Source of the DNA: Candidatus Roseilinea sp.
Lineage (GTDB): Bacteria; Chloroflexota; Anaerolineae; J036; Brachytrichaceae
Assembly (NCBI GenBank): GCA_026003755.1
Contig: BPHV01000002.1
Span: 620,001-684,000, forward strand
Length of the DNA: 64,000 nucleotides
Reading direction: 5' to 3'
The notes beneath the pieces are model-generated. The model was not told the DNA's origin. It searched no databases and saw nothing but the letters and a program-made list of their open reading frames with translations. The translations under genes were made by a program, and so were the position numbers. Shown piece after piece: positions 1 to 64,000 of the stretch; position 1 is the first letter of the stretch; every line of letters begins with the position of its first letter.

Positions 1-590
1 AGCGCGAATACTCGCGCACGGCCACCCCGACCGTGTCGGTGTTCATCTACGGCAATTGGCAGCAGATGCGCCTGCGTAACGACGACGGCCCATGGGGCGC
101 CTGGCAACCTTTCTCCAACTCGTTCACCTGGACGCTCAATTGGATTCAAGGAATGCGCCAGGTTTGCGCGGAACTCCAATCCGGCAGCAAGACGACCACC
201 AGTTGCGACACCATCGAATTGACCACCGGCGGGCCGGTGCTGTCGGCCCAGCCCGCCCAGGTGAACTTCGTGTATGTGCTCGCGACGGGCCAGCGCTTTC
301 CGCAGTCCGCCCCGCTCCTGGTGACGAACGCCGGCTCGAACCAAGTGCTAAACTGGCAGGTTGGGACATCCCCACCCTGGCTCACGGTGACCCCTGCCTC
401 TGGCAGCACGCCCTACCCGAACGTCCAACTGAGCTTGCAGGTGAGCCAAGTGCCAAGCACCCCCGGCTCATATACCGGCACGTTGAAGTTGAACGCCACC
501 AACGTCAGCACCACGGCCACGGTCAACGTCAGCCTGCGCGTGGTGAATAGCCTGCCGCACCACCGCTTCATGCCCGCAGTGCTGCGCTGA
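1..590 (+). CDS. C-terminal part of a secreted Ig-like domain protein (5' end outside window)
   Basis: The frame is open to the left edge, so the gene starts upstream of the window. The visible residues form two beta-rich modules: a W/G-rich stretch of the kind seen between extracellular domains (pattern RNDDGPWGAW), then an Ig/BACON-like module rich in V, T and P (WLTVTPASGS). The protein ends in a short basic tail, FMPAVLR, resembling the end of the giant secreted protein at 39118 (FVPVVRKTS). An envelope or extracellular location is inferred. No enzymatic motif is visible and the function is unknown. It converges on the ABC permease gene on the other strand. Confidence 0.6.
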   Translation, partial: REYSRTATPTVSVFIYGNWQQMRLRNDDGPWGAWQPFSNSFTWTLNWIQGMRQVCAELQSGSKTTTSCDTIELTTGGPVLSAQPAQVNFVYVLATGQRFPQSAPLLVTNAGSNQVLNWQVGTSPPWLTVTPASGSTPYPNVQLSLQVSQVPSTPGSYTGTLKLNATNVSTTATVNVSLRVVNSLPHHRFMPAVLR

Positions 591-641
591 CTGCCCCATG
601 CGCAGGTCGGCCAGCACGGCAAGCGCGAGCCGGTCGGCAAC

Positions 642-2348
642 CTAGCGAAACGCTCGCCGGGCCAGCGTGCTTAGCCCGTCCACGATGACAGTCAGGACAA
701 ACAGCGCGATGAGCGTCGCCAGCACGCCGGCGTAATCGAAGCTGCTCAGTTGCTCGGTCAGCAACCGCCCCAAGCCACCTGCGCCGACGAAGCCGACGAT
801 CACCGTCTCGCGCATCGCGATCTCCCAGCGATAAAAGATATAGGCCAGGGCCTGGGGCAGGGTGATGGGTAAGAGGCCGTAGAGAAAAGCCTGGGCGGGC
901 GGGGCGCCGGCGCTTTTCAGCGCGTGCGAGGGCTGCGCATCGGCGTTCTCCACTGCTTCGGCGATCAGCCGGCCGAGGACGCCCAGATTGTGCACGGCAA
1001 TCGCCAACGCACCGGGCAGCGGGCCGGGGAAGATCACGAACAAGATCAGCAACGCCCACACCGGCGCCGGGATGGCACGGCAGCACAGCAGCACAAAGCG
1101 CGCGAGGCTGTAAACAAGCCAGGCGCCGCGCGTCCGGCGGGCCGGCCGGGCCGCCACGTAGGCCAGCCCCAGGCCAAACGCGCCCGCCACCGCGATGGCA
1201 ACCACCGACATCGCCAGCGTCTGCGCCGACAGGCCCAGCAGCGTCCCCACAACAGCCGGCGAGAGGTCGGGCGGCATCATCTGGTCGAACAAATCGGCGA
1301 GGAGCATGCCCGTGCGCGGCGCAAAGAGCTTGCCAAAATCTGGCCGGATATACCCCACCGACAGCGGCACGAGCAGCGCAGCGACGGCCAGCAAAGCGAG
1401 CAGCGCGCGCGAGGCAGGCGTGGCGCGCGCGCGGGCAGCCGCCGCCGTCGCGCAGTCGGCGGCCATGTCCACCTCCAGCCGTGCAGGCGCGCCGAGCGCA
1501 CGTCGAATACGCGCGCTGAGCCAATCGGTCAGGCCGCTCAGCACGAGCAGCGCCGCCATCAACGTCCACATCTCGGCATAGCGCAACGATTGCAGGCTGA
1601 GCAAAATCTGGTAGCCTAGGCCGCCGGCGCCGATCACCCCCAGCACGGTGGCCGAGCGAATGGCGCACTCCAAACGGTAGAACGCATACGCGAGCAGGTT
1701 GGGCAAGGCGCGCGGCAGCACGCCGTAGAGCATGGCCTGCGCCGGCGTTGCCCCGCTGTTGAGCAGGGCCGCCAAGGCGTCGCGCGGCATCTCGTCTATG
1801 ATCTCTGAGAACACTTTGGCGGTGATCGCCCCAAACGGAATGCCCAACGCCAAGATCGCCACCAGCGGATCGAGGCCGAGGATGCGCACCAGGAACAGGC
1901 CCCAGATCGCCTCGTGAACGGCGCGCGGCACAGCCAACGCGCCGCGCGCGATAAGCCAGGGCGAGCGGAACAGCGCTCGCCCTTTCCAGCCGCGCGCTAT
2001 CCACCACACCTGGGACGAAAGCAGCCCACCCAGGGAGCCAATCCCCAGGCTAAGCGCCAAGCCGCTGATGGCGTAGGCAAAGGTGATCAGGGTGGATTCA
2101 AGGGTCAAGCGCAAAAAGGCCGGGCTGAGCTCAGGCCGCAGCGCAGCGGCAAAGAACTGCCCCACCAGCGCCCACCCGCCGGCGTTGATCAGCTCACCGC
2201 GGAACAGGCCAACGTGAACGGCGGACCAAGCCACAGCGACCAGGGTGACCCACGCCACAGCCCGCCCGCCGCGCAAGAGGCTGCGCCAGGCCGGGCGGGT
2301 CACCATCCTCAGATCGGCCGCGCGTGAGGAACTCAGAGATGTGCGCAT
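642..2348 (-). CDS. phnE: Phosphonate-type ABC transporter permease, two PhnE domains fused
   Basis: This is a 568-residue membrane protein made of two homologous permease halves. Each half has a run of hydrophobic segments and an EAA-type cytoplasmic loop followed by a GAGGLG motif (VIGAGGLGYQ near residue 240, FVGAGGLGRL near residue 520). A usual PhnE is about 260-290 residues, so this is a head-to-tail fusion that could supply both membrane subunits in one chain. The start overlaps the end of the ATPase gene by 16 bp, so the two are probably translationally coupled. Family knowledge supports import of phosphonate, phosphite or related oxyanions. The neighbouring selD suggests selenium oxyanions as an alternative substrate, which is an inference. 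Confidence 0.88.
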   Translation of the reverse strand: MRTSLSSSRAADLRMVTRPAWRSLLRGGRAVAWVTLVAVAWSAVHVGLFRGELINAGGWALVGQFFAAALRPELSPAFLRLTLESTLITFAYAISGLALSLGIGSLGGLLSSQVWWIARGWKGRALFRSPWLIARGALAVPRAVHEAIWGLFLVRILGLDPLVAILALGIPFGAITAKVFSEIIDEMPRDALAALLNSGATPAQAMLYGVLPRALPNLLAYAFYRLECAIRSATVLGVIGAGGLGYQILLSLQSLRYAEMWTLMAALLVLSGLTDWLSARIRRALGAPARLEVDMAADCATAAAARARATPASRALLALLAVAALLVPLSVGYIRPDFGKLFAPRTGMLLADLFDQMMPPDLSPAVVGTLLGLSAQTLAMSVVAIAVAGAFGLGLAYVAARPARRTRGAWLVYSLARFVLLCCRAIPAPVWALLILFVIFPGPLPGALAIAVHNLGVLGRLIAEAVENADAQPSHALKSAGAPPAQAFLYGLLPITLPQALAYIFYRWEIAMRETVIVGFVGAGGLGRLLTEQLSSFDYAGVLATLIALFVLTVIVDGLSTLARRAFR

Positions 2349-3094
2349 GACTCAATGCGATACAGCGCGTCTAGCATGGCCGGCGTGACTTGGCCAACCG
2401 GCAGGTCGAACAGCACCCGCCCTTCGCGCAGCCCCACGATGCGGTCGCAGTGGCTATAGGCGTACTCCAGCGCATGTAGGCTGACGACCAGCGTTTTGTC
2501 GAGCCGGTCGCACAGCTCGCGCAGCAAGGACATGATCTCGCGGCTGCGTTCGGGGTCTATGCTGGAGATCGGCTCGTCGGCCAGGATGGCGACCGGGTCT
2601 TGCACCAGCACGCGGGCGATGGCCACCCGTTGCTGCTGGCCACCGGAGAGGGTATCGGTGCGGGCATACAGTTTGTCGGCAATGCCGACCAACGCCAGCG
2701 CACGCGCGGCCGTCTCACGTTCGAGCGGCGCCACCAGCGAGAACGCCGCTTTGGCCAGCGACCAGCGTCCCAGATGGCCGGCGTTGACGTTGTGGATCAC
2801 GCTGAGGTTGGGCACTAAGTTGAACTGCTGGTACACCGTGCCGATCTGACGCTGAAGCCGGCGCAGCGCGCGCGCCGAAAGGCGCGCCGTATCTTGACCC
2901 AGCAGGCGCACGTCGCCGCTGCTCGGCGCGATCGAACCGTTCAGCACGCCGAGCAGGGTGCTCTTGCCGGCCCCGCTCGGCCCGACCAGCGCCACGCGCT
3001 CGCCGGCCTCGATGCGCAACGAGACGTCCTGCAGCGCCGCCAGCGCGCCGTAGCGCACGGTGACGCCCTTCAGCTCAAAGATCGCCGTGGGCAT
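2333..3094 (-). CDS. phnC: Phosphonate-type ABC transporter ATP-binding protein
   Basis: This 253-residue ABC ATPase has Walker A GPSGAGKST at residues 38-46, a Q-loop at 89-90 (QQFNLVPN), the signature LSGGQQQ at 149-155, Walker B ending ILADEP at 170-175, and an H-loop His in VVSLH. The start at 3094 gives the normal N-terminus (FELKGVTVRYG). The open frame continues upstream but that part has no domain character. It sits between the binding protein and the fused permease in the order D-C-E. It would power uptake through the permease at 642-2348. Confidence 0.9.
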   Translation of the reverse strand: MPTAIFELKGVTVRYGALAALQDVSLRIEAGERVALVGPSGAGKSTLLGVLNGSIAPSSGDVRLLGQDTARLSARALRRLQRQIGTVYQQFNLVPNLSVIHNVNAGHLGRWSLAKAAFSLVAPLERETAARALALVGIADKLYARTDTLSGGQQQRVAIARVLVQDPVAILADEPISSIDPERSREIMSLLRELCDRLDKTLVVSLHALEYAYSHCDRIVGLREGRVLFDLPVGQVTPAMLDALYRIESCAHL

Positions 3095-3191
3095 GGCCGA
3101 GTGTATGCCCGGCGCGCGGGTGGACGTGCGCCGCCGAGCGACAGGCGGGTGACGACATTCGACGAGCGAAGGCAACGCCATCACCGCGCCG

Positions 3192-4109
3192 CTACTTGAT
3201 CTTGCCGATCTGGCGGGCGACGGCCTCGATGTCGGCGTAGTTTTCGTTCTTCGTCTCGATGAACTTCTGCGCGCCGAAGAGGTCGAGGATTTCCTTGTGG
3301 GCGGGGTTGGCAGCATCCAGCGCCAGAAAGGCCTGTTGGACGCGTTGGATGAAGCCTGCGCCGAACTTCTGCTCCACGTCCGGCCGCACCACCCAGTGAT
3401 AGTCGTAGTATGCCGGCGTGCGCCAGAGGACGATGACCTTGTTGGTGTCCACCTCGCCGGCGGCGACGCGGGCGTTCCACACCTGTTCGTTCAGCGCGCC
3501 GGCCTCGTAGGTGCCGGCCTCCACCAGCTTGATCGTCTTGTCGTGCGAGCCGGAGAAGCCCGGTTCGCCTTTCAAGTCGGACAGGGCCACGCCGGCTTTG
3601 CTCATGAAGAACTGCGGCATCAGCCGGCCGGAGGTGGACGACTCGCTGCCGAAGGTGAACGTGCGGCCCTTGAGCGCGGTCAACCCGCTGATGTCGTCGA
3701 ACGGCTGGATGCCGGCCGCGACGTTGGCGATGAACACGCTGCGGAATTTCTCGTCAATATCGCGCTGGATGATGGCTTGCGCGCCATCCACCTGCAGGCG
3801 GGCTTGAACGCCGGTGAGGCCGCCGAACCAGGCCATATCCACATCGCCGGTGCGGAAGGCGTTGACGACGGCCGCGTAATCCGTCACCGGCTTGTAGACC
3901 ACCGATACGCCGAGCTGTTCCTTCAAGTAGTCGGAGACTTTGCCGTAGAGCCGGTTGAGCTTCTCCGGGTCTTGGTCGGGGATGGCCGAGATGACGAACG
4001 TCTGGGGCTGAGCTGCCGGTCGAGCCGCTGGCGGCGGCGCGGCGCAGGCAGCCAGCGCAACCGATGCGCATAGAGCGAGCGCAAAACCGATTTTTGATGG
4101 TCGAAACAT
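3192..4109 (-). CDS. phnD: Phosphonate/selenate-type ABC transporter substrate-binding lipoprotein
   Basis: This 305-residue protein has a lipoprotein signal, with lipobox LAAC near residues 19-22 followed by a Pro/Ala-rich linker. The mature part has the PhnD/PtxB-type fold: the start FVISAIPDQDPEKL, the segment DVDMAWFGG, and an SSTSG stretch that in this family contacts the anion. A strong ribosome site, AAGGAGT, lies five bases before the ATG. It is the first gene of the minus-strand transporter operon and is divergent from selD. NCBI curates a PhnD-like subfamily named putative selenate binding proteins, and the selD neighbour fits that subfamily. Substrate is inferred; phosphonate or phosphite remain possible. 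Confidence 0.87.
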   Translation of the reverse strand: MFRPSKIGFALALCASVALAACAAPPPAARPAAQPQTFVISAIPDQDPEKLNRLYGKVSDYLKEQLGVSVVYKPVTDYAAVVNAFRTGDVDMAWFGGLTGVQARLQVDGAQAIIQRDIDEKFRSVFIANVAAGIQPFDDISGLTALKGRTFTFGSESSTSGRLMPQFFMSKAGVALSDLKGEPGFSGSHDKTIKLVEAGTYEAGALNEQVWNARVAAGEVDTNKVIVLWRTPAYYDYHWVVRPDVEQKFGAGFIQRVQQAFLALDAANPAHKEILDLFGAQKFIETKNENYADIEAVARQIGKIK

Positions 4110-4430
4110 CGTTACTCCTTAGGTTCGCAAGCTTAGGGGTTGTCAACGTGTGTACAAAGCGTCCCTGCGCCAACGCCCCCTTTCGCTTGCGCAGGAGCTA
4201 CGATGTGTTCGAGTGTGCTGCGGCAAGGCTGGAGGCAGCGATGGCGACGGAGCCGAATGAGCGGCGCAACACGCGCGCCGGAGAGCGACGGGTTCAGCGA
4301 TATCGCGTCAAGTTCAACGGCATCACCGCACCTCCTTCGGATTGATTTTCCTCGCCAAGCGCTCCTAATGATAACGCAGGAGCGGCGCTTCATGTGCGTC
4401 CGACGGTCGCCCATCGGGTAAGATAGTGGC
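4110..4430. other. Divergent intergenic region between phnD-like gene and selD
   Basis: This 321-base region separates the minus-strand transporter operon from selD. No reading frame here has convincing protein character. A TTGACA hexamer on the minus strand (complement of 4141-4146) lies just upstream of the phnD ribosome site, but no good -10 follows at the right distance. The only clear plus-strand element is the -10-like hexamer immediately before selD. Confidence 0.4.
4419..4424 (+). promoter_or_regulatory. -10-like TAAGAT six bases before the selD start (leaderless type)
   Basis: TAAGAT is followed by six bases and then the GTG at 4431. No Shine-Dalgarno sequence precedes the GTG. This matches the TANNNT-N6-8-start pattern seen at eleven other genes in the window and predicts an mRNA that begins at or very near the start codon. 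Confidence 0.5.
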
Positions 4431-5492
4431 GTGACGATTGCCCGAAAGATCAAGCTGACGTCGCTCGCGTCGTGCGCAGGTTGAGCCGGCAAGCTGAGTG
4501 CTGAGACGCTGGGCGCCGTGTTGCGTCCGCTTCAGAGTCGCTTCCGGCCCGAGGACTATCCCGACCTGCTGATCGGCCTGGGTCAACCGGACGATGCCGC
4601 GGTGTATCGCCTGTCGGATCAGCACGCCATCGTCCAGACGGTGGACTTCTTCACGCCGGTGGTGGACGATCCGTATGCCTACGGCGCCATTGCCGCGGCC
4701 AACGCGATGAGCGACGTGTACGCTATGGGCGGCGAGGTGCTCTTTGCGCTCAACATCGCCGCCTTGCCGGACGACTTGCCCGGCGAGGTGGTGAGCGAGA
4801 TCTTGCGCGGCGGGGCGGATAAGGTGGCCGAGGCGGGCGCGGTCATCGCCGGCGGCCACACCGTCAAGGACAAGGAGCCGAAATACGGCTTGTGCGTTAC
4901 GGGCTTGGTGAATCCGGCGGAGGTGATGGCCAAGGGCGGCGCGAAGCCGGGCGACCTCCTCGTGTTGACGAAGCCACTGGGCGTCGGCGTGGTGACTACG
5001 GCGATCAAGCGGGACCTAGCCCAACCCGAGCACGTGGACCTGGCGATTGCCAGCATGTCGCGCCTGAACCGTGACGCTGCGCGCGCCGCGCGCGACTTGG
5101 GCGCGCGCGGCGGCACCGACATCACCGGTTTTGGCTTGATCGGTCATGCGTGGGAGATGGCCCACGCTGCCGGCGTGCGCTTTCGCTTCTGGTGGGAGGC
5201 GCTGCCGTTCCTCCCCGGCGCGCTTGCGCACGGCCAGGACTGGGTGTTCCCCGGCGGCGCAGCGACCAACGAGGCCACCTATCAGCGTCATGTGCAGTTC
5301 GACCCGGCGCTGGAGCCTTGGCAGCGCATGATGCTCTTCGACCCGCAGACCAGCGGCGGCTTGCTCATCGCCATCGCCGCTTCGCGGGCCGACGCCTTGG
5401 CCAACGCGCTGAAGGCCGGCGGCGACTCGGCGTTCATCATTGGCGAAGTCGTCGAGGGCAGCGGTATCGTCGTGACGCACCAAGCGCCATGA
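4431..5492 (+). CDS. selD: Selenophosphate synthetase SelD with an in-frame TGA (selenocysteine) at the catalytic position
   Basis: The enzyme makes selenophosphate from selenide and ATP, the selenium donor for selenocysteine tRNA and selenouridine. Read through the TGA at 4482-4484, the protein has 353 residues and a standard SelD N-terminus: KLTSLASCAG, then Sec18, then AGKLSAETL. This reproduces the family spacing in which the catalytic Cys/Sec is followed three residues later by the essential Lys (here Lys21). Downstream lie the AIRS-type motifs: DDAAVY, VDFF, the glycine-rich AGGHTVKDKEP and DPQTSGGLL. If only the part after the TGA is called (GTG at 4518), the catalytic residue and Lys are lost. 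The stop overlaps the next gene's ATG. Start choice: the GTG at 4431 is the first start after the upstream stop at 4419-4421. Confidence 0.93.
4482..4484 (+). other. Recoded UGA codon, selenocysteine 18 of SelD
   Basis: TGA falls exactly where SelD carries its catalytic Cys or Sec. Homology to SelD continues in the same frame on both sides. No frame change or other lesion is needed to join the two parts. Confidence 0.9.
4488..4517 (+). other. Candidate bacterial SECIS hairpin just after the SelD UGA
   Basis: The RNA can fold as follows: 4488-4490 with 4515-4517, a two-A bulge, 4493-4495 with 4512-4514 (one wobble), a G-G mismatch, and 4497-4500 with 4507-4510 (one wobble), closing a six-base loop at 4501-4506. 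The loop begins 17 bases after the UGA, inside the range known for bacterial SECIS elements. The fold was found by eye and the loop does not match the classical GGUC-type loop closely. Confidence 0.4.
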
Positions 5493-5794
5493 GTGAAGTG
5501 ATGACCGTCAAGTGCGCTTGGCGCTCGCTGTCGGGCGCGCGCATCCATGCGACGTTCGACGCCGAAGTGATTGCCTACGACGAGCGGCAAGATCGCTGGC
5601 TGGTGAAGCTGACCGGCGTGCGCTCCACCGACGCGCCGGCCGAGGCGCGCGCGCTGGTTGAAGCGCAAGCCGGCAAGTGGGCCTATGTGCCCAGCGAAGC
5701 GCGCCGGTTGGGGCTGACGCTGCCGCTGAAATATGAGACACTTACCGGCAGGATTCGATTCTTCTACGCAGCCGACCCGCGTGAACGGAGGTGA
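5489..5794 (+). CDS. Hypothetical 101-residue protein translationally coupled to selD
   Basis: The ATG overlaps the selD stop codon (ATGA), so the two are probably co-translated. The protein is small and soluble, with two beta-rich stretches (CAWRSLSGARIHATFD and DRWLVKLTGV) and a charged C-terminus. It has no signal peptide or membrane segment and I do not recognise the family. Its end merges with the ribosome site of the next gene (GGAGGTGA), so it sits in one unit with selD and rocA. A selenium-related role is only positional inference. Confidence 0.65.
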   Translation: MSEVMTVKCAWRSLSGARIHATFDAEVIAYDERQDRWLVKLTGVRSTDAPAEARALVEAQAGKWAYVPSEARRLGLTLPLKYETLTGRIRFFYAADPRERR

Positions 5795-5798
5795 AGGG

Positions 5799-7436
5799 AT
5801 GCCAACGGCAAAAGCTAAAGCCAAGCGCACGACACCGCGCAAGCGCAAGCAGTCCGGCAAGCCGGCGTTTCAAATCACCTACGCCAACCTAAGCAGCGCG
5901 CTGACCGATCCGGCGATGCTGGCGCGCTTCGACAAGGCGTTCGCCCAGGTGCGCGCCAACATCGGCGAACATGCGCGCACCTATCCGATGTTCATCGGCG
6001 GCGTCGAGCGCTTCGCCGCCGTGCAGTTCGCCAAAACCACGCCGATTGATACCAGCCTGACCCTCGGCTACTTCCAGAGGGGGGATGCGCAGGACGCCCG
6101 CGACGCCATCGCAGCGGCCAAGGCGGCCTTCCCAGCTTGGAGCGGCACGCCGTGGAAGCGCCGCGTGGCGATGATGCGCAAAGTCGCCGCGCTGATCAAC
6201 CGTCGGCTGTTCGACATCGCCGCCTGGGTCAGCCTTGAGGTGGGCAAGAGCCGCGCCGAAGCCATCGGCGACGTGAAGGAAACCGCCGACCTGATTGATT
6301 ACTACTGCAACCAGATGGAGGCCAACGCCGGCTTCGAGAAGCCGCTGTTGCCGGAGGGCGGCGCGGGCGTGTCGCGCAGCGTGCTCAAGCCCTACGGCGT
6401 GTGGGCCGTGGTCTCGCCGTTCAACTTTCCGATGGCGCTGACGGGCGGACCGGCCGGCGCGGCGCTCATCGCCGGCAACACCGTGGTGATCAAGCCGGCC
6501 AGCGATACGCCCATGGCGAGCTGGCTGCTGACCGAGTGCCTGCGCGACGCCGGCCTGCCGGCGGGCGTCTTCAACTACGTCACCGGCCCCGGCAGCGTGG
6601 TAGGCGAGGAGCTGGTCAACAATCCCGACGTCGCCGGCATGACGTTCACCGGCTCGTTCGACGTCGGTTTCAGCCTGATCCAGCGCTTCAGCCGGCACAT
6701 GCCGCGCCCGCTGATCGCCGAGATGGGTGGCAAGAACGCCGTGATCGTGAGCGACAAGGCCGATTTGGAGAAGGCCGCCGAGGGCGTGGTGCGCGCTGCG
6801 TTCGGCCTGAGCGGGCAAAAGTGCAGCGCGACCAGCCGCGTATACGTGCATCGCGCGGTGAAGGAGCCTTTTGTGGACTTGCTGAGGCGCAAGACCGAAG
6901 CGCTGAAGGTGGGCGACCCGACGCAGGCCGGCGTGTTCACCGGGCCGGTGTGCAACCGCGGCGGCTACCAGACCTTCCAGCGCGCCGTCGAGCAAGCGCA
7001 GCGCGACGGCGGCGTCTTCGTCACCGGCGGCCATGTGCTCACCGAGGGCGACTTGGCCAGGGGCTTCTTCTGCGCGCTCACCATCGTGGACGGCTTGCCG
7101 CTCGATCATCCGCTGTTCTGCGAGGAGCTGTTTACGCCGTTCCTGTTGGTGGCGGCTGTGGATTCGCTGGAGCAAGCGATGGCCGAGGCGAACAAAGTCC
7201 AATACGGCCTGACGGCGGGGTTCTTCAGCAAAGATCGCCAGGAGGTCAAATACTTCCTCGACCACATCCAGGCCGGCACGGTGTATGTGAACCGCGAGCG
7301 CGGCGCGACCACCGGCGCATGGCCGGGCAACCAAAGCTTCGGTGGGTGGAAGGCCAGCGGCAACACCGGGCGCGGCGCCGGCGGGCCGTATTACCTGCAG
7401 CAATACATGCGCGAGCAGAGTCAGACGGTGTTCTAG
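5799..7436 (+). CDS. rocA: L-glutamate gamma-semialdehyde (delta-1-pyrroline-5-carboxylate) dehydrogenase
   Basis: This 545-residue aldehyde dehydrogenase oxidises P5C/glutamate semialdehyde to glutamate with NAD+, the second step of proline catabolism. Visible family features are VSPFNFP in the Rossmann region, the general-base Glu in AEMGGKNA, the catalytic Cys in GQKCSAT, and the C-terminal NRERGATTGAW and QSFGGWKASG typical of P5CDH. A very strong ribosome site GGAGGTGA lies four bases before the ATG at 5799, so the longer open frame upstream is not used. The N-terminus is Lys/Arg-rich for about 20 residues. No proline dehydrogenase gene is adjacent. Confidence 0.92.
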   Translation: MPTAKAKAKRTTPRKRKQSGKPAFQITYANLSSALTDPAMLARFDKAFAQVRANIGEHARTYPMFIGGVERFAAVQFAKTTPIDTSLTLGYFQRGDAQDARDAIAAAKAAFPAWSGTPWKRRVAMMRKVAALINRRLFDIAAWVSLEVGKSRAEAIGDVKETADLIDYYCNQMEANAGFEKPLLPEGGAGVSRSVLKPYGVWAVVSPFNFPMALTGGPAGAALIAGNTVVIKPASDTPMASWLLTECLRDAGLPAGVFNYVTGPGSVVGEELVNNPDVAGMTFTGSFDVGFSLIQRFSRHMPRPLIAEMGGKNAVIVSDKADLEKAAEGVVRAAFGLSGQKCSATSRVYVHRAVKEPFVDLLRRKTEALKVGDPTQAGVFTGPVCNRGGYQTFQRAVEQAQRDGGVFVTGGHVLTEGDLARGFFCALTIVDGLPLDHPLFCEELFTPFLLVAAVDSLEQAMAEANKVQYGLTAGFFSKDRQEVKYFLDHIQAGTVYVNRERGATTGAWPGNQSFGGWKASGNTGRGAGGPYYLQQYMREQSQTVF

Positions 7437-7460
7437 GCCGCAGCGCGCGTTCGCGTCCGC

Positions 7461-7744
7461 TCAGCCCACCTCGAGCTGCACGGTCACTTCATCGCCTTCC
7501 GTGAGGCGCTCGGCCTTTCGCACGGCTGCTTTGATCGGCACAAGAAACCGGCCATCCTTGGGGAATAGCGAGGTCGTGAACAGGGTTCCGCCGATTCGCA
7601 CACGAGCGGGATCACGCCCCAGCCGTAAGTCACCCATCGCTGAATGTCCCGCAAGGCCTGGCTCTCCGGCTCGGGCACGGCGATGAAGTAATGCGGGGCA
7701 GGTCCTCGCCAGTGGATGATCTTGCCCTTGAATTCGAGGATCAT
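7461..7744 (-). pseudogene. DUF1905 family protein, frameshifted
   Basis: The N-terminal half (MILEFKGKIIHWRGPAPHYF, later VTYGWGVIPL) is typical of DUF1905, a small beta-barrel family of about 95 residues. After position about 7600 the family sequence continues in another frame (RIGGTLFTTSLFPKDGRFL, ending TVQLEVG and stop at 7461). Losing one base or gaining two near 7598-7604 explains this. The joined protein would have the family's normal length. It is either a recent pseudogene or a sequencing error. Confidence 0.72.
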
Positions 7745-7907
7745 GTTTACCCGGCTGCCGGGAGTGTAGCGCATTTGCCGCCGACGAGGATGGAGGCCTC
7801 TATTGCCGAGATAGTCGCCGGCATCTCGAACGAGCGGCCCCCTTGTTCCGTGTCCGGCGTCATCGCCGGCCGACTTCCGATCGGGCATGATAAAGTAAGC
7901 CGCGACC

Positions 7908-8759
7908 ATGCGACGATTGACCCACGGCGGGCTGGCCTATTACCAGTTCGACGCCTTGCGCGCGGCGAACGTCAATCATGGCGTCTTCACCCGACTCGGT
8001 GGTGTGAGCAAAGCCCCCTGGGCCTCATTGAATATGAGCTGCAGCACCGGCGACGCCGCCGAGCCGGTGCGCGAAAACCGCCGACGCGCGCTCGACGCGT
8101 TGGGCTTGGCGCCGGAGCGGTCGCTCACCTCGTGGCTGGTGCACGGCAACCATGTGCGCGTGGTCTCGCGCGACGATCTGCGCATGGCTGGCGCGAACGA
8201 CGTGCGCGCCGACGCCATGGTGACGCGCGATCGCGGGCTGGCGCTCACGCTGCGCTTTGCCGATTGCGCGCCGGTGCTGTTCTACGATCCGCTGAAGGGC
8301 GCAATCGGCATCGCTCACGCCGGCTGGCGGGGCGTCGTCAACGGCGTGTTGATCGAGACGGTGCGCGCGATGCAGCGGGCGTTCGGCTCGCGCCCGCAAG
8401 ACATCATCGCCGGCATCGGCCCGTGCATCGGCCCCGACAAGTTCGAGGTGGATGAAGCGGTGGCTGCGCAGATCCAAGCGGCTGTGCGCGCTTCGGTTGT
8501 TCTTAGACTAGGGGACGGGAGGCCAAGCGAACAAGGGAAGGCGCACGCCTCCCCTTCGTCACCCGGCCGGCCCATCACCGGCCAACAGAAGCCGCATGTG
8601 GACCTCTGGGCCGCCGCGCGCTCGCAGCTCGAAGACGCCGGCGTGGGTTGCATCGAGGTCGCGGCCATCTGCACGGCCAGCAACACCCGCGAATGGTTCA
8701 GCCACCGCGCCGAGCAGGGCCGGACCGGCCGCTTTGGCGTCATCGTCGCGCTCGATTGA
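7908..8759 (+). CDS. pgeF: Peptidoglycan editing factor / multicopper-type purine nucleoside phosphorylase (YfiH, laccase domain)
   Basis: This 283-residue member of the YfiH/LACC1 family is cytoplasmic. The family shows purine nucleoside phosphorylase/adenosine deaminase activity and, in E. coli, edits peptidoglycan precursors. Motifs in order are VFTRLGG, LVHGNHV, FADCAPVLFYD, AHAGWRG and GPCIGP. The conserved His/Cys zinc site is intact. The protein is roughly 25-30 residues longer than usual because of an in-frame Gly/Ser/Pro-rich insert after VVLRLGD (8511-8564), which has palindromic DNA. The C-terminus ends normally with GRFGVIVALD. Confidence 0.88.
   Translation: MRRLTHGGLAYYQFDALRAANVNHGVFTRLGGVSKAPWASLNMSCSTGDAAEPVRENRRRALDALGLAPERSLTSWLVHGNHVRVVSRDDLRMAGANDVRADAMVTRDRGLALTLRFADCAPVLFYDPLKGAIGIAHAGWRGVVNGVLIETVRAMQRAFGSRPQDIIAGIGPCIGPDKFEVDEAVAAQIQAAVRASVVLRLGDGRPSEQGKAHASPSSPGRPITGQQKPHVDLWAAARSQLEDAGVGCIEVAAICTASNTREWFSHRAEQGRTGRFGVIVALD
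8511..8564. repeat. Short imperfect palindromic element inserted in frame in pgeF
   Basis: The left arm GGGGACGGGAGGC (8511-8523) is mirrored by the right arm at 8547-8564, whose reverse complement reads GGGTGACGAAGGGGAGGC. The translated insert is low in order-promoting residues and lies at a loop position in the family. It resembles the small palindromic elements that enter reading frames in some bacteria. Confidence 0.45.
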
Positions 8760-8780
8760 GCGTTCTACAAAGCGCCCTCT

Positions 8781-9545
8781 TCACTCGCCGTAGATCTCGG
8801 ATGGATCCACGGGCGTGAGCCGAGGGATGAAGCGCGGCACGGCCTTTACGTAGCGCTCATACTGTGCGCCGAAGCGCTGGCGCAGCTCGCGTTCCTCCAG
8901 CCGCAACTGCATCGTCAACTGCGCGATGTAGATGACGAGCGTCAACGCCAAGAACGCGTTCTGGGTAAGCAGCGCCGTGCTCGCGATCAGGGTCATGTCG
9001 GTGACATACAGCGGGTTGCGCACGTAGCGATACGGGCCGGAGACCACCAGGCGTTGCGGCACGTTGTAGCGCTCGGCTATCTCCCCTGGCGGGAAGAGCG
9101 CCGGCACAAACAACAGGCGCTTCCAGCCCATCTGTCCGGCCGCCCACACACCGATCAGCACCGAGACGAGCACGCCCGCGCCGCCGATTGCTTGTAACCA
9201 GACCGGGCCGGCCCATGTCCAGTTCAGCCAAGCCGGCGCAAAGGCGATCAGCAGCAGCGCCGTGCCGATCCACATCAGCCCGACCTCGATGAGATACCAG
9301 CCGATCAAGCCGCGCTGCTTGACCCAGCCGCGCCAGCGTTCGAGCATCGGATACGTGAACAAGTCAATCACCACCATGCCCAGGTAGAACGCCGCAACGT
9401 AGACCGGCAGCAGCGTCCACCGGCCGATCAGCGCGTCGCCGACGACGCAAATGACGAACGACAGCAGCCATAGCCATGATGGGCCATGGTGCCACTGCGC
9501 GCGGATGGCAGCCGAGGTTTCTGGAGAAGGGGTATGCGCAGCCAT
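8781..9545 (-). CDS. Isoprenylcysteine carboxyl methyltransferase (ICMT/PEMT)-like membrane protein
   Basis: This 254-residue protein has about five hydrophobic segments. It carries the C-terminal PEMT/ICMT signature GPYRYVRNPLYV, where the RHP/RNP-type motif binds S-adenosylmethionine, and the later EERELRQRFG and YVKAVPRFIP characteristic of this superfamily. Substrate is unknown; bacterial members methylate lipids or small molecules. The start has a TACAAT hexamer six bases upstream and no Shine-Dalgarno site. Confidence 0.8.
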   Translation of the reverse strand: MAAHTPSPETSAAIRAQWHHGPSWLWLLSFVICVVGDALIGRWTLLPVYVAAFYLGMVVIDLFTYPMLERWRGWVKQRGLIGWYLIEVGLMWIGTALLLIAFAPAWLNWTWAGPVWLQAIGGAGVLVSVLIGVWAAGQMGWKRLLFVPALFPPGEIAERYNVPQRLVVSGPYRYVRNPLYVTDMTLIASTALLTQNAFLALTLVIYIAQLTMQLRLEERELRQRFGAQYERYVKAVPRFIPRLTPVDPSEIYGE

Positions 9546-9551
9546 GCCGGG

Positions 9552-9557
9552 ATTGTA
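9552..9557 (-). promoter_or_regulatory. -10-like TACAAT six bases before the ICMT-like start
   Basis: On the minus strand TACAAT is followed by six bases and ATG (9545), the leaderless-type arrangement repeated across this window. Confidence 0.5.
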
Positions 9558-9572
9558 AGGAAGAACGCCGAT

Positions 9573-10676
9573 TTAGGGGACGAGCGCGCGCCGCACTTCT
9601 TCGTAGATCGGCAGCGGCTCCAGCGACGGCGTCACGAAGGTGAAATGGTCACGGTAGCCGCGCGCCGGCGCCGGCAGCTTGAACACCCAGAACGCGACGC
9701 AGCGCGCCCACGGCCAGTGATCCTGAGCATAGTCGAGCGCGCGAAGGGTGTATTCAATGCGCTGCGCCGGCGTCACCCCGTTCACCCAGTTCACATCGTC
9801 GTTCCAGCCGGCCTCGGTGATGTAGATGGGCGAATCGTCGCCGTGGGCCAGCATGATCGCGCGCAGCAGCTCGACGCGCCGAAAGTTGATCGTCTCCGGC
9901 GCGGGGGGCGCTTCTGGCGGCATCGTCGCGCCGTAGGCGTGAACGGCAAGAGCATCCCAGGGCCGGCCGGCGATTGAGGATGAGCGACCGGCGAGCGCAG
10001 CATACATCTCCTCGAGATACGCCAGGTCGCTCAGCGCCACGTCGCGGTTGCGCTCGATGGTGGGCGCAAGCGCGCCGGCCAGCACGACGGCAGCCGGGTT
10101 GGCCCGCTTGATGGCGGGATAGACGACGCGCAGCATCTCCACATAGGCCGCCGGGTCCACGCGGCGCATGCCCCACTCGTTTTGCAGGTTCGGCTCGTTC
10201 CAGATGATGAAATGCGCAACGCGGCCCGCGAAGTGTGCCGCGAAGGCAGCGGCGAAGTCGGCGAACGCGCCGTAGTGCTGCGGGTCCAGATGGGTGAACG
10301 TGGAACCCGGCGGGCGCGCCCACTCCGGCACGAAGCCGAGCCGGGCGATCACCGTCAGCCCTTGCCGGTTGGCGTGATCCACGATGCGATCTGCGCCGGC
10401 GAAGTCGCGCCGCCCTTTTGCCTTCTCGTAGTAGGCCCAGGGGAAGAACTCGACGATCCATGGCGCGCCCATCTCTCGCACCATCTCCAATCCCCTTTTG
10501 ATCTTCCAGGCTTCGGCCTCCTCGACGAAGCGCGTGTGCAAGCCGGCCAGCGCGTTGCGCGTGGCGACGCGCTGTTGTGGGCCGAGCGTGACCAGCAACT
10601 GCGGCGGACGTATTTGCAACAGCAGCCAGGCCAGCACGACGAACGCGAGGGGCGGGATGAGGCGATGGAGGGGCAT
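9573..10676 (-). CDS. Membrane-anchored or secreted cellulase-fold glycoside hydrolase (GH5/GH39-like)
   Basis: With the start at 10676 the protein has 367 residues and a hydrophobic N-terminal segment (residues about 5-20), suggesting export. The TIM-barrel clan A signature is clear: acid/base Glu in IIWNEPN and nucleophile Glu in YITEAGW, with DALAVHAYG between. This fits a retaining beta-glycosidase of the cellulase superfamily. The exact family and substrate cannot be told from sequence alone. The longer open frame upstream runs through heptamer repeats and is not credible as protein. Confidence 0.78.
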   Translation of the reverse strand: MPLHRLIPPLAFVVLAWLLLQIRPPQLLVTLGPQQRVATRNALAGLHTRFVEEAEAWKIKRGLEMVREMGAPWIVEFFPWAYYEKAKGRRDFAGADRIVDHANRQGLTVIARLGFVPEWARPPGSTFTHLDPQHYGAFADFAAAFAAHFAGRVAHFIIWNEPNLQNEWGMRRVDPAAYVEMLRVVYPAIKRANPAAVVLAGALAPTIERNRDVALSDLAYLEEMYAALAGRSSSIAGRPWDALAVHAYGATMPPEAPPAPETINFRRVELLRAIMLAHGDDSPIYITEAGWNDDVNWVNGVTPAQRIEYTLRALDYAQDHWPWARCVAFWVFKLPAPARGYRDHFTFVTPSLEPLPIYEEVRRALVP

Positions 10677-10698
10677 GGGTGCGGGTAGCTGGTAAGTA

Positions 10699-10755
10699 GA
10701 GATTGGAGATTGGCAATCATTAGTCTTCAATCTCCAATCTCCAATCTCCAATCTC
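10699..10755. repeat. Fold-back array of heptamer repeats (CAATCTC)
   Basis: Four perfect tandem CAATCTC units occupy 10728-10755. Their complement, GAGATTG-type repeats, lies at 10699-10713, so the whole can fold into a hairpin with a 14-base loop. It is located between divergent genes. It resembles the short tandemly repeated repetitive (STRR) heptamers described in filamentous cyanobacteria. Confidence 0.75.
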
Positions 10756-10796
10756 TAATCTTGTCCCATCAGAATTGCCGGTTACAAATTACGAAT

Positions 10797-10802
10797 TACC
10801 AT
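10797..10802 (+). promoter_or_regulatory. -10-like TACCAT seven bases before the SMP-30 gene start
   Basis: TACCAT, seven bases, then ATG 10810, with no Shine-Dalgarno sequence. This is the leaderless-type arrangement. Confidence 0.45.
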
Positions 10803-10809
10803 CCCCAAC

Positions 10810-11676
10810 ATGGAATACGAGCTGGAGTTGATCGCCGATTATGCCTGCGAGTGCGGCGAAGGGCCGTTGTGGCATCCGATGGAGAAGCGCGTGTACTGGC
10901 TGGACATCGAAAACCCGCGCATGTTCTGGTACGAGCCGGCGACCGGCCGGCATGCGCAGTTCGATGTCGGCCGCGTGGTCGGCGGCTTCACCATCCAGGC
11001 CGATGGGGCGCTGCTGTTGTTCATGGATCGCGGCTCGGTCGCGACGTGGCAGCATGGCAAGCTGCGCACGATCATCGAAGAGTTGCCGGAAGAACGCGAG
11101 ACGCGCTTCAACGACGTGTTCGCCGATTCGCGCGGAAGGGTGTTTTGCGGCACGATGCCCACGCGTGACCGGCCGGGCTGGCTGTATCGCCTCGACCGCG
11201 ATGGCTCGATTCACAAGCTGCTCGACGGCATCCTTTGCTCGAACGGCATGGGGCTGACCCTCGATCGCAAATGCTTGTACTACACTGATAGTAAGGCGTA
11301 CGCGATCTACCTGTTCGACTACGATGAAGCAACAGGCCGGTTGAGCAACCGGCGCATCTTCGTCAAGCATGGGCCGGAAGATGGCCTGCCGGACGGCATG
11401 ACGGTAGATGCCCAGGGCAACGTGTGGTCGGCCCACTGGGATGGGGGGTGCTTGATCCGCTACGACCGCGACGGCAACGAGACGCTGCGCATTCCCTTCC
11501 CGGCCAAGAAGGTGTCGTCGGTGACTTTCGGCGGCGACGATTATCGCGACATGTATGTCACCACCGCGGGCGGGAACAACAAGGCAGAAGAGGGACCGGG
11601 CGCCGGCGCGCTGTTCCGCTTGCGCATCCCCGGCGTGCGCGGCTTGCCGGAGTATCTCTCGCGCATTCTGCTGTAG
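10810..11676 (+). CDS. SMP-30/gluconolactonase/LRE family protein
   Basis: This 288-residue six-bladed beta-propeller lactonase hydrolyses sugar lactones using a divalent metal. Metal-site motifs are visible in order: CGEGPLWH (Glu ligand near residue 17), RFNDVFAD (Asn), ILCSNGMGL (Asn) and LPDGMTVDAQG (Asp). No signal peptide is present, so it is cytoplasmic. It may belong to aldonate or uronate breakdown, but no sugar dehydrogenase is adjacent. It converges tail to tail with the FHA gene without a gap. Confidence 0.88.
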   Translation: MEYELELIADYACECGEGPLWHPMEKRVYWLDIENPRMFWYEPATGRHAQFDVGRVVGGFTIQADGALLLFMDRGSVATWQHGKLRTIIEELPEERETRFNDVFADSRGRVFCGTMPTRDRPGWLYRLDRDGSIHKLLDGILCSNGMGLTLDRKCLYYTDSKAYAIYLFDYDEATGRLSNRRIFVKHGPEDGLPDGMTVDAQGNVWSAHWDGGCLIRYDRDGNETLRIPFPAKKVSSVTFGGDDYRDMYVTTAGGNNKAEEGPGAGALFRLRIPGVRGLPEYLSRILL

Positions 11677-12411
11677 TTACGGCGCAGGCGGCAGCGCCGT
11701 GGTGGATTGCAGCGTGAATTCCTCGCCGTAGATGATCTCGACGCCGCCGAGCGAGAGCACATCGCCGGCTTCGAGCGTGCACTGCTGGATCGGATAGCCG
11801 TTCAGGCGTGTGCCGCCGCTGCTGTTCAAATCCACCGCCAGGAAGCGCGCCAGGTCGTGTTGCCAGCGCAGCTCAAGGTGGTGGCGCGACACGCGGCGGT
11901 CGTCCACGATCACGTCGTTATCGTGCGCGCGCCCCACACGCACCAGCGTCGCGTTCAAGCCGATCTGCCGCTGCCCGTCCACGATGAGGAAGGGGCGACG
12001 CGGCAACGAAACGGCCAGCGCAGGCGTGGCCGAGGTGTCGGCCTGTAGGAGGTTGGACGCGATCCAGCGCGCCTTCACCTGCAAATGATGCGGCGGCATG
12101 CTCGGCGCGCCCCACAACAGCACGCGCGGCGGCGCGTCCAGGCGCAAGCCCATCTGCAGCATAATCTGCCGCACTTGCTCCGAGAGTTCGTCGGCGAGGC
12201 GCGGCCGGTTGGCCTCAAGCGCGCGCAAGTCGTCCTCGTTCAGCGTCACCCAGAAGTGGTTGGGGGGCGCCGCCGTAGCGCTGCTGGCCTGCGCGTCCTC
12301 AATAGCGCGAACGATGACGCGCAATACCGCCTGCGCTTCCAGCTTGCCGCCGAGCGCGCGCGCCAGCGATGCCTCGATCAACTGTTGGGCGAGATCTTCA
12401 AATCGGTGCAT
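11677..12411 (-). CDS. FHA domain protein with DUF3662-like N-terminus (FhaA type)
   Basis: This 244-residue protein starts with the DUF3662/FhaA-type alpha-beta domain (RFEDLAQQLIEASLARALGG) and ends in a forkhead-associated domain. The FHA core shows VRVGRAHDNDVIVDD, RVSRHHLEL and NSSGGTRLNG, the phosphothreonine-binding Arg, Ser and Asn positions. In Actinobacteria and Chloroflexota such proteins report Ser/Thr kinase signalling on cell-wall synthesis and division. No kinase gene lies in the window. Confidence 0.82.
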   Translation of the reverse strand: MHRFEDLAQQLIEASLARALGGKLEAQAVLRVIVRAIEDAQASSATAAPPNHFWVTLNEDDLRALEANRPRLADELSEQVRQIMLQMGLRLDAPPRVLLWGAPSMPPHHLQVKARWIASNLLQADTSATPALAVSLPRRPFLIVDGQRQIGLNATLVRVGRAHDNDVIVDDRRVSRHHLELRWQHDLARFLAVDLNSSGGTRLNGYPIQQCTLEAGDVLSLGGVEIIYGEEFTLQSTTALPPAP

Positions 12412-12450
12412 GAGCGTCGTAGCGGGCAGTCAACGCTCTCTATCATCGCA

Positions 12451-12456
12451 TATTAT
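12451..12456 (+). promoter_or_regulatory. -10-like TATTAT seven bases before the UbiA-type gene
   Basis: TATTAT, seven bases, ATG 12464; no ribosome site is seen. It is one of the cleanest leaderless-type starts in the window. Confidence 0.5.
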
Positions 12457-12463
12457 TATCGCC

Positions 12464-13375
12464 ATGAAATCGAATGAGGCGGCGGTCGCGCCGTTTCACA
12501 TCAGCCGTGCCGCGTTGGGACTACTACGCAGCATGCGCCCGAAGCAGTGGACGAAGAACATCTTCATCTTCGCGGCGCTCGTGTTCGACGGCAAGCTCTT
12601 CCGGCCCGGCCCACTCATCAACACGCTCATCGGCTTCGCCGTGTTGTGTTTGCTGTCGTCAGCGGTGTACCTGATCAACGACTGCGCCGACGCGAACGCG
12701 GACCGCGCCCATCCGACCAAGCGCAACCGCCCCATCGCGCGCGGCGATGTGCCGATCCCGTTGGCCGTGGTGTGGGCGGCCCTGTTGAGCGCTGTGTCAC
12801 TCGCCGTCGCGTTTGCCGTGAATCTCGCGTTCGGCGCCATTGCGCTGGTTTATCTGGCGATGTCCACACTCTACACTTTTAGGCTCAAGCACGTCGTGAT
12901 CCTGGATGTGATCTTCCTGGCCGCCGGCTTCGTCCTGCGCGTGGCGGCCGGCACGCCCCTTGTGGATGCCGAGCGTTTCTCGCCGTGGCTCTACACCTGC
13001 ATGGCGCTGCTGGCGCTGCTGATCGGTTTCGGCAAGCGGCGCGCCGAGCTGGTTGAGCTGGGTGGGCGCTCCGCAACGCGCGCTTCGCTCGATCATTATT
13101 CCTTGCCTTTGCTCGACCAGATTATCGCGATCGTCACCGGCGCGCTGATCGTGTCATATACCTTCTATACGTTTTTTGCGCCGCAGTTGCCGCCCAACCA
13201 CGCCATGATGCTGACCGTGCCGTTCGTGGTGTATGCCTTGTTCCGCTACCTGTATCTGGTGCACGTGAAAGGCGAAGGCGGCGCGCCCGACGAACTGGCG
13301 CTGAAGGACCGCCCGTTGCAGGTCACGTTTGTGCTGTGGGCGTTGGTCGCGATCGCCGTGCTCTATGCGGGCTAG
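12464..13375 (+). CDS. UbiA-family prenyltransferase, decaprenyl-phosphate phosphoribosyltransferase type
   Basis: This 303-residue integral membrane protein has about eight hydrophobic segments. The N-terminal signature LRSMRPKQWTKN is characteristic of the polyprenyl-phosphate phosphoribosyltransferase branch. The first Asp-rich motif is YLINDCADANADR, with Asp residues that bind Mg2+ and diphosphate, and a GFGKRRAEL loop follows later. The likely reaction transfers 5-phosphoribose from PRPP to a polyprenyl phosphate for envelope polysaccharide synthesis. Other UbiA activities cannot be excluded. The start at 12464 is chosen because the frame upstream is antisense to the FHA gene. Confidence 0.83.
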   Translation: MKSNEAAVAPFHISRAALGLLRSMRPKQWTKNIFIFAALVFDGKLFRPGPLINTLIGFAVLCLLSSAVYLINDCADANADRAHPTKRNRPIARGDVPIPLAVVWAALLSAVSLAVAFAVNLAFGAIALVYLAMSTLYTFRLKHVVILDVIFLAAGFVLRVAAGTPLVDAERFSPWLYTCMALLALLIGFGKRRAELVELGGRSATRASLDHYSLPLLDQIIAIVTGALIVSYTFYTFFAPQLPPNHAMMLTVPFVVYALFRYLYLVHVKGEGGAPDELALKDRPLQVTFVLWALVAIAVLYAG

Positions 13376-13403
13376 GTGTGAGCGGCTGAATCGGTGCGCT
13401 GCG

Positions 13404-14147
13404 TCAGATGCCCAGCGCCTCGCGCATCGCGAGCGGCGAATCGCCGATGATGCCGTGCACGCCGCCCGCAGCAGCGCGAACGATGTCGGCGCGCGCGTTG
13501 ACCGTCCATGTGTTCACCCGTTTGCCTTGCGCCTTCAACTTGGTCACATACTCCGGCGTGATGAAGCGGATGTCGGGATGGCGGAACTCGTGCGGCGCGA
13601 GCGGCGCCATCCACACGTGGCGCAGGTAGGCTGGCATGGCGTGGTGATACAAGATGCCGCGTGGGATATCGGGCGCCAATTGCGCCAGCCGGCGCACCGC
13701 CATCGGGTTGAACGAGGAGAACAACACGCGATCTTCGCAGCCGTGTCGCCGGACCACCTCGACCACCTGTCGCTCCAGCCCATCGAACGGCGTGGCATCG
13801 TTTTTGACCTCGATGTTGAGCAGGAAGGGGCGAGGTGCGCCGGCCGTGGCGATGATCACTTCATCGAGCGTCGGGATGCGCTCGCCGTTGCCGGCGTCCA
13901 GCCTGCGCAGTGCGGCCAGCGATAGGGCGCGCACCCGGCCCTCGCCGTCCGTCGTGCGGTTCACCGTGTCGTCGTGAATGACGACCACTTCGCCGGTCGC
14001 ACAACGCCTCACGTCCAATTCGACGCCATCGGCGCCTTGCGCCTGGGCCAGCATGAACGCAGCCAGCGTATTCTCCGGCGCGTGCGCGCTGGCCCCCCGG
14101 TGGCCGATGATGAGCGGGCGATCGGTTGGATCGAGCCAGTGATTCAT
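13404..14147 (-). CDS. Glycerophosphodiester phosphodiesterase
   Basis: This 247-residue GDPD TIM barrel hydrolyses glycerophosphodiesters to glycerol-3-phosphate and an alcohol. The catalytic motifs are IIGHRGASAHAPENTLAAF (His, Arg, Glu near the N-terminus), GVELDVRRC and VIHDDTVNRTTDG. The C-terminal NTWTVNARAD is also typical. No signal peptide is visible, so it is cytoplasmic. A much longer frame extends upstream but lies antisense to the beta-helix gene. Another ATG three codons upstream (14156) is possible. Confidence 0.9.
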   Translation of the reverse strand: MNHWLDPTDRPLIIGHRGASAHAPENTLAAFMLAQAQGADGVELDVRRCATGEVVVIHDDTVNRTTDGEGRVRALSLAALRRLDAGNGERIPTLDEVIIATAGAPRPFLLNIEVKNDATPFDGLERQVVEVVRRHGCEDRVLFSSFNPMAVRRLAQLAPDIPRGILYHHAMPAYLRHVWMAPLAPHEFRHPDIRFITPEYVTKLKAQGKRVNTWTVNARADIVRAAAGGVHGIIGDSPLAMREALGI

Positions 14148-14154
14148 CGCCGGC

Positions 14155-14160
14155 ATTCTA
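14155..14160 (-). promoter_or_regulatory. -10-like TAGAAT seven bases before the GDPD start
   Basis: On the minus strand TAGAAT is followed by seven bases and ATG (14147). The divergent gene at 14211 has its own -10-like hexamer only 38 bases away. Confidence 0.5.
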
Positions 14161-14197
14161 CGCTCGTGGCGCGTGGTCGCACCCAACGGCGCGCGGG

Positions 14198-14203
14198 TAA
14201 GAT
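14198..14203 (+). promoter_or_regulatory. -10-like TAAGAT seven bases before the beta-helix gene
   Basis: TAAGAT, seven bases, ATG 14211; no Shine-Dalgarno site. It is the same hexamer as at selD. Confidence 0.5.
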
Positions 14204-14210
14204 TGATGCG

Positions 14211-15533
14211 ATGGCCGAACTCGTCGTCCCCGAAGATGGGATGACCCTCACCCGCGACACCGTGCTGCGGCCGGGCGTGTACTACCTGCCAAACGGGCTG
14301 TGCATCGCCAAAGATGGCGTGACGCTGGACGGCAACGGCGCGCTGATCATCGGCGACGACTTCAAGGGGCGCGGCGTGCAGGTGGATCAGCGCGTCAGCG
14401 TGACGGTCAAGAACTTGCGCGTCGAGCGCTTCTATCACGGCATCTGGGTGAACGCCAGCGCCGACGTGCATATCCTGAACAACTGCGTGACGCGCACGCA
14501 TGAGTTGCCCTCGCCGGACACCTTTCTGGACGTGTGGCTGCCGCGCGAGCAGGCCTACGGCGGCGGCATCTTTCTCTCTGGCGTTATAGACTCGTTTGTC
14601 GTCGGCAACGACGTGCGCCACCAGCAAAACGGCATCATGCTCTACGGGTGCAACCGCGTTGAGCTTTCCCACAACGACGCTTCGCACAACAGCGGTTATG
14701 GCATCCTGCTGTTCGAGTCGTCCGAGAACCTCATCGAGGACAACACGGCCGATTTCTGCTGCCGTGTGTATGCCGCCGGCTCCAACGGCGAACGCTACCA
14801 CAACGGCGCCGACGCTGCCGCGTTGGTGGTCATGTGCAGCTCGTCCAGGAACATCATCCGCCATAACCGGCTGCGCAGCAGCGGCGACGGGGTGTTCCTC
14901 GGCGGTTTTCACAAAGACCAGGTCAAAGTGCCTTGTAACGACAACCTCTTCGAGAACAACGACGGCAGCTTTAGCCCGAACATCGCCTTCGAGGCGACGT
15001 TCTCGCAGCGCAACGTCTTTCGCAACAACCGCGCCGAAAACTGCGCCTATGGGTTCTGGCTGGGCTGGTCGAGCGAGACGACCGTCGAGGGGAATTCGAT
15101 CAAAGGCAATCGCATCGCCGGCGTGGCGATCGAGCATGGCCACCACAACACCATCACCGGCAATATCTTCGAGCGCAACGGCGCAGGTGTGCAGCTCTGG
15201 GTGAACGCCGACGCCCAGCGCCGAACCGAACTGTTCCGCGAGTTCTACCCCGAATGCGCTGACAGCTATGAGACGCACATCGTCGGCAACACATTCGTTC
15301 ACAATGACTTCGCCCTCCGCGCCTGGACCGAGCGTGATGCGCGTTATGCCGGCCCGCGCTGTCACCACTTCAACGTCCATGGTAATAAGCTGCTCGACAA
15401 CCGCGTCGGCGTGCAGTTCGAGCGCGTGCGCGATAGCCTGATCCAAGACAACGAGATCCGCGCCAACCTCGAAGCCGGCATCAAGCTGATCGGCTGCCGG
15501 GATATCAACGTGAGCGGCAATCAGATGGATTGA
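14211..15533 (+). CDS. Right-handed parallel beta-helix (NosD-like) protein
   Basis: The 440-residue protein is built almost entirely of beta-helix rungs. They show a recurring pattern of short hydrophobic strands followed by Asn-rich turns (NNCVTRT, GNDVRHQQNGI, HNSGYGILLF, EGNSIKGNRIAGV, TGNIFERNGAGV). Similar proteins include NosD-like and polysaccharide-lyase-like folds. No signal peptide is visible at the chosen start, and no catalytic residues can be assigned. The substrate is unknown but is probably a carbohydrate. The longer upstream frame lies antisense to GDPD and is rejected. Confidence 0.78.
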   Translation: MAELVVPEDGMTLTRDTVLRPGVYYLPNGLCIAKDGVTLDGNGALIIGDDFKGRGVQVDQRVSVTVKNLRVERFYHGIWVNASADVHILNNCVTRTHELPSPDTFLDVWLPREQAYGGGIFLSGVIDSFVVGNDVRHQQNGIMLYGCNRVELSHNDASHNSGYGILLFESSENLIEDNTADFCCRVYAAGSNGERYHNGADAAALVVMCSSSRNIIRHNRLRSSGDGVFLGGFHKDQVKVPCNDNLFENNDGSFSPNIAFEATFSQRNVFRNNRAENCAYGFWLGWSSETTVEGNSIKGNRIAGVAIEHGHHNTITGNIFERNGAGVQLWVNADAQRRTELFREFYPECADSYETHIVGNTFVHNDFALRAWTERDARYAGPRCHHFNVHGNKLLDNRVGVQFERVRDSLIQDNEIRANLEAGIKLIGCRDINVSGNQMD

Positions 15534-15598
15534 GTCGAGCCGGGGGATGTAGCCGGCAAGCGAGGGGCGGCTCTCGCCCCTGCTTCCTCAAACTCCGG

Positions 15599-16705
15599 CT
15601 ATGCAAACCGCGCCTCGCTCAAGCCGCGCAGGCGTTCGGCAGCTTGTTCCGGCGTGATGTCGCGCTGGGGCTGCGCCAGCATCTCGTAGCCCACCATGAA
15701 CTTGCGCACCGTAGCGCTGCGCAACAGCGGCGGGTAGAAGTGCAGATGCATCTGCCATTCCTCGTGCGGCTCGCCGTCGTAGGGCGCTTGGTGCACTCCC
15801 ATCGTGTAGGGGAAGGCGACCTCGAATAGGTTGTCGTAGCGCGTAGTCATGCGCTTGAGCGCGTCGGCCAACGCGTCGCGTTCCGGCTCGGTCAGCTCGA
15901 CCATCCGGCGCGTATGCCGCTTTGGCAAGATCATTGTCTCGAACGGCCAAATCGCCCAGAACGGGACGAGGCAGACGAAGTGGGCGTTCTCGAAGATGAT
16001 GCGCTCGCCGGCCTGTTGCTCGATCTCCAGGTAATCGAGCAAGAGCGGCAGGCCGGACGGTGAAGCTCCCAGTTGCTCCACGCCCTCTTGTCCCGCTGTC
16101 TCCCCATCGCGGCCGTAGCGGCCCGTCAGATAACGCAACTGCCCGCGCGTCTCTTTTACGACCTCGGTGGGGATGTGGCGCGTGGCCCACAGTTGGCCGT
16201 GTGGATGTGGGTTGCTCGCGCCCATGATTTCCCCTTTGTTCTCGAAGAGCTGAATGTAGGCGATGTCGTCGCGCGCGCCAAGTTCCTCGCACTGCGTCAC
16301 CCAGGCATCCACCACAGCGCGGATCTGGGCAACCGGCAGCTCGGCCAGCGTCAAGTCGTGGCGCGGGGAGAAGCAAATCACGCGGCAGACGCCAGTTTCC
16401 AATTGTGAATGGAGGAGGGGGAACGGGGAGGCTGGTGCGTCAGCGCTGAGCGCTGCGCGCGGCGCCTCCAGGAGGGCGGGGAAGTCGTTGTCGAACACAT
16501 AGACGCCGGTGTATGGCGGGTTGACCGCGCCGGTGGCGCGCGTGTTGCCCGGGCACAGGTAGCACGCCGGGTCGTATTCGGGCCGCCGCGCCTGCGTCCC
16601 TTTCTCCACTGCGCCCAGCCACGGGCGCGTCGCGCGCTGTGGCGAGACCAGAATCCACTCGTCGGTGAGTGGGTTGTAACGACGATGCGGCAGCGACCGA
16701 TTCAT
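15599..16705 (-). CDS. galT: Galactose-1-phosphate uridylyltransferase
   Basis: This 368-residue enzyme of the Leloir pathway exchanges UMP between UDP-glucose and galactose-1-phosphate. The active-site motif NPHPHGQ lies at residues 165-171, with His169 as the nucleophile. A CYLCPGN segment near residue 48 contributes the zinc site, and the second half contains [13 protein letters not shown]. The length is normal. No galK or galE gene is adjacent, so it stands alone. The start has GACAAT seven bases upstream on the minus strand. Confidence 0.94.
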
Positions 16706-16712
16706 GCGCCGA

Positions 16713-16718
16713 ATTGTC
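16713..16718 (-). promoter_or_regulatory. -10-like GACAAT seven bases before galT
   Basis: GACAAT, seven bases, ATG (16705) on the minus strand; no ribosome site. The first base deviates from TANNNT. Confidence 0.4.
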
Positions 16719-16753
16719 GCGCAGCCCTTCGGGCAGACAAGCCGGCTTGCCTG

Positions 16754-18060
16754 CTATCTCGGTTGGAAATCGTCTCCCAGGATGACCAGCGCGTCGATCG
16801 GGCTATTGGGGTCGGAGATGGTGGCCACGCTCGTCAACGTCAATCCCAGCTCGGCGGCCAGTCGCTGCGCCATGTCCGGCTTGCCCCGATAGTCCACGAT
16901 GACCGTGCGCGAGTAACGCGCAGGCGCATTGGCGATGTTCTCGACGATAACCCCGCGACTTTCGAGGTAGGCCTTTGTCCTGGCTGCCAGCCCCGCGCGC
17001 AGCGTGCCGTTCTGGATGGCGATGCGCATGAAGCCGATCGAAGCCGGCGCCTCTGTCTGCGCTGAGGCCGGTGGGTTGTAGAATCGTTCGCGCAGCTCGC
17101 GCACCCGCTCGCGGATCGGGATGAGGACGCTGCCGCCCTGGGGCGTTGTCCAGGGCTGCGCCGCCGTCTCGTCAATGGCTACGCGCGCGATGCGGTCATC
17201 GGGGATGTCCTTGGCCATCAGGGCGAGCTGGACGATCTCGACCGTATTCAGGTCGGTCTGGACGGCGCTGCTGAGCGCTTGGAGGATTTGCGGAATCCGC
17301 GGCAACACGTTTGTGGCGGCGTCGGTTGTGCGCAGCTTGTCGCGCAGGGCGAGCACGATCTGTTGTTGTCGGCGCATGCGGTCGAAGTCGCTCGCGCCGT
17401 GTCGCGTGCGCGCGTACTTCAGGGCCGTGCGTCCGTCCAGCACATGCCAGCCGGCCGGTAAGGCGAACGGCGCGTAGCCGTAGGCGTCGTCGGGATAAGT
17501 CGCATCGTAGATGTCGCGATCGTTGTAAATCTCGACGCCGCCCAATAGGTCCACCAGCGCGATGAGCGCCGTGAAGTTCACGCGCGCGTAGTGATGGATC
17601 GGGACGCCGAGGTTGTATTCCACCGCGCGCATTGCGTACTCTGGTCCGCCGTAGACGTGCGCTGTGTTGATGCGATCTTGCCCGCGTCCGGCAACGGCAC
17701 ATACAGGTCTCGCGGGATGCTCAGGATGCCTGCCGTGCGCTCGAGCGGATCGAGCGTCAGCAAGATGAGTGTGTCGGCGCGGGCGGAATTGGGGTCTTCG
17801 CCAGGCCGCTGGTCTATGCCTAGCAGCAACACGGTAATGCGCTCCTGGCCTTGCCATACTCCAATCTCCGACAGGTCGAGGGGCGGCGCCGAATCGCCGC
17901 CGTTGACCACTTGCTCCATGCGCTGCGTCAGATCGTTTGCCACGCGCAAGGCCAGCCCGCCGACCGTCGGCAGCACGAACAGCGCAATCCCTACGACGAT
18001 GAGGACGGCAAACCCATTTAAGCGTCTGCGCCGTCGTGGAGAAGATGGGTTCGGGGTCAT
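16754..18060 (-). pseudogene. LytR-CpsA-Psr (LCP) family protein with LytR_C domain, one-base frameshift
   Basis: The N-terminal part (cytoplasmic Arg-rich tail, one transmembrane segment, then ITVLLLGIDQRPGED and SIPRDLYVPLP) is read in one frame. The rest continues in another: INTAHVYGGPEYA, GWHVLDGRTALKYARTRHG, then a C-terminal LytR_C domain starting near MRIAIQNGT. Loss of a single G near 17676-17679 (AAGGATCGC to AAGATCGC) joins them exactly, giving 435 residues. LCP enzymes attach undecaprenyl-linked glycopolymers to the cell wall. All catalytic Arg/Asp regions are present apart from the shift, so an assembly error is quite possible. Confidence 0.85.
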
Positions 18061-18101
18061 ATCCGGGTCAGGGCGGATGACGCAACGTTCGGCGGGCCAT
18101 T

Positions 18102-19535
18102 CTACGCAAAATCTTTTGCGCTCTCGATGGCCAGGGCGGCGAGATGTAACGACCCCGCGATGCAGATGACATCGTCGCGCGCCGCGCGCGCGAGCGTTTG
18201 CCGAACGGCTGATGCAACCGCTGATGCGGTAAACACGCGGGGGACTGCTGGGCCTCGCTGCGCGTCACGGGGGGGATGAGACAAATCGAGCGCTTGCCAT
18301 GTGGCGAGGAGTTGCTCAGACGACACGGCGCGGTGCGTATTCATGTCGGTGAACGTCAGGGAGATGGCGACGCGCGCGGCTTCCTGGAGGATGCCGCGTG
18401 TGTCCTTGTCGCGCAGCGCGCCGATGATGAAGTGGATGCGGCGGTCGGGGAAGTACTCCTGGAGCGAGGCGCACAGTTGGCTCATCGAGTATGGCGTGTG
18501 CGCGCCGTCGGCGACGATAAGCGGGTCGCGGCGCAGCACTTGGAACCGCCCCGGCCAACGCAGGCTGGCAAACCCCTGCTGAAGGTCGGCGCTGTTGACG
18601 CGATAGTCCCGTGCGCGCAGCGCGCGCAGCGCTGTGATCGCGGTCGCCGCATTTTCGAGCTGGTAGCGGCCTAACAGTGGACAGAACAGCAGCGCGTGGC
18701 CGTCTGTCTCAGCGGATGCCTTGTCGGCGCATCCGTCCTGCATCTGGACGCGCAACCATTGCCCGCTCTCGCTGGCCGTCGCTCCGATGTGAATACCGGC
18801 GCACGTCACCGAGCAGCATGCCTCGGCGAAGTAGAGCCTTTCGAGGCTGCCCAGCCGGCGCGCCTCACCCCAGATGACGCGCGTGGCCTCCTCCGGCTGT
18901 GGCGCGATCACTCCGGCGCCGTCGGCGCGCAGGACGCCGGCTTTGGCATACGCGATCTCCGCCAGCGTGCGGCCCAACACCTGCGTATGCTCCAGGCTGA
19001 TGTTGGTGATGACCGAGACGATCGGTTCGGCTAAGTTGACGGCGTCGTGCCGTCCGCCGATGCCGATCTCCATCACGGCAATGTCCACCCCTTGCGCCTC
19101 GAACCAGTGATAGGCCATGGCGGTGAACGCTTCGAAGCGCGTCGGCAAGCCCAGTGCAGGGCGATCCCAGGTGCTGACGATGCGCGCGATCTGCGCGGCG
19201 TATGTGGCGAACTGCGCTTCTGACATCTGCGTTGGCTGCGCATGTTGGCTGACGATGAAGCGCTCCAGCGGCGAGAGCAGGTGAGGGCCGGTGAAGATGC
19301 CGACGCGATAGCCGGCGGCGCTCAGCGCCGCCGAGAGCATCATGGCGGTGCTGCCCTTGCCCTTCGACCCGGCGATGAGGACGCATCGCCGCGTCGCCGT
19401 CGGGGCGCCCCCCAGCCGTTCGAGTAAGTGGCGCGCTCGGGCGATGCCATGCTGGAAAGCGTAGGTGTGCGTGTGCTGAGGGGTACCCACGCGATCTAAC
19501 CCGTGGATGTACGCGACGGCGGACGAGAAGTCCAT
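18102..19535 (-). CDS. folC: Bifunctional dihydrofolate synthase / folylpolyglutamate synthase
   Basis: This 477-residue Mur-ligase-like protein adds glutamate to dihydropteroate and folates using ATP. Motifs are the P-loop GSKGKGST at residues 56-63, GPHLLSPLERF, the Mur-type EIGIGGRHDAVN, and TNISLEHTQVLG, followed by the C-terminal domain segment VADGAHTPYS. The length is slightly above the usual 420-440 residues, with an insertion in the central ligand-binding region (around 18780-18840). It lies upstream of the LCP gene on the same strand. Confidence 0.92.
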   Translation of the reverse strand: MDFSSAVAYIHGLDRVGTPQHTHTYAFQHGIARARHLLERLGGAPTATRRCVLIAGSKGKGSTAMMLSAALSAAGYRVGIFTGPHLLSPLERFIVSQHAQPTQMSEAQFATYAAQIARIVSTWDRPALGLPTRFEAFTAMAYHWFEAQGVDIAVMEIGIGGRHDAVNLAEPIVSVITNISLEHTQVLGRTLAEIAYAKAGVLRADGAGVIAPQPEEATRVIWGEARRLGSLERLYFAEACCSVTCAGIHIGATASESGQWLRVQMQDGCADKASAETDGHALLFCPLLGRYQLENAATAITALRALRARDYRVNSADLQQGFASLRWPGRFQVLRRDPLIVADGAHTPYSMSQLCASLQEYFPDRRIHFIIGALRDKDTRGILQEAARVAISLTFTDMNTHRAVSSEQLLATWQALDLSHPPRDAQRGPAVPRVFTASAVASAVRQTLARAARDDVICIAGSLHLAALAIESAKDFA

Positions 19536-19593
19536 GACGAGGACAGGTGAAGGGCCGCTGCGGCTTACTCCCAGAGACTTGTGGAGCGGATGT

Positions 19594-20352
<759 letters not shown>

Positions 20353-20438
20353 CGTTCATCAATCGTCATCCGTCGTCACGAGTCCTCCATCGTGGCTCAT
20401 GCATCGTGACGGATGATTCATGGCGGTCAAGCATGGGC

Positions 20439-20984
20439 TTACGCAAAGACAATCTCATCGGCATGGCCGTTGCGGCGCGGGCAGAACCCCTGGACGTTCC
20501 CCTCGGGGTCCATCGGCTTGCCGCACAACGGGCAGATGGGGCGACCCTTGGCGACGACCTCCATGCCGTGCCGGCTGAGGGCGTCTATCTGCGCCCGCGA
20601 ACAGAACAAGCGAATCGTGGTGGCTTCTTCTTGATCCACGTCTTCGGGCAACAGTTCGGTCAAGACCAGGACGATGAGGTCGTTCTTCTCGTCGTATCCC
20701 AGGCCCATCTGGCCGACGCGGAAGATCGGCGTGAAGGGCTGTTCGAGTTCCATATCCGCGTTCAGGCGAGCGAAGTTCGCGCCTTTGGGGTATTTGATCC
20801 GTAGCTCGTCCAGCCATTGCTGTAAAGCCAGGCATAGAGCCGAGACCTGCTCCTTCTCACAGATGAGCGTGACCAGTTCGGACCCCTTGCGCGCTTGGAT
20901 GTAGAACGTGCGTCGGCCTGGTTCGCCGATAGCGCCGACGGTCACGCGGGAGACGGGGTTCAGGTCTATCGCGCGGTTAGGCAT
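20439..20984 (-). CDS. DUF3090 family protein
   Basis: This 181-residue conserved protein starts with DLNPVSRVTVGAIGEPGRRTFY, typical of DUF3090. It ends with a CPLCGKP...FCPRRNGH stretch that could bind zinc. It is a partner of the SCO1664-family gene just downstream on the minus strand. A histidine phosphatase, the third member of this conserved cluster in Actinobacteria, is not seen here. The ATG at 20984 fits the family N-terminus better than the longer frame. Confidence 0.86.
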   Translation of the reverse strand: MPNRAIDLNPVSRVTVGAIGEPGRRTFYIQARKGSELVTLICEKEQVSALCLALQQWLDELRIKYPKGANFARLNADMELEQPFTPIFRVGQMGLGYDEKNDLIVLVLTELLPEDVDQEEATTIRLFCSRAQIDALSRHGMEVVAKGRPICPLCGKPMDPEGNVQGFCPRRNGHADEIVFA

Positions 20985-20992
20985 ACGCACAG

Positions 20993-20998
20993 ATTCTA
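20993..20998 (-). promoter_or_regulatory. -10-like TAGAAT eight bases before the DUF3090 gene
   Basis: TAGAAT, eight bases, ATG (20984) on the minus strand. It probably drives DUF3090 and SCO1664 together. Confidence 0.45.
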
Positions 20999-21058
20999 CT
21001 ACTGTGTTACCATCATCCCGAGCATTCATCCGGTTTTATCTAGGCTTTATCTTGCGAC

Positions 21059-22192
21059 GTGAGGACGGAATCATCTATCCTGTTTGGGCTGCGCATCTGC
21101 GGTGCAGTGGTCTGCGGCCTCATCGGCTGGTCGCTCGGCGATGTGATCAGCGTCTACTTCCCGCCGCCTCTTGACAACTATGTCATCGCACACGTCATCA
21201 CCATGACGGCGCTCGGACTGATCGGCGCACTGCTGTTCCCGCTGGCGTTCGGCCAGCCGCTTACACAGCTCTACCACCGCATCGCCAGCCTGAGCGCTGC
21301 GCAGATCATCGCCAGCTTTATGGGCCTGGGCGCCGGGCTGTTGCTGGCGGCGCTGTTGGCCTTTCCGCTGGCGCGTTTGCCGGAGCCGTTCGGTCCGGTG
21401 TTGCCCTTTCTGGCGGCGGTTGGCTTTGGCACGCTCGGCCTCGGCATCATGAGCCTGCGCTATCGCGAGCTGTTCCAAATCCTCAACATCAAACTGCCGG
21501 CGAGCAGGCCGGAGGAGTCGCCCATCCTGATGCGCGAGCCGCTGTTGCTCGACACCAGCGTGATCATTGATGGGCGCATCGCGGACGTGAGCAACACCGG
21601 CTTCTTGCGCGGCGAGCTGATCGTGCCGCGATTCGTGTTGAACGAACTGCAGTTCGTCGCGGATTCGGCCGATGCCATGCGCCGGGCGCGCGGGCGGCGC
21701 GGGCTGGAAGTGCTCAAGCGCCTGCAGAAGGAATCCCCCTGGCCAGTGCGGATCGTGGACGACGACCCGCCCGACGCGCAACGGGTGGACGAGAAGCTGA
21801 TTGTGCTGGCCAAGCAATGGAGCTGTCCGATTGTGACCAACGATTACAACCTCAACAAGGTGGCGTCGTTGCAGGGCGTGACCGTGCTCAACATCAACGA
21901 GCTGGCCAACGCAGTGAAGACGGTCGTGCTGCCGGGCGAGTCGCTGCATCTTCAGATCATCCAACCCGGCCGAGAGGCCGGCCAGGGTGTGGGCTACCTG
22001 GAAGATGGCACGATGGTGGTCGTCGAAGAAGGTCTGGCGCATCTCGACCGATCTATCGAGGTGAGTGTGACCAAAGTGCTGCAGACTGCCGCCGGCCGCA
22101 TGATTTTCGCCAAACCGCTGCCCACAGGACGGGAGACAGTCGGCCCCAGCTCCTCGCCCTCCGAATCACGAATTCCCTCTAACTATCGCTAA
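21059..22192 (+). CDS. Membrane-anchored PIN and TRAM domain protein (YacL-like)
   Basis: The 377-residue protein has four N-terminal hydrophobic segments (residues about 8-140), then a PIN nuclease domain (LLLDTSVIIDGRIADV and PIVTNDYNLNKVA, acidic metal-binding residues present), then a TRAM domain (GREAGQGVGYLEDGTMVVVE). This is the order of Bacillus YacL, a putative membrane-bound RNase. The GTG start at 21059 is the only one giving the full first membrane segment. It lies 13 bases upstream of cysS, probably in the same transcript. Confidence 0.88.
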   Translation: MRTESSILFGLRICGAVVCGLIGWSLGDVISVYFPPPLDNYVIAHVITMTALGLIGALLFPLAFGQPLTQLYHRIASLSAAQIIASFMGLGAGLLLAALLAFPLARLPEPFGPVLPFLAAVGFGTLGLGIMSLRYRELFQILNIKLPASRPEESPILMREPLLLDTSVIIDGRIADVSNTGFLRGELIVPRFVLNELQFVADSADAMRRARGRRGLEVLKRLQKESPWPVRIVDDDPPDAQRVDEKLIVLAKQWSCPIVTNDYNLNKVASLQGVTVLNINELANAVKTVVLPGESLHLQIIQPGREAGQGVGYLEDGTMVVVEEGLAHLDRSIEVSVTKVLQTAAGRMIFAKPLPTGRETVGPSSSPSESRIPSNYR

Positions 22193-22205
22193 TCGCTGCC
22201 AAATC

Positions 22206-23663
22206 ATGAGTTTGATCATCTACAACGTACTCAAACGAGAAAAGGAACCCTTTCGCCCCATCGTCGAGGGGCGCGTGTTCATGTATGTCTGCGGCCCCAC
22301 GGTGTATGACCACGCCCATCTGGGACATGCGAAGACGTATGTGTCGTTCGACGTCATCGTGCGCTGGCTACGCTACAGCGGCTACAAGGTGCGTTACGTG
22401 CAAAACATCACCGACGTCGGGCACATGCTCGACGACGGCGAGGATCGCATTCTCAAGGGCGCCCGGCGCGAGCGCGTGGAACCGATGGAACTGGTTGAGC
22501 GCTACATGCGCTCGTACTTCGAGGATATGGATGCGCTTGGCGTCGTGCGTCCCGACATCTCCCCGCGCGCCAGCGCCCACATCCCCGAACAGATCGAGAT
22601 GATCCAGACGCTGATCGAGAAGGGCCACGCCTACGTGGTGAACGGCTCGGTGTACTTCAGCGTCCAGTCCGATCCGGACTACGGCAAGTTGAGCGGCCGG
22701 CGGATCGAAGAGATGGAGGCCGGCAAGCGCATCGCCGTCCGCGATGAGAAGCGCCACCCGATGGATTTTGCGCTGTGGGTGAAGGCGCCGGAGAACCACA
22801 TTCTGCAATGGCCCTCGCCGTGGGGACGCGGCTACCCCGGCTGGCACATTGAGTGCTCGGCCATGAGCACCAAATACCTGGGCGCCAATTTCGACATCCA
22901 CGGCGGCGGGATAGACAACATCTTCCCCCACAATGAGGCCGAAATCGCCCAAAGCGAATGCGCGCATGGCGTGCCCTTCGCCAACTATTGGGTGCTGACC
23001 GGTTCACTGCTGGTCAACGGCGTGAAGATGAGCAAATCGCTCGGCAACTTCGTCACCATCAAGGACGCGCTCAAGTCCCACCGCCCCGAGGCGCTGCGCT
23101 ACTTCATCCTGTCGGGCAAATACAGCAACCCGGCCGACTACAGCGCCGAGGCGCTTGACGCCGCCAGTAAAGGCGTGGAGCGGATTGACGCTGCCGTGCG
23201 CCGTGTGCGCGATGCGCTCAAACATGCGCCGGAAAGCGGCGATGAGGGCACGCGCGGCCAACTGATGAATCTGCTTGATCAAACCCGTATGTTATTCGCC
23301 AGCGCGATGAATGATGACTTCAACACACCGCTTGCGCTGGCTGCCCTGTTCGACATGAGCAAGGAGATCAATAACGCCATCAGCAGCGGCATCGCGACGA
23401 AGCGCGTGCTGGAGCAGGCCGATGCGATCTACCGCGAACTGGCCGGCGAGGTGTTGGGGATCGTGCGCGGGGACGCCGCATCGCGCGACGCGGCCAGCGC
23501 CGAGCGCGAAGCAGCGCTCATCGAGATGATGATCGAGATGCGCAACGAAGCGCGCAAAGCGAAGGACTACGCCCGGGCCGATGCTATCCGAGACCGGCTG
23601 GCCAAGCTCGGCATCGTGCTGGAAGATGGGCCGAAGGGCACGAGTTGGCGGATCGCCTCCTAG
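22206..23663 (+). CDS. cysS: Cysteinyl-tRNA synthetase
   Basis: This 485-residue class I synthetase charges tRNA-Cys. Cys29 in YVCGPTVYD belongs to the zinc site. The HIGH motif is HLGH at residues 38-41 and the KMSKS loop appears as KMSKSLGN near residue 272. The WHIECSAM segment carries further zinc ligands, and the C-terminal DALR-type helical domain is complete ([12 protein letters not shown]). Length and order are normal. Confidence 0.96.
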
Positions 23664-23679
23664 CTAAGCGCAGGATGGC

Positions 23680-24498
23680 CTAAGCGTCGGGGTCAATACC
23701 GGCAGCGCGCAGCTTGGCCGCGAGTCGTTCGGCGCGCTGGCGCTCGGCTTCGGCGCGTTGACGTTCTCGCTCGGCGCGCTCGTGCTCCGCATCGGCGCGT
23801 TGACGTTCTCGCTCGGCGCGCTCGGCGCCGGTGGAGATGACCACGCCGTTCCGGTCGCACCAACGCAGCCAGGTATCTTCGCGTTCCTCGTAAATGCCGC
23901 GCCACAGCGTGACGCCCAGTTGCACTTCGTCGAACCAGGTCTCGTCGGTGCGGCGCAGCCGGCCTTGTATCAGCGCATACAGGCGCAGCGGCTCGCTGCC
24001 GGTGTGCAGCGCCGGGTCGTAGACGACATAGCGGACGATCCCCATCTGCGCGTAGAGGCGCAGCTTACCGTCGGCGCGCTCCTCGTCGCCCTCCGCGTTC
24101 GAGACGATTTCTACAACGACCTCGGGTGATTTGCCGTATTCCCAGATGAAGTACGAGCGGTTGGTCTTCTTCCAGATGTCCGCCGGCAGGGTGACATCTA
24201 GGCTGAGGAACATATCCGGCACGACCGGCGGCCGCCGCAGGGCGTAAAACACCCCCACATTGCCGTCGGCGACAAATCGGCGACCGAACTCCGGATGCTG
24301 CCATGAGGCGTAGAGGGACTCGATGAGCAAGCGCGCTTGCTTTGCGGAGAAGATGTTGTCCACCGGCGCGTCGTCCTCTGTCACGATGGTCTGCACGAAG
24401 CGCTCGTATTCCTCCAGGTACTCCTGGCTAATCCGAGGCAGGCCGTCGGCGCCTGTGACGACTGCCGGCGCCGGAGTCGCTTCAACCGCAGAGGTCAT
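23680..24498 (-). CDS. Uma2 family (DUF820) putative endonuclease with C-terminal coiled coil
   Basis: This 272-residue protein has a PD-(D/E)XK-type Uma2 fold: VVPDMFLSLDV supplies the Asp and SPEVVVEIVS the Glu, followed by LRLYAQMGIVRYVVYDP. Such genes are highly multiplied in Chloroflexota and cyanobacteria, and their role is unsettled. The last 50 residues are a charged coiled coil, ERAERERQRA repeated, encoded by a 42-bp tandem repeat (23751 and 23793). TAGAAT lies seven bases before the start. Confidence 0.85.
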   Translation of the reverse strand: MTSAVEATPAPAVVTGADGLPRISQEYLEEYERFVQTIVTEDDAPVDNIFSAKQARLLIESLYASWQHPEFGRRFVADGNVGVFYALRRPPVVPDMFLSLDVTLPADIWKKTNRSYFIWEYGKSPEVVVEIVSNAEGDEERADGKLRLYAQMGIVRYVVYDPALHTGSEPLRLYALIQGRLRRTDETWFDEVQLGVTLWRGIYEEREDTWLRWCDRNGVVISTGAERAERERQRADAEHERAERERQRAEAERQRAERLAAKLRAAGIDPDA

Positions 24499-24505
24499 AG
24501 CGGGG

Positions 24506-24511
24506 ATTCTA
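24506..24511 (-). promoter_or_regulatory. -10-like TAGAAT seven bases before the Uma2 gene
   Basis: TAGAAT, seven bases, ATG (24498) on the minus strand, without a ribosome site. Confidence 0.5.
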
Positions 24512-24516
24512 GCATC

Positions 24517-25461
24517 TCACGCTTTGCGGCGCGGGTCGAGCGCGTCGCGTAGGCCGTCGCCGAGGAGGTTGAACCCGAGCACGGTGATCATAATGGCCAC
24601 GCCGGGGAAGAACACCAAATGAGGCGCGTTGAACACGCTGTTGCGCTCCTCGCCCAGCATCAAGCCCCATTCCGGCGTGGGCGGCTGTGCGCCCAGACCA
24701 AGGAAAGACAGGCCGGCGGCGTCGAGGATGGCCGTGGCGATGCCCAGCGTGCCGACGACGATCACCGGCGTGAGCGAGTTCGGCAGGACGCGCACGAACA
24801 GGATGCGCAGGGGCGATGCGCCCAGCGCGCGCGACGCAGCGATGTAGTCCATCTCCTTCACGCTCAGCACGCTGGAGCGCACCACGCGCGCGTAGATCGG
24901 AATGGAGACGATGGCTACGGCCAGCAGCGTGTTGATCAGCCCCGGGCCGAGCACGCTGACAATGGCGATGGCCAGCAGCAAGCTGGGGAAGGCCAACAGC
25001 ACGTCCATCGCGCGCATCATCACGTTGTCGGCCCAGCCGCCGGCATAGCCGGCCGCCGCGCCCAGCAGCGTGCCGATCAGGATAGCCGCGCCGGTGGTGA
25101 GGAAACCGATCTGCAGCGAGAGGCGCGAGCCGTACACCACCCGCGAGAACAGGTCGCGAAAGTTGCCGTCCAATCCCATGATCAACTGGGGCTTATTTGA
25201 ATCGCAGCCCAACAGGTGGATGCACGGTGGGCTGCGCCGGCGCAACCCCGGTTGGCGAATTTGCTGATCGTAGGCATAGGGCGCGATCACGTCGGCGAAG
25301 ATGGCAACGAGCACCAGCAGGGAGATGATGGCCAGGCCGATCTGCGCCGACCGATGGTGCAGCAGCCGGCGCATGGTCCGCGCAAATGGCGACTGCACGC
25401 GCAGCCGGCCGGCCTCGCGTGCAGTCGCGCCCACAACCGGGGTGGGAATGGACTCTTGCAT
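24517..25461 (-). CDS. Dipeptide/oligopeptide-type ABC transporter permease (DppC family)
   Basis: This 314-residue protein has a cytoplasmic N-terminus and six hydrophobic segments. It carries the OppC/DppC signature: the N-terminal helix followed by PQLIMGLDGNFRDLFSRVVYGSRLSL and the EAA loop AASRALGASPLRILFVRVLPNSL. It pairs with the DppB gene ten bases upstream. The substrate class (peptide, nickel, sugar oligomer) cannot be told from the permease. No ATPase subunit gene lies in the window. Confidence 0.9.
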   Translation of the reverse strand: MQESIPTPVVGATAREAGRLRVQSPFARTMRRLLHHRSAQIGLAIISLLVLVAIFADVIAPYAYDQQIRQPGLRRRSPPCIHLLGCDSNKPQLIMGLDGNFRDLFSRVVYGSRLSLQIGFLTTGAAILIGTLLGAAAGYAGGWADNVMMRAMDVLLAFPSLLLAIAIVSVLGPGLINTLLAVAIVSIPIYARVVRSSVLSVKEMDYIAASRALGASPLRILFVRVLPNSLTPVIVVGTLGIATAILDAAGLSFLGLGAQPPTPEWGLMLGEERNSVFNAPHLVFFPGVAIMITVLGFNLLGDGLRDALDPRRKA

Positions 25462-25470
25462 ACAGCCGCT

Positions 25471-26547
25471 TCAGCTCACGCGAATGCGTGGGTTCAGATA
25501 GGCGTAGCTCAGGTCCACGATCAGGTTGACCACGACGAAAATGATGGCGATGAGCACGGTGAACGCTTGCACCACCGGGTAATCGCGCGCAGTGATGGCG
25601 TCCACGATCTGCGTGCCCACGCCGGGCAGGCTGAACACCGTCTCGGTCAACACCGCGCCGGAGAGCAGGCCGCCGATCTGCAGGCCGATGATGGTGACGA
25701 TGGGCACCAGCGCGTTGCGCAAGGCGTGTTTGAGGATCACCAAACGTTCAGTCAACCCTTTCGCGCGCGCCACGCGTACGTAGTCTTGTGTCAGCGCATC
25801 GAGCATCGCCCCGCGCGTCATGCGGGCGATGATGGCCAGCGAGATCGTGCCCACGGCTGCCGCCGGCAGGATCAAGTGCCGCAGCGCGTCCACGAAGACG
25901 TCGAATTTGCCTTGGATCAGCGAATTGAGCAGCACCGAGTTGGAAATGAAGAAGACGACGAAGCGCTGTAAGCCCTGCGCGTCTTCCATCCCCCACACCT
26001 TCAGCAGCGAAGGCAGGTCCGTGCCGGCGGTCAGCCGTCCTGATGGCGGCAATTGGAACGGCGTGCCCTTCAGCGCCAGGGAGAAGACATAGGCCAGGAT
26101 CAAGCCAAGCCAGAAGACCGGCATCGAGACGCCGATGTTGGCGAAGATCATCGCGCCGACGTCTACCGCCGTATTGTGCCGCACGGCGCTGATCACCCCC
26201 AGCGCGACGCCGAACGTGGCCGCGAACAGCATGGCGAAGAACGTTAGCTCGATTGTCATCGGCAAGCGCTCGGCCAGCACGTCCGTCACCGGCCGGCCGT
26301 TCTTGATGGAGACGCCGAAGTCGCCCTGCAGCACGCTGCCCACGTAGCGGACGAACTGGACAGGGATGGGGGCATTCAGGCCGAAGCGCTCGCGGAAGGC
26401 CTGACACTTCGCTTCGGTGGCCCGCTCGCCCAACATAGACTTGCACGGATCGCCGGGGATCAGCCGCACCAGCACGAACGTGACCACGAGGATGCCGAGC
26501 ATCACCGGCAGCAGGAGCAACAGGCGGCGCACCAGAAAGCGCAACAT
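25471..26547 (-). CDS. Dipeptide/oligopeptide-type ABC transporter permease (DppB family)
   Basis: From the ATG at 26547 the protein has 358 residues and begins with the standard DppB helix MLRFLVRRLLLLLPVMLGI. It contains IPGDPCKSMLG, a long periplasmic loop, and the EAA-type loop RVARAKGLTERLVILKHALRNAL. The loop segment with FQLPPSGRLT and the inserted stretch AQGLQRFVVFF make it longer than E. coli DppB. An upstream start at 26595 is also open. It is the middle gene of a binding-protein/permease/permease operon. Confidence 0.9.
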   Translation of the reverse strand: MLRFLVRRLLLLLPVMLGILVVTFVLVRLIPGDPCKSMLGERATEAKCQAFRERFGLNAPIPVQFVRYVGSVLQGDFGVSIKNGRPVTDVLAERLPMTIELTFFAMLFAATFGVALGVISAVRHNTAVDVGAMIFANIGVSMPVFWLGLILAYVFSLALKGTPFQLPPSGRLTAGTDLPSLLKVWGMEDAQGLQRFVVFFISNSVLLNSLIQGKFDVFVDALRHLILPAAAVGTISLAIIARMTRGAMLDALTQDYVRVARAKGLTERLVILKHALRNALVPIVTIIGLQIGGLLSGAVLTETVFSLPGVGTQIVDAITARDYPVVQAFTVLIAIIFVVVNLIVDLSYAYLNPRIRVS

Positions 26548-26592
26548 GGCATCGCGTCGCTCGGTCAGGTCATCCGGGGCTATCGGGTCAAT

Positions 26593-26649
26593 CAAGTCGC
26601 CAGGGCGGGGCGGGCGTGCAGCCCGCCCCCGTTTGACCGGACGACTTGA
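26593..26649. terminator. Strong hairpin between binding-protein and permease genes
   Basis: A perfect nine-base stem, GGGGCGGGC (26607-26615) with GCCCGCCCC (26621-26629), closes a five-base loop. It is framed by a second inverted pair, TCAAGTCG (26593-26600) and CGACTTGA (26642-26649). There is no U-tract. It lies just after the binding-protein stop codon, where it could act as an RNA stabiliser or attenuator that keeps the binding protein more abundant than the permeases. Confidence 0.5.
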
Positions 26650-26665
26650 CTGACATACGACGGCG

Positions 26666-28201
26666 CTATTGGGCGTTCAGGAACGATCCGAAGTAGGCCG
26701 TCCAGTATTCGAAGCTGCCGGTGCGCCCCTTGTGGTTTGGATTCTTCGCGTCCCACTGCGCGGCCATCGTGGCGACCACGTCGTTGGCATCGAGCGTCGC
26801 GCCGTTGTGGAATTTGACGCCCGGGCGCAGTTTGAACGTCCACTCGGTCAGGTCGGCGTTGGATTCATAGCTCTCGGCCAGCGCCGGCTCGACCTCAGCC
26901 GTGCCCAGCTTGAAGCGCAGCAAGGTCTCGTAGATTTGCGCGCAGGCGGTGAACGTTTCGCCATCGCTCTCGTCGGCGCAGTGCAGGCTGATCGGCTCAG
27001 CGTTCTGCACATAGACGAAGGTGTCGCGCGGCGGCGCCATCACTGCGAAGACCAACGCGCTGACGGGGTTGGCATGTGCGCCTTCGACATCGGCGCGGAA
27101 GGCTAGCGCGGATCCCCCGTGCGCTACCGGAATCATCGGCACATACTTCTTCAGCAGCTCGTTGACCTTGTCGTAGGCCGCTTGGCGCTTAGCCAGATCG
27201 GCAGTGGACGCGCCTTCCTTCAGCAGCGCCACGATGTCATCGTACGGTTTGCCGAATTGCTTGTTCTCCGGGCCGAAGTGATAGTCCAGGAAGTTCGTGG
27301 CATCGGGGTAGTCGGCGCCCCAGCCCAGCAGGTAGAACGCCTCCTTGCCGGCCGTCACCGCGTCGAGGAACGCGCCCGACTCTTTGACCTCGATCTTGAC
27401 GTTGACGCCGATCTCCTTGAGCTGCGCCTGGATCTCCTGCGCCACGATGCCGGGGTTCGGCAAGTATCCGCGCACCACGTCGCGATACGTCAGCGTCACC
27501 TCGAGGTTCTCCTTGCCGGCTTCCTTCAACAATTCCCTGGCCTTCTCCGGGTTGTACTCGTGCCAGGGGACGTTGGGCGATGCGCCGACGGCGAAGCTGG
27601 TCGGCACGAAGCTGGTGGCGACGACCGAGCCGCGCGGATAGTAATCGTCCACGATGCGCTGGCGGTCAATGCCATAGGCGAACGCTAAGCGCACGCGGTC
27701 ATCGTCGAACGGCGGGATGGTGTTGTTGAAGCCAATGTAGAAGATATTGGCTGCCGGCACTTCGATGAGCTTTAGGTCGGCGTCTTTCTCGACCGTCTCG
27801 AAGTCGTCCGGCCCGACGTTCGACATGCCATCGGCGTTGCCGGACTGTAATTCGAGCAAGCGCTGTGCGGCTTCCTTCGACCAGCGCAGCACCGCGGTGG
27901 GCGTCTTGGCTTTCTCGCCCCAGTAATCGGCGAAGGCCTCGAAGGTGATGCTCTCGCCGCGCTTCCACTCTTTCAGCTTGTATGGGCCGGTGCCGACCGG
28001 GTCCTCGCTGATCTTGTTGCTGTCGCCGCCGGTTTCGTTCAGGTAATCGGCGTCGAGGATGGCGAATGAATCACCGGCGATCTTGTAGGGGAAGGCCGGG
28101 TCAGGCGTGCACAAGGTGAACTTGACGGTCAACGCATCCACGGCCTCGATGGCCTTCATCGTGCCGCCATAGTCGCAGTTAGGGGCCTCGACCTTCATCA
28201 T
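26666..28201 (-). CDS. Family 5 ABC substrate-binding protein in circularly permuted order, lacking a signal peptide here
   Basis: The 511 residues belong to the SBP_bac_5 (DppA/OppA) family, but the order is swapped. Residues 1 to about 392 match what is normally the central and C-terminal part (IEAVDALTVKFTL, PVGTGPYKLKEW, RVRLAFAYGIDRQRIV, PMIPVAHGG). Residues 393-511 match the normal beginning (TFVYVQNAEPISL, IYETLLRF, PALAESYE, LRPGVKFHNGATLDANDV). No signal sequence or lipobox precedes the first ATG, and an in-frame stop lies about 15 codons upstream. The residues between are Pro/Ala/Thr-rich like a lipoprotein linker, so the 5' end has probably been lost or shifted. Confidence 0.85.
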   Translation of the reverse strand: MMKVEAPNCDYGGTMKAIEAVDALTVKFTLCTPDPAFPYKIAGDSFAILDADYLNETGGDSNKISEDPVGTGPYKLKEWKRGESITFEAFADYWGEKAKTPTAVLRWSKEAAQRLLELQSGNADGMSNVGPDDFETVEKDADLKLIEVPAANIFYIGFNNTIPPFDDDRVRLAFAYGIDRQRIVDDYYPRGSVVATSFVPTSFAVGASPNVPWHEYNPEKARELLKEAGKENLEVTLTYRDVVRGYLPNPGIVAQEIQAQLKEIGVNVKIEVKESGAFLDAVTAGKEAFYLLGWGADYPDATNFLDYHFGPENKQFGKPYDDIVALLKEGASTADLAKRQAAYDKVNELLKKYVPMIPVAHGGSALAFRADVEGAHANPVSALVFAVMAPPRDTFVYVQNAEPISLHCADESDGETFTACAQIYETLLRFKLGTAEVEPALAESYESNADLTEWTFKLRPGVKFHNGATLDANDVVATMAAQWDAKNPNHKGRTGSFEYWTAYFGSFLNAQ

Positions 28202-28348
28202 TGCAGGCGCGGCGGGCGCTTCGGTCGCTGTATGAGAAGGAGATTATAGGCCGCATGGCGCATCTGGATAAAATCGTTTCACGCGCTCATCCAGCGTGTC
28301 TGCGCAGACCACACAGTGTTAAACCTACTGAGGTAGAACATCGTCGGC

Positions 28349-28675
28349 ATGGCAAAGGTCTGGATTCCTTCGTTGTTGCGTGGCTTGACGGGCGGTCTGG
28401 CCGAAGTGCAGGCCGATGGGGCCACCGTGCGTCAAGTGATCGAGGATCTCGATCGGCGTTACCCCGGGATTGCAGCGCGGCTGATCGAAGCGGATCGCGA
28501 TCGCCTGAAGCCGAACCTGACGTTGGTGGTGGACGGCGTGAACAGCAAACAGGGGTTGCGCCACCCGGTATCCGAGACGAGCGAGATTCACTTCGTTCCG
28601 GCCATGAGCGGCGGCTGCTCCACCCTCCGCTTGCACCAGAGAGAAACGGCATGTGGACACAACTGCACAGCATAG
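28349..28675 (+). CDS. MoaD/ThiS-family small sulfur carrier-like protein with tail beyond Gly-Gly
   Basis: This 108-residue ubiquitin-fold protein (VWIPSLLRGLTGG, LDRRYPGIAARL, IHFVPAMSGG) resembles MoaD-type carriers that end in a Gly-Gly to be adenylated. Here Gly88-Gly89 is followed by 19 more residues including two Cys. Activation would need trimming of the tail. The tail codons overlap the first 25 bases of the next gene. Partners could be sulfur transfer enzymes, none of which is adjacent. Confidence 0.75.
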   Translation: MAKVWIPSLLRGLTGGLAEVQADGATVRQVIEDLDRRYPGIAARLIEADRDRLKPNLTLVVDGVNSKQGLRHPVSETSEIHFVPAMSGGCSTLRLHQRETACGHNCTA

Positions 28676-29322
28676 GTGAGCGCATCTTTCATTGGAGGCG
28701 CACGTCTTCGTCTGAGCGGGCCGCCGGTGAGACGCCCATGGATACGACGGCTGAACGCGTTCCTAAAAATCGTGAGCGGGCCGTAGTGATGTTCGTTGTT
28801 GCCATTGCGATCAGCGTTGCGGTCCTGCTGCTAAGCACCCGCTTCCGAGATGCGCTGATTGCATTCGGCCAGCTTGGCCTGGTGGGCCTCTTCATCCTGA
28901 GCATCGTGGGCAATGCGACGGTGATCATCCCCGCGCCGGCGTTTGTGGTGGTATGCGCCGCAGCGCCGATCTACGGCGTGCTGCACACCGGGCTGATCGC
29001 CGGCGCAGGATCGGCCTTGGGTGAGATGACCGGCTACATGGCCGGTTACGGGGGCGCAGCCGTGCTCCCTCAGGGTGAGCGTTACCAACGCTTGCATGAC
29101 CTCACCGAGCGTTTTGGCCCCGTCGTGGTCTTTCTGCTCGCCCTACTTCCTAATCCCTTGTTCGACCTGGGCGGGCTAGCGGCGGGCGCGCTCAAGATGC
29201 ATCCGCTCGCTTTCTTGTTCGCTACCTTCTCCGGCAAAGCGGTCCGATTCATGCTGATCGCGCTGGCGTGTCGAGGGGGCCTGCCGTTCTTGACCGGTCT
29301 ATTCGCCCCCAACGCGCCATAG
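28651..29322 (+). CDS. VTT-domain (DedA/SNARE-associated type) membrane protein
   Basis: This 223-residue protein has about five hydrophobic segments and the VTT-type core: IVGNATVIIPAPAFVVVCAAAP, an Ala/Gly-rich helical pair GAGSALGEMTGYMAGYGG, and the conserved FGPVVVFLLALLPNPLFDLGGLAAG. The family transports or flips lipids (undecaprenyl phosphate in some DedA proteins). The start at 28651 overlaps the MoaD-like gene. Another ATG at 28738 would give a protein that begins closer to the first membrane segment. Confidence 0.8.
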   Translation: MWTQLHSIGERIFHWRRTSSSERAAGETPMDTTAERVPKNRERAVVMFVVAIAISVAVLLLSTRFRDALIAFGQLGLVGLFILSIVGNATVIIPAPAFVVVCAAAPIYGVLHTGLIAGAGSALGEMTGYMAGYGGAAVLPQGERYQRLHDLTERFGPVVVFLLALLPNPLFDLGGLAAGALKMHPLAFLFATFSGKAVRFMLIALACRGGLPFLTGLFAPNAP

Positions 29323-29356
29323 AGGATGCAACAGCCTCCTTTTCGCTCGTCCTTAG

Positions 29357-31561
29357 ATGAACGTCGCCCAGTTCAAATCGCATCGCCTCACCGATCCCAT
29401 CGCCATCTGCGGTGATCGGGTGTATTCCATCTGCAATCAGCACGGCCTCTTTCCCGATTCCGAAGGCGGTCATGTGCCCGGTGAGATGTGGGGCATATGG
29501 AATCATCCGATCAAATTGCTCGATGGCTTCTGGTTCGGCATCGGCGACACATCGCAAGGCGCGCCGCGCTGGTTGAGTGAGGCGCTCGAGTGCCGGGCAT
29601 ATCCGGCCTACGTCGAGTTCGAATATCGCTTTGACGCGCTCACCATCATCCGCCAAGACTGCGCGCCGGATGGCGTCGAGGGGATGTTCGTCACGCTCAT
29701 GATCCGCGCAGCGCAGCCGTTCGATGTATCGCTGCACGCGCTCTTTCGCTCGGACCTGCGACCCGCCTGGCTGGGCGAACGCGCCGGCATGCGCGACGAC
29801 CAGGACGGCGCCGAACTGATGGATGCCTCGGCGCGTTGCGTCTTCACCGACGCCGCTAACCCATGGGCATGTGTGGTGGGCGCCGACCTTGCGCCGATCC
29901 GGGCGTCCGCCGGCAACCTATGGGCTGTCGAGCACACACCGGGACAAGGAACCTCAGTGCATTTCGTTTACCGAGTGCGCGCCGAGGCTCCGGCGGATGA
30001 CGGTGGCTACGTCCAAACCGTTCGCTTCGCAATCGCCGGCGCGGCGGCATCGCGCGATGAAGCCCTGGCGACGCATCACCGCCTCCTCACGCACCATGAA
30101 GCCCTGCGCGCAGCCAAACAGGCGCAGTGCAATGCCATCCTCGAAACCAGCCAACTCATCACGCCGGACACCACGTTGAACCAGGCGGCAGCTTGGTCGA
30201 AGCTGATCAACCAGATGTTCGTGCGTGAAGTGCCGAGCATCGGCCGCGGCGTGGGCGCCGGGCTGCCCGAGTATCCGTGGTGGTTTGGCATAGACCCGGC
30301 CTACGCGACGTTGCCGATGTTGCAAAGCGGCCAGTTCGAACTCGTGCGCGACACGCTGCGCCTGCTCAAGTCTCAGAGTGAGCGCCACAACCCCGGCGAG
30401 CCGGGCCGCGTCATCCATGAACTCAGCACCACCAACGTCGTGTTCAACGCCGGCAACATGGTCGAGACGCCCGCATTCGCCCGCGCCGTTCACCAATACT
30501 GGCTGTGGACGGGCGACGACGACTTCCTGCGCGAGATGTATCCCTTCTGTAGGGCTGGGCTGCTGGATTATGCGCTCGGTCGGCACGACCCTGATGGCGA
30601 TCTGTGTCCCAGTGGGCGGAGCATCGTCGAGACGGTGGAGATGCACGCCGGCTTCGAGACCATTGACGTCGCGGCATATACCTGGGACGCGCTGGTTCGC
30701 CTCGCCAACATGGCGTGGATCGTCCATCCCGACGACGACGCGAACAAGCTGCGGAACAGCCTCGCCGACAAAGCGGCAGCGCTGGCCCGCTGCATTCGCG
30801 AGTTGTGGTGGCTGGAAGAAGAGGGGCTATTTGCCGACGTGCGCGCCAGCGTGCAAGAAGTGGAGCACACCCTCGCCGAGCTGGAGCAGAAAGCGCGAGA
30901 AGAGGAGTGGTTGGAGCTGCGACAGGAGCATTTTGAAGCAGCGCGCCGGCGCTTTGCGCCTTACCTGGCTCGCTACGCCGATGCGCCGCGCGACGTTGAC
31001 CTGCCCTGGCTGCTCCGCCATTGGGTGACGTTGTGCCCGCTCGAAGTGGGCCTGGCGACGCCGGAGCAGGCTCGACGCACCCTCGACCGGCTGCAGAGTG
31101 AGGAGTTCAGCAACGCCTGGGGCATGTATCTGCACCCCGACCGGCATGATGTGATGAGCATCAATACCGGCTTGTTGGCGTTAGCGGCTGCGCGCTACGG
31201 CTTTGCCGATCAGGCGCTGGCTATTGTGAACAAGCTGACGCGCGCGTTCTCCTATCGCACACCCGGCGCAGTCAGCGAAGCGCTGCCCGGCGATTGGTGC
31301 TTCCTACAATTGTGGTCGAACCTGGGGCTGGTGTCGCCGGCGATTGAGTGCTTCCTGGGGATTCAGCCCTGCGCCGCCCAGCGCACCATCACGATCGCGC
31401 CCCATCTGCCTGCCACGTGGGATTGGGCCGAGGTAAAGCGGCTGCGCGTCGGTGACGCGCACTTCGACATTCGCGTCGAACGCGCCGGCTCCGGTTATCA
31501 CGTACAAGTGGCCGGCGATGACGGCTGGCAGATCAACCTGTCCCCCGAAGCGCGGCGCTGA
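29357..31561 (+). CDS. Six-hairpin glycosidase, amylo-alpha-1,6-glucosidase/glycogen debranching-like
   Basis: The 734-residue protein has an N-terminal beta-sandwich region (about 1-260) and a central alpha/alpha barrel of the glycogen debranching enzyme C-terminal type. The barrel shows PWWFGIDPAYATLPML, NVVFNAGNMVETPAF with an acidic residue, and MHAGFETIDVAAYTWDALVRL. It ends with a beta-sandwich typical of these clans (TITIAPHLPATWDWAEVKRLRVGD). No signal peptide is visible, so it is cytoplasmic. It probably acts on an oligosaccharide together with the next gene, with 33 bases between. Confidence 0.75.
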   Translation: MNVAQFKSHRLTDPIAICGDRVYSICNQHGLFPDSEGGHVPGEMWGIWNHPIKLLDGFWFGIGDTSQGAPRWLSEALECRAYPAYVEFEYRFDALTIIRQDCAPDGVEGMFVTLMIRAAQPFDVSLHALFRSDLRPAWLGERAGMRDDQDGAELMDASARCVFTDAANPWACVVGADLAPIRASAGNLWAVEHTPGQGTSVHFVYRVRAEAPADDGGYVQTVRFAIAGAAASRDEALATHHRLLTHHEALRAAKQAQCNAILETSQLITPDTTLNQAAAWSKLINQMFVREVPSIGRGVGAGLPEYPWWFGIDPAYATLPMLQSGQFELVRDTLRLLKSQSERHNPGEPGRVIHELSTTNVVFNAGNMVETPAFARAVHQYWLWTGDDDFLREMYPFCRAGLLDYALGRHDPDGDLCPSGRSIVETVEMHAGFETIDVAAYTWDALVRLANMAWIVHPDDDANKLRNSLADKAAALARCIRELWWLEEEGLFADVRASVQEVEHTLAELEQKAREEEWLELRQEHFEAARRRFAPYLARYADAPRDVDLPWLLRHWVTLCPLEVGLATPEQARRTLDRLQSEEFSNAWGMYLHPDRHDVMSINTGLLALAAARYGFADQALAIVNKLTRAFSYRTPGAVSEALPGDWCFLQLWSNLGLVSPAIECFLGIQPCAAQRTITIAPHLPATWDWAEVKRLRVGDAHFDIRVERAGSGYHVQVAGDDGWQINLSPEARR

Positions 31562-31594
31562 TGCCGGTCGGCCCCCACCCCCTGCCGCTAAGCG

Positions 31595-32896
31595 ATGCTC
31601 AAGATCAGCTCCAATAAACGCTATCTGGTTCACGAAGACGGCAAGCCCTTCTTCTACCTCGGCGACACCACTTGGGAGATCTTCCATCGCCTCAACCGCA
31701 GCGAGGCCGAGTGGTTCTTGCGCGACCGTGCCGCCAAGGGCTTTACTGTGATGCAGTCGGTCGTGTTGGCCGAGGAGGACGGCCTGAACGATCCGAACCC
31801 CTATGGCCACCGGCCGCTGATTGACAACGATCCGACGCGCCCGAACGAAGCCTACTTCGAGCACGTGGATTACATCATCAACGTCATGGCGTCGCTGGGC
31901 ATGTGGTGTGGCCTGTTGCCCACCTGGGGCGACAAGTGGAATGTGAAGTGGGGCGTCGGGCCGGAGATCTTCACGCCTGAAAATGCGCGCCTCTATGGTG
32001 AGTTCCTGGGCCGGCGCTACCGGGACAAGCCGATCATCTGGATCTTGGGCGGCGACCGGCCAATCGAGAAGCCCGCGCATCGCGACATCTTGAACGCCAT
32101 GGCCGCCGGGCTGCGCGCCGGCGATGCAGGGCGTCATCTAATCACCTTTCACCCCGTGGGCGGGCGATCGTCGGCGGACGACTGGCACGCGGCCGACTGG
32201 CTCGACTTCAACATGTGCCAGAGCGGCCATGCGCGCAACACGCCGAACTGGCAGTGCGTCGCGCGCGACTATGCGCTGACGCCGACCAAGCCATGCATGG
32301 ATGGTGAGCCGGCCTACGAAGACCATCCCGCCGCTTTCAACATCGAGAACGGCTATATCGAGGCTTACGACAATCGCAAGAGCCTGTACTGGGCGCTGTT
32401 CGCCGGCGCGCACGGCCACACCTACGGCTGTCACCCGATCTGGCAATTCTTCACCCTCGGCCGGCACCCGAAGAGTTTCTGCCGCCACACCTGGCAGGAA
32501 GCGATGCACTTTCCGGGTTCAAGTCAGATGCAGCATGCCAAGCATTTGCTCCTCAGCCGCCCCTTCCTCTCGCGTATTCCCGACCAATCCCTCATCGTCG
32601 GCGAGGCGGGCGCAGGCGTCCATCACGTACAGGCCACGCGCGATGCCGATGGCAGCTACGCTTTTGTGTATTGCCCAACGATACAGCCGGTGGTGGTGGA
32701 TCTGGGCAAGTTGCGCGGCAGCGTGTTGGACGTGCACTGGTACGACCCACGCACCGGCGCGGCCCATCGCGCCGGTCGCGTCACGAACGACGGCCCGCGC
32801 GAGTTCACCCCGCCGCGCATCTGGCCAGACTGGGTGTTGGTGCTGGATGACGCGAGCGCCGGCTATCCGACGCCGGGCAGCGCGAAGTGCGGGTGA
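31595..32896 (+). CDS. DUF4038/apiosidase-like glycoside hydrolase (GH140-like)
   Basis: This 433-residue TIM-barrel protein starts with the DUF4038 signature (YLVHEDGKPFFYLGDTTWEIFHRL) and has WILGGDRPIE and PCMDGEPAYED, whose acidic residues are the likely catalytic pair. A small C-terminal beta domain (residues about 335-425) follows, as in the putative collagen-binding domain linked to DUF4038. It is cytoplasmic by sequence. GH140 members cleave apiose side chains of pectin, but substrate here is not proven. Confidence 0.82.
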   Translation: MLKISSNKRYLVHEDGKPFFYLGDTTWEIFHRLNRSEAEWFLRDRAAKGFTVMQSVVLAEEDGLNDPNPYGHRPLIDNDPTRPNEAYFEHVDYIINVMASLGMWCGLLPTWGDKWNVKWGVGPEIFTPENARLYGEFLGRRYRDKPIIWILGGDRPIEKPAHRDILNAMAAGLRAGDAGRHLITFHPVGGRSSADDWHAADWLDFNMCQSGHARNTPNWQCVARDYALTPTKPCMDGEPAYEDHPAAFNIENGYIEAYDNRKSLYWALFAGAHGHTYGCHPIWQFFTLGRHPKSFCRHTWQEAMHFPGSSQMQHAKHLLLSRPFLSRIPDQSLIVGEAGAGVHHVQATRDADGSYAFVYCPTIQPVVVDLGKLRGSVLDVHWYDPRTGAAHRAGRVTNDGPREFTPPRIWPDWVLVLDDASAGYPTPGSAKCG

Positions 32897-33080
32897 GGAT
32901 GCCGCGTCGGCGGTCCGCGCGTTAAATCCGGTTAATCCTGCGTCGTAAGCGCGGTCAAACATCACCCTTGACTGCATGTGTTGCTCTTCGCCTGTGCGCT
33001 GGGTATAAGTCTCCGTGGTTGAGCGGGAATCATTCCGCTGGACGAATCAGAGACGCGAGGAGTGAACAGGAGAAAGTGAC

Positions 33081-34115
33081 ATGAATAGACGCAAGTGCTC
33101 GCTTACGCCCATCGCCGGCGCGTTGGCGATGGTTTCGTTGAGTCTGACGCACCCCGCGCCGACGGTTGCACAGACGAAGGTCGTCAACGTGTATTCGGCG
33201 CGACACTACGGCGCGCTCGAGAAGGTGTTTGCCGAGTTCACGCGCGAGACCGGCATCCAGGTGCGCCTGTCCAACGCCTCGACTCAAGCGCTGTTGGAAC
33301 GCCTGCGCGCCGAAGGGCCGCAAACCCCGGCCGATGTGTTCTTTGTGATTGACGTCGGCACCCTGCAACTTGCAGCCGAGGAAGGGCTGTTGCAACCGAT
33401 TCAATCCGATGTGTTGAACGCGGTCATCCCCCCTGAACTACGCGACCCGAAGGGGCGCTGGTATGCGCTATCGTTGCGCTATCGCACGTTGATGTACAAC
33501 CCAGCCCGGGTGAAGCCGAGCGAACTCTCAACCTACGAGGCGTTGGCCGAACGGAAATGGCGCGGCCGATTGTGCCTGCGTCCGGCGACGCACATCTACA
33601 CCGTGTCGTTGGTCGCCAGCATGATCGCCAACCTCGGCGAACGGCGCACCGAGCAAGTAGTGCGCGGTTGGATGGCCAATCGGCCCACCTTCATTGACAG
33701 CGACTCGCGCATCCTGGAGACCATCGCCGCCGGCAAGTGTGACGTGGGGATTACCAACCATTACTACCTGGGCAACAAGCTGAAAGCCGATCCGAACTTT
33801 CCGGTGAAGCTGTTCTGGGCCAACCAGAAGGATCGCGGTGTGCAGGTCAACCTCTCCGGCGCCGGGGTGACGGCGAACGCGCCCAACCGAGAGAACGCGA
33901 TCCGGCTGCTCGAATGGCTCGCCACGCGCGGTCAGGACCCGGGCGCGGCCGGCCTGCCCGGCGGCAACAGCGAGTATCCGGTCAATCCCTCTGCCCAACC
34001 GCCCGAGGTGTTGAGCCAATTCGGCTCGTTCAAGGCCGACCTGGCCTCACTGCCCCAATACGGGCCTTTGCAGACAAAGGCGATCAAGCTGCTTGAGCGA
34101 GTCGGTTACAAATGA
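33081..34115 (+). CDS. Iron(III) ABC transporter substrate-binding protein (FbpA/FutA type)
   Basis: The 344-residue protein has a Sec signal (residues 1-31, ending TVAQ), then VVNVYSARHYGALEKVF and later GITNHYYLGNK. The Tyr pair of the latter is the known ferric-ion ligand region in FbpA. It is probably periplasmic or membrane-tethered. A GAGAAAG ribosome site lies six bases before the ATG. It is the first gene of a complete importer: binding protein, permease (34163), ATPase (35914). Confidence 0.9.
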   Translation: MNRRKCSLTPIAGALAMVSLSLTHPAPTVAQTKVVNVYSARHYGALEKVFAEFTRETGIQVRLSNASTQALLERLRAEGPQTPADVFFVIDVGTLQLAAEEGLLQPIQSDVLNAVIPPELRDPKGRWYALSLRYRTLMYNPARVKPSELSTYEALAERKWRGRLCLRPATHIYTVSLVASMIANLGERRTEQVVRGWMANRPTFIDSDSRILETIAAGKCDVGITNHYYLGNKLKADPNFPVKLFWANQKDRGVQVNLSGAGVTANAPNRENAIRLLEWLATRGQDPGAAGLPGGNSEYPVNPSAQPPEVLSQFGSFKADLASLPQYGPLQTKAIKLLERVGYK

Positions 34116-34162
34116 CCCCTCAAGCTGCGCCGGCATGATCTTCTTTCGGGCAGGGTCGGGGT

Positions 34163-35917
34163 GTGTGCTGGACCCTGCCCGCCGCCGTACAATCCCCCGC
34201 TCTGGAAGTTGCATTGGAACGCACAAGTACACTCCCCTGGCCAGGTCGCGTTGCAGCAGTGAGCCGGCGACGACCGTCCTTCGACGCCGGCGCATTGGCT
34301 GCGGCGCTCCCCGCCTTGTTGATCCTGTTGCCGTTGATCGGCCTGGCGCTGACCTGGCTACACCTCGACGGCGAAATTTGGGCCCACCTCTGGAGCACGC
34401 TGCTGCCGGAGATGCTGCTGAACACGACGCTGCTCATGCTTGGCGTCGGCGCGACGACGCTGGCGCTGGGCACAGCCCTGGCTTGGCTGGTCACCACCTA
34501 CGCGTTCCCCGGCGTGAAGCTGATCGAGTGGATGTTGGTCTTGCCCATCGCCATCCCCGGCTACATCCTGGGCTACGTCTCGATGTCGCTGTTCGACTAC
34601 GCCGGCCCCATCCAGACGCAGCTTCGCGCCTGGTTGGGGCCGGACTTTGAGCCGTTCGAGTTCCGCTCGTTGCCGGGCGCGATTTTCGTGCTCAGCCTGG
34701 CGCTCTATCCGTATGTGTATCTGCTGGCGCGGGCAGCGTTCCGCGAGCAATCGGCCGCGCAGCGCGACGCTGCGCGCGCCGCCGGCCTGAGTGATCGCGC
34801 GATCTTCTGGCGCGTGGCGTTGCCCTTGGCGCGACCGTCGCTGGCCGCCGGCGTGGCGCTGGCGCTGATGGAAACGCTGACCGATTTCGCCGTGGTGCGC
34901 TACTTCAACGTCGTCACGTTGAGCGAAGGCGTCGTGCGGCTGTGGATCATCCAGATGGATCGCGATGCGGCGGTGCAACTGGCGTCGCTGCTGATGATGA
35001 TTGCGCTGGGCATCGTGCTGATCGAGCGCCAATTGCGCCGCCGCGCGCGCTATTACCAGCTCGGCAGTTATTCGCGGCCGATCGCGCCCGTTCGTTTATC
35101 CGGCCTGCGCGCGGTCGCGGCCCTCGTCGGGCCGCTCGCGCTGTTGTGCGTGGCGTTCGGGTTGCCGGTGGCCCAACTGGCGCAATGGGCTATCGCCGAG
35201 ATGGCGAGCGCCGAGCCGGGCACGCTCGATGCGACGTTCGGCCAATACTTGTTCAACACGCTGGCCCTGTCGCTGGGTGCGGCGCTGTTCGTCGTCGCCG
35301 TGGCGCTGGGTATGGCTTACGCACTCCGCCCACGCGGGGCGCCGGCCAAGGCGAACGCTGCCCTCCGCTTCCTCGCGCGCCTGGCTACGCTGGGCTACGC
35401 AATGCCGGGCGCCGTAGTCGCGCTGGGTGTGTTGCTGTTGCTGGCGCCACTGAATGAGCCTGTGCTAGCCTGGACCGGCGGCGCCGTGCTGCTGAGCGCC
35501 TCCGTGGTCGGGTTGCTCTATGCCTACCTGGTGCGCTTCCTGGCCATCGGCTTCAGCAGCGTCGAAGCCAGCCTGGAGAAGGTGACGCCGAACATGGAGA
35601 TGGCGGCGCGCAGCCTGGGCGCCGCGCCGGCGCGCGTGCTGGCGCGCGTTCACCTGCCGTTGGCGCGCACGGGCGTCTTGGCCGCCCTATTGCTCGTGTT
35701 CGTGGATGTGCTGAAGGAGCTGCCGGTCACCATGTTCCTGCGCCCGTTTGGCCTGGAGACGTTGTCGGTGTGGACGTATATGCTGGCCTCGGAATCGGCC
35801 TGGCAAGCGGCGGCCGTGCCGGCGCTGACCATCGTCCTGGCCAGCGTTGGGCCGGCGTTGCTGCTCATCCGCCTCTCGCGCTCCGGCGCGCAGAACAACC
35901 GGGAAACGCGCCTATGA
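34163..35917 (+). CDS. Iron(III) ABC transporter permease (FbpB type, fused two-domain)
   Basis: This 584-residue membrane protein has two permease halves, as in FbpB/SfuB. The EAA loops are QRDAARAAGLSDRAIFWRVALPLARP (first half) and MEMAARSLGAAPARVLARVHLPLART (second half). The N-terminal 45 residues are hydrophilic, so a later start is possible. The start at 34163 (GTG) is the first available. The stop overlaps the ATPase ATG (ATGA), indicating coupling. Confidence 0.9.
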   Translation: MCWTLPAAVQSPALEVALERTSTLPWPGRVAAVSRRRPSFDAGALAAALPALLILLPLIGLALTWLHLDGEIWAHLWSTLLPEMLLNTTLLMLGVGATTLALGTALAWLVTTYAFPGVKLIEWMLVLPIAIPGYILGYVSMSLFDYAGPIQTQLRAWLGPDFEPFEFRSLPGAIFVLSLALYPYVYLLARAAFREQSAAQRDAARAAGLSDRAIFWRVALPLARPSLAAGVALALMETLTDFAVVRYFNVVTLSEGVVRLWIIQMDRDAAVQLASLLMMIALGIVLIERQLRRRARYYQLGSYSRPIAPVRLSGLRAVAALVGPLALLCVAFGLPVAQLAQWAIAEMASAEPGTLDATFGQYLFNTLALSLGAALFVVAVALGMAYALRPRGAPAKANAALRFLARLATLGYAMPGAVVALGVLLLLAPLNEPVLAWTGGAVLLSASVVGLLYAYLVRFLAIGFSSVEASLEKVTPNMEMAARSLGAAPARVLARVHLPLARTGVLAALLLVFVDVLKELPVTMFLRPFGLETLSVWTYMLASESAWQAAAVPALTIVLASVGPALLLIRLSRSGAQNNRETRL

Positions 35918-36999
35918 CGCCGGCCTTGCGCGTCTGCAACGTCTCAAAGCGCTTCGGGGTCAAAGACGCATACGCGGTTTACCGGGCATCGCTCGAGGTC
36001 GAGCTCGGTCAGATCGTGGTGCTGCTGGGCCCCAGCGGTTGCGGCAAAACCACCCTGCTGCGCCTGATCAGCGGGCTGGAAACGCCGGAGCCTGACCCAG
36101 AGGCATCCATCGCCATCGGCGATCGGACGGTGTTCGGGCCGGGTGTGAACACGCTGCCGGAGAAGCGCGGCGTTGGGATGGTCTTTCAAGACTACGCGCT
36201 CTTCCCCCACATGACCGTAGTCGCCAACGTCGCCTTTGGTTTGCATGGCTTGGACAGGGCTGAGGCCTTGGCCCGAGCCATGGCCATGCTCGACCAAGTT
36301 CAGTTGAGCGGTCTGGCCCAGCGTTATCCCCATGAGCTTTCCGGTGGGCAACAGCAGCGCGTCGCGCTGGCGCGCGCGCTGGCGCCGCAGCCGCAATTGC
36401 TCCTGCTGGATGAGCCGTTCTCCAACCTCGACCATGCGCTGCGCGTCGCGCTGCGCGAGGAAGTGCGCGGCGTGCTGAAGCGCAGCGGCGTCGCGGCCTT
36501 GTTCGTCACGCACGACCGCGAAGAGGCCCTCAGCCTGGCCGACGCGCTGGCCGTGATGCAGCATGGGCGCATCGTGCAGATGGGGACGCCGCGCGAACTC
36601 TATGCGTATCCGGCTTCGCCTTTCGTCGCGCGCTTTCTGGGCGAGGCGAACTTCTTGCCGGCGCAGGCATACGGCGACTACGCCGAATGTGTCCTGGGGC
36701 GCGTGGCGCTAGAATCGCCGGCGCGGGGCCGCGTGCAGTTGCTCATCCGCCCAGAGGCGCTGGAAGTATCCGCGGACCCAGACGGACGCGGATGCGTGGA
36801 GCAGGTGCTCTATTTCGGCCATGACCAGTTGCTATCGTTGCGCCTGGATGGCTGTGAGCGCTTGCTGGCGCGCACCGATGGCGCATTGGCGATGCCGATG
36901 GGCGCGCGCGTCAGCATACGCCCCCGCGCGCCGGCGCGCGCGTTCGAGCAGACAGACCATGGAACCGATGGGGCGACAGACGCAACCGACTCTCTCTAG
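35914..36999 (+). CDS. Iron(III) ABC transporter ATP-binding protein (FbpC type)
   Basis: This 361-residue ATPase has Walker A GPSGCGKTT near residues 40-48, QDYALFPH (Q-loop), signature LSGGQQQR, Walker B LLLLDEPFSNLD and the H-loop VTHDREEA. A TOBE-like domain follows (residues about 245-340, VQLLIRPEALEV). The last 15 residues are a Thr/Asp-rich tail. The ATG at 35914 overlaps the permease stop, so the much longer upstream frame is not used. Confidence 0.92.
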   Translation: MTPALRVCNVSKRFGVKDAYAVYRASLEVELGQIVVLLGPSGCGKTTLLRLISGLETPEPDPEASIAIGDRTVFGPGVNTLPEKRGVGMVFQDYALFPHMTVVANVAFGLHGLDRAEALARAMAMLDQVQLSGLAQRYPHELSGGQQQRVALARALAPQPQLLLLDEPFSNLDHALRVALREEVRGVLKRSGVAALFVTHDREEALSLADALAVMQHGRIVQMGTPRELYAYPASPFVARFLGEANFLPAQAYGDYAECVLGRVALESPARGRVQLLIRPEALEVSADPDGRGCVEQVLYFGHDQLLSLRLDGCERLLARTDGALAMPMGARVSIRPRAPARAFEQTDHGTDGATDATDSL

Positions 37000-37014
37000 C
37001 ATAGGCAAGCATCT

Positions 37015-37458
37015 ATGAACAAGTTGGCTTATGGACACCGCTTGCTCATCGGCGATGTGCTGGCCGTAGCCGCTTTCGTCGTTGTCGGGCAGTACTCCCA
37101 CAACATGACCGCGATGGCCAACGCTGCGCTTCGTGCGGTCGAACAGATCGCAGCGATCGGCTTGCCGTTCGTGTTGTTAGCGTGGCTGTTGGGCGCATAC
37201 CCAGCGCACCGCCCGGCAACGTGGGCGGAAGTAGGACGCCTCTTGCTGCGCTCGGCGCTGGCGTTTCTCTACGCCGCGCCGGCCGGCCTATTCATCCGCG
37301 CCTGGTTGCTCGGCCAACCGACCGTGCTGCTCGCTTTTGCCGGTGTGGCGCTGCTCTTCAGCGCGATGTTCGTCCTGGGTTGGCGTGTCATCTTCGCCGT
37401 CGTGGGCGTGGCTCTCTACAAACGGCGGACGCAGCGATGGAGGGAGCAGATGGCGTGA
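37015..37458 (+). CDS. DUF3054 family membrane protein
   Basis: This 147-residue protein has four hydrophobic segments. Its family features are LLIGDVLAVAAFVVVGQYSHN at the start, LPFVLLAWLLGAY and RAWLLGQPTVLLAF. The function of DUF3054 is not known. It follows the iron importer with a 15-base gap and probably shares its transcript. The stop overlaps the GTG of the next, broken, gene. Confidence 0.85.
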   Translation: MNKLAYGHRLLIGDVLAVAAFVVVGQYSHNMTAMANAALRAVEQIAAIGLPFVLLAWLLGAYPAHRPATWAEVGRLLLRSALAFLYAAPAGLFIRAWLLGQPTVLLAFAGVALLFSAMFVLGWRVIFAVVGVALYKRRTQRWREQMA

Positions 37459-37707
37459 CGCAGAAGATCGCTCCGCGCCAACCGGTGAGGCGTCCGGCCG
37501 GCGACAATCCGCCGATGCTGATGAACGTTCGCAACCCCGAAGCGTATGCGGCTGGCCACGCGCCTTGTGATCAACATGCTGTTGGCCGGGCTGGCGGCGC
37601 GGCTGAACGAGCGGGCGGCCGGCACGCCGATCGTCGCGTGCTGCGAGATGGCGCATCGCGGCCAGTCGCATGGGGAGCGCGCGGCTGCTACTGCCGACGT
37701 GCGATGA
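37455..37707 (+). pseudogene. Rhodanese-like domain, frameshifted remnant
   Basis: The first part (LMNVRNPEAYAAGH) matches the start of small rhodaneses. After about 37565 the family sequence continues in a different frame (LAARLNERAAGTPIVACCEMAHRGQSHGERAAA), which contains the active-site loop CEMAHRG and ends at a TGA at 37705. The DUF3054 stop overlaps the first codon. The end overlaps the convergent bioY gene by 20 bases. No full-length product is possible. Confidence 0.7.
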
Positions 37708-38266
37708 AAACCCACGCGCCGGGCAGGGCCAGCGCGGCCAGCGTGGCTTTGATGGCATCGCCCGGCAAAAACGGCAGCAGGCCGACCTCCAGCGCGCGCG
37801 GCCAGCCGACGAACTGAGCCAACCACGGTACGCCGATCGCGTAGATGATTGCGTTGCCCAGCGCCATCGCCAGCAGCGTGCCCCAGAAGCGCCGATCCCA
37901 GCCGCGTTCGCTCAGCCAGCCGGTGAGCGCCGCAGCGAAAATGAAGCCGATCAGGTAGCCGCCGGTTGGGCCGAGCAGTCGCGCCACGCCGGATGCGCCG
38001 CCGGCGAAGAAAGGCAACCCGGCTGCCCCCTGTAACACATAGGCGACCAGCGCCAGCGCGCCGCGACGCCAGCCCAGCGCCGCGCCCACCAGCAGCACAC
38101 CCAATGTCTGACCGGTGATCGGCACGGGCTGGAGCGGGATGACGATTTGCGCTAAAGCCGCGACGAGCCAGCTCCCGAGCAGCACCATCGCCGCATCGCG
38201 CCGGAGGTCGGCGCGCGCGTGCGGAAACAGCGTTTGGGCCAAGGTAGGGTAATTTGCGCTAAGCAT
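37688..38266 (-). CDS. bioY: Biotin transporter BioY (ECF S component)
   Basis: This 192-residue protein has six hydrophobic segments. It contains the BioY signature IPLQPVPITGQTLGVLLVGAALG and GPTGGYLIGFIFAAAL, and ends GDAIKATLAAL as in the family. It imports biotin alone or with an energy-coupling module. No ECF ATPase or T component is nearby. No biotin regulatory site was recognised upstream. Confidence 0.94.
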   Translation of the reverse strand: MLSANYPTLAQTLFPHARADLRRDAAMVLLGSWLVAALAQIVIPLQPVPITGQTLGVLLVGAALGWRRGALALVAYVLQGAAGLPFFAGGASGVARLLGPTGGYLIGFIFAAALTGWLSERGWDRRFWGTLLAMALGNAIIYAIGVPWLAQFVGWPRALEVGLLPFLPGDAIKATLAALALPGAWVFIARRQ

Positions 38267-38487
38267 GGTGTAGTGTCCCTTCTCGGATTCATTTCGGTCA
38301 ACCGATCAGCCCCCTCGCGTTCAGAGGCGCCCACGCAACTGGGGCTGATTGGGTCTAGCCCCTACTATACTCCTGCCGGCCCTGAGCGGCATCGTGCGGG
38401 CCTAGCCGGATCCAACGGGCCGAAAGGCGATCTCCGGTCTGCTGCCGGCAGCCTGAGCCGCGGCTCGCGTGGCAGAGCAGGCTAGGC
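38267..38487. other. Non-coding stretch upstream of bioY
   Basis: No credible protein or RNA gene was found. An inverted pair CCTAGCC (38401-38407) and GGCTAGG (38480-38486) is present and could be the eroded edge of another attC-like fold. Confidence 0.35.
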
Positions 38488-38633
38488 GGCTAACGCATCG
38501 CCTGAAGCTCGGCGACTTGTCCGCTGTCGTCCGTAAAGGTTACGGGTGCAGGGTGCCGTCGGCCCGCCGGACAGGATGTTCATGGACGCGCAAGCGGTTG
38601 TCGGCGCTCAGCCGCTTCAGGCGTTGTTACGCC
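38488..38633. repeat. Integron attC-like imperfect inverted repeat
   Basis: The left end reads GGCTAACGCATCGCCTGAAGC (first base 38488, split GGCTAAC + CGCCTGAAGC at 38499-38508). The right end reads GCTTCAGGCG (38614-38623) then TTGTTACGCC. The outer ends resemble R''-type RYYYAAC and R'-type GTTRRRY cores, although both deviate by one base. The 146-base span and partly mirrored interior match attC geometry. No integrase gene is in the window. Confidence 0.45.
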
Positions 38634-38905
38634 GTGGCCGGCGCCTCAGCGGAGGATGAGATTCGGGCCGAGCAAAGCCGACGACCGAGCCACTTCCTGG
38701 CGCTGGCGCCTGAAGTGATGGCACATGCTTCGTTTGGGGCCGACCGACGCGCACGATGTCTCGGCAGCCGGCGCCCAGGCCATCAATGCATCAGCCCGCC
38801 ACGCATCTGCGCATAGGGCAAACGCACCTAAATTTTAAGGTTGCCTGCGATCAGACGCAGGGAGGTGGCGCTCGTCCCAGCCGACCAGGCCGACCAGCCC
38901 ACGTA
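38634..38905. other. Non-coding stretch between attC-like repeat and the giant-protein promoter
   Basis: No reading frame here has protein character, and no RNA gene was recognised. It may be a decayed cassette. Confidence 0.35.
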
Positions 38906-38933
38906 TTGACAAGCGGGCGATTTCTCTTATATT
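38906..38933 (+). promoter_or_regulatory. Sigma-70-type promoter for the giant secreted protein
   Basis: TTGACA at 38906-38911, a 16-base spacer, and TATATT at 38928-38933. It would give a leader of about 180 bases before the ATG at 39118, in contrast to the leaderless-type genes elsewhere. Confidence 0.6.
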
Positions 38934-39101
38934 ACGCGCGAGTGTGACCATAGGCGTCGCGCGCGCAGCGGGACAAACCCTTGGTCGTGCATAAGTAATC
39001 GGCAATCCTTTTGTGAGGTGGACGGGGGGAGGGGGGTATGGTGTGTGCGTGGCACGTGGCACAGAGTTTGATTGCTCCTTTAGCTTGATTCTATTTAAGT
39101 T

Positions 39102-39108
39102 AAGGAGG
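39102..39108 (+). promoter_or_regulatory. Strong ribosome binding site AAGGAGG deciding the start at 39118
   Basis: AAGGAGG lies nine bases before the ATG at 39118, within an A/T-rich leader. It shows that the GTG at 39013 of the longer open frame is not the start. Confidence 0.8.
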
Positions 39109-39117
39109 ATAAGATAT

Positions 39118-42100
39118 ATGAGTCATCGGGCAGCGCTTCCGGCAGACGATCGAAACCACGTACAGCGACGGACAGTAAAGAAACGGCTGCCCATCGCGCT
39201 GGTGCTGAGCCTGGCGGCGCTGGTTGTGGGTGTGCGCACCGCCCATGCCCTGCTCCCACCCCCAACGGCCCAGGACACCGCCAGTGATGCAGCCTACGAC
39301 CCGCCTGGCAACTGGCAATCTGGCGACAACGGCGGCTTCGGCATGGGGCCGTGGGCGTTGGACACCACTAGCCCCAATCCGTCCCAGAATGGCCACTTCG
39401 TCGGCGACTCGACCGGCAACAATGGTGTGGGGGGCGATAGCAATAGCGACGGCGACGTGAACACAACGCCGGGCAATCGCGCCTGGGGCTTGTATGCCAA
39501 CAGCGGGCAAACGGCCAGCGCCCAGCGCGACTTCCTTCAACCGTTCACGCCCGGCAGCGTGTTCGAGATCTACATGGACAACGGCGACGTGCAGACAGGC
39601 GGGACGGTCGGCTTTGCGCTGCGCAATGCCGCCGATCAAGACTTGCTGGAGGTTTACTTTGTCGGGGGCGCCATGCAATACACCGTGCACGGCGATACGC
39701 CGACCCTCTCCGGCGTCGCTTTCACCCGCGAAGGGGTGCGCGTCGTCATCACGCTGACCACCGACACGACATACCAGGCCACCCTGACGCGGCTGGTGGA
39801 TGGCGCCGGCGCCACCGTCAGCGGCGCGTTGCGCAACTATCCAGGGCCGATCGCCAAGCTGCGCCTCTTCAACGCTAATGCCGGCAGCGGTTCTGGCTCT
39901 GACCTGTTCTTCAACGGCATCAAGTACTACCGCGGGCGCGTGCTCAATCTGGACACCGGGCGCGGCTATTTGAGCATCCAGCCGGCCATTGACGACCCGG
40001 CCACCCAAGCCGGCCACACCATCAGCGTGACGGCCGGCGTGTACACCGGCACGATCACGGTCACAAAGCCGGTCGCCATCATCGGCGCCGGCCCCGGCCA
40101 AACCGTGATCCAGTCGCTTTCGCCGGGCGTGGTGGTGACGCAGAGCAACGTCACTATCAGCAACACTTCCATCGTCGGCACGGGCAGCGACGTGGGCATC
40201 ACCACCACCTTCGGCGTGACCGGCCTGACGGTGAGCAACGTGCACATCAGCAACTTCGACCAAGGCGTGGCGCTGCTCGGCGGGCACAGCCACGTGATCC
40301 AAAACAACGTGCTCACGCTGACCAACGTCCTCACCAGCGTCGGCGTGGGCATGAGCGGCGGCGCGCTCACGCCGATCACCAACGTGCTGGTCAGCGGCAA
40401 CGTGTTCACCGCCAGTGGCTATGCGGTGGTGGGCATCTTCGCCGACCAGAACCAGATCATCGGCAACCAGATGCGCTACGGCATCGCCGGCGTGCGCATG
40501 GCCGGCGCGGACAACAACGTGCTGGCGAACAATCTCATCGAGAACAATGCGTCCTATGCGATCTACTTCGCGCCCGATGCGCCCCCGCTGATTCCCTCGC
40601 CGGCCCTCAACAACAGCGGCAACTTGATCACCGGCAACGTGGCCCTGAATCATCCCACCGATCGCGGCATTCAGATTATCAATGCTTCGTTGCCCGGCGT
40701 CGGCAACCAGATCATCAACAACACGGTCAAGCAAACCGGGGGCGAGGGCATTTTCATCGGGGCCGGGGCAGGGGACACCGATCTGGTGATCGCAGGTAAC
40801 CTGGTCGAAGGGGTCTCGTCCACCGGCGGGGCGGTTCGGGTCTCGCCTGGCAGCAACGTCACGATCACCCACAACACGATCAGCGACAGCCCAGGCGTGG
40901 GCGTCTTCTTAAGCGGCGGCACGGATCTCCGGCTGGATGGCAATATCATCATCAGCCATGCGCACGGCATCAGCGCGACAAACCTCGGCGTGATCACCGT
41001 GACCAATAACCAGATCGAGCGCTATGGCGGTTGGGGCGTGTATGTGGACTCGGTGAACACTGCTATGGTTGCGGGCAATGCCCTCGATGCACAAGGCGGC
41101 GCAGCCGGCATCGCGGTGGGCAACATGAACGCCGCACACGTGCTCTCGAATACGATCCAAGGGCACACCGGGCTAGGCGTCTATGGCTACAACATGTCCA
41201 CGCTTGACGCGCTGGCCAACACCGTGCTGGGCGGCCAGGAAGGCATCGAGGCGACCAGCCTGGGCACGGCGCAGGTGATCTCGAACACCATCCAGGGCCA
41301 TGCCCAGCGCGGCATCTATGCGCATGGCATCGGTGCGCTTCACGCCCTGACCAACACCGTGCTGGGCGGGCAACGCGGCGTTCATCTCAGCAGCGCGTCC
41401 GATGGGCTGATCGCCGGCAATATCATCTCCAATGCTGCTGATACGGGCGTCTTCGTACAGTATGTGACCACTACCGTCTCTGCCAACCAGGTCTTGAGCA
41501 ACGGTGTTGGCTTGAGCTTCGAGAACGGCACTGCGCCCACGCCGCTCACTGCCACGCTCAACACATTTGCCCAAAACATCACGGGGGTGGTCTTCCTCGG
41601 TAGCCAGCCGGGGCTGAACCTAACGCGCAACGCCATCGTCAGCAATACTGCCGGCGTCTATAACCAGAGCACCGCCCAGGTGTTGGCTGAGTGTAACTGG
41701 TATGGTGCCGCCAGCGGCCCGTCCGGCGTTGGCCCCGGCAGCGGCGATAGCGTCTCGGCCAACGTGGACTACAACCCGTGGTTGCTGAGCAACGCCTTGA
41801 ACGGCCCCTGCGCCGGCGCAACGCTCGTGATCGAGAAGATCGTCAGCGGGCCGATCACGCCCACCACAAGCTGGCAGTTCACGGCTACCTTGCCCACTGG
41901 CACGCTGGCCTTCACCTTGCCCGCTGCCGGCGGCGTGGCCACCCTCAGCGGCCTCGACCTAGGCCCGACGTTGATCAGCGAGACCGCCAAGCTCGGCTAC
42001 GTCGCTGCATCCGCCTGTTCGACCGGCGACACAGGCGGCAGCGCCATCAGCCTGACGTTGAGCGGCACCGTGACCTGCACCTTCACCAACACCATCACGC

Positions 42101-44346
42101 CGGTTACGACCGTGATCACCGTCACGCCGGTGCTGACCAACGGCTGGGGGTACATCACCGAGACGGTTGGCCCCGGCGTCTTCCCGATCCCGTTCGACAT
42201 TGTGCTGCCCCCGCCGGCCCCCACGCTGGGCGAAGCCAGCGCGCGCTTTGTGCTCACCGATGTAACCTGGCGACACATGTACGCCGCGCCGATCTTCACC
42301 GGCACCTTGCTGCGCGACATCACGGCCTTCGAGTATCGTCTGCGCTTCCCGGCCAGCAACGGGCAGACGCCCTACATCAACATCGGCTGGGACGACGACG
42401 TGACCGACGGCAACACCGGCTTCCGCGGCCGGCTGGTGTACTCGCCGGACAACAGCCTAGCGCCGGACACGTGGCACATCGTGGACGCGCGCAACGACCC
42501 AACGCCGCGCTGGTACACCACGCTGTCTGGGGCCACAGCCTGCAATTCGTTGAGCAATACTTGTACTTTCACGGACTTGATCGCCGCCTATCCCAACGCC
42601 GCGATCCATCCCGACAATCTGCTTGGCGCCCCGTTGGGCTTCATCGGCATCCGCGTGGGCGGCGGCAGCTCGACCGGCACCGGCTACGCCGACGGCCTGC
42701 GCGTGGGCGTGGGCGATCAGATCACGCTCTATGACTTCGAGGCGGCCCTGCCCACCACGGTCACGCTCAGCGCCGACCCGACCAGCCTGCCGGTCGGCAA
42801 CAGCGCGACGTTGACGGCCACCGTGCAGATTGCCAACGGCGATCCGGCCTCCGATGGGACGGTGGTGACCTTCACCACCAGCCTGGGCAGCGTGTCGCCC
42901 GTCACCGCGACCACCCTCGGCGGCGTGGCGACCGCGACGGTGTCGAGCAACATCGCCGGCGTGGCGACGGTGACGGCGACGGTGGATAGCCTGAACGCCA
43001 CCGCGCTGGTGACCTTCACGCCGGGCGCGCCGTACACGGTGACGCTGGTGGCCGCCCCGACGACGCTTGTTGTGGGCAACAGCAGCACGCTGACGGCGAC
43101 GGTGACCGACCAGTATGGCAACGCGGTGGCCGATGGCACGGCGGTGAGCTTCGCCACCACGCTGGGCACGCTGGGCAGCGCCACGCTGAACACCAGCGCC
43201 GGCCAGGTGGTGAACACGCTCAACTCGACCACATCCGGCGTGGCGACGGTGACGGCGACGGTGGGCAGCTTGAACGCCACCGCGCTGGTGACCTTCACGC
43301 CGGGCGCGCCGTACACGGTGACGCTGGTGGCCGCCCCGACGACGCTTGTTGTGGGCAACAGCAGCACGCTGACGGCGACGGTGACCGACCAGTATGGCAA
43401 CGCGGTGGCCGATGGCACGGCGGTGAGCTTCGCCACCACACTGGGCACGCTGGGTAGCGCCACGCTGAACACCAGCGCCGGCCAGGTGGTGAACACGCTC
43501 GGCTCGACCACATCCGGCGTGGCGACGGTGACGGCGACGGTGGGCAGCCTGAATGCCACCGCGCTGGTGACCTTCACGCCGGGCGCGCCGTACACCGTCA
43601 GCCTGAGCCTGACGCCGGCCCTCATCTACGCCAACGGCATCAGCCAGAGCGTGGCCGTGGCCACGGTGACCGACCAATACGGCAACCCCGTGCCGGGCGT
43701 GAGCGTGAGCTTCTTCGCCGGCGTGGGCAGCTTCAGCCCGACCGGCGGCGCGACGAACGCGGCCGGCCAAGTCACAGCGACCCTGACTTCGCTGACGCCG
43801 GCGATTGAGAACGTGTTCGCGGTGGTCAGCGGGGTGGGCTTTGCCCAGGCGCCGGCCACCTACACCAACCCGCCGGCGGCCACGGCGCCGCTGACGGGCA
43901 CGCTGGGCACGCTGACGCAGACCTTCGGCGTGGTGCGCAAGGGCAATCTGATCACCTACACGGTGCAGGTCACCAACACCGGCGCCGGACAGCTCAACAA
44001 CGTGCTGATCTATGCGCCGATCCCCAGCGGCACGACCTACGTGGCCGGCTCGGCCAGCGGCGGCAACTACTTTGGCAGCAGCGCGCTGTTGCTGTCGGGT
44101 GAAGGTGGGCCGGCGACGCCGTTCGGACCGCGCGCGGTGCTGAACGCGGTGACGTGGGCCGGCAACCTGCCGGGTGGGGCATCACACACGCTGAGCTATG
44201 TCGTGCAAGTGCAAATTCTGGAGGGGCAAGTGGTCAATCAGCCCAAGGTGTACGTGGACAACGCCGACACCGGCATTGACCTGAGCAGCACGGTGGAAGT
44301 TGTGGCGTATAAGCTCTTCGTGCCTGTCGTGAGAAAGACATCGTAG
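39118..44346 (+). CDS. Giant secreted beta-helix and Ig-like (Big_1) surface protein
   Basis: The protein has 1,742 residues. Residues 1-43 form a signal peptide with an N-terminal charged extension, ending TAHA. Residues about 50-275 look like a LamG/lectin-type domain. Residues about 280-880 are a parallel beta-helix (Asn-rich rungs such as NNVLTLTNV and NQIIGNQM). Residues about 900-995 resemble an SpaA/DUF5979-type domain. Residues about 1215-1580 are invasin-type Big_1 Ig domains, including two nearly identical 93-residue copies. A DUF11-type domain follows (about 1588-1728). It ends LFVPVVRKTS, the same kind of tail as the protein at the left window edge. It is probably displayed on the surface for adhesion or polysaccharide binding. 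Confidence 0.85.
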   Translation: MSHRAALPADDRNHVQRRTVKKRLPIALVLSLAALVVGVRTAHALLPPPTAQDTASDAAYDPPGNWQSGDNGGFGMGPWALDTTSPNPSQNGHFVGDSTGNNGVGGDSNSDGDVNTTPGNRAWGLYANSGQTASAQRDFLQPFTPGSVFEIYMDNGDVQTGGTVGFALRNAADQDLLEVYFVGGAMQYTVHGDTPTLSGVAFTREGVRVVITLTTDTTYQATLTRLVDGAGATVSGALRNYPGPIAKLRLFNANAGSGSGSDLFFNGIKYYRGRVLNLDTGRGYLSIQPAIDDPATQAGHTISVTAGVYTGTITVTKPVAIIGAGPGQTVIQSLSPGVVVTQSNVTISNTSIVGTGSDVGITTTFGVTGLTVSNVHISNFDQGVALLGGHSHVIQNNVLTLTNVLTSVGVGMSGGALTPITNVLVSGNVFTASGYAVVGIFADQNQIIGNQMRYGIAGVRMAGADNNVLANNLIENNASYAIYFAPDAPPLIPSPALNNSGNLITGNVALNHPTDRGIQIINASLPGVGNQIINNTVKQTGGEGIFIGAGAGDTDLVIAGNLVEGVSSTGGAVRVSPGSNVTITHNTISDSPGVGVFLSGGTDLRLDGNIIISHAHGISATNLGVITVTNNQIERYGGWGVYVDSVNTAMVAGNALDAQGGAAGIAVGNMNAAHVLSNTIQGHTGLGVYGYNMSTLDALANTVLGGQEGIEATSLGTAQVISNTIQGHAQRGIYAHGIGALHALTNTVLGGQRGVHLSSASDGLIAGNIISNAADTGVFVQYVTTTVSANQVLSNGVGLSFENGTAPTPLTATLNTFAQNITGVVFLGSQPGLNLTRNAIVSNTAGVYNQSTAQVLAECNWYGAASGPSGVGPGSGDSVSANVDYNPWLLSNALNGPCAGATLVIEKIVSGPITPTTSWQFTATLPTGTLAFTLPAAGGVATLSGLDLGPTLISETAKLGYVAASACSTGDTGGSAISLTLSGTVTCTFTNTITPVTTVITVTPVLTNGWGYITETVGPGVFPIPFDIVLPPPAPTLGEASARFVLTDVTWRHMYAAPIFTGTLLRDITAFEYRLRFPASNGQTPYINIGWDDDVTDGNTGFRGRLVYSPDNSLAPDTWHIVDARNDPTPRWYTTLSGATACNSLSNTCTFTDLIAAYPNAAIHPDNLLGAPLGFIGIRVGGGSSTGTGYADGLRVGVGDQITLYDFEAALPTTVTLSADPTSLPVGNSATLTATVQIANGDPASDGTVVTFTTSLGSVSPVTATTLGGVATATVSSNIAGVATVTATVDSLNATALVTFTPGAPYTVTLVAAPTTLVVGNSSTLTATVTDQYGNAVADGTAVSFATTLGTLGSATLNTSAGQVVNTLNSTTSGVATVTATVGSLNATALVTFTPGAPYTVTLVAAPTTLVVGNSSTLTATVTDQYGNAVADGTAVSFATTLGTLGSATLNTSAGQVVNTLGSTTSGVATVTATVGSLNATALVTFTPGAPYTVSLSLTPALIYANGISQSVAVATVTDQYGNPVPGVSVSFFAGVGSFSPTGGATNAAGQVTATLTSLTPAIENVFAVVSGVGFAQAPATYTNPPAATAPLTGTLGTLTQTFGVVRKGNLITYTVQVTNTGAGQLNNVLIYAPIPSGTTYVAGSASGGNYFGSSALLLSGEGGPATPFGPRAVLNAVTWAGNLPGGASHTLSYVVQVQILEGQVVNQPKVYVDNADTGIDLSSTVEVVAYKLFVPVVRKTS
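43001..43558 (+). repeat. Two tandem 279-bp repeats encoding Big_1 domains
   Basis: The unit beginning CCGCGCTGGTGACC recurs at 43001, 43280 and 43559. The units 43001-43279 and 43280-43558 differ at only a handful of positions. Adjacent Big_1 domains are far more diverged, so this is a recent in-frame duplication. Confidence 0.9.
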
Positions 44347-44369
44347 TCGCGTCGGTGCGCGGAAGTGAG

Positions 44370-44405
44370 GTGCGGGCGCAGCTAAGGGTCTGGCTGCGCC
44401 CGCAC
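44370..44405. terminator. Perfect 13-bp stem between the giant gene and tauE
   Basis: GTGCGGGCGCAGC (44370-44382) pairs completely with 44393-44405 around a ten-base loop. It lies between convergent stop codons and can terminate from both sides. Only a short T-rich stretch follows, so it may be a non-canonical terminator. Confidence 0.7.
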
Positions 44406-44419
44406 TCGTTAAGCGGGAG

Positions 44420-45157
44420 TTATCCGAAGATCAGGGTGCGCAGGCTGAGCGCAACGACGATGAGTCCAACCGTTACCATCAGGGGGCGTAGCGGCAGGCG
44501 CTTGGTGAGCCAAGCGGCCAGCGGGGCAGCCGGTAAGCCGCCTAATGCCAAACCGATTACTGCCGTCCAGTGATTGAAGTTGAGGGTGGCGACAAACGTG
44601 GCGGACGCTGCCAGGGTGACGCAGAATTCCACCGCGTTGGTGCTGCCGATGGCGGTGCGCACATGGTTGCCGCGCGAGATCAACGTGGTGGCCACGATCG
44701 GCCCCCATCCCCCGCCGCCTACTGCGTCGAGGAACGCTCCGATGAAGCCCAGCGTGCCCAGGCGCTCGGTCGCTGCGCTTGGTGGGATTCTACGAAACGC
44801 CTTGCCGATGATAACTAGCCCCATGATCAGCAGGTAGAGGGCGACGTAAGGCCGAAGGGCCTCGCCGGGCAGATACGAGAGCATCAGCGCTCCGAGCACA
44901 GCACCGAGGATGGCCGGCCCCACGAGTCGGCGGACCAGGTGTTTGTCCCAGTTGCCGAACGCGCGATGGGCGATTGCCGATGCGCCGGTGGTGAAGCATT
45001 CCGCAGTGTGCACTGTGGCGCTGGAGAGCGCCGGTGGCACGCCCAGGGTGATGAGCAAGGATGAAGCGACAGTGCCGTAGGCCATGCCGAGCGCGCCATC
45101 CACCATCTGCGCAGCAAAGCCCACCAGCACAAACCACCAAAATTCGTTGGAGAACAT
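44420..45157 (-). CDS. TauE/SafE family membrane transporter
   Basis: This 245-residue protein has about seven to eight hydrophobic segments and the TauE/SafE signatures: AQMVDGALGMAYGT at the start and IGAFLDAVGGGGWGPI in the middle. The family exports sulfite or sulfur-containing organic anions. It lies 170 bases downstream of metK on the same strand. Read-through from the SAM-riboswitch-controlled transcript is possible but not shown. Confidence 0.88.
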   Translation of the reverse strand: MFSNEFWWFVLVGFAAQMVDGALGMAYGTVASSLLITLGVPPALSSATVHTAECFTTGASAIAHRAFGNWDKHLVRRLVGPAILGAVLGALMLSYLPGEALRPYVALYLLIMGLVIIGKAFRRIPPSAATERLGTLGFIGAFLDAVGGGGWGPIVATTLISRGNHVRTAIGSTNAVEFCVTLAASATFVATLNFNHWTAVIGLALGGLPAAPLAAWLTKRLPLRPLMVTVGLIVVALSLRTLIFG

Positions 45158-45327
45158 CAGCGGGTGCGCGTGAGCGCGGGGGCGAATGCTACCACGCCGC
45201 CCCTATGTGAAAGCGCGGTTCGCCGGCTTAGCTCAGACAATTCGGCCCGCGCCATCCCGCAGCCCGCGTAGCGCCGGGCCGATGGATGGTGAGATGCTCG
45301 CGAAATGAGCTGTCAGCGCCTTGAGGT

Positions 45328-46530
45328 TTACGCCGCTGCGGCGCGCAGGGCCTCGGCGCGGTCGGTGTGCTCCCAGGGCAGGTCCAGGTCGGTGCGGCCG
45401 AAGTGGCCGTAGGCCGCCGTCTGGCGATAGATCGGCCGGCGCAAATTCAGGTCGCGGATGATCGCGCCGGGGCGCAGGTCGAAGACCTCTTGAATGGCTT
45501 TGATGATCTTCTCGTCGCTCACCTTGCCGGTGCCGAAGGTCTCGACGTTGATCGAGAGCGGACGCGCCATGCCGATGGCGTAGGCGACCTGGACTTCACA
45601 GCGGTCGGCCAGTCCGGCGGCGACCACGTTCTTGGCGACCCAGCGGCAAGCGTAGGCCGCCGAGCGGTCCACCTTGGTGGGGTCTTTGCCGCTGAACGCC
45701 CCGCCGCCGTGTCGGCCCATGCCGCCGTAGGTGTCCACGATGATCTTGCGGCCGGTCAGGCCGGCGTCGCCCATCGGCCCGCCGACGACGAAGCGCCCGG
45801 TGGGGTTGGTGTAAATCTTGAGCTTGCCGTTCAGCATCTCCGGCGGCAGGGTGGGCAGGATGACGTGCTCGGTGAGGGCCTGGTGGATTTCCTCCTGGCT
45901 CACGTCCGGCGCATGCTGGGTGCTGATCAACACGGTGTCAATGCGGGCCGGCTTGCCGAAGCGATACTCCACAGTGACCTGGGTTTTGCCATCGGGGCGC
46001 AGCCAGGACAGCTCGCCGCGCTTGCGCGCTTCGCTCAGCCGCCGCGCCAGCCGATGGGCCAGCGCGATCGGCATCGGCATCAACTCCGGCGTCTCGTTGC
46101 AGGCGAACCCGAACATCATGCCCTGGTCTCCGGCGCCGATGCGCTCGACCTCGTCTTCGCTGTTGCCGTTGCGCGCCTCGAGCGCCGCGTCCACGCCCTG
46201 CGCGATGTCGGGCGATTGGCTGGCGATGGCGATCTGCACGCCGCAGGTGTTGCCATCGAAGCCCTTGTCGGAGGAGTCAAAACCGATTTCTTTGACCACC
46301 TGGCGCACCAGTTGATCGAAGTTGACGAAGGCGCGGGTGGTGATCTCCCCCAAGCAAAGCACGAAGCCGGTCTTCACCGCCGTCTCGCAGGCGACGCGGC
46401 TCATCGGGTCTTGGGCCAGGCAGGCGTCGAGCACCGCGTCGGAGATCTGGTCGCACATCTTGTCGGGATGCCCTTCGGTCACCGATTCGGAGGTGAAGAA
46501 GAGCTGGGGCGAGTTCATGAAGCTGTTCAC
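45328..46530 (-). CDS. metK: S-adenosylmethionine synthetase
   Basis: This 400-residue enzyme makes SAM from methionine and ATP. Motifs are [10 protein letters not shown] near residues 15-24, the ATP loop [12 protein letters not shown] near 128-139, and [19 protein letters not shown] with the Lys/Asp active-site residues. The start is taken as the GTG at 46530; an ATG four codons in is equally likely. Expression is controlled by the SAM-I riboswitch and terminator in the 5' leader. Confidence 0.96.
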
Positions 46531-46602
46531 GTTGCGTTCTCTCTTAGCGTCATACCCTCAGGCGGCCGCGCCCGTCGTCTGAGTGAATTGCTGAATCGTG
46601 CT

Positions 46603-46644
46603 TAAAAATATCGCCCTCTTGCGCTCGCTGGGAGACAAGAGGGC
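46603..46644 (-). terminator. Intrinsic terminator of the metK SAM riboswitch
   Basis: On the minus strand GCCCTCTTG pairs with CAAGAGGGC (46636-46644 and 46613-46621), followed by GATATTTTT. This is a classical U-tract terminator located between aptamer and metK. Confidence 0.88.
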
Positions 46645-46665
46645 GTGCGAATTCACGCGCGTCCG

Positions 46666-46799
<134 letters not shown>

Positions 46800-46850
46800 C
46801 GCGATCAGGCTGATGGCGCTTACCTTGACATGCGTCAAGGCCGACGCCAG

Positions 46851-46856
46851 ATTATA
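46851..46856 (-). promoter_or_regulatory. -10-like TATAAT upstream of the metK riboswitch
   Basis: TATAAT on the minus strand would place the transcript start about 45 bases before the aptamer. No clear -35 is seen 16-18 bases upstream. A perfect hairpin CCTTGAC-GCAT-GTCAAGG lies between it and the aptamer. Confidence 0.5.
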
Positions 46857-46883
46857 CGTCGGTAGGGCGGCCCCCCCGCACGC

Positions 46884-47400
46884 ATGTTCGCCTTCCGCTT
46901 CGCTAAGTCCGTCGAACGGCGGGATGCCGACCGCATCCCGGATCGCGCTTGTCCCGACCCGCAGGCGCTGGCCGAGGCGTTCGCGCTTGCGCGCGTGACC
47001 CTCGACCGCCCGCGCACCGTGCAGTTTCACCCGCTCCGCCGGGGTGTGGTGGATTGGGTGACGTATGCCCTGCGTTTCGACGTCGCCGCCGGCGACGTCG
47101 TGGTGACGATGGGCGACAAAAAGAGGGCTGCGCCCACGTGGGGTCGGCGCTTCAATAGGCACGCGGCTGTTGCACGCCGGCGATGCCATTCCCAACGTCG
47201 TCACCGTCTGGCTCGCGCTGACGTTGCTGTTGCTGAACCTGGACACCGGCCCGTTCCTCGGCTTTGCCGTGCTGCTGCCGACCGTGGCCTGGATTGCCGT
47301 GTATGTGCGGCGCAAAATGGCGGGGCGACGCGGCATCGTAGCGGGCCGAGCGCAACCGCGGCGCGATCGCGGAAGGCGCCGACGCCGTGGGCTGAGTTAG
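46884..47400 (+). pseudogene. Possible frameshifted hypothetical protein ending in two membrane segments
   Basis: The first frame (from ATG 46884) encodes about 85 soluble residues ending VVVTMGDKKRAAPTW. Deleting one base in the GGGG run at 47140-47143 joins it to a second frame (VGASIGTRLLHAGDAIPNVV) that has two clear hydrophobic segments (VTVWLALTLLLLNL and GFAVLLPTVAWIAVYV) and an Arg-rich end. I do not recognise the family. It is divergent from metK and overlaps the end of the SCP2 gene by four bases. Confidence 0.35.
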
Positions 47401-47810
47401 TCGAACTGCGTCGGCACGCTGGCCGCGCACAACACCAACTCCTGCGCGGCGCGCACGCTGCGCATGATCTTGGCGAAGTTACCCTTCAGCTTGAGCTGGT
47501 TGGTCATCAGCGCCTTGATCGGGTCAATTTCGCGGTTGATGACGCGGCGCCAGTTCTTGGCCGGCGCCCAGATGCGGAATTCGGGGTTGCGTTCGCTTTC
47601 GTCTTGCGCCAGGAACGCCTCGCGGCATTCCCCGTGCCACAGGTCGAGGTACATCAGCTTGCGTTCGCGGTCGGGTTGGCCGGTTTCCGGCTCGACAATG
47701 AACCAGAAGTCGCCTTCCCACGTCTTGGCCGCCTCGCGATATGCCGCGCTGGCGTTGATCGCGTCTTTGAACGCCGCGACCCACTCCGGCGTCGCAAATG
47801 GAATGCTCAT
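47397..47810 (-). CDS. SCP2 sterol/lipid-binding domain protein
   Basis: This 137-residue single-domain protein (ATPEWVAAFKDAINAS, DFWFIVEPE, RIWAPAKNWRRVINREIDPIKALMTNQLKLKG) is of the SCP-2 type found alone in many Chloroflexota. It probably binds fatty acyl or other lipophilic ligands in the cytoplasm. TAGAAT lies six bases before the start. Confidence 0.85.
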   Translation of the reverse strand: MSIPFATPEWVAAFKDAINASAAYREAAKTWEGDFWFIVEPETGQPDRERKLMYLDLWHGECREAFLAQDESERNPEFRIWAPAKNWRRVINREIDPIKALMTNQLKLKGNFAKIMRSVRAAQELVLCAASVPTQFD

Positions 47811-47816
47811 GCGTCA

Positions 47817-47822
47817 ATTCTA
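47817..47822 (-). promoter_or_regulatory. -10-like TAGAAT six bases before the SCP2 gene
   Basis: TAGAAT, six bases, ATG (47810) on the minus strand; no ribosome site. Confidence 0.5.
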
Positions 47823-47912
47823 CTGATGGCGCCGCTGGGAGTCGCGCGCGCGACCCCCTGTCGGCGGCGCGCCCTGTGGCGTGGCGGCCCGCGACGGGCG
47901 AGCGACACCCGT

Positions 47913-47918
47913 TACCAT
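47913..47918 (+). promoter_or_regulatory. -10-like TACCAT six bases before the glycosyltransferase gene
   Basis: TACCAT, six bases, ATG 47925; no ribosome site. It is divergent from the SCP2 -10 hexamer about 90 bases away. Confidence 0.45.
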
Positions 47919-47924
47919 TAGCCC

Positions 47925-49088
47925 ATGCGCATTGGTTTAATTGCCGGCGAGTATCCGCCGCTGCAAGGCGGCCTGGGCGATTACACGCGCCGATTGGCCC
48001 TGGCGCTCGCCGATTTGGGGCACGACCCCCATGTGTTGACGCGGTTCGTCGCCGGCGCGCCGGCCGTCGAACGTGAGGGCAACATCACGGTGCATCGGCT
48101 GGTCGGCGCGTGGAACTGGGAGACGCGCCGGCGCATCGAGGGCTTCAACCGGCTCTTCCATCCCGATGTGCTGAATCTGCAATACCAAGCGGCGGCGTAT
48201 CAGATGCACCCGGCGATCAATTTGCTGCCGGGCGCGCTGGCCAAGCGCACGCCCACCGTCGTCACCTTTCACGACCTGCGCGTGCCGTACCTGTTTCCGA
48301 AGGCCGGCGTTTTGCGCTGGAAGTCCATCGTGATGATGGCGAAGGGGGCTTCGGCTTGCATCACAACCAACGTTGAGGATCGCGACACGTTGCTGCGGGA
48401 AGGTGTGCGCGAGGTCGCCATGATTCCCATCGGCAGCAACATCACGCCGGCGGTGCCGGAGGGCTTCGATGGCGCAGCGTGGAGGCGCGCTTGGGGCATT
48501 GCCGACGGCGTCATCCTGGTCGGCTATTTCGGCTTCATGAACGAAAGCAAAGGCGGCGAGGCGCTCATCCGCGCCCTGGCCGAGCTGCGCCGGCGCGGCT
48601 CGGACGTGGGGCTGCTGCACATCGGCGGGCAGGCCGGCGACAGCGACCCGACCAATCTGGCATATGCTGCGCATCTGCAGCGCCTGGCCATGGCGCTGGG
48701 TGTGCGCGAACGGGTGTATCGCACCGGCTTCTTGGACGAGCGCGGCGTGAGCGAAGCGTTCGCGGCTTGCACATGTATCGCCTTGCCATACCGCGACGGC
48801 GCCTCCTTTCGCCGTGGCACGTTGATGGCGGCGTTGGCTCACGGCTGCGCCATCGTCACCACCACGCCTCGCGTTGCGCTGCCGGAGCTGATAGACGGGG
48901 CGAACGTGCTGCTCACGCCGCCCGACGATGTTCCGGCGCTGGCGCAGGCGATCCAGCGCGTGATTGCCGACGAGGCGCTTCGGCGCCGCTTGCAGGCCGG
49001 CGCGGCCGAGTTGAGCCGGCGCTTTCGGTGGGAGGCCATCGCTGCGCAGACGGCAGCGTTGTTGGAGCGGATCGTGACGGGCGGGTGA
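47925..49088 (+). CDS. Glycosyltransferase family 4 protein
   Basis: This 387-residue GT-B enzyme has an N-terminal Rossmann half with IAGEYPPLQGGLGDYTRRL, the GT4 glycine loop. Its C-terminal half has VGYFGFMNESKGGEAL, LLHIGG, CIALPYRDGASFRRGTLMAALAHGCAIVTT and the nucleotide-sugar acidic region. Donor and acceptor cannot be assigned. It is followed by a methyltransferase gene after 27 bases, so the two may work on one glycan. Confidence 0.9.
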   Translation: MRIGLIAGEYPPLQGGLGDYTRRLALALADLGHDPHVLTRFVAGAPAVEREGNITVHRLVGAWNWETRRRIEGFNRLFHPDVLNLQYQAAAYQMHPAINLLPGALAKRTPTVVTFHDLRVPYLFPKAGVLRWKSIVMMAKGASACITTNVEDRDTLLREGVREVAMIPIGSNITPAVPEGFDGAAWRRAWGIADGVILVGYFGFMNESKGGEALIRALAELRRRGSDVGLLHIGGQAGDSDPTNLAYAAHLQRLAMALGVRERVYRTGFLDERGVSEAFAACTCIALPYRDGASFRRGTLMAALAHGCAIVTTTPRVALPELIDGANVLLTPPDDVPALAQAIQRVIADEALRRRLQAGAAELSRRFRWEAIAAQTAALLERIVTGG

Positions 49089-49115
49089 AAGGGCTATACT
49101 TCAGTGCAGTTGACG

Positions 49116-49931
49116 ATGAGCGATTCGCAATCCCACGCGCGCGAAGCGCCGCTGCCATCCGAGCTGTACGATGAAAACTACTTCCTCACAGCCTGCGAGG
49201 GCTACGATGAGTTTCTCAAGAGCGAAGGCGAGCACCTCTCGCGCCGTCTGCATCAGGCGTTCGAGTTTGCGTCGGTCGAGCCGGGCATGAGCGTGCTTGA
49301 CTTGGGCTGCGGGCGCGGCGAGATCGTCCGGCGCGTCGCGCGCATCGGCGCGAAGTCGTTTGGGATTGACTACGCGCGCGCAGCCGTGCGGCTGACCCAG
49401 CGCATCATGCAGCACGAAACCGGGGTGTATGGCATCGCACGCGCCGATGCGAAGTATCTGCCGTTTGCGGATGCCTCGTTCGATCGGGTGCTGATGTTCG
49501 ACGTGGTTGAGCATTTGCAGCCGTGGGAGTTGGACGCTAGTCTGCGCGAGGTGTGGCGCGTGCTTAAGCCGGCCGGTCAGATCATCGTGCACACCGCGCC
49601 GAACCGCTGGTACGACGCCTATGCCTATCCGATCGTGCGCACCGTCCGCACCGTGATGGGGCAGGGGCACAAGTACCCGAAGAACCCGCGCGCGCTCAAC
49701 GTCGCGATCAACACCGCGGTCCATGTCAACGAGCAGGATATGCTGCGCCTGCGCCGCTACCTGGCGCGCGCCGGATTCAAGCGCGTCCGCGTGTGGTTGG
49801 ATACGCCCCCGCAGAACCGGCGTGAGGGCGCCGTGATGAGCGCCCTCCGCCACGTCGCCTTCCACTGGGCGCCGTTCGCCTGGTTCTTCCAGCGCGAAGT
49901 GTTCGCTGTGGGCGCCAAACCAGCGGGTTGA
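49116..49931 (+). CDS. Class I SAM-dependent methyltransferase
   Basis: This 271-residue protein has a Rossmann-like fold with motif I VLDLGCGRGEIVRRV, a post-I acidic residue in FGIDYARAA, and motif IV-like VLMFDVVEHLQPWEL. It is of the Methyltransf_11/UbiE type, and the C-terminal part (RRYLARAGFKRVRVW) is common in glycan or lipid methyltransferases. ATG at 49116 is chosen; a GTG at 49104 is also open. It pairs with the upstream glycosyltransferase. Confidence 0.82.
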   Translation: MSDSQSHAREAPLPSELYDENYFLTACEGYDEFLKSEGEHLSRRLHQAFEFASVEPGMSVLDLGCGRGEIVRRVARIGAKSFGIDYARAAVRLTQRIMQHETGVYGIARADAKYLPFADASFDRVLMFDVVEHLQPWELDASLREVWRVLKPAGQIIVHTAPNRWYDAYAYPIVRTVRTVMGQGHKYPKNPRALNVAINTAVHVNEQDMLRLRRYLARAGFKRVRVWLDTPPQNRREGAVMSALRHVAFHWAPFAWFFQREVFAVGAKPAG

Positions 49932-49997
49932 TCCGCTCACGCCGCTGATACGAGTGAACGCCACGATCCTAGCCGACGTTACCGATACAAACCGCCT

Positions 49998-50255
49998 ATG
50001 TCCAAGAAATCACGCCGCGAGAGAAGACCGAACTTGCCCCCCGAGGCCTTCAACGTTCCTGCGCCCGCGCCGGCGGCGCCTGATGCGCAAGCCGAGCCGG
50101 CGGTTGTGACTGCCGGCGCCCGCGCGCCCGCACCGCTCACTGCGGCCCATTGGCGTCGTGAGTACGGCGAGGTGCTTGAAGATTTGCGGGCGACTACGCT
50201 TGTCTTCCTTGCGCTGATCGCCGTCATGATCGTGCTGTCGTTTATCGTGCGCTGA
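49998..50255 (+). CDS. Small hypothetical protein with one C-terminal membrane segment
   Basis: The 85-residue protein has a Lys/Arg-rich start, a Pro/Ala-rich middle (residues about 13-45), a charged stretch WRREYGEVLEDL and a single hydrophobic helix (TTLVFLALIAVMIVLSFIV). The layout suggests a tail-anchored membrane protein. No family is recognised. Confidence 0.6.
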   Translation: MSKKSRRERRPNLPPEAFNVPAPAPAAPDAQAEPAVVTAGARAPAPLTAAHWRREYGEVLEDLRATTLVFLALIAVMIVLSFIVR

Positions 50256-50290
50256 CCGGATCGATGCGATAGGCCGTTGAGGTTGGTCGC

Positions 50291-51502
50291 GTGTCGTCGG
50301 CTGTCGTCACACTCAAGTCCGGGCGAGACCGGTCTGTCCGCCAACGCCATCCCCGCCTGTTCGCCAGCGCAATCAAGGCGATCTCCGGTCAGCCCAAAGA
50401 CGGCGATGTCGTTGACGTGACCGATAACCACAGCGAATGGCTGGCGCGCGGCGTGATCAATCAGCAAGCGCAGATCGCGGTGCGCCTGCTCACCTGGGCG
50501 CGCGACGAGGCGATAGACGAATCGTTCTGGCGACGACGTGTGCGCGCGGCAATTGCGCGGCGCAAGCGCGACCCGGCCCTGGCGCACACCAACGCCATCC
50601 GCTGGGTCTTTGGCGAGAGCGACGGCCTGCCGGGCCTCGTCGTTGATGGCTACGCCGATGTGCTGGTCGTCGAAGTTTCGGCCCTGGTCGCCTGGCGCGC
50701 GCTGCCTGTCTTGACCGATGCGCTGAATGAAACCCTCTTGCCCCGACAGATCGTACGGCGCGCGGACGAGGAACGCCTATCGCGCGAATTCGGGGGGACG
50801 CTGCCGCGCGCGGTGCGCGCAGCGCTGAGCGAGGCTGCGCCGGCCGAGCCCGTCGAGATTGGCGAGCGCGGACTGCGCTTCTGGGTCAACCCGGCCGGCG
50901 GTCAAAAGACCGGCTTCTATCTGGATCAGCGCGATAACCGGGCGCGAGTGGCGGCCTATTGCCAGGGGGCGACGGTGTTGAACGCCTTCGCCTACACCGG
51001 CGCGTTTGGGTTGCACGCGCTGGTCGGCGGCGCAACGCGCGTGGTCAACGTGGATTCGAGCGGAGAGGCGTTGGCGCTGGCCGAGCGCAACCTGGCGCTG
51101 AACGACGGCCTGGGGGTGGGGCGGCGCTATGAGTGCGTCGAGGCCGACGTGTTCGACTATCTGCGCGGCCTGCGCGACCGCGGTGAGCGCTTCGACGTCG
51201 TCATCCTCGATCCGCCCAAGTTCGCCCATCACCCCGGCCAGGTCGAGCGCGCGGCGCGCGCCTATAAAGACCTCAACCGCGTCGGCATGAGCATCGTCGA
51301 GCCGGGCGGGATTCTGGCGACGTTCTCGTGCAGCGGGGTGGTGGACGCGGCGCTGTTCCAAAAGATCGTCTTCAGCGCGGCGCTGGAGGCCGGGCGCGAC
51401 GCGCGGGTCATCGAGCGGTTGACGCAGGCCAGCGATCATCCCGTGTTGCTCACCTTCCCGGAGTCGGAATACTTGAAAGGGCTGATTTGTCGGATCGAGT
51501 GA
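50291..51502 (+). CDS. rlmI: 23S rRNA m5C1962 methyltransferase RlmI-like (PUA and methyltransferase domains)
   Basis: The 403-residue protein has an N-terminal PUA domain (RHPRLFASAI, GDVVDV, LARGVINQQAQIAVRLL) and an EEHEE-like linker region. Its methyltransferase domain has motif I VLNAFAYTGAFGLHAL, the DQRDNR stretch, and the catalytic-type motif VILDPPKFAHHP. The order and length fit RlmI/YccW. Target position C1962 is inferred from the family. Confidence 0.9.
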   Translation: MSSAVVTLKSGRDRSVRQRHPRLFASAIKAISGQPKDGDVVDVTDNHSEWLARGVINQQAQIAVRLLTWARDEAIDESFWRRRVRAAIARRKRDPALAHTNAIRWVFGESDGLPGLVVDGYADVLVVEVSALVAWRALPVLTDALNETLLPRQIVRRADEERLSREFGGTLPRAVRAALSEAAPAEPVEIGERGLRFWVNPAGGQKTGFYLDQRDNRARVAAYCQGATVLNAFAYTGAFGLHALVGGATRVVNVDSSGEALALAERNLALNDGLGVGRRYECVEADVFDYLRGLRDRGERFDVVILDPPKFAHHPGQVERAARAYKDLNRVGMSIVEPGGILATFSCSGVVDAALFQKIVFSAALEAGRDARVIERLTQASDHPVLLTFPESEYLKGLICRIE

Positions 51503-51533
51503 GGCGATTGTCCCCCGCTCAGCGTGTGCAGCC

Positions 51534-51917
51534 ATGAAGTCTCCCAACCCGTTGGCCTCTTTTCGCTTTGCCTTTGAGGGGATCGCCTACGCCTTTCGCA
51601 CGCAGCGCAACTTCAAGGTGCATTGTGGCGTCATGCTGGCCGTGGTGGTCGTTGGCCTGGCCGTGAGGCTTGCGCCGGCGCAGTGGGCGATGCTGGCGTT
51701 GGCGTCTGGCTTGGTCTTTCAGGCCGAATTGATGAACACGGCGCTGGAGGCCGTCGTAGATCGTGTCTCGCCGGAGTTTCATGCGTTGGCGAAGGCGGCG
51801 AAGGACTGCGCCGCCGGCGCGGTCTTTCTGACGGCGCTGTGCGCCGTCGTCGTCGGGCTGCTGGTGCTTGGGCCGGCGTTGCTCAGCGCGTTGGCGACAT
51901 GGCGTGTCGGGAATTGA
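51534..51917 (+). CDS. dgkA: Diacylglycerol/undecaprenol kinase family membrane protein
   Basis: This 127-residue integral membrane protein has three to four helices and the DgkA signature [33 protein letters not shown], which includes the catalytic Glu and the Asn/Lys/Asp residues. The Gram-positive type phosphorylates undecaprenol, recycling the lipid carrier for peptidoglycan. It is positioned just before the fucosidase gene. Confidence 0.9.
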
Positions 51918-51926
51918 GCGTTCGCG

Positions 51927-51932
51927 CATAAT
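51927..51932 (+). promoter_or_regulatory. -10-like CATAAT seven bases before the fucosidase gene
   Basis: CATAAT, seven bases, ATG 51940; no ribosome site. The first base deviates from TANNNT. Confidence 0.45.
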
Positions 51933-51939
51933 TCCCCGC

Positions 51940-53172
51940 ATGACGATCAAACAAGCCTCGCCACAAGGCATCGCGTGGTTTCAAGATGCGCGCTTCGGCA
52001 TGTTTATCCACTGGGGGTTGTATTCCATCCTGGCCCGGCAAGAGTGGGTGATGCACATCGAACGCATCCCCGTGCCGGAATACGAGAAGCTGATGCACCG
52101 GTTCAACCCCACTCGGTTCGACGCGGATGAGTGGGTGGGCATCGCCGCCGACGCCGGCCAGAAATATATCGTGATCACCAGCCGGCATCACGATGGCTTC
52201 TCCATGTACGACACGGCGCTGAGCGATTACAAAGTCACGCGCACGCCATTCAAGCGCGACCCGCTGGCCGAGCTGGCAGATGCCTGCGCCAGGCGCGGCG
52301 ACATCAAGCTCGGCTTCTATGTCTCGCTGTTGGACTGGCATCATCCGGCCTATCGCTTTCGCGAAGAGAGCGGTCTGGCCTGGAGCGACTACCTGGATTT
52401 CTTGCATGGCCAGGTGCGCGAGCTGTGCACCAACTTCGGGCCGATCGCCTGCATCTGGTTCGACGGCGACTGGCCGCGTCATGCGCTCGACGCGCACAAC
52501 GCCTACTTCGCCCCAGGGGGCTCGTTCGAGTATGAGAAGCTGTACGACATGATCCACACGCTGCAGCCCGACGCCGTCATCCACAACAATCGGCACGCCC
52601 GACCTTTGCCGGGCGAGGACGTGCAGGGATTCGAGCAAGACCTGCCGGGCGAGAACACGGCCGGCTTCAACGAGACGCACATCTTCGATCTGCCGATCGA
52701 GGTGTGCATGACGATCAACGATCACTGGGGCTACTGCATGGACGACGACAATCACAAGAGCGTGCACACGCTGATCCACAAATTGGTGCGCAGCGCGGCG
52801 TGCGGCAGCAATTACCTGCTCAACGTTGGGCCGACGGCGGAAGGGGTGATCTTGCCGGTGCAGGCGCAGCGTCTGCGCGCGATGGGCGCCTGGCTGGCCG
52901 CCAACGGCGAATCCATCTACGCCACGCGCAAAGGCGCGATCTCCGCCACCCCCGATGTAGTCAGCACGCGTCGGGGCGATACGCATTACCTGCATGTGTT
53001 GAACTACGTGAGCGATGAGGTGTATGTGCCCGACGTGCCTCACACGGCGCAGGCGACTCTGCTGCGTAATGGCGCGCCGGTGCGCGTCAAGCCGGCCAAA
53101 GACGGCATCCGGCTGGTGCTGCCGGAAGAGGCGCGCGACCCGTTCGACACGGTGGTGAAGCTGCACATGTGA
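51940..53172 (+). CDS. Alpha-L-fucosidase (GH29)
   Basis: The 410-residue retaining fucosidase has an N-terminal TIM barrel: [12 protein letters not shown], the HH pair in [11 protein letters not shown], and the nucleophile Asp175 in WFDGDW. A C-terminal beta-sandwich follows after residue about 320. No signal peptide is visible, so it is cytoplasmic. GH29 enzymes release alpha-linked fucose. It sits just before the damaged R-M locus and has no fucose catabolic genes nearby. Confidence 0.92.
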
Positions 53173-53214
53173 CGCGCGGAAGTCGCGCGGTTTACATTCA
53201 AGTTAAGACCGAGT

Positions 53215-54001
53215 ATGGCACGAAAGAAGCACACCGAATCCAAGCGCCACATCGAATCGTACGAGCATCGGGACAAGGAGCGCCTCAACAACCCGCCCGC
53301 CGGCCTGGTGACGCCGGAAACCGACCCCGATGCCGGGCAGAAGAAAAAGACCTACGCCTACGACCCGCACCTGGACCCGCAGCTCGTCTGGGCCGGCAAG
53401 GCCGAGCACACCTCGTTTGAAGTGCCCACGGTCTCGCTCCACGTGCACGAGCGCATCGATCCGCGCAGCATCATCAAGGCGGTGCGCAAGCCCCCCGCAT
53501 GCGGGGGGAGAAAGGGAGGCTGGCCCCCCGCATGCGGGGGGAGAAAGGGGGGCGCCTTTCCAACTCCCGCTCTTCGAGATCGAGCGCAAAGAGCCGCTGC
53601 GCCAGGCCGTCGAGTTCTACCAACACAAGCACGGCTGGACGAACCGCCTGATCGCCGGCGATTCGCTGCTGGTGATGAACTCGCTGCTGGAGAAGGAGGG
53701 CATGGCCGGCAAGGTGCAGATGATCTACGTTGACCCGCCCTACGGCATCAAGTACGGCTCCAACTTCCAGCCCTTTGTGAATAAGCGCGATGTGAAGGAC
53801 GGCAAGGACGAAGACCTAACCAGTGAGCCGGAGCAGATCCGCGCCTTCCGCGACACCTGGGAACTGGGCATCCACTCCTACCTGACCTACCTGCGCGACC
53901 GGTTGCTGTTGGCATGGGAACTGCTGACCGAGAGACATAGCATTCTTGGGGTGAGATGTTCTGTGACATGGGAAATGGATAGGGCGTTGATCTATGCCTA
54001 A
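53215..54001 (+). pseudogene. Type III restriction-modification methyltransferase (mod), disrupted
   Basis: The N-terminal part ([39 protein letters not shown]) and, in the next frame, [20 protein letters not shown] and [18 protein letters not shown] match type III Mod adenine methyltransferases. The DPPY catalytic motif is present. Two 33-bp repeats (53491-53556) shift the frame. After [14 protein letters not shown] (about 53930) the match stops and the remaining half, including the SAM-binding FxGxG motif, is missing. The next gene begins eight bases before the end, so the mod gene was cut by insertion of a second cassette. Confidence 0.88.
53491..53556 (+). repeat. Two tandem 33-bp units each with an 18-bp perfect palindrome
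   Basis: The unit (CCCCCCGCATGCGGGGGG followed by AGAAAGGG...) occurs at 53491-53523 and 53524-53556. Both palindromes are perfect and can form strong hairpins. The units lie inside the type III mod coding region and move it out of frame. Confidence 0.88.
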
Positions 54002-55461
54002 CCGCCGCTCATTCAAATCCGACGAAAGTTTTCTGGAAAAGCTGGCCATCGGAGCGATTGGTGCACGTGCGGTCTTCGAGGATCTGAAGCGTCAGGGTCA
54101 TCGGCCTATCGAACTGGAGCGCGGCTCCATGAGCTACAAGATTTGGAAGCAGATCAAAATCAAACGGCTTCGCGTTCCGGACATCCTCTGCCTGAACTGC
54201 GGCAAGCGGTTCGAGGCACGCGCCAAGACCCAACTCGAAATCAGCATGTCGCATTCGGTTTCCGACCCAGAGCGCGGCTGGGACAAGGGCTTGGCCGACC
54301 AGGATGTGGTCGCATTTTCGTTGTGCTCAAAATCCGGCGATCGCCCCATTGATTGGCAGGCGAGCGAACTGATACAGTTCACAACCGTCCGCGAACTTCG
54401 GAAGGCCTTTGATGAAAAGCGTGTCGTCCTGACGAAACCCAAAGGAGCACAAGAAGGCTTCGAAGTGCGCGTCACGTGGCCTTCCGTGGTTGCAAGCAGC
54501 GATGGCGTTGTTTCCGATGTGTCGCCGTCGCGCCTCCAGTTTCGACGCCACACCGATTCCCGCACCATCAGCATCCGTCTGAAGCGTGGCACAATTTCTC
54601 TCCTGCCGCTTGTGCAAATCGGTGACCACGTTCGCGCGGGACAAATCATTGCCTCAGTTGTGCCGGTTTCCACAGTAATTCCCTGCGTAGCGACGTCTGC
54701 GGAAAGCCTGTTCGTGCAGATGCTCGCCTCTCCGTCTGTGGCCGACCGCTACACCGCCGCGAAGGCCCTTTCGCACATCCAGTCTCCGGACGGTTCACTG
54801 GCCCTCCTCGCCCGCATCAAAGACGACCGCGAACACATCTACGTGCGGCTCGAAGCCGCCGCTGGTCTTGCACGAGCCGGGCAAGCCGTCGGCATGGAGT
54901 TCATCCGCCGCACGCTTGCCGATCAATACCTTGAGCACCGTCTCGAAGCTGTCATCATCCTCGGCGAAATCCCCTCGCCCGAATCGGCGCAAGCGCTGAC
55001 TGCCGTTCTCCTCGACAAGGATCAACACGCCGAAATCCGCGCCGGTGCGGCATGGGCGCTGGGCGAACTTCAACAACCAGCAAGCAGAGACGCGCTGATT
55101 GAGGTTTTTCTCGAACTCGCTCAACCCATTCGCATCGAGGCCGCCCGCGCGCTTCGCAAAATTGCTGCCACGACTGGCGCGAACATCTCCCGAAAAATTT
55201 CCAGCCGCCCAAGACGACCAGCGGGCCGGTATCGCTTGGGCGCTGAGCCGCTCCGGCCGTGTCAACGTGCCGGACCTGCTCCCGCTGATGGTGGACGACG
55301 ACGCGCGCCGGTGGGTCGCCTACATCCTCGGCTTGCAGAACAAAGACGCTTTGGTCGGTCAAATCGAAGAACTCCGCCGCCGCGACCCGGAGGTCTATTT
55401 CGCCGTCACCGTGCTCTGGAAGATTCTCGCGAGCTGGGTTTACGATCTAGAGGAGTTTTGA
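53994..55461 (+). pseudogene. HEAT-repeat protein with PD-(D/E)XK-like N-terminus, frameshifted; candidate restriction endonuclease
   Basis: Residues 1-90 have IKRLRVPDILCLNCGKRFEARAK: Asp63 and Glu74 with Lys78 resemble a PD-(D/E)XK site, and Cys66/Cys69 form a CxxC. A beta-rich middle (residues about 150-240) and HEAT repeats (about 250-400, PDGSLALLARIKDDREHIYVRLEAAAGLARA) follow. The last 90 residues (EKFPAAQDDQRAGIAWALSRSG) are read in another frame after a shift near 55190, next to an AAAAA run. The stop lies one base before the methyltransferase ATG, and the tight pairing suggests a restriction partner. The nuclease call is inference. Confidence 0.6.
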
Positions 55462-55462
55462 C

Positions 55463-56458
55463 ATGCGCCACTCGCTGCCTGCGCCGCTTTACACCACGCA
55501 ATGGGGCGAAGCCTACGTCGGCGACTCGCTTGATCTGCTGCCGCTGCTCCCGCCGGAGTCCGTTGACCTCGTCATCACCTCGCCGCCGTTCGCGCTTCAA
55601 CGCAAGAAGGAATACGGCAACAAAACCGAGGACGCGCACGTCGAGTGGCTGCTGTGCTTCGCCGAACCCATCCGGCGCGTGCTCAAACCCACCGGCAGCT
55701 TCGTGCTCGACCTCGGCGGCGCTTACCAGAGTGGTCGTCCCATCCGCTCGCTCTACAACTTCCGCGTCATGCTACGGCTGTGCGACGAGCACGGTTTCTA
55801 TCTCGCCGAGGAGTTCTTCTGGCACAACCCCGCCAAGCTGCCGTCGCCCATCGAATGGGTGAACAAGCGCAAGATTCGCGCGAAGGACTCCGTGAATACC
55901 GTCTGGTGGCTTTCGAAGACCGAGAATCCGAAGGCCGACATCCGGCGTGTGCTTGTGCCTTATTCGGAACGGATGCGCAAACTTCTCCAAGACCCTGAAG
56001 CTTTCTATCGCCCAAAGAAACGCCCGTCAGGTCACGACATCAGCACCAACTTCGCCACCGACAACGCCGGCGCAATTCCGTCAAACCTGTTGCAAATACC
56101 TAACACCGAGAGCAACTCCTCCTACCTGCGCCACTGCGCGACCGTCGGTGTAAAGCCGCATCCAGCCCGCTTTCCGGAAAAGCTGCCGTCCTTCTTCATT
56201 GAATTTCTCACCGATCTCGGCGACACCGTGCTGGACGTATTCGCCGGCTCGAACGCCACCGGCAGCGCTGCCGAAAAACTTGGCCGTCACTGGCTCGCGT
56301 TCGAGAAGAAACATGAATATTTGGCAGCGTCGATATTTCGTTTCGCAGAAGAATATGGCCCGCGAGAAGTACAAACTATATGGAAACAGATCAACTCTGG
56401 AAAAGTTCCAATACGCATTTCACGTGACAAACAGTTGGCTCTGTTCTCCGCTAAGTAA
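55463..56458 (+). CDS. Site-specific DNA methyltransferase (beta class, N4-cytosine/N6-adenine type)
   Basis: This 331-residue intact methyltransferase has motif order IV before I. The catalytic TSPPF is at residues 39-43 and the SAM-binding FAGSNATG at 260-267. The segment between (residues about 85-230) is the target-recognition region. TSPPF leans to N4-cytosine but cannot decide it. It lies one base after the HEAT-repeat gene. It shares the lower GC content of that gene, unlike the flanking type III genes, indicating transfer as one cassette. Confidence 0.88.
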   Translation: MRHSLPAPLYTTQWGEAYVGDSLDLLPLLPPESVDLVITSPPFALQRKKEYGNKTEDAHVEWLLCFAEPIRRVLKPTGSFVLDLGGAYQSGRPIRSLYNFRVMLRLCDEHGFYLAEEFFWHNPAKLPSPIEWVNKRKIRAKDSVNTVWWLSKTENPKADIRRVLVPYSERMRKLLQDPEAFYRPKKRPSGHDISTNFATDNAGAIPSNLLQIPNTESNSSYLRHCATVGVKPHPARFPEKLPSFFIEFLTDLGDTVLDVFAGSNATGSAAEKLGRHWLAFEKKHEYLAASIFRFAEEYGPREVQTIWKQINSGKVPIRISRDKQLALFSAK

Positions 56459-56631
56459 CGTTTGGATACATCGCCTTTAGTGAAGTCATTGAGTTGGATA
56501 GGGAACTCGAACAGAGACCGGCACAGGTCGCCGACTTCGGCAACCTGGTGTTGCGGGTCATCGTCAATACCACCGTGACTCCGCCGCGGATCATCACAGC
56601 GTATTTCGATCGCAGAAGAGCGAAACCATGA
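56455..56631 (+). pseudogene. C-terminal remnant of a DUF4258-like protein
   Basis: After the methyltransferase stop the frame encodes YIAFSEVIELDREL and then FGNLVLRVIVNTTVTPPRIITAYFDRR. The latter resembles the C-terminal end of DUF4258 proteins. There is no start codon or N-terminal half. It overlaps the DUF2283 ATG (ATGA). It is the probable partner of DUF2283 in an earlier, intact two-gene unit between mod and res. Confidence 0.55.
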
Positions 56632-56840
56632 AACTGAAAGTTGATGAGCAGGCTGACGCCCTGTACCTGGCCCTGAGCGATGTAGCGGCAAGCCGCACCG
56701 AGGAGGTGTCGCCCGGCATCATCGTGGACTACGACGAGAAGAATCGCGTGGTCGGCATCGAGATGCTGTACCTGTCCAAACGGGTGCCAGACGTTGATCT
56801 GCGACGGCTGCTGTTCGAAACAGTGCCCCAGGCAGGTTGA
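56628..56840 (+). CDS. DUF2283 family protein
   Basis: This 70-residue protein has the family signature KLKVDEQADALYLALSD and GIIVDYDEKNRVVGIEMLYLSKR. DUF2283 genes commonly sit next to DUF4258 genes and are suspected toxin-antitoxin-like pairs. Here the neighbour is only a remnant, so this would be an orphan. It lies 20 bases before the type III res gene. Confidence 0.85.
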   Translation: MKLKVDEQADALYLALSDVAASRTEEVSPGIIVDYDEKNRVVGIEMLYLSKRVPDVDLRRLLFETVPQAG

Positions 56841-56860
56841 GACGGGAAGAGACCACCGCC

Positions 56861-59726
56861 ATGCCCCGCGCCACCATTGACCGCCTGATCATCAACTCGC
56901 CCTACGAGGAGCCGCGCTACCACTGGCGCTACGATCGGAAAACGCGGCATCTGGTCGAAGGCCGTCGCCCGGCGGGATACGTGGTGGCGACGCCAGGGTC
57001 CAAAGCCTTCGACGACCCCGGCATCTTCGTCGAGATTCCGCTGGTCAACCAGATCCGCCCCCGCGTCAAGGCCTGGCGCGAGGCGGGGTATCCGGGCGTC
57101 ACCAGCCTCACCAAACGTCTGCTGGAACATTGGACCGACCCCGAAAACTTCGACCGGCGGCGTTTTTTCTTCTGCCAGTTGGAAGCGGTGGAAACGCTCA
57201 TCTGGCTCACGGAAGCGCCCGCCGCCGAGCGGGTGGGCATCGAGATTCCCGGCGACGGCGGCGAGTTCGCGCGGCGGTGCTGCAAGATGGCCACTGGCAC
57301 CGGCAAGACCATCGTCATGGCGATGGTGATTGCGTGGCACATCCTCAACAAAGTGGCTCATCCGCAGGACGCGCGCTTCTCGAAGAACGTCCTGGTCATC
57401 GCGCCGGGGTTGACGGTGAAGAAGCGGCTGGAGGTGCTCTCCCCTTCGGCAGAGGGCAATTACTACGAAGCTTTCGACATCGTGCCCTCGGCTCTGCTCG
57501 ACAAGCTGCGGCAGGGCAAGGTGCTGGTGCGCAACTGGCACGCGCTGGCCTGGGAGAGCGAGGAGCAGATCCAGAAGCGCAAGAGCGTGGATAAGCGCGG
57601 CGCGAAGAGCGATGAGGCCTACACCCGCGAGGTGCTGGGCGAGATGGCCAATGCGCGAAACCTGCGGGTCATCAACGATGAGGCCCACCACGCCTGGCGG
57701 GTGAACCGAGAGGCCGAGGGCAAGTACCTGCGGCGACGCGACCTCAAGGACAGCGCCGAGGAGGCGACGGTGTGGATTGGTGGGCTCGACCGGCTCCACC
57801 GCTCGCGCGGCATCCTCGTCTGCTACGACTTCTCGGCCACGCCCTTCGCGCCATCGGGCAAGCAGAGCAGCGAAGAGGCGCTGTTCGGCTGGATCGTCAG
57901 CGACTTCGGTCTGAACGACGCCATCGAATCGGGGCTGGTCAAGACCCCGCGCGTCGTCATCCGTGACGACGCCGTGCCGGACGCCCGCACCTACAAATCG
58001 CGCCTCTACCACATCTACAACGACCCAGATGTGAAAGACGACCTGAACCGCAAAGCCGAGCCGTACGAATCCCTGCCCGACCTGGTGCTGAACGCCTACT
58101 ACCTGCTCGGCTACGACTGGCGCGAGACGCTCAAGGCTTGGCAGGCAGCCGGTCTGCCCACCCCGCCGGTGATGATTACCGTCGCCAACCGCGTCGAGAC
58201 GGCGGCGCGCGTCAAACACGCTTTCGACACGCAACGCATTCCCATTGCCGAACTGTGCGACCCGCAGCGCATCCTGCACATTGACTCAAAGGTGCTCGAG
58301 GAAGCCGAAGCGAAAGAGGAGTTTTTAGTTTCTAGTAGTCAGTTTTCAGTTGCGGATGAATCGTCAGATAACCTCTCGGACGACACCGATGACTCAAAAC
58401 TTGAAACTCAAAACTCAAAACTCAAAACTCACCAAAACCGAGCAGGCCGAGCGTCTCCGGCAAATGGTAGATACCGTAGGCAGAGTCGGTCAGCCGGGCG
58501 AGAAGATACAAAACGTCATCTCGGTCGGGATGCTCTCCGAAGGCTGGGACGCCAAGACGGTGACGCACATCATGGGCTTGCGCGCCTTCACCTCGCAACT
58601 GCTGTGTGAGCAAGTGGTTGGGCGCGGCCTGCGGCGCACCTCCTACGAAGTCAACCCACAGACCGGGCTGTTCGATCCGGAATACGTCAACATCTTCGGC
58701 GTCCCGTTTACCTTTTTGCCGCACGAAAGCACCGAAAGCGGCCCGCCCCCGCCGCCGGCGCCCAAGACGCTCGTCCAGGTGGATCCGGCCAAAGCCGCTT
58801 ACGAAATCCGCTGGCCGAACATCGTGCGCATCGAACACGTCTTTCAGCCCATCCTTTCTGTGGATTGGTCGCTCCTGCCCCCGCTGGAACTGGACGCGGC
58901 GCAGACCGCCCAAGTGGCCGAACTCGCACCCATCCTGGAGGGCAAACCCGACATCACCCGGATTGATCGCATCGAGTTGGAGCGGTTGGCGCGGGAGTTC
59001 CGCGCCCAGCACATCATCTTCGAAACTGCCCGGCGCGTCTTCGACCAGATGAAGCACACGTGGAAGGGTAGCCGCGAGGTGTTGCTGGCCCAGTTGGTGA
59101 GGATCATCGAGCAGTTCATTCGCTCCGACCGCATTTCGATCTCACCGCCGCTCTTCTATCAGGACGAACTGCGCCGGCGGCTGATCATTACGCTGAACAT
59201 GTCACGGGTCGTGCAGCATGTCTGGGAGATGGTGCGGCAGGAGAACACCGAGCGCCTCGAGCCGGTCTTCGACCGCGATCATCCCATCCGCTCCACGGCC
59301 GAGATGCGCACCTGGTACACCGGCAAGCCGTGCGAACGCACCAGGAAATCCCACATTAACGTCTGCGTCTACGACAGCACGTGGGAGGCATCTGATGCCT
59401 TTGCGCTGGAGGACAGCGACGCGGTGAGCGCCTGGGTCAAGAACGACCACTTGGGCTTCGAAGTGCTCTACGTTTATCAGGGCGCCGTGCGGAAGTACCG
59501 GCCCGATTTTCTCGTGCGGCTCGCCAATGGCGACATGCTCATTCTGGAAACGAAGGGGCAGAACACGGAGCAGGACGAAGTGAAGCGGCGCGCGCTTGAG
59601 GAGTGGTGCAAAGCCGTGAACGCGCACGGTGGGTTCGGCCGATGGCGGGCGGCAGCAGCAAAGACGCCCGGCGAAATTCGGGACATCCTGGAAGCGGTAG
59701 CCCGGAGCGTGCCATCTACTTCGTGA
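56861..59726 (+). pseudogene. Type III restriction endonuclease subunit (Res), split by an inserted repeat
   Basis: From ATG 56861 the first part has SF2 helicase motif I MATGTGKT at residues 143-150 and DEAH-type INDEAHH. It runs to LEEAEAKEE, then enters an insert (about 58322-58434). The second part, in another frame, has SVGMLSEGWDAKTVTHI, motif VI QVVGRGLRRTSYEV and the nuclease motif YRPDFLVRLANGDMLILETKG. Together they form a full-length Res protein apart from the insert. The type III system needs Mod, which is destroyed here. Confidence 0.88.
58322..58434. repeat. Fold-back element with AAAACTC heptamers inside res
   Basis: The right arm contains (AAAACTC) heptamers in tandem near 58395-58425. 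The left arm (GAGTTTTTAGTTTC, AGTTTTCAGTTG) is its imperfect complement. A central unrelated section separates the arms. The whole interrupts a conserved stretch of Res and changes the frame. It is the same type of structure as the CAATCTC array at 10699. Confidence 0.65.
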
Positions 59727-59947
59727 CGCTGACACATGCACATTTCCATACTGCGCCTGCGGATTCGACCGTCGCAGCGCGATCTGTGCACGGCGCCCCA
59801 CGCCGCCGACACGTCCCATCAGCACTAACCGCTAACCACTCAACGGGTCGCGCCGAGGGACGTTGCGTTGGCGCTTGCCCAACTTCAGAAGCGCGAAGGA
59901 TCACTTCGCGCATCTCGTTCTTCTCTGGAGACAGTACCCCCAGGCAT

Positions 59948-59982
59948 CCAGGTGGCCAGGTGACCCAGGTGACCCAGGTGCC
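59948..59982 (+). repeat. Four copies of CCAGGTGAC-like 8-9 bp direct repeats upstream of rpsU
   Basis: CCAGGTGG, CCAGGTGAC, CCAGGTGAC and CCAGGTGCC follow one another and end seven bases before the -35 element. A regulatory role is possible but only positional. Confidence 0.6.
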
Positions 59983-59989
59983 ACAAACG

Positions 59990-60017
59990 TTGACAGCTCA
60001 CTTCGAACCCGTATAAT
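59990..60017 (+). promoter_or_regulatory. Near-consensus sigma-70 promoter of rpsU
   Basis: TTGACA (59990-59995), a 16-base spacer, and TATAAT (60012-60017). Both hexamers are perfect. A leader of about 50 bases and a ribosome site precede the start. Confidence 0.85.
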
Positions 60018-60076
60018 TCCGCACGGTTTTACAAACCGGAAGCAAATCAATTCCAGCGATAAAAGAAGGTGATTGA

Positions 60077-60280
60077 GTGGCTCGCGTAGTGGTCGAAGAC
60101 GATGAGACGTTCGAGTCGGCGCTCCGGCGCTTCAACAAGATTGTGCAATTCAACCGCATCCTCGTCGAGGTGCGCAACCGCCGCTATTTCGAGAAGCCGA
60201 GCGTGATCAACAAGCGCAAGCGCGCAGCGAAGCTGCGCAAGAGCCGACGGCAGAGCATGAAGTTTGCACAGCCGGAATAG
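60077..60280 (+). CDS. rpsU: 30S ribosomal protein S21 (bS21)
   Basis: This 67-residue basic protein (VVVEDDETFESALRRFNKIV, RYFEKPSVINKRKRAAKLRKSRR) is a full-length bS21. The GTG start at 60077 is preceded by AAGGTGA. The protein helps 30S subunits select mRNA. It has its own strong promoter and is followed by a hairpin. Confidence 0.95.
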   Translation: MARVVVEDDETFESALRRFNKIVQFNRILVEVRNRRYFEKPSVINKRKRAAKLRKSRRQSMKFAQPE

Positions 60281-60310
60281 GCTATTTCGAACCTACCCAG
60301 CGATGAGACG

Positions 60311-60340
60311 GGCGGGCGTGATGCCCGCCTTATCGTTTTA
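60311..60340 (+). terminator. Terminator after rpsU
   Basis: GGCGGGC (60311-60317) pairs with GCCCGCC (60323-60329) around a five-base loop, and a T-rich run (TTATCGTTTTA) follows. It is close in sequence to the hairpin at 26607-26629. Confidence 0.75.
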
Positions 60341-60450
60341 AGTGAACCATTGCGCGCCGTGGCCTCCTGTACAATTGCAGTCCGGATCGAGAAGCGAGAG
60401 CGACATCGAACGGACATGCGGTCCTCGACCGAGGCGCGAGCGAAAGACGT

Positions 60451-60915
60451 ATGGAAGCGGTGCTCAAACAGCGAATCCAGGATGAGCTGAAAGCAGCGTT
60501 GCGCGGCAGCGATGAAGCCCGCAAGACCGTGCTGCGCCTGCTCGTCGCACAAATCAAGAACGCTGAGGTCGAAGCGCGCACGGATGGCCGCGGCGGCGTG
60601 CTGAGCGACAGCGACATCCTGATGCTCGTGCGGCGCGAGATCAAGCAGCACGAAGAATCGCTACTCGAGGCGCAAAACGCCGGCCGCGCAGATCTGGTTG
60701 CTCAACAACGCGCCGAATTGGATGTGCTCAAAGAATTCCTTCCCAAACAACTGTCCCGGGAAGAGATCGTTGCACTGGCCAAACAAGTCATCCAAGAACT
60801 CAATGCCACTTCGCCCAAGCAACACGGCCAGGTCATGAAAGCACTGCAACCCAAAGTCAAAGACATCGCCGACGGCAAACTGGTAAACGAAGTCGTGCGC
60901 GAGCTGTTGGGGTGA
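60451..60915 (+). CDS. GatB/YqeY domain protein
   Basis: The 154-residue protein (KQRIQDELKAALRG, RKTVLRLLVAQIKNAEVE, LPKQLSREEI, MKALQPKVKDIADGKLVNEVV) matches YqeY. It is homologous to the C-terminal tRNA-binding domain of GatB. In many genomes yqeY follows rpsU, as here. A TACAAT hexamer lies at 60370-60375. Confidence 0.92.
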   Translation: MEAVLKQRIQDELKAALRGSDEARKTVLRLLVAQIKNAEVEARTDGRGGVLSDSDILMLVRREIKQHEESLLEAQNAGRADLVAQQRAELDVLKEFLPKQLSREEIVALAKQVIQELNATSPKQHGQVMKALQPKVKDIADGKLVNEVVRELLG

Positions 60916-61021
60916 ACCACCGACGCGCGACGACCCTTGCAATGCACGCCGATTCGGGAGTGCATCGCGCGTGATTCGGACGCGACCGAGACACGCCATC
61001 GGACGCGGCCGCAGGATGCTC

Positions 61022-63166
61022 ATGAACCCAGACGCGACTTCCGGCGTTCGTCAGCAACTTCAACAAACGCATCGGCGAAAGATCGCCATCCTGAGCGCGA
61101 TTGCCGTTGCGACGTTCGTCGGCGTCACCGCGGCGCAGTTATCCCGCTATGCGATCGGCGCCGGCGTGATCTACAACCTCGGCGAAGTCGTCGCCTTTGA
61201 CATCCGCGCGCCATACCGGATGGTTTACGTGAGCGATGTCGAGACCAACCGACAGCGCGATCTGGCCGAAGCCAGCGTTGCGCCAGTCTTCACCCCGCCC
61301 GACGTGCAAACCTCGCGCCGGCAGATGTCGCTGGCCTACGAAGCGCTCGATTACATCCAGCAAATCCGCAGCGATCCGAACCTGAGCCTTGAGGAGCGCA
61401 TCCGCAAGTTGACCAGCCTGGATGAGCTGGTCATCCGCGAATCCACCGCGCGCAGCATTCTGGCGCTCGAGGATGGCCAATGGAGCCGCATCTCGGCGCA
61501 AACGCTGGCCGTGTTGGACGTCGTGCTGCGTCGCCCGATCCATCCGGGCAATCTGGATGAAACCCGAGCGCTCCTGCCTCAGCTCATCAGCTTCAGCCTC
61601 CGCGCAGAAGAAGCCGACATTGTCAATCAACTGGTGAGCGCCCTGATCGTGCCGAACACCAACTACGACTCGGCCGCTACCGAAGCCGCGCGTCGCGCAG
61701 CGCGCGAGAACGTCAAACCGGTCGAGCGCAAATACGAAGCCAATCAGATCATCATTCGCAGCGGCCAGGTGATTGGCCCAAGCGAGATCGAAGCGCTGGA
61801 AAAGTTCAACCTGCGTCGCCCCACGCTGTCGTGGATGCGCGTCGTCAGCGCGTGCGTCTGGAGCGCGCTGACGGTGACGGCGCTGGGCATGGGCATGTTG
61901 CGCGCCCGCGAGAACGCCTTGAAGCGCCCGATCCGGCAGACGGCGCTGAGCGCTGCGCTGTTCGTGACGGTGTTGATGCTGGCGCGCTGGGCGCTGCCCG
62001 GGCACGGCGTGCTGCCCTACTTAGCGCCTTTGGCCGCCGTCTCCATCGCGATCACGAGCTGGTCGGGCCTGTTGACCGGCGTCATCAGCGCCTTACTGAT
62101 GGGCGTGCTGGTCGGCCTGGGGATGGATAAGCAACTGGAATTCGCCGCATGCATTGCGGCCGGCGGCATTGCGGCGTGCCTGACGCTCGGTCGCACCGAG
62201 CGGTTGAGCAGTTTCCTGCGCGCCGGCGCGCTGGCCGGCATCGCGCAGTCGTTGGTCGTGCTCGCCTTCAACCTGCCCGTTGCCCAACCCAACGACGCGC
62301 CGCTGCTCGCGGTTTACCTGATCGCCAGCCTGGGCAGCGGCGCATTATCCGCCGGGCTGGCATTGGCCATCCTCTACGTCAGCGGCGCCCTCTTCGACGT
62401 GACCACGGTGGTGCAACTCATCGAGCTTTCGCGCCTGTCGCATCCGCTGTTGCAGCAGATGGTGACACGAGCGCCGGGCACCTACCACCATACGTTGATA
62501 GTCACTAACCTGGCGGAAAACGCCGCCGAACGCATCGGCGCCGATTCGCTCCTCACACGGGTCGGGGCGTACTTTCACGACATCGGCAAGCTGGCCAACC
62601 CACAATTTTTCATCGAGAACCAGCTTGAGGGGGTCAACCCACACGAACAACTCGACCCGTTGACCAGCTCGACCATCCTGCGGAACCATGTCACGGACGG
62701 GCTGAAGCTGGCCGCTAAGCATCGCTTGCCGTCGCGCGTGCGGGCGTTCATCGCCGAACATCACGGCACCACAAAGACGGATTACCAATACGCGCGCGCC
62801 TGCGAGGAGCACGGCCACAACGTGGATGCCCAGCCCTTCCGTTACCCTGGGCCGCGTCCGCAGAGCAAAGAAACGGCGTTGCTGATGCTGGCCGACGGCA
62901 GCGAAGCCGCAGTGCGCGCTAACCGCTGCGCATCGGTAGAGGAGATGGACGACGTGCTGCGCCGACTGTTCGCCGACCGCCTCGCCGATCACCAGCTCGA
63001 CGACAGCGAACTGACGCTGCGCGAGATGGAAGTGGTGCGGCAATCTTTCCTGGAGACGTTACGCGGCATGTATCACCCTCGCGTGAAGTATCCGGAGCGG
63101 ATGCCACGGACCACCCCCCCTCAGTCGCTCCCCTCTTATCCCAACCAGGAACTGGCCACACCATGA
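61022..63166 (+). CDS. pgpH: Cyclic-di-AMP phosphodiesterase PgpH (7TM receptor with HD domain)
   Basis: The roughly 714-residue protein has an N-terminal membrane anchor, an extracytoplasmic 7TMR-HDED domain (residues about 50-265), about seven hydrophobic segments, and a C-terminal HD hydrolase domain. The HD domain shows the metal-binding His in GTYHHTLIV, HDIGKLANP and AEHHGTTK. It cleaves c-di-AMP, controlling osmotic balance and wall homeostasis. ATG 61022 is preceded by AGGA; ATG 61016 and GTG 60971 are alternatives. Its stop overlaps the ybeY ATG. Confidence 0.92.
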   Translation: MNPDATSGVRQQLQQTHRRKIAILSAIAVATFVGVTAAQLSRYAIGAGVIYNLGEVVAFDIRAPYRMVYVSDVETNRQRDLAEASVAPVFTPPDVQTSRRQMSLAYEALDYIQQIRSDPNLSLEERIRKLTSLDELVIRESTARSILALEDGQWSRISAQTLAVLDVVLRRPIHPGNLDETRALLPQLISFSLRAEEADIVNQLVSALIVPNTNYDSAATEAARRAARENVKPVERKYEANQIIIRSGQVIGPSEIEALEKFNLRRPTLSWMRVVSACVWSALTVTALGMGMLRARENALKRPIRQTALSAALFVTVLMLARWALPGHGVLPYLAPLAAVSIAITSWSGLLTGVISALLMGVLVGLGMDKQLEFAACIAAGGIAACLTLGRTERLSSFLRAGALAGIAQSLVVLAFNLPVAQPNDAPLLAVYLIASLGSGALSAGLALAILYVSGALFDVTTVVQLIELSRLSHPLLQQMVTRAPGTYHHTLIVTNLAENAAERIGADSLLTRVGAYFHDIGKLANPQFFIENQLEGVNPHEQLDPLTSSTILRNHVTDGLKLAAKHRLPSRVRAFIAEHHGTTKTDYQYARACEEHGHNVDAQPFRYPGPRPQSKETALLMLADGSEAAVRANRCASVEEMDDVLRRLFADRLADHQLDDSELTLREMEVVRQSFLETLRGMYHPRVKYPERMPRTTPPQSLPSYPNQELATP

Positions 63167-63705
63167 CGCCGCGCGTGGACGTTCGTTCGACGAGGTCCAA
63201 ACCGGCGCACGATGCCGACATCCACCTGTACACACGCGCGGCATATCGCGCGCCCGGTCAAACAGCGCTTGTGCGACGCGCCGCACTTGCCGCGTTGGCC
63301 CAGGGTCGCCATCTCCCGACGCCCGTCGCGCTGACCATTCGCCTCACCGATGATGCCGAGCTGCGCGCCCTCAACCGGCAATACCGCGTCACCGACGCGC
63401 CCACCGACGTGCTCTCGTTTGGCGGCGAGGGCTATCGGGACGGCCAACCGAGCGACACGGCGCATGCGCCGGCCTATCTGGGCGATATTGCCATTTCGAT
63501 GGAACGCTGTGCAGCGCAGGCCAAGCGCTATGGCCATCCGATCGAGGACGAACTGGCGTTGCTGGTGATCCACGGCGTGCTGCACCTGCTCGGCTACGAC
63601 CATCACACACCGGCGCGCCGGCGACGGATGTGGCAGGCGCAAGACCGCGCCTTTGCCCTACTCGGCCGGCCCAATCCGCTCAAGCCCGATCAGTTTCACG
63701 ACTAG
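63163..63705 (+). CDS. ybeY: Endoribonuclease YbeY (rRNA maturation factor)
   Basis: This 180-residue metal-dependent RNase has the zinc-binding motif HGVLHLLGYDH near the C-terminus, preceded by NRQYRVTDAPTDVLSFG and LGDIAISME as in the family. It processes 16S rRNA 3' ends and takes part in ribosome quality control. ATG 63163 overlaps the pgpH stop (ATGA), a common pairing. Confidence 0.94.
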   Translation: MTPRVDVRSTRSKPAHDADIHLYTRAAYRAPGQTALVRRAALAALAQGRHLPTPVALTIRLTDDAELRALNRQYRVTDAPTDVLSFGGEGYRDGQPSDTAHAPAYLGDIAISMERCAAQAKRYGHPIEDELALLVIHGVLHLLGYDHHTPARRRRMWQAQDRAFALLGRPNPLKPDQFHD

Positions 63706-63725
63706 GCGGCCTTCGCCCCAAACGC

Positions 63726-64000
63726 TCACTGCAATCCGGCGCCGAGGGGGAATTCGATCAACGCGCCGTTGCGCAGGTTGGTCACGAACAACGTGTTGTT
63801 GTGCACTTTGACGCCGGTGGGCAAGTCGTCAACGTTGAAGGTGATCCCCGGAAGCTGAACCGGCGCGCCGGTCAGCGTATAGGCCAGCACTTGCGCCGTG
63901 CGCGGGCTGCTGACGAAGAGCGTGTCGCCGCTGATCGCCAAATAAGGCTTGTGATCAACCGCCCGCAATTCGGCCTCATCCATCTGCGATTCATCCCAGG
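63726..64000 (-). CDS. C-terminal part of a beta-propeller/NHL-like protein (5' end outside window)
   Basis: The minus-strand frame is open to the right edge of the window. The last 90 or so residues show repeated propeller-type motifs (LAISGDTLFVSSPRTAQVLAY, GVKVHNNTLFVTNLRNGALIEF). The function is unknown; the start and any signal peptide lie outside the window. Confidence 0.6.
   Translation of the reverse strand, partial: WDESQMDEAELRAVDHKPYLAISGDTLFVSSPRTAQVLAYTLTGAPVQLPGITFNVDDLPTGVKVHNNTLFVTNLRNGALIEFPLGAGLQ

Follow-up and report, generated by a model that had tools for sequence, protein, structure and literature searches.

A UGA codon at the catalytic position of selD almost certainly encodes selenocysteine in a Candidatus Roseilinea-like bacterium

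Does the in-frame TGA near the start of selD in a Candidatus Roseilinea-like bacterium end a reading frame, or does it encode the catalytic selenocysteine (Sec) of selenophosphate synthetase? The gene (selD, selenide water dikinase) lies at 4431–5492 on the forward strand of the window, the 64,000-nucleotide stretch analyzed here, which belongs to a 3.34-Mb assembly (G000) from the class Anaerolineae. Read through, it runs from a GTG start to a TGA stop at 5490–5492 and encodes 353 residues; the single internal TGA (4482–4484) is codon 18, counted from GTG 4431. This start is preceded by an in-frame TAA at 4419–4421 and coincides with ATG or GTG codons at the same place in relatives. Open reading frame calling with translation table 11 starts at GTG 4518 and returns a 324-residue product that, as the original prediction had stated, lacks the catalytic residues.

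The claim that SelD homology lies on both sides of the TGA was borne out by profile search and alignment. The frame reads VTIARKIKLTSLASCAG-U-AGKLSAETL..., and the homology continues unbroken from there to the end. The NCBIfam equivalog model for selD (TIGR00476) matches at 369.7 bits (cut-off 125) over profile positions 1–310 of 311, indicating a full-length protein, and both Pfam AIRS domains are present. Alignment with Escherichia coli SelD (3u0o; full-length homology, E = 2.2e-71) places U18 opposite the catalytic Cys17 and Lys21 (codon 4491–4493, three residues past Sec) opposite Lys20, the two positions at which a member of the family is expected to carry Cys or Sec and Lys, respectively. 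The SelD of Aquifex aeolicus (2yye, 2zod) is also homologous over its full length (E = 3.8e-62). The E. coli chain differs in having Cys at the catalytic position; its motif is GAG-C-GCK where the window has CAG-U-AGK, with Gly in place of Cys19, and SelDs of the organism's own family have a Cys three residues ahead of Sec. This gene is the only SelD match in the host genome, and by analogy with known families its product would make selenophosphate from selenide and ATP.

The surroundings of selD are partly conserved. A 101-residue frame (5489–5794, forward strand) begins with an ATG (5489–5491) that overlaps the selD stop (ATGA); it is 66–93% conserved beside selD across the genus and had no match in Pfam or NCBIfam. 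An aldehyde dehydrogenase-like gene, recognized by eye (5733–7436, forward strand), is 79–97% identical across the genus, where it is syntenic with selD. Genes for a PhnD/PhnC/PhnE-like ABC transporter (642–4109, reverse strand) are divergent from selD, and a PhnD-like gene adjoins selD in several genus members.

The table 11 call is what would be expected if the TGA truly terminated the frame or came from a sequencing error, leaving selD a pseudogene or a 324-residue protein from GTG 4518 without its catalytic loop. However, the same TGA recurs in independent assemblies of the same genus (76–94% protein identity), the family, and many other Anaerolineae, flanked on either side by conserved amino acids, which excludes a sequencing error or chance. 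The N-terminal stretch KLTSLASCAG is conserved in relatives with silent nucleotide changes, and GTG 4518 lies inside the loop of a predicted SECIS element (described below). The closest relatives that bear a name are assemblies of Candidatus Roseilinea and other Anaerolineae. Of 298 class genomes sampled, 252 gave a SelD match, and among the matches listed nearly all class SelDs have one TGA. Every readable SelD of the genus and family has the Sec codon; TGC or TGT, which in reads at 4482–4484 had been named as one observation that would count against the prediction, occurs in none. Across 117 loci in which the catalytic codon was read, 111 have Sec and six Cys. The ratio is not a frequency estimate: the two collections overlap in some genomes, and five of these Cys loci were picked deliberately, as showing no TGA or a TAG. 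The TGA at the catalytic codon is conserved through the genus, the family, and most of the class, and selD has the conserved in-frame UGA at a Cys/Sec position by which selenoprotein genes are recognized. The reading as a stop or an error appears in large part refuted by this conservation and, since the Sec machinery is also present in the genome, is extremely improbable.

That machinery, which the original prediction had expected elsewhere in the genome and whose absence (of tRNA-Sec or selB) would have told against it, is complete in the same assembly. It comprises tRNA-Sec (C1:749057–749149; 73.1 bits against a gathering score of 47), which ARAGORN calls as tRNA-SeC with anticodon tca (UCA); selA (C2:74497–75834; 515 bits), with its N-terminal domain present; and selB (C2:534675–536603; 322 bits), with GTPase, beta-barrel, and winged-helix domains 2 and 3. 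These are the three components required for a bacterial selenoprotein gene. The winged helices of SelB bind SECIS elements. These genes are scattered over the genome, which is not unusual. Given full decoding machinery in the genome, the UGA at codon 18 is almost certainly read as Sec.

An in-frame UGA could also reflect general reassignment of the codon throughout the lineage, to Trp or Gly for instance and without involvement of Sec, but this would explain the UGA and nothing beyond it. Of 69 coding-like window frames, 28 end in UGA; in four further regions of the host genome it is the most frequent terminator, and it is selD's own stop, so it is recoded in context rather than globally reassigned. 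That the UGA occupies a Cys/Sec position and that tRNA-Sec is present also argue against general reassignment, the probability of which is vanishingly small.

The distribution of these genes within the family bears on whether the UGA is decoded by a dedicated system. Sixteen of the 21 family genomes sampled have selD; all 16 have selB, 14 have selA, and 15 have tRNA-Sec, so that each has at least two of the three, and the cases of missing selA or tRNA-Sec are assemblies of many contigs. The five genomes without selD (G003, G073, G138, G284, and G228) lack selA, selB, and tRNA-Sec altogether. Such an all-or-none distribution links selD to Sec decoding within the family. Readthrough of UGA at a low level is general in bacteria, and a near-cognate tRNA (Trp or Cys) might on this account pass the codon, leaving residue 18 as something other than Sec under most conditions; the exact co-loss of selA, selB, and tRNA-Sec with selD and the conserved SECIS speak against this, and we consider it highly improbable.

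A candidate bacterial SECIS (bSECIS) hairpin is predicted at 4511–4528 on the forward strand, which narrows the 4484–4530 region originally proposed for such an element. Its stem pairs GGGCGC (4511–4516) with GCGTCC (4523–4528), all six pairs being formed, around a loop CGTGTT (4517–4522) that begins 32 nt past the UGA; the hairpin has an energy of −10.1 kcal/mol alone and −11.9 kcal/mol with flanks and is present in the minimum free energy (MFE) fold of 4485–4535. A published bSECIS model specifies a loop of 3–9 nt with a G in its first two positions, a stem of 4–16 bp, a loop 16–37 nt after the UGA, and an MFE of at most −7.5 kcal/mol (PMC13188914); the window hairpin agrees with it on each of these points. 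From what is known of these families, SelB would be expected to bind this hairpin.

Evidence that the hairpin is conserved comes from relatives, in which (with the U of UGA numbered as base 0) it recurs class-wide with its loop at base 35. Among 93 non-redundant Sec-SelDs, 84% form every one of the six stem pairs (with loops of 5 or 6 nt), against 6% in a null that redraws codons synonymously according to the usage of the gene itself, and none of 200 null sets reached the observed mean. The 15 family sequences gave 60% against 10%, again with no null set out of 200 reaching the observed value, and a null left free to pick its best position and loop length reached at most 0.14, against 0.75 observed. 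The column pair 30/44 is G-C in 42 of the 93, A-U in 23, and G-U in 14, with no A-C, A-G, or A-A, counts that are inflated by shared ancestry. The commonest class hairpin loops contain GGU; the loop is CGUGUU in the window genus, in contrast to GGU(N)C, which is common elsewhere in the Anaerolineae. When only the genus is considered, the hairpin energy was not significant (127 of 200 null sets fold equally well), and five of eight genus sequences form five of the six pairs, with energies of about −5.6 to −6.3 kcal/mol that fall short of the −7.5 kcal/mol in the published model. RNAalifold found no consensus structure for all 93 rows together, because the pairing register differs by one base from group to group; dinucleotide shuffles of 47–130 nt around the TGA revealed no significant folding excess, and an Rfam search near the TGA gave no real match. 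The signal is visible solely at the hairpin position and against the synonymous-codon null.

Among the six Cys-SelDs, the SECIS stem is lost in five and kept in one, Armatimonadetes bacterium AS09scLD_344 (L046), in which the catalytic codon is TGT and a SECIS-like hairpin with loop CGUGC is intact. This suggests a recent change from Sec to Cys; fossil SECIS elements have been described earlier (PMC1794560). Sec encoded by UAG was considered for three class SelDs (G270, G107, and G242) and rejected, the TAGs being terminal stops and the proteins having Cys.

SelD is not the only Sec protein predicted from this genome; a SelL-related peroxiredoxin is a second. A search of the genome for AhpC/TSA proteins gave 11 matches, one of which has an internal TGA and is missed by standard ORF calling (G000:C1:1298437–1299027; L155 1465–2058 and L159). 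It encodes 197 residues with U51 in an FGUxxC motif, and the NCBIfam model for SelL-related redox proteins (NF040769) matches at 152.8 bits (cut-off 120), which places it in that subfamily. SelL has the motif UxxU, whereas the peroxiredoxin of this genus has UxxC, sharing the U at the first position with SelL-related redox selenoproteins of the AhpC/TSA type. The TGA is kept in the eight other genomes of the genus and three of genus g5; a relative of another genus (G208) has Cys at the U position. Downstream pairing is again conserved: the hairpin reads UUGGCCA-GGU-UGGCCAA, and two family members have UUAGCUA-GGU-UAGCUAA instead, with two pairs changed in compensation and the protein unaltered. 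The mean energy of the hairpin is better than that of all 300 synonymous null sets. A UGA-containing peroxiredoxin in G228, one of the genomes without Sec genes, was rejected as a candidate. It lies on contig C26 (L163, 2.8 kb), which is 99.7% identical over 2764 bases to G041; G041 is Roseilinea-like and G228 is of another genus, so the contig is most likely misbinned.

Other uses of selenium were sought in the genome. A search for formate dehydrogenase (FdhA) recovered a NuoG-like protein only, one for SelW (PF10262) recovered none, and one for selenouridine synthase gave nothing over the cut-off, its sole return being a rhodanese-like fragment at 20 bits. Sec is thereby left as the chief known use of selenophosphate. 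The selenouridine synthase result agrees with reports that the selenouridine trait is absent in Chloroflexi (PMC1794560; PMC5322559).

The in-frame UGA, full machinery, covarying hairpin, co-loss, and second predicted selenoprotein can all be read from sequence, and we are very confident that the selD product, a selenophosphate synthetase, is a selenoprotein in its own right, its Sec at codon 18 being directed by SelB and the hairpin; from known families, Sec insertion at this codon is almost certain. SelB would bring Sec-tRNA-Sec to the ribosome and bind the hairpin at 4511–4528, so that Sec is inserted at the codon-18 UGA and termination avoided. Sec18 and Lys21 would then lie in a mobile N-terminal selenium-binding loop at which selenide and ATP yield selenophosphate, which SelA would use to turn Ser-tRNA-Sec into Sec-tRNA-Sec; Sec would also be inserted into at least one other protein, the SelL-related peroxiredoxin. 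Because the single selD of the genome is Sec-dependent, new SelD would require prior Sec synthesis, a closed loop. The sole SelD being both maker and consumer of Sec, this anatomy allows a more speculative reading, that the Sec system is kept mainly as a self-sustaining selenium switch with two stable states; full-length SelD would then be made only where selenophosphate already exists. Such a reading presumes a very small selenoproteome (one SelL-like peroxiredoxin beside SelD in a partial search), and we think it very unlikely.

Comparison with Sec-SelDs of other bacteria (SelD/SPS2, TIGR00476) reveals no difference of substance. Shared features are Sec in place of Cys17, a Lys three residues later, the AIRS and AIRS_C domains, an in-frame UGA with a downstream bSECIS, and co-occurrence with selA, selB, and tRNA-Sec. 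By 2006 FdhA and SelD ranked as the two commonest selenoproteins, and three selenoprotein families were on record for Chloroflexi (PMC1794560); SelD is described as second most widespread among prokaryotic selenoprotein families (PMC13188914), in keeping with the original statement that Sec-SelD is known elsewhere. No literature on selenium in Roseilinea was found. The special interest that had been attached to its presence in this lineage did not hold up, Sec at this position being the rule in the class; given this class-wide conservation, the Roseilinea Sec-SelD is not a new kind but a known arrangement, and the prediction is correct but ordinary.

The analysis settles the Roseilinea-like genus as a genuine user of Sec and corrects its annotation, in which the catalytic residue of SelD would otherwise be dropped and the second selenoprotein split or truncated. 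It also offers a clear example of the Sec trait being lost all-or-none inside one bacterial family, and the class-wide selD SECIS hairpin could help to find further selenoprotein genes in Anaerolineae.
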